Source of the DNA: Planctomycetota bacterium
Lineage (GTDB): Bacteria > Planctomycetota > Planctomycetia > Pirellulales > Pirellulaceae
Assembly: GCA_018970165.1 (NCBI GenBank)
Contig: JAGWWZ010000025.1
Coordinates: 1 to 38,409, forward strand
Length of the DNA: 38,409 bases
Direction: 5' to 3'
Shown here: one piece after another, positions 1-38,409 of the stretch
Position numbering within the stretch: position 1 is the stretch's first letter
Layout of the letters: each line of letters starts with the position of its first letter
Made by a program: the position numbers and the translations under genes
Notes under the pieces: model-generated
What the model saw: the letters and a program-made list of their open reading frames with translations, nothing else
The model's database searches: none
Told to the model about the DNA's origin: nothing

Positions 1-858
1 ATCGATCCGTATCACATGGCAACCAGCGCCATCGACGAAGCGGTCCGCAATGCAGTTGCTGTGGGTGCTCGCCCGGATCGCATCGCGATTCTCGACAATT
101 TCTGCTGGGGAAACACCGACAGACCTGAAACCCTCGGCTCCCTAGTGCGTGCAGCCATCGCGTGTTCGGATCTTGCTATCGCATGGAACACTCCATTTAT
201 CAGCGGCAAAGACAGCCTCAACAACGAATTCACTTGGGTCGACACCGATGGCGAACGGCAAACGATGGCGATCCCATGTTCGTTGCTGATCAGCGCCATG
301 GGCCAGATCGACGATGTGGCACATGCGGTGACAATGGATCTGAAGAAGCCTGGCAATACGATCTATATTTTGGGGGTTACCCGCAACGAACTGGGAGGAT
401 CGCATGCAGCCTTGGTATTGGGTCTCAAGGGAGGGCTAGTACCCAAGGTCGATGCCCCGCTGGCGATGCGAATCTATGAACGGGTTCACGCGGCCATCCA
501 ACGAGGTTTGATCCAATCCTGTCATGATGCTAGCGAGGGGGGATTAGCTGTCGCATTTGCTGAGATGGCTTTCGCTGGCGAGTTGGGACTTCGATTAGAT
601 GTAAGCCAACTTCGCGAGCAGAGTTTTGTGGATGCGGGGACGCTCATGTTTTCCGAATCCAACAGCCGCCTGATTTGCGAAGTTCCCGAAGCATGCGTCG
701 AGGAGTTCGAGGCATCGATGTCAGACATCCCGTATTACCGCGTGGGAACCGTCACACAAGATGATCGGGTTGAAATCCTCTGCGATGGCACTCCGCTTGT
801 CGACTTGCCCTGGAGCGTACTCCGCTCCCTCTGGCTCGCACCTCTCGATTTAGGCTAG
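1..858 (+). CDS. purL: Phosphoribosylformylglycinamidine synthase, PurL subunit/domain (3' part)
   Basis: Open at the window's left edge, so the start is missing; reading frame 1 runs to TAG at 856-858. PurL catalyses the ATP- and glutamine-dependent conversion of FGAR to FGAM in purine synthesis, in the cytoplasm. The visible part begins in the FGAM-synthase core, with PYHMATSAIDEAVRN and the LDNFCWGN stretch around residues 33-40. The C-terminal AIRS_C-type domain carries SCHDASEGGLAVAFAEMA near residues 173-190. The protein ends ...RSLWLAPLDLG. The last 41 residues match, 31 of 41 identical, an orphan coding relic at 2485-2613 on the far side of the transposase element. The family assignment is secure; only the missing 5' part is unseen. 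Confidence 0.95.
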   Translation: MDPYHMATSAIDEAVRNAVAVGARPDRIAILDNFCWGNTDRPETLGSLVRAAIACSDLAIAWNTPFISGKDSLNNEFTWVDTDGERQTMAIPCSLLISAMGQIDDVAHAVTMDLKKPGNTIYILGVTRNELGGSHAALVLGLKGGLVPKVDAPLAMRIYERVHAAIQRGLIQSCHDASEGGLAVAFAEMAFAGELGLRLDVSQLREQSFVDAGTLMFSESNSRLICEVPEACVEEFEASMSDIPYYRVGTVTQDDRVEILCDGTPLVDLPWSVLRSLWLAPLDLG

Positions 859-902
859 CGAGCTTTCAATTTAGTCCACAAAAAATCTCCGACTCTCTTT
901 CT

Positions 903-923
903 AATACGTGCCACCCACCTATT
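903..923 (+). repeat. Left REP-like hairpin of the element
   Basis: AATACGTG (903-910) is separated by CCACC from CACCTATT (916-923), giving an 8-base stem with one mismatch and a five-base loop. Bases 903-918 are the exact inverted partner of 2465-2480. It lies 51 bases upstream of the transposase start, where RAYT-associated REPs are commonly found. Confidence 0.65.
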
Positions 924-973
924 TGACAGGCAGGGGTCGATCTGATAAATTGATCGCGTTAGGAGATAAATAG

Positions 974-2137
974 ATGCCTAGACCATTACGATCGGAACTG
1001 TTCAACCCCAACGAAGTGGGGATTGTCCACTGCATCCAACGCTGTGTTCGGCGTGCATTTCTAGCAGGAAAGGATCCGGTGACCGGAAAGGACTATGGAG
1101 CCCGACGGGAGTGGATTCGTGAACGGCTTGAGTGCCTAGCCTCGGTCTTTGGCTTGGATGTGCTGACCTATGCGATACTCTCCAACCACATGCATATCGT
1201 CCTGCGTAACCGGCCTGATGTGGTGGCTCAGTGGTCCGACAAGGAGGTGGCTCGGCGATGGCTGAGTCTGTTTCCTGGCCAACGGCTTGATGAGTTCTTG
1301 GGTCAGCCAACCCAAAGCCAGATCGATGCGATGGTTCGCGATGGCGGACGGATCGCGGAGATCCGTGAACGGCTTAGCAATCCCTCTTGGTTTATGCGTG
1401 CGTTGGCCGAACCGATCGCGCGGTTGGCAAACCGGGAGGACGAGTGCACGGGGCGATTCTGGGAAGGGAGGTTCAAGGCCCAGGCGATCCGGGACGAGGC
1501 GGGATTGTTGGCTTGCAGCATGTACGTCGATTTGAACCCGATTCGGGCCGCGATGGCCATGACACCAGAGGAATCGCTACATACTTCGGCCTATGATCGG
1601 ATCGAGGGGATGCAAGGGAAAAAGATCGCTTCCATGGCTGCGGAAACAGTCGTGCTGTCTATTGAGGAAGCAGGCCGGATCCGGCGAACGTCAACACCCG
1701 ATCAACTGCGTCAGCGAAGAGCGAAAGCCAAGCAAGGGCGCCGAGGGGCATCGATCTTGAGGGATGCATGGTTGGCTCCGTTGACGCTCGATGAGCGAGG
1801 CGTCCCCGGTCCGCAGGTGAGTTCTTCGCCGGTCCGGGCGAGCGACAAGGGTTTCTTGTCGATGTCGCTTGCGGATTACTTAGCGCTACTAAAGTGGACC
1901 GGCAGCCATCGGCCGAGTCTGGGTAAGGTGGAGGCGACACCGCAGGTGAAGCCGATCTTGAAGCGGTTGGGGATCGATGGATCGATGTGGATTGACTTGG
2001 TGTGGAAGTTCAGAAAGTACTACCAAGGGAGTGCGGCCGGTTTGCCGGACAGTCTGGCTCAGGATGCGAGGGGGCATCAGCACAGGTGGCGACGCGGCCA
2101 GCGGGCAGTGCGCCGGATCTTTGCCTCGCCCGGGTGA
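974..2137 (+). CDS. REP-associated tyrosine (Y1/HUH) transposase, RAYT-like
   Basis: A 387-residue protein of the Y1_Tnp family (IS200/RAYT lineage), which cuts and joins single-stranded DNA at hairpins through one catalytic tyrosine. The HUH metal motif is visible as LSNHMHIVLRNRP (His72-x-His74). The likely nucleophile is Tyr184 in CSMYVDLNPIRA. The spacing between the two is long, as in the large planctomycete versions, and about 180 residues follow the catalytic domain, rich in Arg/Lys around residues 235-265. AGGAG at 961-965 lies eight bases before the ATG and supports this start. The frame is intact, so the enzyme may be active. Flanking inverted REP-like hairpins at 903-923 and 2460-2480 suggest its DNA substrates. 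Confidence 0.85.
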   Translation: MPRPLRSELFNPNEVGIVHCIQRCVRRAFLAGKDPVTGKDYGARREWIRERLECLASVFGLDVLTYAILSNHMHIVLRNRPDVVAQWSDKEVARRWLSLFPGQRLDEFLGQPTQSQIDAMVRDGGRIAEIRERLSNPSWFMRALAEPIARLANREDECTGRFWEGRFKAQAIRDEAGLLACSMYVDLNPIRAAMAMTPEESLHTSAYDRIEGMQGKKIASMAAETVVLSIEEAGRIRRTSTPDQLRQRRAKAKQGRRGASILRDAWLAPLTLDERGVPGPQVSSSPVRASDKGFLSMSLADYLALLKWTGSHRPSLGKVEATPQVKPILKRLGIDGSMWIDLVWKFRKYYQGSAAGLPDSLAQDARGHQHRWRRGQRAVRRIFASPG

Positions 2138-2459
2138 TAGTTCGCGAGCAATATGCTGAGGATCCGTTTTGCCTGCTACCCAGTCACTGCGTCGAGCCGC
2201 TCGCTATCTAGCAACGCGTTGTGGCGTCTATCTGACGATTGCACGTATTTGAGTTTTGCGACTCGTGCTTTGGTGGGAGGCTACGCACGGTATTTTTTGT
2301 GTCAGCCCCTCAGGCATTTTTTATCGCGAGCGAAGTGCATACCGTGGCTCGTTGTGCCACGGCAGTCACTATTACATCCCGTCGGGCTTGTGCAACCCAC
2401 GCCCCCACTTGCATTGGGCGTCACCGAATTATCCCAAGTAAGTTGTCCGCTAGCTAAAC
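2138..2459. other. Non-coding tail of the transposase element
   Basis: No convincing gene in these 322 bases. Two further palindromes stand out: CCGTGGC at 2342-2348 paired with GCCACGG at 2356-2362 (seven-base loop), and ACGCCC at 2399-2404 paired with GGGCGT at 2416-2421. They may be extra REP-like structures recognised by the transposase or structures in its transcript. The reading frames here show no recognisable protein. Confidence 0.5.
2342..2362. repeat. Internal palindrome in the element tail
   Basis: Perfect seven-base stem CCGTGGC/GCCACGG around the loop TCGTTGT. It has the size and shape of a REP unit but a different sequence from the element ends. No run of T follows, so it is a poor intrinsic terminator. 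Confidence 0.45.
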
Positions 2460-2480
2460 AATACGTGGGTGGCACGTATT
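2460..2480 (-). repeat. Right REP-like hairpin of the element
   Basis: AATACGTG (2460-2467) and CACGTATT (2473-2480) form a perfect eight-base stem around the loop GGTGG. Bases 2465-2480 are the exact reverse complement of 903-918. The element ends here, and purL-like coding sequence resumes five bases later. Confidence 0.7.
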
Positions 2481-2484
2481 GTCA

Positions 2485-2613
2485 TTCTACTTCCGGGTCG
2501 GGACGGTAATACCTGATGACCGCATCGAGATTCTCTGCGATGGCTCCGCGATCATCGATTTACCCTGGAGTGCGCTTCGTTCCGTGTGGCTCGCCCCGCT
2601 CGACCTGGGCTAA
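2485..2613 (+). pseudogene. Orphan 3' end of a second, diverged purL
   Basis: Reading from 2485, 42 codons and a TAA stop encode a protein tail beginning FYFRVGTV and ending LPWSALRSVWLAPLDLG. Aligned with the last 41 residues of the purL at 1-858, 31 are identical. At DNA level I count 36 differences in 123 bases, about 71% identity, mostly at third codon positions. That pattern of silent change means the two tails diverged while both were under protein-level selection, so this is not a recent duplication. There is no start and no upstream remainder; the sequence begins immediately after the right REP-like hairpin. It is most simply the old 3' end of the host purL, or of a donor's, cut off by the element. 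Confidence 0.8.
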
Positions 2614-2635
2614 CGGGAGATGCGGGCGAGAGTCA

Positions 2636-4210
2636 TCAGGCTCGGTTCAATATGGGGCGGCCCGCTTCCACTACGAATTCGGCTCGTGTTTGCACAGGTG
2701 AACCGGGCCGATCAACGTACTCGACGGTCCGATATCGGGTACGCCATTGCTGTGGAGTCACTTCACACTGAACGTACCCGCGTTCGCCGTTGTGGAATTT
2801 GACAAACGGATTCTCCTCAATGAGTTGCTCCAGGTATTTGGGGCGATCGAAACCGTTCCCCCCAGAGGAAATCGAGGTGCCGACGAATTCCGTTGCCACG
2901 TTCGGTGAATCGGGGTCGTCGAAGTTGATCTTGAGTTCGTTCGCCCAATTGGTGTGGATGTCACCTGTCAGCACGACTGCATTTGCTTTCGTATCTGCAA
3001 TCTGTTTCAGCAATCGCTTTCGCGGAGCGTCGTAGCCAGCCCATTGATCCATGCTGACTTTTTTCTCCAGTCCGGGCTCGCGATCGACGCGAGCGACCAT
3101 GACCTGTTGCCCGAGGACATGCCAACGCGGATCGCTGTTGGCGAGTTGCTCGTTGAGCCAGTTCTCTTGCTTTGTTCCCAGCATCGTCGCCCTCGGATGA
3201 AACACTGCTCCCTCGAGTGGACGTTGGCCATCACCGTTGGGTTGATCGGATCGGTATTGACGAGTATCGAGCATCGCGATGTTGGCGAGTCGACCGAAGG
3301 CGATGCTTCGGTACAACTGCATATCGGGACCGACAGGAACAGAATACGATCTTAGAGGCATATGCTCGTAGTAAGCTTGATAGGCTGCTGCCCGGCGCGT
3401 CATGAAATCGCGAGGATCAACGAACAGTTCTTCCGAGTTGAGGTTGGCATAGTTGTTATCAAACTCATGATCATCCCAAGTCACCAACCATGGACAATGA
3501 GCGTGGGCTGATTTCAAGTCGGCATCGGATTTGTAGAGCCCATATCGATTGCGATAGTCTTCGATGCTAACGATTTCCGGGCTGTTGTGATAACGGGGCT
3601 TGTTGCGGCCAGGACCTCCCTCATAAATGTAGTCGCCGAGGTGAAGGATCAAATCTTGTGAATCGGCGACCATGTGTTGGTAGGCCGTGTAGAGACCCGC
3701 CTCATAATGTTGGCAGGACGCGAATGCGAGTTTCAAGCGTTCCGGCATCGCGTCGTTAGCAGGCATGGTCCTGGTTCGTCCGACGGGACTCACCGCATCA
3801 CCGGCATGAAATCGGTACCAATACCATCGCTCCGGTTGCAGTCCGCGCACTTCGACATGCACTGAATGAGCCAATTCCGGCGAAGCGGTGATTGTGCCCT
3901 TTTGCACGATCTGCTGCATCGATTCATCGGAAGCGATTTCCCAAGCGACTTCGATCGACTCCGCAGGAACGCCACCTCCATTAACCGGATCGGGGGCTAA
4001 TCGTGTCCACAACACCACGCTATCGCTTGCCGGTTCCCCCGACGCGACTCCGAGTTGGAATGGATCCTTGCTCCATGCCCAAGTTCGTCGCGTGGCACCT
4101 AACGCCATTCGTGAAACCAGTGGTAAAACCGCGAGCGAACCTCCCGCCAGTAAGAAAGCCCTTCGATCGCGAACAAACTGCTCCGCTTGATACCATGCTC
4201 TACGTGACAC
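2636..4210 (-). CDS. phoD: PhoD-family alkaline phosphatase/phosphodiesterase, Tat-exported
   Basis: A secreted metal-dependent phosphatase that releases phosphate from organic esters outside the cytoplasm. I chose the GTG at 4210 because an AAGGAA sequence lies seven bases before it; a longer in-frame start at 4291 would add 27 residues of unlikely leader. The resulting 524 residues begin with a twin-arginine signal (DRRAFLLAGGSLAVLPL, residues 15-31). Family motifs follow: the PhoD N-terminal domain (FQLGVASGEPASDSVVLWTRL), then FASCQHYEAG, LHLGDYIYEGG, WDDHEFDNN and LTGDIHTNW, which supply the metal ligands. The C-terminal end at 2636 lies 22 bases from the purL relic, converging on it. 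The exact substrate cannot be read from sequence. Confidence 0.9.
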   Translation of the reverse strand: MSRRAWYQAEQFVRDRRAFLLAGGSLAVLPLVSRMALGATRRTWAWSKDPFQLGVASGEPASDSVVLWTRLAPDPVNGGGVPAESIEVAWEIASDESMQQIVQKGTITASPELAHSVHVEVRGLQPERWYWYRFHAGDAVSPVGRTRTMPANDAMPERLKLAFASCQHYEAGLYTAYQHMVADSQDLILHLGDYIYEGGPGRNKPRYHNSPEIVSIEDYRNRYGLYKSDADLKSAHAHCPWLVTWDDHEFDNNYANLNSEELFVDPRDFMTRRAAAYQAYYEHMPLRSYSVPVGPDMQLYRSIAFGRLANIAMLDTRQYRSDQPNGDGQRPLEGAVFHPRATMLGTKQENWLNEQLANSDPRWHVLGQQVMVARVDREPGLEKKVSMDQWAGYDAPRKRLLKQIADTKANAVVLTGDIHTNWANELKINFDDPDSPNVATEFVGTSISSGGNGFDRPKYLEQLIEENPFVKFHNGERGYVQCEVTPQQWRTRYRTVEYVDRPGSPVQTRAEFVVEAGRPILNRA

Positions 4211-4531
4211 TCGAGGATTCCTTGTTTTATGGTGACGACAGGGCTGAATAAACCCACAGCTGTGGACCTGGAAGTTTTCTATTTGAAACAAGCTTCCGGG
4301 ATGTGGGCAACCGGGATTTGATGAAGTTCTGGTTTACCATCCCAGACAATTTTTTGAAGATGCGACTTCGGCAGTTGCGAGGGGGCAAGAAAATCGCGAC
4401 TTCAAAACCCTTATCGCTGGACTCGGATCAAGAAAACAACTGCGGCGTGGTAACCCTATCCCACAGTTTCGCAAATCGGGATATCCTGAGTCATTCTGAA
4501 TTTCGAAACGTCTCCGATAGGAAAAGACAAA

Positions 4532-5023
4532 ATGGATGCTCGAGAAGCGATCAAACAAACGTTACGCACTACCAACATGGTGGTTTCCAGCTACCTGAGC
4601 GACCTGAGCGATGCCGACCTCATGATTCGGCCTGCTGAGGGTTGCAATCACATCGCCTGGCAATTGGGGCACCTCATTGTCTCGAACGCAGGGATCCTCG
4701 ATTCTGTTGCACCAGGTGCTGCTCCGACATTGCCAGCGGGATTCGCCGAGCGACACGGCAAGGATCAAGCGAAGAGCGATGATCCATCAGGATTCGTCTC
4801 CAAAACAGAGTATGAAACTCTGCTGGCCCAAGTCGACGCCGCAGTCATGTCAGCCCTTGATAGAATGACCGATTCCGATCTCGATAAACCGAGCCCAGAG
4901 CATTGGCGGAATATGTTTCCTCGAGTCGGCGATGTAATGGTCTTGCTGGCGACTCACTCCCTCATGCATGCAGGTCAGTGGGTTCCTGTGCGACGCAGTC
5001 TGGGCAAGCCGGTACTGATCTGA
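4532..5023 (+). CDS. DinB-like (DUF664-type) four-helix protein
   Basis: A 163-residue protein of the DinB/YfiT superfamily, small four-helix bundles that often bind a metal with a histidine triad and in some members act as thiol-dependent transferases. Candidate ligands are His40/His47 in NHIAWQLGHLI and His142/His146 in THSLMHAGQW, the two places the family conserves. The protein has no signal peptide, so it is cytoplasmic. AGGA lies about ten bases before the ATG. The gene diverges from phoD across about 320 bases and precedes the glycoside hydrolase gene by 92 bases. Its reaction is not evident from sequence. Confidence 0.8.
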   Translation: MDAREAIKQTLRTTNMVVSSYLSDLSDADLMIRPAEGCNHIAWQLGHLIVSNAGILDSVAPGAAPTLPAGFAERHGKDQAKSDDPSGFVSKTEYETLLAQVDAAVMSALDRMTDSDLDKPSPEHWRNMFPRVGDVMVLLATHSLMHAGQWVPVRRSLGKPVLI

Positions 5024-5115
5024 TCAGCAAACGCTCTCTTCGAACCGAACGAACACTCTCTCATTGCTACGCGTTGCGAGCCGATCGTGGCAATGCAACG
5101 AGTCAGGAACCATTC

Positions 5116-7734
5116 ATGTCCTCTATGTCTCTTCCCCGATCCTTGATCGTCGCCATCCGAAGCATGCTGGCGATTGCTGCGATCGCGGTCTTGGCTGTTC
5201 AATCCCTTGGGCAAGTCATCGATCACCGAGCGTTGCTGGAACGAGAGACATTTTGGGATAATCGCGATTGGGACTGGTATATCGATCATGTTCCCGCCTT
5301 CGATTGCCCGGAACCGGACTTGGTCACGACCTACTACTACCGGTGGGAGTTGATGACGAAGCATTTGACGTATGGTTCCCCCGATGCGGGTTACTTGTTC
5401 ACTGAGTTCATCGATCGGCCTTTTTGGTCGGGAGCCTATGGCGCGATCAGTTGCCCTGCAGGACACCAACTCTACGAAGCGCGATGGCTGAGGTCTCCGC
5501 GAATTGCGAGAGATTACGGGCGTTACTGGTTTGAGACTCCCGGCGCGCAGCCTCGCAACTACTCGACCTGGCTAGCTGATTCCGTGGTCGCGGTCGACCA
5601 AGTCCACCCGAACTCCGAATGGACCCGACAGCTGCTACCGAAGCTCATCGAGAACTTCGAAGCATGGAAGGCTAGGCACTACGTCGAATCGTATCGAGGA
5701 GAGCCGGTGGGGCTGTTTTGGCAAGTAGGTCACGATGATGGGATGGAGTTCAATATCGCCAGTCGACAGACCAAAGATATCTTGCGGGGGGCTCCCAGCT
5801 ATCGTCCCTCGTTCAACGCATACATGTGGGCCGAAGCCGTCGCGATTGCCGATCTGGCGCGGCGGGAAGGAGACGAAGCAACGGCAAAAAAGTATCAGGC
5901 CTTCGCGGATGGGCTTCGAGAGAGAGTCTACGAAAAACTCTGGGACCCAAAGCGACAGTTCTTTTTGATCCGATACCGGGACGACGAAGAGAAGGATGGG
6001 CACAAGGTTACCGCCAACTCCTTCATCTATGAAAAAGGCCAATTCGCCGGGAGTCCCTATGGCCGGGAATTGATCGGTTACGTTCCCTGGCAGTTTGATA
6101 TGATTCCACCCGACTCGCAGTACGATGTGGCTTGGGGCAAACTGATGAACCGGGATGGGTTCTTCGCAGACTACGGTCCGAGTACCGTCGAACGCAACGA
6201 CCCGATGTTCCTCTTGATGAAGAGTTGCTGTTGGTGGAGCGGTCAATCCTGGCCTTACGCCACCACGCAAACGCTGAAAGGACTCGCGAACCATCTGCAG
6301 AATGGACCGTCATCGGTCATCTCGGCCGACGACTACCTGAAATCGTTATCGATCTATGCCAGATCGCACCGCAAGGATGGACGTCCCTACTTGGCCGAAG
6401 CACTCCATCCGGATACTGGATCGTTCGAAGGACATGACGGTTACAACCACAGTGAGCACTACTTTCACTCGGGATACATCGACCTCATCATTACCGGCTT
6501 GGTTGGGATCGACCCTTCCAATACAGATACCCTTCGGCTCGTTCCCTTGTTCCCTGATCATTGGGACTATCTCGCACTCGACAACCTTCGGTATCGCAAC
6601 CGCGATATCAGTATCTTTTGGGATCGGGAGGGCACGCGCTACGGCATGGGACCTGGACTCCATATCCTGTGCGACGGTCAAATGATTTGGGAGAGCAAGA
6701 AACTTGAGCTCGCATCGGTCGATCTGCCTGCTCCAAAGAATGCCTCGGGTTCCAAAGAACAGGAAAGCAATGGACATGTAAACCATCTCGTCAACAACGA
6801 TGGTTCCTACTTTCCTCGAGTCGTTGCTTCATCGACAGCCGAAGGGACCTCGATTTCCAAGATTCAAGATGGCAATTATTGGTACGTCCAACATCCTCCG
6901 AATCGCTGGGCGAGCGTTCCTGAATCTGATTCCTCTGCCACCACCACTACCACCACCATCGAACTGGATTTCGGGATGCTTCGCTCAATCGATCGATTGA
7001 AGCTTTACTTCCTCGATGATGAGGAAGAGCGAGTCGGCTCCATTCGCGCACCCCAGGGTGTTCGCGTCGCGACCTGGTTCGATGGAGCATGGAAGTCGGT
7101 TGAGATCGACTCGTCCATCCCATGGGTCGGACATCGCCCTACGACGCTTGAGTTGAACAACGTGTCGGTTTCGAAGATTCAATTGCAAATCGATGCACCG
7201 AAAGGGTACGCGATCGGTTTGACGGAGATCGAAGCTTGGGGGCCTTCGGAGTTGCCATATCGTGTTGCACCAACCCCTGCAGGAAATCTCGCATACCGTG
7301 CACCGGGCGATGAGTATCCACGAACGATTGCTTCGCATAGCGACCGGTTCGGTGGAACGCCGGAAAAGGCCAACGATGGGAAGACGATGTTTGCTCCCAC
7401 GCCTATGAATCGGTGGACCAGTTACGAGTCTCCTTCGGAATCCGATTGGCTCGAAATCCAATTCGGAAGACCAGTCGAATTTTCCCGAATCGAGATGGGG
7501 ATCTATGACGATCGAGGTGGTGTTCAGCCGCCGAAGTCCTTTGCGGTGGAAATCCTTCAAGACGGTCGCTGGCAGCGTGTGGAACGAGAAGTGCATCGAC
7601 CGAGGAAGCCGATCGGAAGCCGATGGAACGAAGCGCGATTCGATCCGGTCCGAGCGGACCGAGTTCGAATCGTGTTCGAACACAATTTGCCAGCCAAGAG
7701 TGGCGTTACCGAGGTGATGATTTGGGAGCGTTAG
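5116..7734 (+). CDS. Secreted glycoside hydrolase (MGH1/GH63-like alpha-barrel) with C-terminal discoidin-like regions
   Basis: The frame is open from 4903, but that start lies inside the DinB gene. The ATG at 5116 begins a normal signal peptide (hydrophobic residues 8-30, cleavage after SLGQ), giving 872 residues. The next ~500 residues resemble (alpha/alpha)6-barrel glycosidases of the MGH1-like/GH63 kind: NYSTWLADSV, the acidic GLFWQVGHDDGMEFN segment, aromatic-rich FNAYMWAEA, and CCWWSGQSWPYATTQTL followed by HSEHYFHSGYIDLI. From about residue 560 to the end are two beta-rich segments resembling F5/8 type C domains, for example WTSYESPSESDWLEIQFG. These usually anchor such enzymes to polysaccharide. 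Likely an exported glycan-degrading enzyme; the sugar specificity is unknown. Its end overlaps the convergent gene by 29 bases. Confidence 0.8.
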   Translation: MSSMSLPRSLIVAIRSMLAIAAIAVLAVQSLGQVIDHRALLERETFWDNRDWDWYIDHVPAFDCPEPDLVTTYYYRWELMTKHLTYGSPDAGYLFTEFIDRPFWSGAYGAISCPAGHQLYEARWLRSPRIARDYGRYWFETPGAQPRNYSTWLADSVVAVDQVHPNSEWTRQLLPKLIENFEAWKARHYVESYRGEPVGLFWQVGHDDGMEFNIASRQTKDILRGAPSYRPSFNAYMWAEAVAIADLARREGDEATAKKYQAFADGLRERVYEKLWDPKRQFFLIRYRDDEEKDGHKVTANSFIYEKGQFAGSPYGRELIGYVPWQFDMIPPDSQYDVAWGKLMNRDGFFADYGPSTVERNDPMFLLMKSCCWWSGQSWPYATTQTLKGLANHLQNGPSSVISADDYLKSLSIYARSHRKDGRPYLAEALHPDTGSFEGHDGYNHSEHYFHSGYIDLIITGLVGIDPSNTDTLRLVPLFPDHWDYLALDNLRYRNRDISIFWDREGTRYGMGPGLHILCDGQMIWESKKLELASVDLPAPKNASGSKEQESNGHVNHLVNNDGSYFPRVVASSTAEGTSISKIQDGNYWYVQHPPNRWASVPESDSSATTTTTTIELDFGMLRSIDRLKLYFLDDEEERVGSIRAPQGVRVATWFDGAWKSVEIDSSIPWVGHRPTTLELNNVSVSKIQLQIDAPKGYAIGLTEIEAWGPSELPYRVAPTPAGNLAYRAPGDEYPRTIASHSDRFGGTPEKANDGKTMFAPTPMNRWTSYESPSESDWLEIQFGRPVEFSRIEMGIYDDRGGVQPPKSFAVEILQDGRWQRVEREVHRPRKPIGSRWNEARFDPVRADRVRIVFEHNLPAKSGVTEVMIWER

Positions 7735-8239
7735 GCTCGATCCACTCGACGTTGGGATCTTTGCGAGGAGCCGCTACTTCGGTGAGCGCATCGGCAGGGA
7801 TACTGAACTCGCTCACTGCCCGAGCTCCTGTGCCGATCTGGGCAAAGACAGTCACGTGCTTGACATCCTGTTGATCGGGTGGGAAACGAACGCTCCCATT
7901 GCGGGCCACGAATGCTTCGAGCGGCAGGGTGATCGATTCGCCTGCCGGTATCCCCTTCGGCTCTTGAGCATAAAACTGCTTATTTATCCCAATCGATAAA
8001 TTTCGCCAAGATTCCTCGGTTGTATTGCGAACGCTGATGGCAGGGACGAGACGTTGAGGGTCTTGTACCGATTTGGGAGTAATCCACATCACATCCATGC
8101 GAACCAAGGCATTGAGCGGAGGTTCCGGAATTTTCTCCATCCACAATGCCAATCCCAAGCCGAAACCGACCGGAATCAAGATGCACAATGCGATGAAGCA
8201 GGTGAGGGAGAGTCGATTGAAGGTTATGCCATGGACCAT
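7706..8239 (-). CDS. Small single-span membrane protein of unknown function
   Basis: I do not recognise this family. The ATG at 8239 gives 177 residues; a longer frame to 8308 would run over the divergent promoter and is less likely. Near the N-terminus, after about 10 residues, is one hydrophobic span (LTCFIALCILIPVGFGLGLALWM). The remaining ~135 residues look extracytoplasmic and beta-rich, with RNTTEESWRNLSIGINKQFY and GESITLPLEAFVARNG suggesting an immunoglobulin-like fold. The gene is divergent from the two GTPase genes with only 92 bases between starts, so shared control is likely. Its 3' end overlaps the glycoside hydrolase gene by 29 bases, tail to tail. Confidence 0.75.
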   Translation of the reverse strand: MVHGITFNRLSLTCFIALCILIPVGFGLGLALWMEKIPEPPLNALVRMDVMWITPKSVQDPQRLVPAISVRNTTEESWRNLSIGINKQFYAQEPKGIPAGESITLPLEAFVARNGSVRFPPDQQDVKHVTVFAQIGTGARAVSEFSIPADALTEVAAPRKDPNVEWIEPNAPKSSPR

Positions 8240-8249
8240 GTACGACCTG

Positions 8250-8301
8250 TTGGATCGGATGCAGGAATGCTCTACTATTGGCAAACCGACGATTTTGTCA
8301 A
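8250..8301. promoter_or_regulatory. Divergent overlapping sigma70-like promoters
   Basis: On the plus strand TTGGAT (8250-8255), a 17-base spacer and TACTAT (8273-8278) point at the GTPase genes. On the minus strand a perfect TTGACA (8301-8296) with a 17-base spacer places its -10 on the same six bases (8278-8273, ATAGTA), pointing at the small membrane protein; that -10 is weak. If right, transcription in the two directions would compete. The plus-strand match is the better supported of the two. Confidence 0.45.
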
Positions 8302-8331
8302 ACCTCATTGGACGCTAGGGTAGTCAAGGCA

Positions 8332-10590
8332 GTGAACCCAACGCTCAAAAAATCCTTGCAGTCACTGGAGAATCTGCTCTGCGTTGAGCCCTTCGCAGTC
8401 TCGGTGAATTCAGCCGTCCGTTCGCAGACGCTCATGGATGTGATTCGTCAGTCGGAGCGTTCGGAATCGGAGCGTTCGGGGGTTTCGGTCGGGGAGAAAC
8501 GTTTATCGGAATCTCTTCGCGAAGCGTTGCTGCAGGCTCAATCGATTGTATCGGCTCCCGCTTGTCCGATCGTTGCGGTGTTGGGGATGTTGAATGCGGG
8601 GAAAAGTTCGCTCGTCGCAACGTTTCTCGGCCCTTCGGAGCCGGACAAATCGCCTTCAGAAAATCCCATTCGTCATATCGATCAACGTCGAAGAGTGTTA
8701 ATCGGCTCTGCGAACAACGAGGGGACACACCGATTCGTATTGTGGTTACCCGATTCGTGGCGTACCCAAACGGAAGTGTGGGGATTTGTTACTCGGCAAC
8801 TTGAGTCGGTGTTCGCTTCTGGGTGCGAGATGCTGTCTGACGATCCGGTCGAAGCGGCGAAGCAATACAACGATATGGCCCCTCGCATGATTCGAGATGC
8901 GAGTGGCAAATCCATTCAGCGACAACCCATCGAGATTCCTCTGATTGCGACCGATCCGAATTTGGACCGGTTGGGGATCGCATTGATGGATTGCCCGGAT
9001 ATTCAAACTGGCTTGGTCGCACCGAGTTCGACATCGACGCCGATCACGCGGTATGAAGAGGCCTCGGCTCGGGCGGCGGAAACGAGATTTGAAGTACTAT
9101 CCAAGGCGGCGATCATTTGTTCCGCCTTTCTTGTCGTCCTTCCTGCCCATGCGCTGCATGATCAGACCGTCTCGCGGTTGTTGAAGTTGCTTGAGCAGCG
9201 CATGCCGCATGTACAACGGATGTTGGCGGTGAATCGAGTGCCCAGACGCTATGCGACCGCCGATATCGCGCGCGAGGTGGATCAGTTGTACCGCGCGTCG
9301 CACATTCGCCGAGTCTACTTGGCATATAACTTTGACGGCCCCCTCTTGCGAGAGCGGCTACCGCCCCCTCCTGTGGATCTGATTTCTTCGAAGACCGAGT
9401 TGCAGTTGCCCCTTTTCTTTCGCGTCGATCGAGCGCCCGCTCCTCAGCCTCCCGATACCATCGCCGATGCCGATTGGTTGATTCGCATCGGCGGACAACT
9501 GCAAGCGACCGAACTGCTCGCCGATGCGATTCGCTCAGCGACCACCCACTTGACCACGACTGTTCATCGTTCTCTGACTATCGCTACGCAACATATCGAG
9601 CAATTGGAACAGCAGGTTCGATACTTGAGACAGGTGATCGCCGATGCCTGCACCGATTTTTCGATCGATCCCTCCTCGGCGTCTCAATCGGGATTGCGGT
9701 TGCAGGCATCACGGCAAATCATTCAACAGATCGCGGAATCTTTGGAGCGTACGGCCCCTTGGTGGGCGAAGCCCGGCCGATGGATGCAACGCATCGCCCA
9801 AGCGGGCAAGTCGACGGTCGCAGGAGCCGTTTCGTGGCTTCGAGTTCCTGGATGGCTCTCCGATGGAAGCGGTGCGGTCGGTGAATGGGTGCGAGCGCGT
9901 TTCAAACGGGGCGAAGCAGGCCGAGTCGTGACAGCCGATACTCTCTGCGATCACTTGGCACGGAGAGATGCACTCGGGCTTCTCGGTCTGGATGAATTCC
10001 CAGAGAAACAAGGAGCCGTTCGAGACGCATGCCAACGCGCGATCGAACGATTTCAAGCCGAGAGCACCGCGCAATTGGAGCCTCAGCACATCGACGCGTT
10101 GACGAGCAAGATTTGGTCGGAGATGCCTGTTCGCCAACGTATTCTCAGCGGGGTTGCTCCAGCGGGTATTTTGTTCGCGCCGTTGTTGGCCGTGATCATG
10201 ATCCCCCTCGATTTCGGTGGGACATCGGTGCTCGTCTTTGCATCGCTCAAGGAACTTCTCTTCGCGGGGGCGGCCGGGGTCGGTCTGATGTTGGCCAGCG
10301 CCGATTCGGTACCCGCCATGGCGGAGTCCGAGAGTGCTTGGCAACAGTTGTCTGATTTGGTTGCGGTGATGACGGATGAGTTGGGGCTACAGCGTGCAGC
10401 CAGTGGCGAACCGACGATCGTGAAGCTGGGAGGAGGCTCGCGACAGCTTGTTTCCAGTTCGATCCCGGTGAAGGAAAGTCATATTAGTGATCTGCCGTGC
10501 GGTGCTTGGCGTCCGATGACGATCGACCGATCGAATTTGGAATCGATACATCAACTACTGGATACAATGGAGCGGTCACAGCGAACATGA
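8332..10590 (+). CDS. Dynamin-like membrane GTPase, first of a coupled pair
   Basis: A large GTPase with C-terminal membrane segments, the architecture of bacterial dynamin-like proteins. The start is uncertain. TTG at 8278 falls on the predicted -10 box, so GTG at 8332 (752 residues) or TTG at 8308 is more likely. Numbering from 8332, the P-loop is GMLNAGKSS at about 85-93, a G3-like DCPDIQTG is near 220, and AVNRVPRR near 300 may stand for G4. A coiled-coil-prone stretch (THLTTTVHRSLTIATQHIEQ) and an amphipathic region follow. Two hydrophobic spans (APAGILFAPLLAVIMIPL and LLFAGAAGVGLMLA) lie at about 610-655. The stop overlaps the start of the next gene as ATGA. The role (membrane remodelling, fusion or stress repair) is inferred from architecture alone. 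Confidence 0.8.
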   Translation: MNPTLKKSLQSLENLLCVEPFAVSVNSAVRSQTLMDVIRQSERSESERSGVSVGEKRLSESLREALLQAQSIVSAPACPIVAVLGMLNAGKSSLVATFLGPSEPDKSPSENPIRHIDQRRRVLIGSANNEGTHRFVLWLPDSWRTQTEVWGFVTRQLESVFASGCEMLSDDPVEAAKQYNDMAPRMIRDASGKSIQRQPIEIPLIATDPNLDRLGIALMDCPDIQTGLVAPSSTSTPITRYEEASARAAETRFEVLSKAAIICSAFLVVLPAHALHDQTVSRLLKLLEQRMPHVQRMLAVNRVPRRYATADIAREVDQLYRASHIRRVYLAYNFDGPLLRERLPPPPVDLISSKTELQLPLFFRVDRAPAPQPPDTIADADWLIRIGGQLQATELLADAIRSATTHLTTTVHRSLTIATQHIEQLEQQVRYLRQVIADACTDFSIDPSSASQSGLRLQASRQIIQQIAESLERTAPWWAKPGRWMQRIAQAGKSTVAGAVSWLRVPGWLSDGSGAVGEWVRARFKRGEAGRVVTADTLCDHLARRDALGLLGLDEFPEKQGAVRDACQRAIERFQAESTAQLEPQHIDALTSKIWSEMPVRQRILSGVAPAGILFAPLLAVIMIPLDFGGTSVLVFASLKELLFAGAAGVGLMLASADSVPAMAESESAWQQLSDLVAVMTDELGLQRAASGEPTIVKLGGGSRQLVSSSIPVKESHISDLPCGAWRPMTIDRSNLESIHQLLDTMERSQRT

Positions 10591-12428
10591 ACGAAGCAGA
10601 TCGACTCGCGGACGAAATCGAGCGAGCAGCCCGTCGGTTGCTAGGTCATCAAGCGGTATGCCATACGATTGTGCAGTGGTGTGAAGAGTATCGCGCGACC
10701 GTTTCCGACATCCAGTCGGGGCGAGGAGTCGCATTGCCTAGTGTGGCGATTGTTGGAGCGAAGGGTCAAGGCAAGACGTGGATTGCTAGGCAAATGGTTC
10801 TCGATCGCCGCATCTCAGAAATGCTTCCGAGCGGCGTTCTGGCCAAGGAGGCGACTTCGCAATTGACTTGGATCGGCCCGAATCCTCCTGAAGGACTCAA
10901 CGCGGAACGAGAGGCGTATGTACCCTGCCCGACCCATTGCATGCTCGATCTGGGCCGGCCGTACATGATCATCGATACTCCAGGCTATACCGACGATGAT
11001 CCCGTCGCGGCCGCGAATGCTCGCGATGCGATGAGTCTAGCACCGATCAAGTTGATTGTCGCTCGCAGGGACCAATTGCGCAGCGCGATCCACGCAGAAT
11101 TAGCTGCACTGACCGATGGTGCGGTCTGCTTGCCCATTATCAACTCCACCCCCATCAACGAAATCGATCGCGCCGCTCCCGCAGGTCTCTCGCATCGAGC
11201 CGCTTCTTCGGTGGTAAGCCATGTCGATCGAGCCTCGGAGTCATTGCGGTCCGATTTGGAGTGGTATGTATCTGCGCTGGGAGCCAGCGCGCCGGGCTCT
11301 AAAATACTCGAGCCTATTCTGGTCGCCGACTTCGAAGCAGATGGCGATGAAGATGGTATTGGGATGCAACTGGCTACCGATCTTCGGGAGCGATTAGCCA
11401 AGCAGACTATGGAATCGCTCGCGGCCACCAAAGCCCATCGATTAGCAGCGGCGAGCGAACGAATACGGCACCGAGTGGGTGCGTTGCTCGAAACCCGGGT
11501 CCCCCAACTCTCATCGTCGGTGCGACGTTTGCATACGGCTGCCGAATCGCTTCCAGCCCAGGCCATCGAAGCAGTGCTCGGATCCAAAAGCGTTTTGAAA
11601 ACGGTGATACGCGACCGAGTAAGGGCGGACATCATCGCCAGCACGAGCCTGCTTTGGTTTCCATACCGCACGATGCTCGGCGTTCTCGGTTTGACGCACG
11701 GTGCGTGGGATCGGTTGCTCTTGTCGATGACAGGTAGTATCCCTTCGATTTTCGGTACATTTGCGGCGTGGGCGAGAAACTGGGGGCAATCGCGTGCGGC
11801 GCAGCACGAAGTTCAAAACGGAATTCGCGAGCAACTGCATCGCCAGATCCAGGATAGGCTCGAACCGGCTCAGCAACACTTCTATCGAGCGGTCGCCCGT
11901 ATTCAGGGTGGTGCTAACGAGTTTCCCGAGCAACCCGAGGAGTTGATGATTCGTTTAAGCGGTGTCGATGAGCTTCAGGTGCGAGCTAGAGAAACATTCG
12001 ATCTCATTTTCGAACAACAACGTGCACCGAAGTGGATCATCCAAGGGCTTGGACTCCTTGCGACCTTGATCTTCTGGGGATTATTCGCTGGGCCGATCAT
12101 GGCGATCTATCGAGATTACTTGGTCGCCAGCTATCACGCGTGGATAGATTCTTCATCAACCTCAAAGGATTTCCCACATCCAACGTTCAGTATGCTCACC
12201 ACGGCCGCGATACTCTCTGCCTTGCCCGTTTTGATTTTGGCGATGCTGGTGATGACATGGTTTCAGCGGGCTTCGCGATTGAATCGCATCTCAGAAGCTA
12301 TTTACTCGGCCGAACTTAAGCAAGTCGAGGAGCTCAAGCGATCGGGAGTGATCCAGCTTCATTACGACGATCCCCTTTTGAGGTCGGCGGAGTTTCTCGT
12401 GAATCTCGATCGACCTCGCGATAGCTAG
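10587..12428 (+). CDS. Dynamin-like membrane GTPase, second of a coupled pair
   Basis: 613 residues from the ATG at 10587, whose last bases overlap the previous stop (ATGA), so translation is probably coupled. Visible parts in order: a helical N-terminus; the P-loop GAKGQGKT (57-64); a G3 motif MIIDTPGYTDDD (127-138); IKLIVARRDQ and CLPIINSTPINEID, which may hold the base-binding loop; then a long helical middle rich in Arg/Ala. Two transmembrane spans follow, WIIQGLGLLATLIFWGLFAG (about 483-502) and LTTAAILSALPVLILAMLVM (about 537-556), with a short charged tail after them. Pairs of unlike dynamin-type GTPases often form hetero-oligomers, which fits the coupling. No named bacterial dynamin system can be assigned. 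Confidence 0.8.
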   Translation: MNEADRLADEIERAARRLLGHQAVCHTIVQWCEEYRATVSDIQSGRGVALPSVAIVGAKGQGKTWIARQMVLDRRISEMLPSGVLAKEATSQLTWIGPNPPEGLNAEREAYVPCPTHCMLDLGRPYMIIDTPGYTDDDPVAAANARDAMSLAPIKLIVARRDQLRSAIHAELAALTDGAVCLPIINSTPINEIDRAAPAGLSHRAASSVVSHVDRASESLRSDLEWYVSALGASAPGSKILEPILVADFEADGDEDGIGMQLATDLRERLAKQTMESLAATKAHRLAAASERIRHRVGALLETRVPQLSSSVRRLHTAAESLPAQAIEAVLGSKSVLKTVIRDRVRADIIASTSLLWFPYRTMLGVLGLTHGAWDRLLLSMTGSIPSIFGTFAAWARNWGQSRAAQHEVQNGIREQLHRQIQDRLEPAQQHFYRAVARIQGGANEFPEQPEELMIRLSGVDELQVRARETFDLIFEQQRAPKWIIQGLGLLATLIFWGLFAGPIMAIYRDYLVASYHAWIDSSSTSKDFPHPTFSMLTTAAILSALPVLILAMLVMTWFQRASRLNRISEAIYSAELKQVEELKRSGVIQLHYDDPLLRSAEFLVNLDRPRDS

Positions 12429-12472
12429 AGGATCGTAACGAGCGAGGGCAGTCATTGGGCGGCACTTGCAAT

Positions 12473-12491
12473 CCGACGCGTGAGCGAGGGA
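12473..12491 (+). repeat. Possible dispersed intergenic repeat unit
   Basis: CCGACGCGTGAGCGAGGGA sits between the convergent GTPase and phosphoesterase genes, with a partial echo AACGAGCGAGGGC at 12438-12450. From memory, very similar short sequences recur in planctomycete intergenic regions. Only this copy and the partial echo were noticed in the window, so its repeat nature is not shown here. Confidence 0.3.
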
Positions 12492-12585
12492 CAAATGAGG
12501 GAAGATCTTTAGAGCGATGCAACTGGGTCCCTTACTTACGTTTCGGGTTAAGCTTGATCGGAAGGCGCAATTTCAAAACACACGC

Positions 12586-13476
12586 CTACGATTTGGATAC
12601 TAGCGTAAACATAGTGATTTCTGGCCGAGCATTGAATCGTACCCGCAGTAGATGACCTAGTCCTCGATTGATGTACATGTGGCGGCCATCGCCAAGATCG
12701 AACTCGCCACTGGTATATCTCCGGTTGCGGACTGGCACGATGGGTGGTGGCAAGAACGGCGGCTTGCATTGTCCACCATGGGTATGTCCCGAAAGAATCC
12801 ATCCTCGGGATGGCTCCCAAAGCGGAAGGTCCGCGCCATCGGGATTATGAAGCAGTACCAATGCGGGCTGATCAGTCGCGAGGGAAGGAAGGACATCCTG
12901 TGGACGGCATCGGTTTACCCATACTTCATCGACACCGACGATATTGAGTCCTTCTATGGATGCCAACTCGTTGCGAAGTATTGCGATGCCAGCATCGCTT
13001 GCCATAGCGACGACACGATCGGCGAAGGAATGATCTTGGAAGCCGGGGCCGTAATCATGGTTCCCCAGAACACCGATCGTTCCCAATCGACCGTGAGCCA
13101 ATTTCGGTATGACCTTGGCCACATTTCCGTCGAGATCCGAGTGATGGCTGACGAAGTCCCCCGTGTAGACGATGATATCGGGGTTGAGTTCACCGACCAG
13201 TTCCATCGCATGGAGTAAGTATGCATCATCCACTTGTGGACCGATGTGTAGATCTGACAGTTGCACGAGCGTGACACCTTGCAATGTCGATGGCAAGTGA
13301 TTGATCGGCAGGGTGCGTCGCACGATTTCGATCCAGTGCGGCTCCACTCGCCAGGTATACAATCCCAAAAGAGCAGCGGTACCGAGAGTTGCGCGGAAAA
13401 CTTGTCGACGCGTTGGTTTTTTCGATGGGCTCGGCTGCGAGCGGTTTGTATCGGTGTGATCGGCAGACGTTTCCAT
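12586..13476 (-). CDS. Membrane-associated metallophosphoesterase (YkuE/YaeI-like)
   Basis: A 296-residue calcineurin-like phosphoesterase. All metal-site motifs are present: QLSDLHIG (72-79), YTGDFVSH (104-111), GVLGNHDYG (135-143), LLHNPD (208-213) and ILSGHTHGGQ (227-236). The N-terminus has TRRQVFRATLGTAALLGLYTW (22-42), a twin-arginine-like signal or membrane anchor that places the enzyme at or outside the inner membrane. Related YkuE/LpxG-type proteins act on phospholipid or lipid A-type phosphates, but the substrate here is open. It is the last gene of a minus-strand series with the lipoprotein hydrolase (76-base gap) and rsmD. Confidence 0.88.
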   Translation of the reverse strand: METSADHTDTNRSQPSPSKKPTRRQVFRATLGTAALLGLYTWRVEPHWIEIVRRTLPINHLPSTLQGVTLVQLSDLHIGPQVDDAYLLHAMELVGELNPDIIVYTGDFVSHHSDLDGNVAKVIPKLAHGRLGTIGVLGNHDYGPGFQDHSFADRVVAMASDAGIAILRNELASIEGLNIVGVDEVWVNRCRPQDVLPSLATDQPALVLLHNPDGADLPLWEPSRGWILSGHTHGGQCKPPFLPPPIVPVRNRRYTSGEFDLGDGRHMYINRGLGHLLRVRFNARPEITMFTLVSKS

Positions 13477-13552
13477 GGCACTCTATTTCTTCGAGATGAA
13501 TCATCGAGTATATCGCACTCAGGGAGCACGATGGAAAGACTGCGGAACGCGA

Positions 13553-15703
13553 TTATCGATAGCTTGGGGGCCCCCAGAGCGTCGGCGATCGCCATGGAGC
13601 GAATGGCATTTTTGCGTTTCGAGGCGAGGCATGGCTACCGTAGGTCCACGGGCTGCTCAAGATCACCGGTTCGGCTTGAGGATCGCGCCATGAGGATGGC
13701 ACTTGCAGACAAGCTGCGATATCCGGCTTGTTACAGGCTTCTCGCAGGTGTTCGATCAGAATGCGACGGACTTCGAGAATGGATCGGGGAGTGGAGTGGA
13801 TGTCGGAATGTTGGGCCGCGACGACGATTTCACTGACAACGTCGGACATGTGGGCACTTTCGACGGTCACCACTCCATCCGATTCCATCGACTTGGAGTC
13901 GAACCATTGAGATTTTTCGACGATGCCAATGATATTATGGTATCGCACCCAGGGAGCGCGACGGGCCTGTAGCATTGCTTTGAAGATGGGAGACTTGGGA
14001 TTCAGGGAGTCGATGCTGGTAGTTGTTGTGAGGAGTGCGGTATCTCGGAATACTCCGGGGTTCTCTCGGATCAGGGAGTTGCCCAGTTCGATGAGGCTCG
14101 ACGGCAACCGAATCAGATTTCGGGCAATCCATTGCGTGTAATCGTTGGCGTACTCGCTACCACGGTGCGGAGTACCGATGGTGATAACCCGTTGGATCGA
14201 TGGATTGGGATGGAAGAACAACGCAGCCGCCAGTTTTTGTTTATCCTCCTCGCTTCCTTTGACTTCCTCAAACGGTTTTTCGCTCAGCATGCTCCAGAAG
14301 GCGTTGCCACTTTCGATCGTTTGCATGCGCGAGACGAGTCCTCCCATAGAGTGTCCGACCAGCACCATTTGATCGAGCACTCGATGCTGATATTTCGGAT
14401 CGAGATCACGCCGCATCGTTTGCAGGTCGGTCCGCAATTGCGTCGCACTGACCCAGAACGGTTGGCCAGTGGGGTACTGATAGAACCAGAATTGATAGTT
14501 CTTCCTCAATTCGCGGAAGGATCGCAAATCGTTGAACATCGGCATCCAGGTGAGCGGGCTCGACCAGAGTCCGTGCACCATTACGACCGGAATGCGGTTC
14601 GGATCGAATGGCTCGAGCATGTAGATGCCGCGGAGTTTTTGCGTTTTGTTGGGATTAACGAGTCCTGACGTGCTGTCGATTTGCTCGCGGAATTTCGGGT
14701 TATCCAAAAAGTACGCCAGCGGCGTGCTAAGGTCCGCTTGCAAGGGAACGAGTCGTGAGTTGAGTTCGATATCGGTCGATGCGAGCGGATCGTGAAGTTC
14801 CAAAACGCACGGATGGCGATGATGCAAATCTTTTGAGGAGTGGAGGTGCGGACTGGTGACTCGCAGAATTGCCGTCACGGGAAACGACAATCCTTCCGGA
14901 TAGTATTTTTCGCCGGGTTCGTCCGGTGAATGGCGATTGCGAAGCGCGATCATTGGAACGCCGACTCCGTAGGTAACATTGCTCGCATCTATCCCTTTGA
15001 CCTGGAAATCGCTGCTGAATTTAAGTTTCCCGAAATCGGCGTTCGCCCACGGGCCACGGTTGACCACTTGGACATCGTAGTTGGAGTCGGCCGTGCTGAC
15101 TCGATAGGTATTACCGGGTGTGAGGGGACCTTCGCGGTGGACCAATCTCAACATCGATTCCAAGGAGGTGTTGTACAGATCGCATGCTCCGCGAAACTGG
15201 GGGTCGTAGGGGTTGCGTGAGCTATCCAGTTCCGGACAAAACAGGTAGAGGTAGGCGTTGCTGACAGCAACCGTGTACATGTCGAGCGCTGCGCCGTTTT
15301 GTCCCTCCCCTTCGAGTCGTTTGCCCACGATATAGGAGAGTTCCGAGATCGCGTAGACTTTCTCCGCTCCCTTCTCTTCAAAGGTCAATTCCTGAAGTTT
15401 ATCGAGAGCTACCTCGGGTGACTTTTTGAATACATCGAGCAGATCGTAGTGACGCAGTAGAGAAGTTGTCCGGCCGGTCGGTTGCGGACCGCTTCGATTC
15501 ATCAGGCTTAAAGCTTCATTAAGGGGATTTGCCGGGTTACGACGCTCGGTTACGTAGCGCTGGCTCGCGCAGCCGGTCGGTAGACACAGAACCACACCTA
15601 CCCATAGGCAGACAATCCACCACCTCCGAAACCGACGATCGTTTCGAAGCAAGGGTGGCGACATCGCCGACTCGTTGATTTTTTGCCCATCCGTTGTTGG
15701 CAT
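13553..15703 (-). CDS. Lipoprotein alpha/beta hydrolase (lipase/esterase-like)
   Basis: The frame is open far upstream into rsmD, but the ATG at 15703 (716 residues), or the ATG at 15664, gives a proper lipoprotein signal. RRFRRWWIVCLWVGVVLCLP is followed by the lipobox LPTGC, with the acylated Cys at 45. CAGGAG just precedes the 15703 ATG. The first ~350 residues have no family I can name and look like an extracytoplasmic helical plus beta-rich domain. The C-terminal half is an alpha/beta hydrolase: oxyanion-hole VVMVHGLWSSPLTW, the nucleophile elbow VGHSMGG (Ser about 452), and TIGTPHRGSEYA as in lipases. A later His near HSDIHSTPRS may complete the triad. Probably an envelope-anchored esterase or lipase. 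Genes on either side are on the same strand. Confidence 0.85.
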   Translation of the reverse strand: MPTTDGQKINESAMSPPLLRNDRRFRRWWIVCLWVGVVLCLPTGCASQRYVTERRNPANPLNEALSLMNRSGPQPTGRTTSLLRHYDLLDVFKKSPEVALDKLQELTFEEKGAEKVYAISELSYIVGKRLEGEGQNGAALDMYTVAVSNAYLYLFCPELDSSRNPYDPQFRGACDLYNTSLESMLRLVHREGPLTPGNTYRVSTADSNYDVQVVNRGPWANADFGKLKFSSDFQVKGIDASNVTYGVGVPMIALRNRHSPDEPGEKYYPEGLSFPVTAILRVTSPHLHSSKDLHHRHPCVLELHDPLASTDIELNSRLVPLQADLSTPLAYFLDNPKFREQIDSTSGLVNPNKTQKLRGIYMLEPFDPNRIPVVMVHGLWSSPLTWMPMFNDLRSFRELRKNYQFWFYQYPTGQPFWVSATQLRTDLQTMRRDLDPKYQHRVLDQMVLVGHSMGGLVSRMQTIESGNAFWSMLSEKPFEEVKGSEEDKQKLAAALFFHPNPSIQRVITIGTPHRGSEYANDYTQWIARNLIRLPSSLIELGNSLIRENPGVFRDTALLTTTTSIDSLNPKSPIFKAMLQARRAPWVRYHNIIGIVEKSQWFDSKSMESDGVVTVESAHMSDVVSEIVVAAQHSDIHSTPRSILEVRRILIEHLREACNKPDIAACLQVPSSWRDPQAEPVILSSPWTYGSHASPRNAKMPFAPWRSPTLWGPPSYR

Positions 15704-15789
15704 ACGCTCCTGGCTCTCCCCCTCCAACTTCGACGGGGGAGAATTGGGGGGCATACCAAGTAGCGAGTTCGGAGTGCAATGGCGACCCG

Positions 15790-16434
15790 CTAAGGGAGAG
15801 AAGTCTGGGGAGTTGGGCAAGGAGATACCGTTTCCGCGATGGCGATTTTCGCGGGAGCATATCGGCGAATATCCCAAGAAAGTCTTGCTGGGAGCCACTG
15901 ATCGTCGGTTTCCACTTCCATCTCCACGGCGACCAAGGAGCCTGGGGGGCAGGCGGCGAGCCACATTTCGATCCCGTTTCGCAATTCCTCCCCATCGGAC
16001 TCCCACATACGATAGGGTGGGCAAACGAACAAAAGCCAAGGGGAATCGTAGTATGCAGACCAATGGGGACTGACCAATCCACCATCGCGAGTCCAGCGAA
16101 GGACATCGGACGGGATAATCGAGACGCGGTCTTGGATCCCTAATTCCTTTGCGAAACGAACGATATCCGCTGCCCGAGGTCTCAAAATCTCCCAGATAAC
16201 CCCCTTCTTTGCTCCTCGAGAAATCGCCTCGAAGGCCAAAATACCCGATCCGCCGAATAAATCGAACGCGTAGGTCCCAGGAAACGTACCACCCAATAGG
16301 TTCATGACCGCTTCTCTGGTCCGGTCCTTCATCGGTCGGGTCCGCTGATCGCACTGGAATTGAATCTTTCGAGATCGCAAATCCCCAGCGATAATTCGAA
16401 GTGCAATGGTCTCTGATTTGGGAGGCCGCGGCAT
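15790..16434 (-). CDS. rsmD: RsmD-like 16S rRNA (guanine-N2) methyltransferase
   Basis: A 214-residue SAM-dependent methyltransferase of the RsmD family, which methylates G966 of 16S rRNA. The N-terminus has LRIIAGDLRSRKI and TRPMKDRTREAVMNLL, the family's RNA-binding signature (usually RPTxDRVREALF). SAM motif I is AFDLFGGSGILAFEAISRGA (56-75). Motif IV, normally DPPY or DPPF, reads VCPPY (137-141), so the acidic residue is a cysteine. C-terminal residues (VAVEMEVETDD) fit the family's end. It diverges from the cyclophilin gene by 46 bases and heads the minus-strand series with the lipoprotein hydrolase (86-base gap). The family is secure; the altered motif makes the exact target less certain. 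Confidence 0.82.
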   Translation of the reverse strand: MPRPPKSETIALRIIAGDLRSRKIQFQCDQRTRPMKDRTREAVMNLLGGTFPGTYAFDLFGGSGILAFEAISRGAKKGVIWEILRPRAADIVRFAKELGIQDRVSIIPSDVLRWTRDGGLVSPHWSAYYDSPWLLFVCPPYRMWESDGEELRNGIEMWLAACPPGSLVAVEMEVETDDQWLPARLSWDIRRYAPAKIAIAETVSPCPTPQTSLP

Positions 16435-16480
16435 ATTAGGGGTTTGTCCTTTTCATCAATGAATCTGCAATCCGTTGTCC

Positions 16481-17797
16481 ATGAAACCAAGCTACTTCGC
16501 CATCCAGTATTCTCTTTGCAGTGCAGTCTGTCTATGCGCACTGTCCCCATCGATTGTCTTGGGGCAAGAAAAGAATCCCTCCAATGCGACGTCGCCCCCG
16601 AGAAAGCCCCTCACGCCTGAAGAGCGTCAAGAACGGTCACTCGCTAAACAGATGAAGGAGAATGAGGCGAAGAAGATGCGGTTGGAAACCTTCGGAGTTA
16701 TTCCCGAGGACGACAATTCCCCACTCGCAGCCTCATATCGAGCCGCCGTTAAGGAGTTTCGAACTGCAACGGCTGAATTTTCAGATGCCCACTCCCGCAT
16801 GTTTTACCGACTCGAAGGGAACCTTGAGGAATCCCAACGGTATGCCTGGCTGGAGAAACTCAACAACAATTACGCCAAACTGTTTGCATTTCGCAACGCG
16901 GCTGCCGACCTGGTGCTCAGCGATCCGGTTCGCTATGAAAGCGTAGCACTCATGTTGCGGGATATGTTGGTAATGGAAGTCGCTTCGGATCGAAGCGATC
17001 ATTGGGCTCGTGGTGCCAGAGCTGTACTGAGCTGTCAGCAACTCATTACCGACGATGTACTGCTTCATGCTGGCTATGCTGGTTTTATCGATGCAGACTG
17101 GGAACTGGTAACTACCGCTTGGAGCACGCTCGCCGAGAGTGGAAAGTTGCCGGAAGTGGAGCAGCAGATGCTCGCGACCCTCCCAGAGATGCAAGCAAAT
17201 TGGGAGCAGGAACTCAATCGACGCAAAGAGGATGAACAAAAGAACAATCCGCGTGTCGAGATCCTCACTTCAAAAGGAATCATCGAAGTTGAACTCTTCG
17301 AGGATGATGCACCCGAGAGTGTAGCCAGCTTTATCTACTTGATTGAAAATGGCTACTACAATCGTAAGCCATTCTTTTTGGTCCGTCGGCACTTCGTCTC
17401 ACAGACCGGATGCGAGAAAGGGGATGGCAAGGGTAACGCTGGCTACACAATCCGATTTGAAGGAGATGCCCCGACCTTTCGCCGCCACTTTCGCGGTTCA
17501 TTAGCCATCCCCTTAGGCGTCGATGACGACACCAAGGAGGTCAATCTCAAGAGTGGAGGTGCGCAGTTTTATATCGCATTCTCACCCATTCCGATCTTGG
17601 ATGGTAGGCACACAGTTTTCGGACGGATCGTCAAGAACATCGAGTTCCTAGGGTTGCTCAAAGAGGTCGACTTGACCGATGAAGAGAAACGCAAGGACCC
17701 TCATCTGCATCCGGACCGGATCATCTCTGCAAAAGTCCTGAGAAAGAGGGATCGCGAGTATCTTCCCACACCTATCGTGGGAAAATTGCCACGGTAA
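16481..17797 (+). CDS. Exported cyclophilin-like peptidyl-prolyl isomerase with helical N-terminal domain
   Basis: 438 residues from the ATG at 16481. A signal peptide (hydrophobic residues 7-28, ending VLGQ) sends it to the periplasm. Residues 30-250 are charged and helical (for example TPEERQERSLAKQMKENEAK) with no family I know. Residues 254-400 are a cyclophilin domain: VEILTSKGIIEVELFEDDAP, then FVSQTGCEKGDGKGNAGYTI, GGAQFYIAFSPIPILDGRHTVFGRIV. Of the active-site residues, Phe60, Gln63 and His126 equivalents are present. The catalytic Arg55 position reads Leu (PFFLVRRHF against the usual FHRVIxxF), and the Trp121 position is not Trp. It may be a slow isomerase or only a peptide-binding chaperone. 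It diverges from rsmD. Confidence 0.85.
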   Translation: MKPSYFAIQYSLCSAVCLCALSPSIVLGQEKNPSNATSPPRKPLTPEERQERSLAKQMKENEAKKMRLETFGVIPEDDNSPLAASYRAAVKEFRTATAEFSDAHSRMFYRLEGNLEESQRYAWLEKLNNNYAKLFAFRNAAADLVLSDPVRYESVALMLRDMLVMEVASDRSDHWARGARAVLSCQQLITDDVLLHAGYAGFIDADWELVTTAWSTLAESGKLPEVEQQMLATLPEMQANWEQELNRRKEDEQKNNPRVEILTSKGIIEVELFEDDAPESVASFIYLIENGYYNRKPFFLVRRHFVSQTGCEKGDGKGNAGYTIRFEGDAPTFRRHFRGSLAIPLGVDDDTKEVNLKSGGAQFYIAFSPIPILDGRHTVFGRIVKNIEFLGLLKEVDLTDEEKRKDPHLHPDRIISAKVLRKRDREYLPTPIVGKLPR

Positions 17798-17805
17798 CCT
17801 TCGAC

Positions 17806-17834
17806 TTGACCATTCCCGTTTCTTGAGATATTCT
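17806..17834 (+). promoter_or_regulatory. Sigma70-like promoter of tRNA-Leu
   Basis: TTGACC (17806-17811), a 17-base spacer and TATTCT (17829-17834) place the transcription start near 17841, about 27 bases before the tRNA. Spacing and both boxes are close to consensus. Confidence 0.6.
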
Positions 17835-17867
17835 CGCCCATCTTTCCAGGTATGGAAACCTGCACTT

Positions 17868-17957
17868 GCGGATGTGGCGGAATTGGCAGACGCGCTAGAC
17901 TCAGGATCTAGTGGCCTAATACATACGGCCGTGGAGGTTCGACCCCTCTCATCCGCA
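17868..17957 (+). tRNA. tRNA-Leu (anticodon CAG)
   Basis: A class II tRNA. The acceptor stem GCGGATG (17868-17874) pairs with CATCCGC (17950-17956), and the discriminator is A17957. The D-arm holds GGCGGAATTGGCAGACGC. The anticodon arm is CTAGA-CTCAGGA-TCTAG, reading CAG for CUG codons. A long variable arm (TGGCCTAATACATACGGCC) identifies it as Leu type. The T-arm contains GGTTCGACCCC. CCA is not encoded. The oxidoreductase gene begins 42 bases downstream on the same strand and may be on the same transcript. Confidence 0.96.
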
Positions 17958-17998
17958 CTCAAGATCGAGAAGCTTTCCTCTTTGATTCGTTCTTTGAT

Positions 17999-19447
17999 AT
18001 GCCGAAAGATTTCCTAGCCGGAGTACTCCCGGAGTACGACGTGATCGTGATCGGAAGCGGGCTGGCAGGAATGACCGCTGCGAACGTACTCGGCCGTGCC
18101 GGTCATCGCGTTCTTCTTCTCGAGCAGCACTACAAGCTCGGTGGCTTGGCAACATGGTTCAAACGCCCTGGTAGCCATACGTTCGACATTTCTCTGCATG
18201 GCTTTCCGTACGGCATGCTCAAGAGTTGCAAACGGTATTGGAACGAAGAAATCGCTTCCAACATCGTTCAACTCAATCGGATTCGGTTCGACAATCCGAT
18301 GTTCTCCCTCACAACAACTTACAACCGAGAGGATTTCACCGATCTGCTTTCGAGTCAGTTTGGTGTCGCACGCGAAGAGGTAACTCGATTCTTCGATACT
18401 GCGCGAGGCATGAATTTTTACGACGATCAGTCCCTGACGACAGGGGAGTTGTTCGAGAAATTTTTCCCCGGTCGCGAAGACATCGTTCGCCTGTTGATGG
18501 AACCGATCACCTATGCCAACGGCTCGACACTCGAGGATCCAGCGATCACCTATGGCATCGTCTTCTCGAACTTCATGGCCAAAGGGGTGTTTATCTACGA
18601 AGGTGGGACCGACGACCTCGTTGGGAAGATGCAAGCCGAACTGACACGCAACGGTGTCGACACCCGAATACGATGCGATGTCTCAAAGATCCTTGTCGGG
18701 CGCGAAGGTATTGAAGGGGTCATCGTCAACGGCCGCGAGATTAAGTGCCGAGCTGTCGTAAGCAATTCCAATCTGCGATCGACCATTTTCAACCTGGTTG
18801 GTTCAGAGCATTTTGATAGCAAGTTCGTCGAAGACGCGCGAGCAGTTCGACTCAACAACAGCAGCACCCAAGTCTACATGGCACTCAAGCCAGAGGTGGA
18901 AATACCTGAAGAGACGGGAGATCTTCTCTTCTGCTCGACGGCATCATTGTTCCGGACCGAACTGCTACTCGATCGCAACATCACGTCACGCACTTTTAGT
19001 TTCTACTATCCTCGTACGCGCCCTCATGGCAAGCAGCGGCATGCGATCGTCAGCAGCACCAATGCCAATTGGAGCGACTGGGCCGATTTAAACGATCAAG
19101 AATATCAAGCCAGCAAGCAAGACTTGATCGAGACCACCCTCGATGCCCTGGAAAAATACGTACCCAACTGCCGCGATAAAGTCGAACTGATCGATGCTGC
19201 CACTCCCAAGACATTCCATCACTACACCAAGCACCAGCTCGGCGCTAGTTTTGGAACTAAGTTTGAGGGGTTGGCGGTCTCTCGAGCCTTGCCGCAACAA
19301 GTACCAGGCTTGTATCACGCGGGAAGTGTCGGAATCATCATGTCCGGTTGGCTCGGCGCGATCAACTACGGCGTGATCGTTTCCAACGAAGTCGATCAGA
19401 TGTTGTGCCGATCCGCTTCTCTGCCTACGCCCGCACCCGCGACGTGA
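17999..19447 (+). CDS. FAD-dependent oxidoreductase of the phytoene desaturase/carotenoid isomerase family
   Basis: 482 residues. The N-terminal dinucleotide-binding fold is clear: [20 protein letters not shown] (14-33), then [17 protein letters not shown] (38-54), the GG motif of the CrtI/CrtISO/RetSat family. The C-terminus has the matching FAD-binding end: [24 protein letters not shown], preceded by [16 protein letters not shown]. Such enzymes desaturate or isomerise carotenoids or related polyenes and sit at the membrane. Planctomycetes of this group are often pigmented, which fits, but no other carotenoid gene lies nearby, so the substrate is open. nusB starts 36 bases downstream on the same strand. 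Confidence 0.82.
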
Positions 19448-19483
19448 AGTTGTCGCTCTCAAGAATCCACCTCACGTTACCTT

Positions 19484-19930
19484 ATGACCACACGACGAAG
19501 AGCTCGCGAAATTGTTCTGCAAGTCCTATTCGAAGAGGATCTGCACCCGTTGCGAGAGGAAGCGGATGCTCAGGAGTTTATCTCGCGTCGTCTCCTGCAA
19601 AACGGACCGTTGGTCGAGTTTGCGACGAAGCTGTGGAGAGGAGTTTGTGAGCATCGCGGCGAACTCGACAAACGGATCGGAAAACATTCGGCGAACTGGT
19701 CCATCAAGCGAATGGCAACCATCGATCGAAATGTCCTTCGCATGGCCACGTACGAGATGATCCATGGTGGTCTGCCGGGTCCAGTCGCGATCAACGAAGC
19801 GATTGAAATTGCCCGACGTTACGGAAATCGTCATTCGGGTCAGTTCGTTAACGGCATCCTGGATAGGGTTTTCAAGGAAAATGCGGCCGCGACTACCACG
19901 GGACAACCGCCCGCCAATGTGCTATCGTAA
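19484..19930 (+). CDS. nusB: Transcription antitermination factor NusB
   Basis: 148 residues, the normal NusB length. It opens with RRRAREIVLQVLFEEDLHP, the conserved RNA-binding helix, and ends with MATYEMIHGGLPGPVAINEAIEIARRYGNRHSGQFVNGILDRV, with the family's PxxVAINEAVELAKxY...FVNGVLD pattern. NusB, with NusE/S10, binds boxA RNA to prevent early termination in rRNA operons. Residues after about 133 (the Ala/Thr-rich end) are not conserved. It lies between the FAD enzyme and the DUF3467 protein on the same strand. Confidence 0.95.
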   Translation: MTTRRRAREIVLQVLFEEDLHPLREEADAQEFISRRLLQNGPLVEFATKLWRGVCEHRGELDKRIGKHSANWSIKRMATIDRNVLRMATYEMIHGGLPGPVAINEAIEIARRYGNRHSGQFVNGILDRVFKENAAATTTGQPPANVLS

Positions 19931-19992
19931 AAATCTTGCGGGCTGTTAATAATCATCGTTTCATGGACTCGAGCTACTTGTAGAATTGCGCA

Positions 19993-20826
19993 ATGCCTAT
20001 TCCTCCATCACCCGAGGATCGTCCAGATCCTAACGATCAAATTCCCCCCGTTCGAGCCCGTGTTACGGAGCATGTTGCCAGGGGAGATATCAGCACGGGT
20101 GTGATCGTCGTCACTGGCGGGACGGAATTCGTTCTCGATTTTGTGCGCAACCTTCCACGCCCTAATATGATCGTTTCGCGTATTGTATTGCCGCACATGG
20201 TGATGCCTCAGTTCATCGAGGCATTGTCTACGAACATCGAACTGTATCGTCAGCGGTACGGCGATTTGCCAGGCTCCGCTCCGGTAGTCTCACTCGCGGT
20301 CGACAGCCATATCGTCTCGGCCGGAACGAGCACACCGGCACCACCAACCCCTTCGCCTCCTGCGGCGTCCGCCGAGTCCGGATCGGGGCTCGCATCCGAG
20401 TCGGGCAGCCCTAGTGGTGCTGGAGCAGCAGGTGGTGCTACCGCGAGGAACGCCTCCCCCGGTGAGAGTCCGACTCCTCCTGCGTCATCGCAACCCTCCG
20501 GTGCAGTCCGCCGCCACAACCCGCAGGAGATCTATGACGAACTGAAGATTCGGGACGAGATCTTGAGCGGCTCGTACGCGAACGCTGTGATGATCGGTCA
20601 TGGTCCCTACGAGTTTCATTTCGACTTCATCACCAACTTCTATCCTCAGTCAGCGGTCAGCGCACGAGTATTCATGGGTGCTGGTCACATCTGGAGGATG
20701 CTCGATTCGCTCAAGCAGTCTTGGGAGCAGTTGCGTCCGCGACTCGGTCTCCCTCCACAGCCTCCCGGACAACCCGGTCCCGGCAATCCGGGTCCTCCCG
20801 GAGGGCCCGGTCGTCCATTCGGTTGA
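19993..20826 (+). CDS. Protein with two DUF3467 domains and a Pro/Gly-rich tail
   Basis: 277 residues, soluble. Residues about 22-93 (RVTEHVARGDISTGVIVVTG, EFVLDFVRNLP, SRIVLPHMVMPQF) and about 180-252 (LKIRDEILSGSYANAVMIGH, EFHFDFITNFYP, SARVFMGAGHIWRM) are two diverged copies of DUF3467, normally a single ~90-residue protein. They are joined by ~80 residues of Ala/Ser/Pro/Gly linker (110-175). The tail is collagen-like (GQPGPGNPGPPGGPG). DUF3467 has no known function. A TAGAAT at 19981-19986 ends only six bases before the ATG, so the message could be leaderless. The stop overlaps the maf start by one base (TGATG). Confidence 0.85.
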   Translation: MPIPPSPEDRPDPNDQIPPVRARVTEHVARGDISTGVIVVTGGTEFVLDFVRNLPRPNMIVSRIVLPHMVMPQFIEALSTNIELYRQRYGDLPGSAPVVSLAVDSHIVSAGTSTPAPPTPSPPAASAESGSGLASESGSPSGAGAAGGATARNASPGESPTPPASSQPSGAVRRHNPQEIYDELKIRDEILSGSYANAVMIGHGPYEFHFDFITNFYPQSAVSARVFMGAGHIWRMLDSLKQSWEQLRPRLGLPPQPPGQPGPGNPGPPGGPGRPFG

Positions 20827-21446
20827 TGGCAATGGAGGTAACGTTCTCGCCCCCCGTTGGATTCTTACCGGATCGCCGCGAATTGATCCTGGCGAGTTCC
20901 TCTCCCAGGCGACGCAGTTTGCTCGATACTTGGGGGTATCGATACCGTGTGGTCGAGCCCGATCCCAACGCCGAGTGTGGTACTTGCTCGCGCGAAACAC
21001 CTCCCGAGTTGGTCGCGCGCTTGGCTTATCAGAAAGCGGCCGACGTCATTGGAAAGATCGATACCGGTTGGGTTCTAGCTTGCGACACGGTCGCGGAATG
21101 TTGTGGACTCATCTTGGGAAAGCCTGCAAGTCGTGAGCATGCGCGCGACATGCTCTCGCGACTCCGTGGCCGCGAACATCGGGTTTACAGCGGCCTGTGC
21201 CTTTGGAACAAAGAGACGGCGGCTCGATCGGTACAAGTCGATGTCTCAAAATTGCGCATGGATACTATTTCAGATGCCGAGTTGGAGAGTTATCTGGACA
21301 CCGACGAGTGGGAAGGAAAAGCCGGTGCATTCGGCTTTCAAGACGGGCCGGCTTGGATTGAACTGCTGAGCGGTTCGCCGACCAATGTGGTGGGTTTACC
21401 GATGGAGTTGCTCGCCAGGATGCTTCACCGCTCTCCCGATCTTTAA
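20826..21446 (+). CDS. maf: Maf family nucleotide pyrophosphatase
   Basis: The ATG at 20826 shares a base with the previous stop; an ATG at 20832 is the alternative. The longer open frame upstream lies inside the DUF3467 gene. The product, 206 residues, has the Maf pattern: LILASSSPRRRSLLDTWG (the SxxSPRR substrate loop), GYRYRVVEPDPNAE, VLACDTVAECCGLILGKPA (catalytic Asp kept), and EGKAGAFGFQDG near the end. Maf enzymes hydrolyse dTTP/UTP or modified nucleotides to monophosphates and pyrophosphate (housecleaning, or division control). It is translationally linked to the DUF3467 gene. Confidence 0.9.
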   Translation: MAMEVTFSPPVGFLPDRRELILASSSPRRRSLLDTWGYRYRVVEPDPNAECGTCSRETPPELVARLAYQKAADVIGKIDTGWVLACDTVAECCGLILGKPASREHARDMLSRLRGREHRVYSGLCLWNKETAARSVQVDVSKLRMDTISDAELESYLDTDEWEGKAGAFGFQDGPAWIELLSGSPTNVVGLPMELLARMLHRSPDL

Positions 21447-21574
21447 AGTTTCAGGCCATTATGCCAACGGATTGACCTCGCAACGGATTGTATAGAATCC
21501 GGAAAGATCGTATACAAATCGTGTTGTGTCGGTTTCATGCGCTGATTGGATGATTCTGCAGAGGGGTTCGAGGA

Positions 21575-22402
21575 ATGTCTCAGTTTCAAATATTGCCTGA
21601 TGAACAGGAACTCAAGGCTCTCGGAAGGGATCTGCGTTTCTATCCGGTATCGAACGATCGTCCGAGGTTTCTGACCTCTCCCCAAGTGGAGCAATTCAAT
21701 CGCCTAGGCTACATCGCACCTTTGGATGTTTTCCAACCCTCGGAGATCGATGCGATTCGGGCCTACTTCGACGACTTGCTGGTGCGTGTCATCGCTGCGG
21801 GAGGAGACAGTTACTCCATCTCATCGGCGCATCTGAAATACGGACCGGTTTACGACATCCTCACCAATCCTCGGATTGTTGATTACATCTCCGACCTGTT
21901 CGGGGAAAACGTGATCGCATGGGGCTCGCACTTCTTTTGCAAAATGCCGCATGATGGCAAGACCGTTGCCTGGCATCAAGATGCGAGCTACTGGCCGCTA
22001 TCGCCATCGAAGGCTGCAACAGTATGGCTCGCCATCGACGATGCCGATCGAGCCAACGCGTGCATGAAGTTTGTCGCTGGCTCGCACCACTTCGGTCACA
22101 TGACCTATCGTTCGAGCGAAAACGACGATCACAATGTCCTGAACCAATCGATCGACAACGCCGAGCAATACGGCGAAGTGGTCTATGACGAGCTCAAGGC
22201 GGGTCAGATTTCCATCCATAACGATCTCTTGCTGCATGGATCGGAAGCGAATGAATCGGACCGGCGGCGGTGTGGGTTAACCCTGCGTTACTGCACCGCA
22301 GACGTCCGCGCGGCGATGCGATGGAACGAAAAAGGAGTTTGGGTACGAGGCGGAGATCCTACCGGTCACTGGTTCAACAACCAACGCCCCACCGAAGCCT
22401 AA
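21575..22402 (+). CDS. PhyH-family Fe(II)/2-oxoglutarate dioxygenase
   Basis: 275 residues of the phytanoyl-CoA dioxygenase family. The iron-binding facial triad is His134-x-Asp136 (VAWHQDASYWPL) and His221 (NDLLLHGSEAN); an Arg near 231-238 (RRRCGLTLRYC) probably binds 2-oxoglutarate. The Asp in HxD argues for a hydroxylase, not a halogenase. FFCKMPHDGKTVAWHQD and CMKFVAGSHHFG are typical of bacterial members that hydroxylate small metabolites. A possible promoter, TTGACC (21472) with TAGAAT (21493), has a short 15-base spacer. The gene stands alone; convergent with the Pr6Pr-like gene, 18 bases apart. Confidence 0.88.
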   Translation: MSQFQILPDEQELKALGRDLRFYPVSNDRPRFLTSPQVEQFNRLGYIAPLDVFQPSEIDAIRAYFDDLLVRVIAAGGDSYSISSAHLKYGPVYDILTNPRIVDYISDLFGENVIAWGSHFFCKMPHDGKTVAWHQDASYWPLSPSKAATVWLAIDDADRANACMKFVAGSHHFGHMTYRSSENDDHNVLNQSIDNAEQYGEVVYDELKAGQISIHNDLLLHGSEANESDRRRCGLTLRYCTADVRAAMRWNEKGVWVRGGDPTGHWFNNQRPTEA

Positions 22403-22420
22403 CGCCCACGATCGGTCCGA

Positions 22421-23068
22421 TCAGGCCGATCCCCAACCGTTTCTTAGGCGCCCCATGTACAAGATCCCCCAGATCGACAGTGTGGCCGCTAGGGTGATGA
22501 CCGTACACACAATCGCCACCGATGGCCAACCGCCAGGGCTGTTGGGATTGAGGAATGGATAAGGGTACCAGTCGGTCCATGCTCCGCGCAGCAATGTCAG
22601 AAACAGATAAGTGAGCGGATAAATCAGCCACTTCAGCGCTCGCCTAAATGAAATCTTGGATGCTGGGGGGGAGATCAGCCAATCGACCAGAATCCATATT
22701 GGCATGCCATAATGAAGCACCATATCGGCCCAGGGGTGAACGATCTGCTTGACCATCGGTAACCTCGCTAGCAAGACGGCATAAACTACGCCTGTGATTC
22801 CAAGGTAAAGGACCAGGGCTCCGCGCAAGCTATCGCGACGTCGACTGCTCAGCCCCAATCCACCAGCGGCTTCAACCGCCAGAACAAAAGCGGCCAGTAA
22901 ATTGGATTGAATGGTGAAGAAACTCAGATACTGATCGAGGACGAACCGATCGATGCGGGTCAAATGCCACGCCTGCAAGCAGACAGCACCGATCCCGAGG
23001 CAGGCCATCACCCATCGCATGGCAATTAAAGCTTTGCTGGGAGCGGGAGATAAGTGGATTTCGTTCAA
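22421..23068 (-). CDS. Pr6Pr-like integral membrane protein
   Basis: 215 residues with about six transmembrane spans. It resembles the Pr6Pr/FAR-17a-AIG1-like family: YLSFFTIQSNLLAAFVL and DWYPYPFLNPN are its landmark positions, and HYGMPIWILVDWL fits the central histidine region. Function in bacteria is unknown; eukaryotic relatives hydrolyse fatty-acid esters of hydroxy fatty acids. The start is a TTG (23068) directly after the lipA stop, with GAGGG eight bases before it within lipA; the first ATG would be at 23020. Because it abuts lipA it should be translated from the same message. Confidence 0.75.
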   Translation of the reverse strand: MNEIHLSPAPSKALIAMRWVMACLGIGAVCLQAWHLTRIDRFVLDQYLSFFTIQSNLLAAFVLAVEAAGGLGLSSRRRDSLRGALVLYLGITGVVYAVLLARLPMVKQIVHPWADMVLHYGMPIWILVDWLISPPASKISFRRALKWLIYPLTYLFLTLLRGAWTDWYPYPFLNPNSPGGWPSVAIVCTVITLAATLSIWGILYMGRLRNGWGSA

Positions 23069-24061
23069 TTAAGCACCCTCGGCCATGTCTCGAGCATGAT
23101 AAGAGCTTCGCACGAATGGGCCCGATGCAACCTTCACGAATCCCATTGAGCGAGCCAGATCCCCCAGTTCGTCGAATTCCTCAGGGGGAACATACCGAGC
23201 CACAGGCAAGTACTTGGGTCCGGGTTGGAGGTACTGACCCAGGGTTAGGAAGTCGCAATCATAGCTTCTGAGGTCCGCCAAGCACTGCAACAACTCGTCT
23301 CGCGTTTCTCCTAGACCGAGCATCAATCCACTCTTGGTGCGGATCGCGGGGTTGGATTGTTTGACATACCGCAACAATTCGAGGGTCCAGCGATAGTCGC
23401 TTTTGGGACCGCGGACCCGCCGATACATTCGCGGTACGGTTTCCATATTGTGATTGAAGACCTCGGGTGCAGAATCAATCACTCGATCGAGTCCCTGGCG
23501 ATGTTGCACGAAGTCCGGCGTCAAGACTTCGATGGTTGCTCCCGTTTTGCGGCGGACTGCGAGAACAGATTGATAGAAATGTTCGCCGCCACCGTCTGGC
23601 AGATCGTCGCGAGTCACGGAGGTGATGACCACATGCTTGAGCCCGAGTCTCGCTGCGGCCTCGGCGACCCGTTCTGGTTCATCTAACTCCAAAGCATCCG
23701 GACGCCCTCGAGACACCGCACAGAAACCACATGGGCGAGTGCAGACATTCCCCATGATCATGAATGTTGCTGTCTTTTGCGAATAGCATTCCATGCGGTT
23801 GGGGCATTTGGCGTTCTCGCAAACCGTCTCGAGCTTCAGATCCCGCAGAGTGTCCCACGTAAAGTGGTTGGCATTGCCTTTGGGAACTTCGCGTCGAAGC
23901 CACGGAGGAAGCCGGCGGCTGGGGGGGAAAACCGCAGCGGTGGACCCACAAGCTGTAGTCGACTGCTCGTTCTCAACGGAGGTCACAACCGGGAGTGATT
24001 TGCGGTTCGCCGGAGATTCCGCAACCTGAGTGTCCTGGGGAGGAATAACGGGCAATTGCAT
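23069..24061 (-). CDS. lipA: Lipoyl synthase
   Basis: A 330-residue radical SAM enzyme that inserts two sulfurs into octanoyl groups on E2 and GcvH proteins. Both iron-sulfur clusters are readable: the auxiliary cluster CENAKCPNRMEC (Cys81, 86, 92) and the radical SAM cluster CTRPCGFC (Cys107, 111, 114). Downstream are VITSVTRDDLPDGGGEHF, NHNMETV and the C-terminal RSSYHA, whose Ser completes the auxiliary cluster. The first ~48 residues are a non-conserved extension ahead of LPPWLRREVPKGN. No lipB is adjacent. The Pr6Pr-like gene follows with no gap. Confidence 0.97.
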   Translation of the reverse strand: MQLPVIPPQDTQVAESPANRKSLPVVTSVENEQSTTACGSTAAVFPPSRRLPPWLRREVPKGNANHFTWDTLRDLKLETVCENAKCPNRMECYSQKTATFMIMGNVCTRPCGFCAVSRGRPDALELDEPERVAEAAARLGLKHVVITSVTRDDLPDGGGEHFYQSVLAVRRKTGATIEVLTPDFVQHRQGLDRVIDSAPEVFNHNMETVPRMYRRVRGPKSDYRWTLELLRYVKQSNPAIRTKSGLMLGLGETRDELLQCLADLRSYDCDFLTLGQYLQPGPKYLPVARYVPPEEFDELGDLARSMGFVKVASGPFVRSSYHARDMAEGA

Positions 24062-24322
24062 GGGAAATAGACTGTAGAAATGAGGTGAAAACGCGTACCT
24101 GAAACGCGTCGATCTCGAGCGGATTGCGTGTTAGCACTGTAGCCGAGGGAGAGTCTTTTGCCAGCCGCAGAATCGACAAAACCATCCCGTTCCGCAACCT
24201 TTTTCGTCCAGGATCCCTGGTCATTCCCACCGTTCCTGACTTACATTTAGATGCCTGAAAGTTGGATCGGGTGGTTTGTGCCCCCGACGAAATCTGTGCA
24301 GTTCAGATCGATGGTGTTGTGT

Positions 24323-25846
24323 ATGGCTCGGAAATCCGCAATCTGCTGGTCCCGTTGGTTGCTCGTTGCAATCGCGATTTTGGGATTCGGGAACTCAAGC
24401 GTCCCAGCAACTGAAACATGCCCATTCTGTTCTGCCGCGTCCCAGACACTCCGGCAGGAGAGTCTCTCCATGGATGCGGTGGCGATCGCCCAGTTGGTTT
24501 CCGACGGCCGGGTGGATATCGATGGCAATGCAACGTTCAAAATCGAGAGTATCCTTCGAGGCACCTCGCTGCTGGAAGTGGGCCAAACGGTCGAGGCCGT
24601 CTACTTCGGTCCTGGCAAGAGCGACAAGAAGTTCCTGCTCTTGGGCGTGGATCCGCGAAATTTGGTTTGGTCATCACCCCTTCCTCTGTCTGCAGAAGCG
24701 GTCCGATACGTGGAAGCAATCCAGTCTCTGCCAGACGATCCGATTGTCCGGCTCGACTTCTATCAGAAACATTTCGAACACCCAGATTCTTTGCTGGCCC
24801 GCGACAGCTACGACGAGTTCGCCCTCGCACCTTATGAAGACGTGAAAAAGCTCAAGGACAAAATGGACCGTAAGCAACTGCTGGCTTGGATTCGCGACCC
24901 AGCAAAGTCACCGGACCGAAAGCGTTTGTACTACACGATGCTCGGAATCTGTGGGCACCCCGAAGATGCCGAAGAATTCGAAGACATGATCGAAAGCGCC
25001 GACCCGGAAAAGCGTGCTGGGCTGGATGCTCTAATCGCCGCCTATCTCATGCTCAAGGGAGAAGATGGCCTGAAGCTGATCAACGAACAGTTTCTTGCCA
25101 ATCGCAAGTCGAGCTATCCCGATGTTTATTCTGCGGTCATGGCCCTCCGGTTTCACGGGACCGAGGTGCAGATACTTCCCAAGGAAGAGATCCTGAAATC
25201 GATGCGGCATCTGTTGGAGGCACCTGATCTGGCCGACCTAGTCATTCCCGACCTAGCTCGCTGGGGCGACTGGAGTCAAATCGATCGGTTGACCGAGCTA
25301 TTCAAGAATGCGAACGACGACAACTCCTGGGTGCGAGTCCCTGTGGTCAACTACTTGCGTGCCTGCCCCTTACCCGAAGCCAAGACCAAGCTGGAAGAGT
25401 TGGAGAAAATCGACCCCAAAGCAGTCAAACGAGCTGCTACGTTCTTCCCAATTCCCGCTCCAGCCAACACGAAACCTAAGCAGAATGACAATTCATCTTG
25501 GTCGCCGCTGATGCCATTTGGCCAACCCATTCGAGGTCGACTAGCACAGGCATCCCAAAGGAGTTTGGCGATTACCAATCAAGTTCTCTTGGGTTGGCAA
25601 TTGGGTGACGCCTCGGATTCAAGTACCGCTCTGTCGGCAAACTTGGAGCATTCGGCGAGTTCGGAGCTTCTATCGGCAGATGCTGCTGTCAGCAGAATGA
25701 ACTCTTTTCGCTGGTGTTCCGTAATCTTCCTTGCTGGCGCGGTACTGGGGTTGCTGATGTGGATGGTCGCCGCTGGCATATTTGGCGGAGAAATCGCTTT
25801 CGTACAACGTTGCACCTATGGCTACATCACTTTCCGAAGAGGTTGA
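24323..25846 (+). CDS. Exported, membrane-anchored protein of unknown function (planctomycete-type)
   Basis: I recognise the pattern from planctomycete genomes but know no function. From the ATG at 24323 (507 residues; ATGs at 24311 and 24251 are alternatives) it has a signal peptide or N-anchor (WLLVAIAILGFGNSSVPA). A CPFC pair (33-36) follows directly in ETCPFCSAAS, a possible redox or metal site. A beta-rich domain comes next (EVGQTVEAVYFGPGKSDKKF). Then come helical repeats with a HEAT-like look (LLAWIRDPAKSPDRKRLYYT, GLDALIAAYLMLKG, ADLVIPDLARWGDWSQ). A C-terminal transmembrane span (SVIFLAGAVLGLLMWMVAAG) is near 468-487. It overlaps the DUF3299 gene by 29 bases if that starts at 25818, so the two are probably co-translated. 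Confidence 0.75.
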   Translation: MARKSAICWSRWLLVAIAILGFGNSSVPATETCPFCSAASQTLRQESLSMDAVAIAQLVSDGRVDIDGNATFKIESILRGTSLLEVGQTVEAVYFGPGKSDKKFLLLGVDPRNLVWSSPLPLSAEAVRYVEAIQSLPDDPIVRLDFYQKHFEHPDSLLARDSYDEFALAPYEDVKKLKDKMDRKQLLAWIRDPAKSPDRKRLYYTMLGICGHPEDAEEFEDMIESADPEKRAGLDALIAAYLMLKGEDGLKLINEQFLANRKSSYPDVYSAVMALRFHGTEVQILPKEEILKSMRHLLEAPDLADLVIPDLARWGDWSQIDRLTELFKNANDDNSWVRVPVVNYLRACPLPEAKTKLEELEKIDPKAVKRAATFFPIPAPANTKPKQNDNSSWSPLMPFGQPIRGRLAQASQRSLAITNQVLLGWQLGDASDSSTALSANLEHSASSELLSADAAVSRMNSFRWCSVIFLAGAVLGLLMWMVAAGIFGGEIAFVQRCTYGYITFRRG

Positions 25847-26519
25847 TCCTACTCGATTCTCTGAGCCGAATTTTGACGGCACCGAGGACGACTACAACTA
25901 TCGTTCTGTCAGCCGAGCGGCCGTTCTCAGTGTCGTTTTTGCGGTTCTGGGCTTTCTGTCCTGGTACTTTCCCGAACTGACGATTTTGTCCGTCGTGGGC
26001 TTTGTCTTCGGATTGGTTGCCCTCTGGAATTTTAGAAGATTTCCGGACGAATTGAGCGGCAAACCGATCGCGGCGGTCGGAACGTTCCTTTCACTTTTGG
26101 TGATGATCGTTAGCCCAGCCCGGCACACTTACATCTACTACACGGAGCTCCCCGAAGGTTATGAAAGGATTTCCTTTTCGGTCCTGAAAAGTCCGTTGGG
26201 GGCTCCGGATCGCCCGCCACAGTCGGCCCTGGAACTCGACGGCCGAAAAGTGTTCCTCAAGGGCTATATCCACCCGACATCTTTGGCGAGCAACGCCGCT
26301 AAGAGCTTCATCCTCGTCCCGGACTGGGCGACGTGTTGCTTCGGCCAGCAACCACCGCTGACTCACATGGTCGAAGTGCGTTTGCGGGGTGACAAATTCG
26401 CCCAAAAATCGTTTCGACGTCATTCCCTGGCAGGCACGCTTCAGGTCCGGCCCTACATCAAGCCAATCGATGGGCTCGAGGGGGTATTCTACGAATTGGA
26501 AGCAGACGTCTTTCAATAA
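25818..26519 (+). CDS. DUF3299-type membrane protein
   Basis: 233 residues from the ATG at 25818 (an earlier in-frame start at 25782 is possible). Three hydrophobic spans near residues 34-51, 54-71 and 82-99 form a DUF4190-like membrane part. The C-terminal ~120 residues resemble DUF3299: VFLKGYIHPT, then FILVPDWATCCFGQQPPLTHMVEV, with adjacent Cys173-Cys174 and His183 as possible metal ligands. DUF3299 proteins are thought to be extracytoplasmic; their role is unknown. The gene overlaps the end of the preceding exported protein, which also carries a CxxC pair, suggesting a shared job. Confidence 0.78.
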   Translation: MATSLSEEVDPTRFSEPNFDGTEDDYNYRSVSRAAVLSVVFAVLGFLSWYFPELTILSVVGFVFGLVALWNFRRFPDELSGKPIAAVGTFLSLLVMIVSPARHTYIYYTELPEGYERISFSVLKSPLGAPDRPPQSALELDGRKVFLKGYIHPTSLASNAAKSFILVPDWATCCFGQQPPLTHMVEVRLRGDKFAQKSFRRHSLAGTLQVRPYIKPIDGLEGVFYELEADVFQ

Positions 26520-26532
26520 AACCACAAAGACC

Positions 26533-26577
26533 AAAAAAACCGAGGAGAGGGTTCCCTCGCAGGATCCCTCTCCTCGG
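26533..26577 (-). terminator. Strong intrinsic terminator, minus-strand orientation
   Basis: CCGAGGAGAGGG (26540-26551) pairs perfectly with CCCTCTCCTCGG (26566-26577), a 12-base stem with a 14-base loop. On the minus strand it is followed by seven T (26539-26533). On the plus strand no T run follows, so it should stop transcription coming from the right. It implies a minus-strand transcript from 26640-26870, or protects the upstream operon from antisense reading. Confidence 0.7.
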
Positions 26578-26870
26578 CAGCCTCTCCCTGAATCGGCCCC
26601 ACACACACAACCTAACAAGCCGACCCCGGGAATTTCCTAGGTGATTTCTTCTCGGTTCAAACCGCAACGAACGCCGAGCGGACTCATGGTTTTCTCGTAG
26701 ACTCTCGGATCTTCGGGTTCTTTTCCGCTCATTGCACACCCCGTGCCGAGCCGAGAAAAATTTTTACTTGATACAAAAGTCACGGGTTTGCCAGGGAATC
26801 CTTCGATCGTTACAACCAAAGTAGATGAAGATCTATCGTCCGTGGTCGAAGTCAGGCTCAAAGTGTGACA
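26578..26870. other. Intergenic stretch with a possible small minus-strand gene
   Basis: Between two plus-strand genes. Apart from the terminator and the small frame at 26637-26732 (described separately) I see no gene. An AT-rich patch (AAAAATTTTTAC, 26756-26767) lies just upstream of that small frame on the minus strand and may belong to its promoter. Confidence 0.4.
26637..26732 (-). CDS. Candidate 31-residue protein ahead of the minus-strand terminator
   Basis: ATG at 26732 to TAG at 26639-26637. The product begins MSGKEPEDPRVYEKTM and ends RCGLNREEIT. GGGG lies about six bases before the ATG (GGGGTGTGCAATG). A strong terminator on the same strand starts 60 bases past the stop, and an AT-rich stretch lies upstream. 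The same frame stays open to a TTG at 26861 (74 residues), but its start is poor. No family is recognised; the case rests on context. It could equally be a small RNA. Confidence 0.35.
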   Translation of the reverse strand: MSGKEPEDPRVYEKTMSPLGVRCGLNREEIT

Positions 26871-28781
26871 ATGTCATCTCAAAATGCGAATGCCGAGACT
26901 GGCGTGTTCGACTGTTTGCCTGGGCTGAGCATCGTCCCTGTGGTTCATGCAAGCGGTTCGTATGCTGTGGCGCTGCGGCAATGGATGCTCTCTCGGTCGT
27001 TCGACACATTGGCCGTTCCGCTACCTCCATCGTTCGAGGTTCCGGTTCACGAAGGGGTTTTGCAGTTGCCAGCGGTTTCAGCCGTAGTGCAACGTTCCTT
27101 CAATGCCGATGAGGAGATTCAGAGGAACGAATCCTCCAATGGCAGTTCGTCGGGAATCATGGTCCCGATCGATCCATGTCAGGGTGTGATCGCCGCGCTT
27201 CGATTTGCCTGGAGCGAGCATAAACAGGTCGAGTGGATCCTTCCGGAATTAAACCGATTCGACGTTGAGTCCCTCGTGCTCCCCGACCCATTAGCGGTCG
27301 AGCTTACGACGCTGGAACGATTCTGCTGCGCGTTGTTGCCTGCGATCCCCGCTCCTCGTGCTGAAAACGATCTTGTTCGTATTCAACATATGGCAGACCG
27401 CTTACTGCGGTTGGCGCGGCGCAATCAAAGGGTCATCGCCCTGTGCCATCTGAACGATTGGCCGTGGTTGCGTGAGTCAGTTCGCATGGGATCTCCACCC
27501 TCTTCGCATACCGTCGAAGCGACTGGCGATGAACGCTCGACCATTTCCGAGCCATCCAACTACTCAATCGATTCTCGCACGCACTTATTCCTTCATGGTG
27601 AACTACCGTTCGTGACGGCGCTTTACGAACGAGCCCGAGCCAATCTCGATGATGACTCGAGACTCGCTGTCGAAGGCTTAAAGGAATTGTTTGTATCTGC
27701 TCGGGCCAGTTATCGCGCTGATCTGGGGCAGAGAGCACGGCAGATTACTCCTCTTCTAATCTCGCAGTGCCTGAAGTACATTCGAAACCAGACGCTGATG
27801 GAGCGGCTGATGACTCCGAGCCTCTACACGATCGTACGCTCTGCCCAACAAATGATGGGTGATATGTTCGCGATCCACTTGGTGAATGCCGCTCGCGATT
27901 ATGCCTTCGATGAGCCGTTGCCTTGGCCGACTTTGAAAATGGGAATCGAACAGGGAGAGTTTCCGGATGGCGATATCCTACCCCTCCAATCGCTATTGCC
28001 CGGGCCGAAGATGGAGTGGAAGAATCTCGAACTCAACCGACCGCCACTCAAGCAAGACAAGCGAAAGTGGGCGAGTCGATGGAATCCCTACCAGCAATGC
28101 TCGTGGCCGGAAGAGGATACTCGCATTGAGAGTTTTCGAAATCGCATTGTTGAACGGGCGCGAGCCATGATCGGTGCTGATTTGGCTCGTTCCGAAAAAT
28201 TCTCCACCAGCTTGATGGATGGGCTCGATCTGCGGGAAACGTTGAGGCATTGGTATGATGGTTCGCTTTATGTGAAGATCCTTCCACCATCGATCGGGCA
28301 TTTGGATGCTACGGTGATGTTGTTCGAAAACGAACCCGACCCTCGCGAATATGCGTGGCGCACAACTTGGTATGCTGAGCATGGCGAGGAATCGACCTTG
28401 GCTTTCTATGCGATTCCGTTCGCGAAGGAAATTTTAGGGCCGGGAGTGGCGGTTTCCACTTACGGAGGTGCGATGTTCCTCTATCCGCCTCGACCGATCG
28501 ACGACATTTGGACCGATCCGCGATTGGATTTCACAGACACGCTTGAGCAGCGCTTGGTCGCTGCCGCATGTTTACATGCCGAGTCCAAACACATCGCTCT
28601 GCTGAGCCCCTCTGCTCCCGGTCTCGCCCTTCGACAAATCGCCAAACGATTTCGACGAAAGCTCGTACATGTTCCGCTTAGCCATTTCGCTGACTCCGTC
28701 GTCCAGCAACTGCGGTTGTTTCACGTTCTCAACGGCAAGCAGGTGCGAAGCTATGCGGCTCACTTCATTCGCAAGATATAG
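26871..28781 (+). CDS. Large soluble protein of unknown function
   Basis: 636 residues from the ATG at 26871 (a GTG six bases upstream is the alternative). I do not recognise a family. There is no signal peptide or membrane span. The N-terminus (LSIVPVVHASGSYAVALRQW, then FDTLAVPLPPSFE) is faintly like TraB/DUF5682-type proteins, where a conserved His begins a metal or active site, but this is weak. The middle is helical (RIQHMADRLLRLARRNQRVI). Aromatic-rich stretches follow (KRKWASRWNPYQQCSWPEED; EYAWRTTWYAEHGEE), and the C-terminus is basic. It stands alone, 120 bases before upp. Confidence 0.75.
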   Translation: MSSQNANAETGVFDCLPGLSIVPVVHASGSYAVALRQWMLSRSFDTLAVPLPPSFEVPVHEGVLQLPAVSAVVQRSFNADEEIQRNESSNGSSSGIMVPIDPCQGVIAALRFAWSEHKQVEWILPELNRFDVESLVLPDPLAVELTTLERFCCALLPAIPAPRAENDLVRIQHMADRLLRLARRNQRVIALCHLNDWPWLRESVRMGSPPSSHTVEATGDERSTISEPSNYSIDSRTHLFLHGELPFVTALYERARANLDDDSRLAVEGLKELFVSARASYRADLGQRARQITPLLISQCLKYIRNQTLMERLMTPSLYTIVRSAQQMMGDMFAIHLVNAARDYAFDEPLPWPTLKMGIEQGEFPDGDILPLQSLLPGPKMEWKNLELNRPPLKQDKRKWASRWNPYQQCSWPEEDTRIESFRNRIVERARAMIGADLARSEKFSTSLMDGLDLRETLRHWYDGSLYVKILPPSIGHLDATVMLFENEPDPREYAWRTTWYAEHGEESTLAFYAIPFAKEILGPGVAVSTYGGAMFLYPPRPIDDIWTDPRLDFTDTLEQRLVAAACLHAESKHIALLSPSAPGLALRQIAKRFRRKLVHVPLSHFADSVVQQLRLFHVLNGKQVRSYAAHFIRKI

Positions 28782-28805
28782 CGGGTAATCATGGGACACT
28801 AAGTC

Positions 28806-28814
28806 TGCTAGAAT
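28806..28814 (+). promoter_or_regulatory. Extended -10 promoter candidate for upp
   Basis: TGCTAGAAT combines an extended-10 TG (28806-28807) with TAGAAT (28809-28814), about 88 bases before the upp start. No good -35 box is seen, which an extended -10 can tolerate. Confidence 0.35.
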
Positions 28815-28901
28815 GCCCCCTCGGATGCGATTGCAGACTCTCGCTCCCCTGAAACCGAGTCGAGTCCATATCACTGCGCAACCAAAAAAGGACCAACCAT
28901 C

Positions 28902-29540
28902 TTGCAACATGTCTACGAACTCGATCATCCGTTAGCTGCGCACCATTTATCGATTCTGAGGGATTCCGTCACACCCTCGGCGCAATTCCGAATACAGGTT
29001 CGGCTCTTATCGATGTTGCTCGCCGTGAAGGCGACGGAGGATCTCGACTTGGAACCGGTCGCGGTGACCACTCCGCTAACTCGCATGGAAGGGAAGAAAC
29101 TGACTGGAACAACAGCGATCGTTCCCATTCTGCGAGCAGGCTTAGGCTTGGTGGAACCGGTTCTGGAACTGCTGCCCGATGCGCAGGTATGGCATCTCGG
29201 GATGTACCGCGATGAGGCCACCGCAATGCCGGTGGAATACTATTCGAAGCTTCCAACAATCAACCCCGCAAAGGTCGGGTTCGTACTCGACCCAATGCTG
29301 GCGACAGGTGGATCGGTTCGTGCCGCTGTAGCGGCATTGAAGCGATGGGGCGTTCCCGATGTTCGAGTCTTGAGTGTGATTGCTGCTCGGGAGGGGATCG
29401 AGCGGTTCCATGCCGAGCATCCGGATGTTCGCGTTTACGTCGCTGCCGTGGATGAGGAACTCAATCCGCACAAGTTCATCGTACCTGGACTGGGCGATGC
29501 GGGGGACCGAATGTTCAATACCCTGCCTTGGAATGCGTAA
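28902..29540 (+). CDS. upp: Uracil phosphoribosyltransferase
   Basis: 212 residues; salvages uracil to UMP with PRPP. The PRPP-binding loop FVLDPMLATGGSVRAA (127-142) and the uracil-binding end VPGLGDAGDRMFNT are exact family features, as is VPILRAGLGLVEPVLELLP. The start is a TTG (28902): AAAAAAGGACC lies about ten bases upstream, and no in-frame ATG occurs before residue 38. It lies 76 bases before the sugar-acid dehydratase gene on the same strand. Confidence 0.95.
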   Translation: MQHVYELDHPLAAHHLSILRDSVTPSAQFRIQVRLLSMLLAVKATEDLDLEPVAVTTPLTRMEGKKLTGTTAIVPILRAGLGLVEPVLELLPDAQVWHLGMYRDEATAMPVEYYSKLPTINPAKVGFVLDPMLATGGSVRAAVAALKRWGVPDVRVLSVIAAREGIERFHAEHPDVRVYVAAVDEELNPHKFIVPGLGDAGDRMFNTLPWNA

Positions 29541-29616
29541 AACGGTTGCAAACCTTTCGAGGCTTTCGCATCGAGGCTTTCGCATGAGCATGCAATATTC
29601 CTGAATCGAAGCCGCT

Positions 29617-31353
<1,737 letters not shown>

Positions 31354-31382
31354 TCCATCCAAAGCCGAAAAGAGACCAACAT

Positions 31383-32291
31383 ATGGACTTCAGCCAACGC
31401 ATTCGCAACAGTGTCATTGCCGTCCCTCCCTTAGCAAGGCGCGAGGATCTGTCGTTCGATGCCATCGAAAACGGTCGCTTGATCCGGCACATCGAAGAGG
31501 GTGGTGTGTCTACTTTACTGTATGGCGGCAATGCCCTCTTCTACCATATCCGCTTATCCGAATATGCGGATGTATTGCGAGGATTGTTGGAGCAAGCTTC
31601 AACGGATACTTGGATCATCCCTTCGATCGGACCGGCGTTCGGGATGATGATGGATCAAGCCGAGATATTGCGCGATATGCCATTTGATACTGCGATGGTA
31701 TTACCGCAGCGCGAGATCGCAGACGAAGCGGGGATCATCGAAGGATTGAAACGCGTCGTGGATTGTATGGGCAAGCCAATCGTCTTGTACCTGAAATTCG
31801 ATCGCTGGCTCTCTCCTGGAGCAGTAGGGCAGTTGTTCGCCGATGGGCATATCTCTTGGATCAAGTACGCGGTGGTCCGCGACGAACCCTTGAAGGATCC
31901 CTATCTCGATGAACTTCTCGAGCAGGTCCCCAAAGAGATCTTGGTGAGCGGGATGGGAGAGCAACCCGCGATCGTTCACATGAGAGACTTTGGCTTAGGT
32001 GGATTCACCAGCGGAGTCGTATGCGTGCGCCCGGATCTGTCTGCGAGGCTACTCGATTCGATCCGCGATCAACACTGGGAGAATGCCGAAGCGTGTCGCG
32101 AATCGTTTCGGGAACTCGAGGACCTGCGCAATGCACACTCACCCATTCGGGTATTGCATGCTGCGGTCCAAGCATCAGGGATTGCGAAGGTTGGACCGAT
32201 CATGCCGCTCGCAGGAAAACTCGAAGGCAACCTGCTCGCATCTATCGAATCGGCGGTTCAGAAATTGCGGAACTGCACGATCACGGTCTAG
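31383..32291 (+). CDS. DapA/NAL-family aldolase or dehydratase
   Basis: 302 residues of the dihydrodipicolinate synthase/N-acetylneuraminate lyase superfamily, class I Schiff-base enzymes. The (beta/alpha)8 order is visible: IAVPPLARREDLSFD, VSTLLYGGNALFYH, IIPSIGPAFG, the catalytic Tyr136 (PIVLYLKFD) and the Schiff-base Lys161 (SWIKYAVVRD). The GGNALFYH loop differs from true DapA (GTTGES), so lysine synthesis is unlikely. Coupled with the dehydratase 29 bases upstream, the likely substrate is a 2-keto-3-deoxy sugar acid, cleaved or dehydrated further. The last 11 bases overlap the convergent surface-protein gene. Confidence 0.85.
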   Translation: MDFSQRIRNSVIAVPPLARREDLSFDAIENGRLIRHIEEGGVSTLLYGGNALFYHIRLSEYADVLRGLLEQASTDTWIIPSIGPAFGMMMDQAEILRDMPFDTAMVLPQREIADEAGIIEGLKRVVDCMGKPIVLYLKFDRWLSPGAVGQLFADGHISWIKYAVVRDEPLKDPYLDELLEQVPKEILVSGMGEQPAIVHMRDFGLGGFTSGVVCVRPDLSARLLDSIRDQHWENAEACRESFRELEDLRNAHSPIRVLHAAVQASGIAKVGPIMPLAGKLEGNLLASIESAVQKLRNCTITV

Positions 32292-35200
32292 GCGAAGATG
32301 CCAGGAACAATCGTTTGCTGAAGACTCGGGTGAACCCGATATTGTTGCTGGCTGAGTTGCCATTCACATTCGCGCCCCCGACCTGATTGGTCCCAGCGTT
32401 CCCTCCGGTCGTCCCTGGATTGGATGCTAGGAAAGCGAAGTCGGAAGGAGTTCCGGTGCTGACGGTGTAGGTCCCCTGACTAACGTTCGCGAATGAATAT
32501 TCACCGTTCGCATTGGTTGTCGTGGTGACGGTAACGGGCGTAGTGGAATTGATCGGAGTTCCATTGAGGGTCACTGTAATGCCAGCGATCCCACCATCAC
32601 CCGAATCAAACACACTGTTCCGATTGGCGTCGTTGTAGATGCGTCCTGCGAAGCTGACAACTGGCGGGGCGGTCACGTTGGTTGTAACTGCGGCACTGGT
32701 ATTGTTCGCCGCATTTGTATCGTTCGCTGCGGTCGCTGTGGCGGTATTGGAAATGTTTCCGGTCACCGTGACCGAAACAGTCGCGCGAATCGTGACTATT
32801 GCCGTTTCACTCGGATTGAGCGTAGGTATGGTTACCGACGCGGTATTGCCTGTTGCTGATACCGTTCCAGCGGTCGTTCCACCGATCGTTGAGGTTCCGG
32901 ATACGAACGTTAACCCCGCTGGCAAAACATCGCTCACCGCGATGCTGGTTGCGGTCGAGGGACCCGAGTTCGTGACGTTGAGCGTATAAGTCAACTCGGT
33001 ACCAGCGGGAATAGTCGCTGGCCCCGACTTGGTGATCGCGACATCGTTTTGCACGCTGACGGTAGTCGTAAAGGAGGCGGCATTGTTGTTGTTCGGGGTT
33101 TCCACGGAATTGACGTCCGTCGTGCTAATCACCGCCGAGTTGATCAAGGATCCTGCGGCCGTTGCGGGCAGAATTGCAGCGACGATTTGAAGGGTATTGA
33201 CGCTCGCTCCCGATGCCAAGTTACCAACGGTGAAGATGATATCGTCGGGATTCGCCGCGTTGGTATCCGATGCTGTTGCCGGAACGGTCACTGCGGTTCC
33301 GTTGAGGGTTGCGCTGATGACTCGAATTCCATCCGGAATGTTGTCAGCAACTTGCACGTTGATCGCATCGGATGGACCATTATTGGTCGCCGTCATCGTG
33401 TAGGTGATCGTATTGCCCGACACTGCCGTCGCAGGGCCCGTTTTGGAAACCGTCAAATCGACGGTCCGTTGGGCATTAGCAGCAACGGAGCTGCTGTTGT
33501 TCGATCCGTTCGTATCGTTGTTGAGCGTCGTATCGGTAGCCGCTATCGTCGCGACGTTTGTGAAATTTCCGACTGTCCCAGGCAGAATCACACCGATCAG
33601 CGTAATGGTGGTTTGTGCTCCCGCACCGACGGCCAGATTTCCTAGGTTGATGATAATATCATCGGGGTTGGCAGCGGTAGTATCCTGAGCTGATGCAGGA
33701 ATAGTGATCGTGTCGGTCCCGTCGCTCGAAGTCACGCTGGTAATTCGAATACCGTCAGGAATGTTGTCGGTAACGCGGACGGTAGTCGCATCATTTGGAC
33801 CATCATTGCGGGCCAGGATGGTGTAGGTGAATGTCGAATTCGGGGCGGCGTTGGGAGGCGTCGCACCGGAGGGTGGATTGGTAGTCACTGTCTTGGTTAC
33901 CACCAAATCAACGTTGCGTTGAACATTGTTTGTGACGTTCGCAGTTACCGCTGCCGAGTCATCTGAGTCGCCGTTGACCGTGTTGGTAAAGGTCGTGCCA
34001 GCGATGCCAGACAACACTTGAGCGACCACTGTCACAACCACATCGGTATCTACCGATGGGCTGTCCACGTTGACTTCAGGAACGGTAACCGTGAAGCTGT
34101 CAGCGGCACCACCGGCGCCTTGAGTCGGCGTTGCTGTCCCTACGTTCGAAGTCACAGAAATCAAATCCAGGCCAACAGGCAGTGTGTCGGTGATGATCGT
34201 ATTTCGGGCAGTGGCTGGTCCGGTGTTTCTCAGTGTTACGGTATACGTGACATTGCTGCCGACAGCAACCGCTGCGGGAGAGCCGGTTTTGGTGATTGCC
34301 AAAACAGCGTTGCGTGTTACAGGAAGCGTGCTCGACGAACTGTTGGTCAAGGATCCGGTTTCCGTACCCAGTCCACTCACGGTCGCACTGTTGATAATCG
34401 ATAGCGGCGACCCCGTACCTACCGTATTGGGCAGAACAAGAGCCACAATCGTAAGCGTGCGCTGGGTGGTTGCACTTGCGGCCAGGGTGCCAATGGTGAC
34501 CGTGATATCGTCAGGATTAGCGGCGGTCGTATCTTGAGCGGTAGCAGGTATCGTAACCACGTCCCCACCATTGCTCGATGTGGCGCTAATCACTCGTATG
34601 CCATCGGGAATGTTGTCTGTAAGTGTGACACCTGTCGCAGGACCGGGACCATCATTTCGAACAGTCACGGTGTAGGTGATGGTTGAACCTGCAGCAGCTT
34701 CCGTTGCAGTGGTCGTCTTGTTGACCGTCACATCGAATTGCGAGAAGAGACCAAAGTCGATAGCGTTGTTTGTATTCACATCGCTGTCGCCATCGGTTGT
34801 GGGTGCTGCTCCTGCGGCAAGCGTAATCAGCGAGGAAACGATCGCCCCGGCTCCACCTGCGATCGCAGTGCCAACGTTAGCATTGTTCGTTTGACCTGCA
34901 GGAACCGTCGAACTGACCACATGGCCGACCGCTGCGCCGCCGCCGGCGAAGTTGGTAGCTGGGATGACTACGAAGTAGCTACCAGGCAATAAATTGGTGA
35001 AATTGTAGATTCCCGATGAATTGGCTGTGGTGACAATGGCATTGCCAGAGGTGTCCAAGGCTGCCGTATCGGTTCCTGGGTTGTAGGTTCCGTTGCTGTT
35101 GGAATCCAGGAACAATTGCAATTGAACCGATGCAACTCCGACTTCCGCAGGCGTCGCACCTGTATCAAACAGCCCGTTGTTATTGCGATCTGCGAAAACT

Positions 35201-36288
35201 TGATTACCAATACTCATCGGAGTCAAGTTCGCGAAGTTGCGAGTAAAAACAGTCGGGGCAACCGTGCTGAAGCTGTTAATGATCGCATCGGCAGAGTTAG
35301 GACCGGTGACCTCGAGCTGGATGGCACCAACGGATGAAAAGTTCGCACCTGTCCCCGCATTCACCGTGAAGTCGGCGAATGGGATATCCAGATCTTGTGT
35401 CGTCGATCCGCCCCCGCCCAATGTGACTGGAATCGTTACGGTACGGGTCGACGAGTTCGCACCGCTGAAGACCCTCACGATCAGTTGCGTTCCTGTTTCG
35501 CCACCGATTACGAACCGAAACGCGTTTGCACCGCCGCTGGTTAAATTGAAGCCTGCGAGGCCATTGTTGTTCAGTGTTTGCGCGTTGTTGTCGTCTCCGT
35601 CATAGGTAATCAATCGAGTACCATTTGCCACCGCGCCGACATCAAAAACCAGCAACCCTGGGTTCGCCGGTGCGTTGGCGGAAACACTGATATTTCCAGC
35701 CGTCGCATCGACAAATATATCCCGCTCATTACCGATTGCTTCAGGTGCATCCACAGCGGAACTCTGGGGAGTCGAGCCAGGAAATGCAGCATTGACTATC
35801 TGCTGAGTCGTGTTAAATGAATCGAGAGTGGTGATCACGGACCCCGTGATATCGCCGGACGTGACCGTCAACGATTGGACCCGCTGGGCTGGGCGTTGGA
35901 TCAATCCCGGTGCAACGGTCGACTGCACGACATAGTAATTACCCGCTGTATTCACCGAGAATGAGTACGCACCGGTCGAAACTGCCGATGTGGTCGTTCC
36001 GGAAGCGATATCATCTCCGCCCCCATTGTCGAACGTCCCATTGCCACCATCGCGGAACAAAGAAATGGTTACTCCTGAGATCAGCGGATCAGCGCCGCCG
36101 AGTCCGTTATCCGTGGTATCCTGGAATACGACCCCTTGAATATTGGCTGCCATCAACTGACGCTGCTCGAGCATCTCCACTCGCAATCGGCGTCGAGCGT
36201 CTTGTCGGCGATTGGAAGAGATAGCACTACCACCCGAGTCCGTTGGGCGTCGGATCAAAGAAACCAATTGCTTCCACAGTCTAGCCAT
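32281..36288 (-). CDS. Large surface/adhesin-like protein with SdrD-like and DUF11 repeats
   Basis: 1335 residues. The N-terminus is Arg-rich and then reads MLEQRQLMAAN (39-49), a variant of the planctomycete LEPR-XLL motif found on giant exported proteins; no classical signal peptide precedes it. Domains in order: an SdrD_B/Cna-B-like unit (50-150), a non-repeat beta region (170-350), a second SdrD-like unit (FADRNNNGLFDTG, 357-470), and five DUF11 repeats starting near 517, 663, 793, 945 and 1085. A last SdrD-like unit (GRIYNDANRNSVFDSGDGG) starts near 1212. Several repeats share near-identical IPDGIRVIS and DTTAANPDDI stretches. Composition is Thr/Asn/Val-rich. GGAAGGA seven bases before the ATG supports the start. 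Probably an outer-surface fibrillar or adhesive protein, perhaps co-transcribed with BBP7 upstream. Confidence 0.85.
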   Translation of the reverse strand: MARLWKQLVSLIRRPTDSGGSAISSNRRQDARRRLRVEMLEQRQLMAANIQGVVFQDTTDNGLGGADPLISGVTISLFRDGGNGTFDNGGGDDIASGTTTSAVSTGAYSFSVNTAGNYYVVQSTVAPGLIQRPAQRVQSLTVTSGDITGSVITTLDSFNTTQQIVNAAFPGSTPQSSAVDAPEAIGNERDIFVDATAGNISVSANAPANPGLLVFDVGAVANGTRLITYDGDDNNAQTLNNNGLAGFNLTSGGANAFRFVIGGETGTQLIVRVFSGANSSTRTVTIPVTLGGGGSTTQDLDIPFADFTVNAGTGANFSSVGAIQLEVTGPNSADAIINSFSTVAPTVFTRNFANLTPMSIGNQVFADRNNNGLFDTGATPAEVGVASVQLQLFLDSNSNGTYNPGTDTAALDTSGNAIVTTANSSGIYNFTNLLPGSYFVVIPATNFAGGGAAVGHVVSSTVPAGQTNNANVGTAIAGGAGAIVSSLITLAAGAAPTTDGDSDVNTNNAIDFGLFSQFDVTVNKTTTATEAAAGSTITYTVTVRNDGPGPATGVTLTDNIPDGIRVISATSSNGGDVVTIPATAQDTTAANPDDITVTIGTLAASATTQRTLTIVALVLPNTVGTGSPLSIINSATVSGLGTETGSLTNSSSSTLPVTRNAVLAITKTGSPAAVAVGSNVTYTVTLRNTGPATARNTIITDTLPVGLDLISVTSNVGTATPTQGAGGAADSFTVTVPEVNVDSPSVDTDVVVTVVAQVLSGIAGTTFTNTVNGDSDDSAAVTANVTNNVQRNVDLVVTKTVTTNPPSGATPPNAAPNSTFTYTILARNDGPNDATTVRVTDNIPDGIRITSVTSSDGTDTITIPASAQDTTAANPDDIIINLGNLAVGAGAQTTITLIGVILPGTVGNFTNVATIAATDTTLNNDTNGSNNSSSVAANAQRTVDLTVSKTGPATAVSGNTITYTMTATNNGPSDAINVQVADNIPDGIRVISATLNGTAVTVPATASDTNAANPDDIIFTVGNLASGASVNTLQIVAAILPATAAGSLINSAVISTTDVNSVETPNNNNAASFTTTVSVQNDVAITKSGPATIPAGTELTYTLNVTNSGPSTATSIAVSDVLPAGLTFVSGTSTIGGTTAGTVSATGNTASVTIPTLNPSETAIVTIRATVSVTVTGNISNTATATAANDTNAANNTSAAVTTNVTAPPVVSFAGRIYNDANRNSVFDSGDGGIAGITVTLNGTPINSTTPVTVTTTTNANGEYSFANVSQGTYTVSTGTPSDFAFLASNPGTTGGNAGTNQVGGANVNGNSASNNIGFTRVFSKRLFLASSPRP

Positions 36289-36310
36289 CGTCGAATCCTT
36301 CCAATCTTTC

Positions 36311-36383
36311 CTTGATGGGCATCGCGTGATCTACTACTGAACGCATCAAGGCTCGCACGATAGAGCCATGCAAGCCTTTGATG
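36311..36383. other. Paired palindromes between the BBP7 and surface-protein genes
   Basis: CCTTGATG (36310-36317) pairs with CATCAAGG (36344-36351), and the latter can instead pair with AGCCTTTGAT near 36374-36383, giving two alternative stems in the 125-base spacer. No T run follows, so a processing site, attenuator or mRNA stabiliser is as likely as a terminator. Confidence 0.3.
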
Positions 36384-36413
36384 ATTTCGGCACAACCGGA
36401 TCTCAACTCAAGT

Positions 36414-37955
36414 TTACCAGCGATATTCGCCACCGACGCTGAGACCCTGCACCCAATAGTCTGTTTCTCGGATCTCAAAAGCGGGTCCGAGAAAGGTATT
36501 TCCTGCGATCACCGGAGGCATCAGATTCGTGTTGACGGTTGTATCGATTTGGTCGCCTGGGCGAATCAGGTTGCTCCAGTAGAGGAATGTGTAACCTACG
36601 TTGAGTTTGAGGCGTTCGGTCAATTGATAGCCAATCGTTCCTCCCAACTCAGGAATCATGGCAAATTCCTCTTGCTCATAGGTACCAATGTTTCGTCCAG
36701 GCTGAGCAAGCAACCCACCTTGCACGGCAGTGTTCCCCTTGGGGCTTTGCGTGGTCCCAGCAACATCCAATCTCTGCATTGAGTTACCGATGCTAACTCG
36801 AAGGATCGTTTCCGCACTCCAGTAACCACGTCGTCCGAGCCACTGGAACCCGAGCTCCGCTCCATTGAACTGATTGAAGGTCTTGAACGAGTCCTGGATC
36901 AAAAAGCTCCCGGGGTTGTTCGTGTCTAGAGAGATTAAATCTTCCGTAATCATCAAACCTTCGCGAAGTTGCATATATCGCCAACCCACGGTGGCATCAA
37001 TTCGAGACTGCGATTGGACGGGCGAGCAGGCCATTGCCGAAATGCCGCATCCATTGGTGCAGCAGAGCATCCTGCGGAAACGAACTGCAGCAGATGCTAA
37101 TTGCGAGTCTGCATTGACCAAGATCCGTCCACTCAAAACATTTGGAAAGGCGACCAGTTCCGAATCTTGCAGACCGGTGATGTTGTTGTAGAACGGACGA
37201 GCCAGAATCGGACTTCCGGTAGAATTTCGGTCGAACGATTCCGTCTGCTGACTGAATCCGAAGTACTCACCTTCCGCACCAGCGTTGGCCCGGGTCGGTG
37301 ACCAAACACCCACCCGAACGCGTACTCCGTTCATCGTATCACTCAGGATATCATCGTTACCACCGTACAGAACCTGAGCGTTAGGTAAAACACCTGCAGC
37401 CGCTTGCGAGGTGCCTGCGGGAGAGGTGGTAACGAGTGCTGGTGTTTGCATGCCGGCCTGATACCAACCGAGGTAATCGACGCTGGCCCATCCATGATTC
37501 GGGAGACAGATGCAAAGTCTGCGTCCACCGAGCCCTGTCGGGTTGCAAATGTCGATTCCATAGGGACCGATCGCGGCGTAGGGATCCGCACCGCAACTGG
37601 TGCAGCCCGAATCGCCACACGAGGAGCAGCCTCCATCTTCGACGTACATCGCACCTTCATCTTCGATAATCATCCCTTCGTCTTCCAGGATCATCTCCGA
37701 GCGGACGGAAGGAGCCGTTACTGATGGCTGCGGAGCAACGGTCTCCGCTTCCTGAAGCAGGCTTGCCGGATTTTGGCGAGCTGACGCCAATCGTCCGACA
37801 GGACGCGTGGGTCGCGGTACACCTGTCCCTTGAACCACTTTGGAAGTGGAGCTTGCGGGACGAACAGCAGACGCCTTGCGCCTAGGCTCTTGTCCGAAAC
37901 TGGACGTTGGAAATGCAATGAGGATCGCGACGCAGATCGAGGCTAGGCGGATCAC
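36414..37955 (-). CDS. BBP7-family outer-membrane beta-barrel protein
   Basis: I chose the GTG at 37955 because GGAAGGTG lies just upstream and a clean signal peptide follows (IRLASICVAILIAFPTSSFG, then Gln); a longer start at 38015 would bury it. The 513-residue product has a Pro/Ser-rich linker (30-85), an acidic stretch (EMILEDEGMIIEDEG), a four-cysteine cluster CSSCGDSGCTSC (110-121), and then a C-terminal barrel domain. The barrel shows the BBP7 features NHGWASVDYLGWYQAG, RVRVGVWSP, TVGWRYMQLREGL, FNGAELGF and LNVGYTFLYWSNLIRPGDQID. BBP7 is a planctomycete-specific outer-membrane family. The surface protein gene follows 125 bases downstream on the same strand. Confidence 0.87.
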   Translation of the reverse strand: MIRLASICVAILIAFPTSSFGQEPRRKASAVRPASSTSKVVQGTGVPRPTRPVGRLASARQNPASLLQEAETVAPQPSVTAPSVRSEMILEDEGMIIEDEGAMYVEDGGCSSCGDSGCTSCGADPYAAIGPYGIDICNPTGLGGRRLCICLPNHGWASVDYLGWYQAGMQTPALVTTSPAGTSQAAAGVLPNAQVLYGGNDDILSDTMNGVRVRVGVWSPTRANAGAEGEYFGFSQQTESFDRNSTGSPILARPFYNNITGLQDSELVAFPNVLSGRILVNADSQLASAAVRFRRMLCCTNGCGISAMACSPVQSQSRIDATVGWRYMQLREGLMITEDLISLDTNNPGSFLIQDSFKTFNQFNGAELGFQWLGRRGYWSAETILRVSIGNSMQRLDVAGTTQSPKGNTAVQGGLLAQPGRNIGTYEQEEFAMIPELGGTIGYQLTERLKLNVGYTFLYWSNLIRPGDQIDTTVNTNLMPPVIAGNTFLGPAFEIRETDYWVQGLSVGGEYRW

Positions 37956-38015
37956 GACAACACCTTCCGTATACTGAGCAAGGAAAACTTCGCCGAGTCG
38001 TGAAACTCGACGCAA

Positions 38016-38409
38016 CCCGAAACTCTCCCCCGATTGGGAAAGTCCCAGTAGGCTTTTCCTCTTATCGATCCGTTCCCCATCAACCTTGACTTTTTCCGAA
38101 AGATTTTCCTGATCGGAAAAGTTGACGGAGGCTTCGCAAACCGCCTCTTCCCCGCCGTGTGCCGAATTTGCTCACTCCGTGGCCTGGTGGAACGGAATGG
38201 AAACGCGCGGGAATTTCATTTTATCCCGTATAAATCGCCATTATCTTACGACTTGCCGCTAGCTATAATCGGTGGGAATCTCGAAATCGTCGCAAGTGGA
38301 ACTGCCCAAGGCGCCCTTCAAAGGCATTCTGTTTGCCGCTAGCATGAGTTTAACGTTGAATCACTGAACCTTGGGCTTGCACTACGGGGATGTTCGACCT
38401 ATTTCATGG
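38016..38409. other. Right-hand intergenic region
   Basis: No convincing gene. Besides the BBP7 upstream region it holds a palindrome, TTTTCCGA (38092-38099) with TCGGAAAA (38113-38120), that could be a regulator site or a BBP7 leader structure. It also holds a possible promoter directed to the right (given separately). Confidence 0.45.
38241..38269 (+). promoter_or_regulatory. Possible outward promoter
   Basis: TTATCT (38241-38246), 17 bases, then a perfect TATAAT (38264-38269) directed at sequence beyond the window. The -35 box is weak. Confidence 0.3.

Follow-up and report, generated by a model that had tools for sequence, protein, structure and literature searches.

A stretch of 38,409 nucleotides from a planctomycete of the family Pirellulaceae (referred to here as the window) carries two adjacent genes, A and B, whose products are probably two diverged, membrane-anchored P-loop proteins of dynamin fold that work as a pair to remodel the inner membrane. 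At the level of the fold, as judged from predicted models, both proteins belong to the dynamin superfamily. Our explanation builds on the genes themselves, their motifs, their predicted folds, their joint inheritance and their neighbours, and from these we infer contact between A and B, nucleotide turnover, membrane remodelling and kinase control.

Genes A and B and their predicted folds

Gene A (8332..10590, forward strand) encodes a protein of 752 amino acids, predicted from its ORF, AlphaFold model and fold matches to be a dynamin-fold P-loop protein. Its start was placed at a GTG codon, with a TTG at 8278 upstream as a possible alternative, and the frame ends with TGA at 10588-10590. Gene B (10587..12428, forward strand) runs from an ATG at 10587 to a TAG at 12426-12428, and its product of 613 amino acids was assigned to a dynamin-fold P-loop protein on the same kinds of evidence. 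The ORF coordinates place the stop codon of A and the start codon of B in a shared ATGA (10587..10590, forward strand), as a reading made earlier from the sequence alone (the sequence-only reading) had stated. Among 52 measurable A-B junctions, for which start codons were picked by a script, seven showed ATGA, 12 showed an overlap of any kind, 28 had a gap of 0-30 bases, 11 a gap of 31-150 bases and one a gap of more than 150 bases; ATGA coupling was therefore rejected as a conserved trait. Differences at codon positions 1, 2 and 3 were 0.26, 0.13 and 0.60 between A and its nearest relative, 0.32, 0.17 and 0.61 between B and a relative of 63% identity, and 0.20, 0.12 and 0.47 between a third gene, S (described below), and its nearest relative. 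Since the differences concentrate by codon position as in coding DNA, the three frames are not a product of chance, and A, B and S are under coding constraint.

Alignments were prepared from the window protein and 49 of 72 candidates for A (50 rows), and from the window protein and 38 of 52 candidates for B (39 rows), the members being chosen by eye and near-duplicates and fragments left out. AlphaFold models generated from alignments of 50 and 39 rows, respectively, had a pLDDT of 85.1 and a pTM of 0.82 for A, and a pLDDT of 84.8 and a pTM of 0.67 for B. On comparison of the model of A with known structures using Foldseek, IniA ranked first (E = 4.8e-6), followed by Fzo1, mitofusin 1, EHD2, the Campylobacter pair and SynDLP. 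At E <=0.001 there were 19 matches, 18 of which were dynamin entries, and the exception was a chain of the SMG1-8-9 complex. For B, the best matches were BDLP (E = 4.7e-8), a Campylobacter DLP (1.5e-6) and LeoA (2.8e-6), with Fzo1, Drp1 and IniA also found, and all 41 matches at E <=0.001 were dynamin-superfamily entries. Query-normalised TM-scores of the matches within this threshold were low, ranging from 0.16 to 0.28 for A and from 0.18 to 0.34 for B.

A comparison in VIA matched A to mitofusin 1 with a Z of 19.3 over 327 residues at 5.0 A, spanning residues 1..752 of the model. The first 15 rows were all mitofusin, Fzo1 or EHD, and the first non-dynamin row was Era, with a Z of 12.1. B matched mitofusin with a Z of 15.8, tied with the nucleotide domains of EF-Tu and Era (Z about 15), and because this match ties with ordinary G domains, the assignment of the helical part of B rests mainly on Foldseek. 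In both predicted models, a G domain is joined to helical bundles resembling the neck and trunk of dynamins, to which both ends of the chain contribute. Profiles of A and B aligned with one another across the nucleotide domain (probability 88, E = 2.9e-6). The dynamin-like character proposed in the sequence-only reading was thus borne out at fold level, with dynamins ranking first in the structure comparison of both models, and Foldseek did not assign either model to a known non-dynamin GTPase family.

Searches with single proteins (Pfam, NCBIfam, PADLOC, and phmmer against the PDB) gave nothing decisive for A or B, and neither window protein reached a curated cut-off in Pfam or NCBIfam. The Pfam family Dynamin_N (PF00350, cut-off 27 bits) scored 18.3 bits with window A and showed no match to window B; the nearest relative of A scored 23.8 bits, or 28.3 bits in the genome search, which sums fragments in frame. 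At E <=0.1, Dynamin_N matched five of the 50 members of A and 13 of the 39 members of B. Use of this family as a counter of dynamins was rejected, as it matched 57 of 60 relatives and 12 of 14 control genomes. When profiles were searched against the PDB, the best match was 5owv_A for A (E = 0.019, P-loop region only) and a chain of elongation factor 4 for B (E = 0.033).

Nucleotide-binding motifs and hydrophobic segments

The G1 or P-loop motif of A, GMLNAGKSS (residues 85-93; 8584..8610, forward strand), has G85, N88, G90 and K91 in 50/50 rows, and a candidate for G2, GTHRFVLW (residues 131-138; 8722..8745, forward strand), has T132 in 50/50 rows. At G3, DxPG is replaced by DCPD (residues 220-223; 8989..9000, forward strand), in which C221, P222 and D223 are found in all 50 rows and D220 in 49. 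The G4 site reads NRVP (residues 301-304; 9232..9243, forward strand), with N301 in 49 of 50 rows and lysine or arginine at 302 in 48. The third position of this site is mostly V or I and position 304 is R, P, K or N, aspartate being found in none of the 50 rows. B carries the P-loop GAKGQGKTW (residues 57-65; 10755..10781, forward strand), with G57, G62 and K63 in 39/39 rows, a candidate G2 threonine, T90, that is present in 39/39 rows, and a G3 motif, DTPG (residues 130-133; 10974..10985, forward strand), in which D, P and G are found in 39/39 rows. At the G4 site of B, N or T is present in 35 of the 39 rows, the next position has no lysine among its four commonest residues, and D occupies the fourth position in three rows. 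Of the motifs of dynamins, therefore, the P-loop and the G2 threonine are seen in both alignments, the G3 DxxG is seen in B (as DxPG, 39/39) and replaced in A (CPD, 50/50), and the G4 (N/T)KxD is kept in neither.

The G4 motif (N/T)KxD confers guanine specificity. GTP specificity is unproven for the pair because A has DCPD in place of DxPG and never the G4 aspartate. The sequence-only reading had described A and B as large GTPases with a P-loop; the P-loop is present in both, and the word GTPase stays unproven, because A is degenerate at G3 and both proteins are at G4. Since A departs from the consensus at G3, we file it by its fold and likely mode of work, and not as a canonical dynamin GTPase. 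The P-loop glycine and lysine are kept in 50/50 rows of A and 39/39 rows of B, which suggests that selection maintains nucleotide binding, and from these motifs it is likely that both proteins bind nucleotide. No P-loop was seen in the B sequence of one genome (G085). The EHD relatives found among the structure matches of A are titled ATPases.

Hydropathy was calculated in 19-residue windows. In A, a firm peak was seen at residues 608-626 (2.31) and a weak, marginal one at 633-651 (1.64), and together they form a C-terminal hydrophobic stretch (residues 608-651; 10153..10284, forward strand) where the model has helices at 600-608, 610-627 and 639-646. B showed two firm peaks, at residues 489-507 (1.96) and 537-555 (2.39), which are predicted to be C-terminal transmembrane segments (12051..12251, forward strand) and for which the model shows long helices at 482-520 and 534-559. 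The C-terminal peaks could thus correspond to the membrane-binding tip or transmembrane hairpin of dynamins, the second peak of A being marginal. Two C-terminal spans had been expected in each protein, and this held for B, with two firm segments, and in part for A, with one firm and one marginal.

Joint inheritance and gene neighbourhood

Our presence counts include partial matches, and few first-look candidates were scored per genome (four for A and five for B in the family, 14 for S, two in the phylum sample and three in the class of locus L249), so that absences are lower-sensitivity statements. Counted in this way, A was found in 114 of 241 Pirellulaceae genomes and B in 114, with both in 111; the 17 genera with A, out of 68, are also those with B. 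Conservation of the pair in Planctomycetota was thus borne out within this family. Six genomes, 66-94% complete, had a single gene (A only in G003, G205 and G238; B only in G016, G067 and G213). Neither gene was found in 124 of the 241 genomes, and the pair is therefore not a universal division factor. In the genus of the window, A and B, full or partial, were each found in 26 of 27 genomes, the window's own included.

A sample of 392 genomes of the phylum, which included the window's genome and G249 from its family, gave one other strong A match (G600) and three weak ones. With this single strong match outside the family, a suggested tie of the system to the uptake-like behaviour of planctomycetes was not upheld. 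Among 321 genomes of the class to which the genome of L249 belongs, which we take to be Gammaproteobacteria, two strong A matches were found, that of L249 included, and 20 others were short, weak and located around the P-loop. A and B are adjacent also in G600 and at loci L244, L249 and L275; in the genome of L245, A was present and B was not found. Plasmid searches with two A proteins gave no match. The A tree and the B tree contained the same three main planctomycete clades, and the window derives from a Pirellula-like planctomycete, its nearest named relative being a Pirellula MAG (L176). The deep branches (L175, L244, L245, L174, L275 and L249) are long, and no use was made of their order.

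Examination of 76 A loci showed A and B together in 55, no B despite at least 1.5 kb after A in 15, and sequence ending too soon in six. The arrangement of paired bacterial DLPs, in which two distinct DLP genes are neighbours, was thus present in 55 of 70 assessable loci. For eight of the 15 loci without an adjacent B (L187, L188, L189, L192, L197, L225, L228 and L230), B was found elsewhere in the presumed genome. Of the 76 loci, 14 have a receptor-like Ser/Thr kinase directly 5' of A, and of the 55 with A and B together, 23 have a relative of MotA/TolQ/ExbB directly 3' of B. The full order of kinase, A, B and ExbB relative was seen in 11/76 loci, in genera other than that of the window, and none of the mapped Pirellula loci had a kinase beside A. 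Pfam searches on these neighbours gave E = 4e-48 and 8.9e-51 for the kinase and E = 5.3e-25 for MotA_ExbB. In another group of loci, the genes 5' of A-B are presumably CoaX and Obg. Antisense ORFs gave spurious families in the neighbour map, many of which were excluded by selecting among families and by discarding overlapping frames. The ExbB relative occurs much more widely than A and B do (59 of 60 genomes at E <=1e-25), and it was rejected as a dedicated component since it is present in 30 of 31 relatives that have neither A nor B.

These neighbours may indicate that A and B act as a nucleotide-state switch or scaffold that, together with the kinase, gates an envelope process, for example an ExbB-type channel, with the degenerate motifs resulting in slow hydrolysis or none. 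The degenerate G3 and G4 motifs and the G085 sequence are in keeping with this, as are two genomes in which A and B lie apart (G169 and G174), where the kinase is kept by A (L160 and L162) and the ExbB gene by B (L150 and L151). Most genomes in which the two genes are separated, however, lack these links partly or wholly: G032 keeps the kinase only, the ExbB gene of G002 is about 3 kb from B, and both links are absent from the map in G128, G023 and G008. The P-loop glycine and lysine, moreover, are retained in every row of both alignments, the nearest structures are membrane remodellers, and the ExbB relative is common where the pair is missing. We therefore regard a switch or scaffold as unlikely.

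It is very unlikely that A and B are a pair of TRAFAC GTPases from outside the dynamins, such as the double-GTPase (DO-GTPase) conflict systems. Paired planctomycete GTPases are described in part of a published account (PMC7159879), one of the 39 B rows matched Pfam DO-GTPase2 (E = 0.046), and B of the gammaproteobacterial locus L249 scores above the cut-off of MMR_HSR1, a general GTPase family of Pfam (28.9 bits against 21.9). None of the 50 A rows, however, matched DO-GTPase families at E 0.1, and the Walker-B glutamate that passages of the same account give as conserved is D here in 49/50 rows of A and 39/39 rows of B. The combination of family profile and Walker-B glutamate that marks DO-GTPases was not found in A and B, and the fold search placed dynamins first.

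Gene S (7706..8239, reverse strand, with its ATG at 8239) encodes a predicted single-span, extracytoplasmic protein of 177 amino acids with a firm hydrophobic span at residues 14-32 (2.53). It is divergent from A across an intergenic region of 92 bases between the two start codons (8240..8331), and the small single-span protein described in the sequence-only reading is thus present in the window at the distance given. Except for its start base, S lies outside the interval 8239-12428 to which that reading referred. In 22 of 24 loci of the genus S is the divergent neighbour of A, and the count rises to 23 of 24 with L242, where S is divergent to the half of A that one of the two exceptions lacks. 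In L186 (G021), 889 bases before A contain no S, and S lies inside another contig. Outer neighbours vary more, the next gene to the left being present in 4 of 24 loci and the next two to the right in 0/24, with some loci lacking flanks.

S and A perhaps share a promoter, and this plausible shared region, along with the conserved divergence, would suit a system of three genes in which S is an extracytoplasmic sensor or anchor. Such a system is very improbable, however, as 43 of the 153 family genomes with S (241 in all) have neither A nor B, and as L186 has S on a separate contig. Among A/B-bearing genomes of other genera, S was away from A in all eight with an S locus examined, and in 4 of 13 S loci of other genera, which are four of the five without A and B, S and a sensor histidine kinase gene are transcribed divergently. 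At one of these S loci (L145), the histidine kinase is followed by a response regulator and a multihaem cytochrome gene (Pfam); L144 resembles L145 by sequence. The S-A arrangement is therefore a feature of the genus, and the three genes do not form a conserved system, contrary to the role first given to the divergent gene.

That A and B act in anti-phage or mobile defence, like LeoABC, might be suggested by PADLOC profiles on A (LeoA, E = 0.0034; LeoBC, E = 0.018; around the P-loop only), sporadic presence in Gammaproteobacteria and a polymorphic-toxin-like gene near the pair in L249. We consider it very unlikely, since the LeoA match spans residues 74-102 only, no plasmid match was obtained with two A proteins, and a stable chromosomal gene is suggested both by the finding of A and B in 26 of the 27 genomes of the genus and by the agreement between their trees.

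Relation to known paired dynamins and proposed mode of action

Tandem bacterial dynamins are common, according to part of an earlier report (PMC4159319). Among the paired dynamins known from several bacterial lineages, A and B form a sequence family of their own, with atypical nucleotide motifs and different neighbouring genes. They resemble DLP1/DLP2 of Campylobacter jejuni (5OWV, 5OXF) in anatomy and pairing, and the model of B matched 5owv_C with E = 1.5e-6. Unlike that pair, A and B have degenerate motifs at G3 of A and at G4 of both, the hydrophobic segments of B are stronger, the gene neighbours are other ones, and there is no significant sequence kinship between the two pairs. For the Campylobacter pair, sections of PMC6104087 state that hydrolysis needs both partners and that efficient lipid binding needs the tetramer. 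Nostoc BDLP (2J68, 2J69) is the best structural match of B (E = 4.7e-8), but identity over the aligned part is 13% and window B has no match to Dynamin_N.

Mycobacterial IniA of iniBAC (6J72) is the best Foldseek match of A (E = 4.8e-6). Excerpts of PMC6715688 indicate that the iniBAC operon has a second DLP gene, iniC, and that G4 of IniA uses K200 and D202; going by this description, A has no counterpart of the aspartate D202. LeoABC of E. coli ETEC (4AUR) also comprises tandem bacterial dynamins, and LeoA is the third protein among the matches of B (E = 2.8e-6), but the Leo partner gene is split in two, as portions of PMC4159319 describe, whereas the window pair consists of two intact genes. 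Mitofusin and Fzo1 (5YEW, 9KFE) gave the highest VIA Z for A (19.3) and B (15.8), but they are eukaryotic organelle fusion proteins and show 11-13% identity in the alignments. In open-licence literature, judged by title and abstract, we found no description of the A/B pair or of any planctomycete dynamin pair.

We propose that A and B, which resemble the Campylobacter pair in anatomy and pairing, act as a hetero-oligomeric tether or remodeller of the inner membrane, much as the DLP1/DLP2, LeoABC and IniA/IniC pairs do. Each protein would consist of N-terminal helices, a nucleotide domain and a long helical part to which the C-terminal half contributes, and the hydrophobic region near the C-terminus would lie in the cytoplasmic membrane. 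A most likely binds B, the two meeting across their nucleotide sites, and nucleotide-driven bending would let them act on the inner membrane by tethering, bending or resealing it. Envelope repair or shaping is perhaps the role of the A/B hetero-oligomer. In some other genera, an envelope signal may control the pair via the receptor-like Ser/Thr kinase, because the pair there lies between this kinase and the ExbB-type relative. A more ambitious proposal, which we consider quite unlikely, is that of a dedicated, signal-controlled constriction or fusion machine of Pirellulaceae, in which the kinase, a dynamin-fold pair that is not guanine-specific and a proton channel of the ExbB/TolQ type would shape the envelope of cells that divide without FtsZ.

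The missing G4 aspartate raises the question of whether a dynamin-fold pair can use another nucleotide. Part of the published record (PMC6952346) describes planctomycetes as lacking FtsZ and reports the mechanism of budding as unknown. Since FtsZ is absent and predicted remodellers occur family-wide, some of them beside a kinase and a relative of proton channels, the A/B pair is a direct candidate to test.

Duplication and surroundings of the A-B pair

Two tandem copies of the unit formed by A and B, the adjoining genes for dynamin-fold membrane P-loop proteins, lie in one relative's genome (G085, L175:4810-15548), with equal frame lengths and a spacing of 6855 bases. On inspection of the sequence, no P-loop was seen in the B protein of this genome. 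A gene for an unnamed protein and one for a large, TPR-repeat-containing multihaem cytochrome are located 3' of B and the ExbB-like gene (L227:14043-18069), and this arrangement is kept in several Rhodopirellula relatives. In a Candidatus Contendobacter MAG, a polymorphic-toxin type gene (L249:16221-17654) lies close to A and B; its product contains a pre-toxin TG region and, at the C-terminus, a ribonuclease domain.

Neighbours of the S gene

In the window, an MGH1-like glycoside hydrolase gene (4903-7734) with two discoidin-type (F5/8 C) stretches adjoins the gene for S, the single-span extracytoplasmic protein; it was found next to S in 4 of the 24 genus loci. In two relatives lacking A and B (L144:6411-9832 and L145:6484-10035), a histidine kinase gene is divergent to S, followed by genes for a response regulator and a multihaem cytochrome, with Pfam assignments taken from L145 only of the two. 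These neighbours hint at a role for S in respiration or respiratory control.
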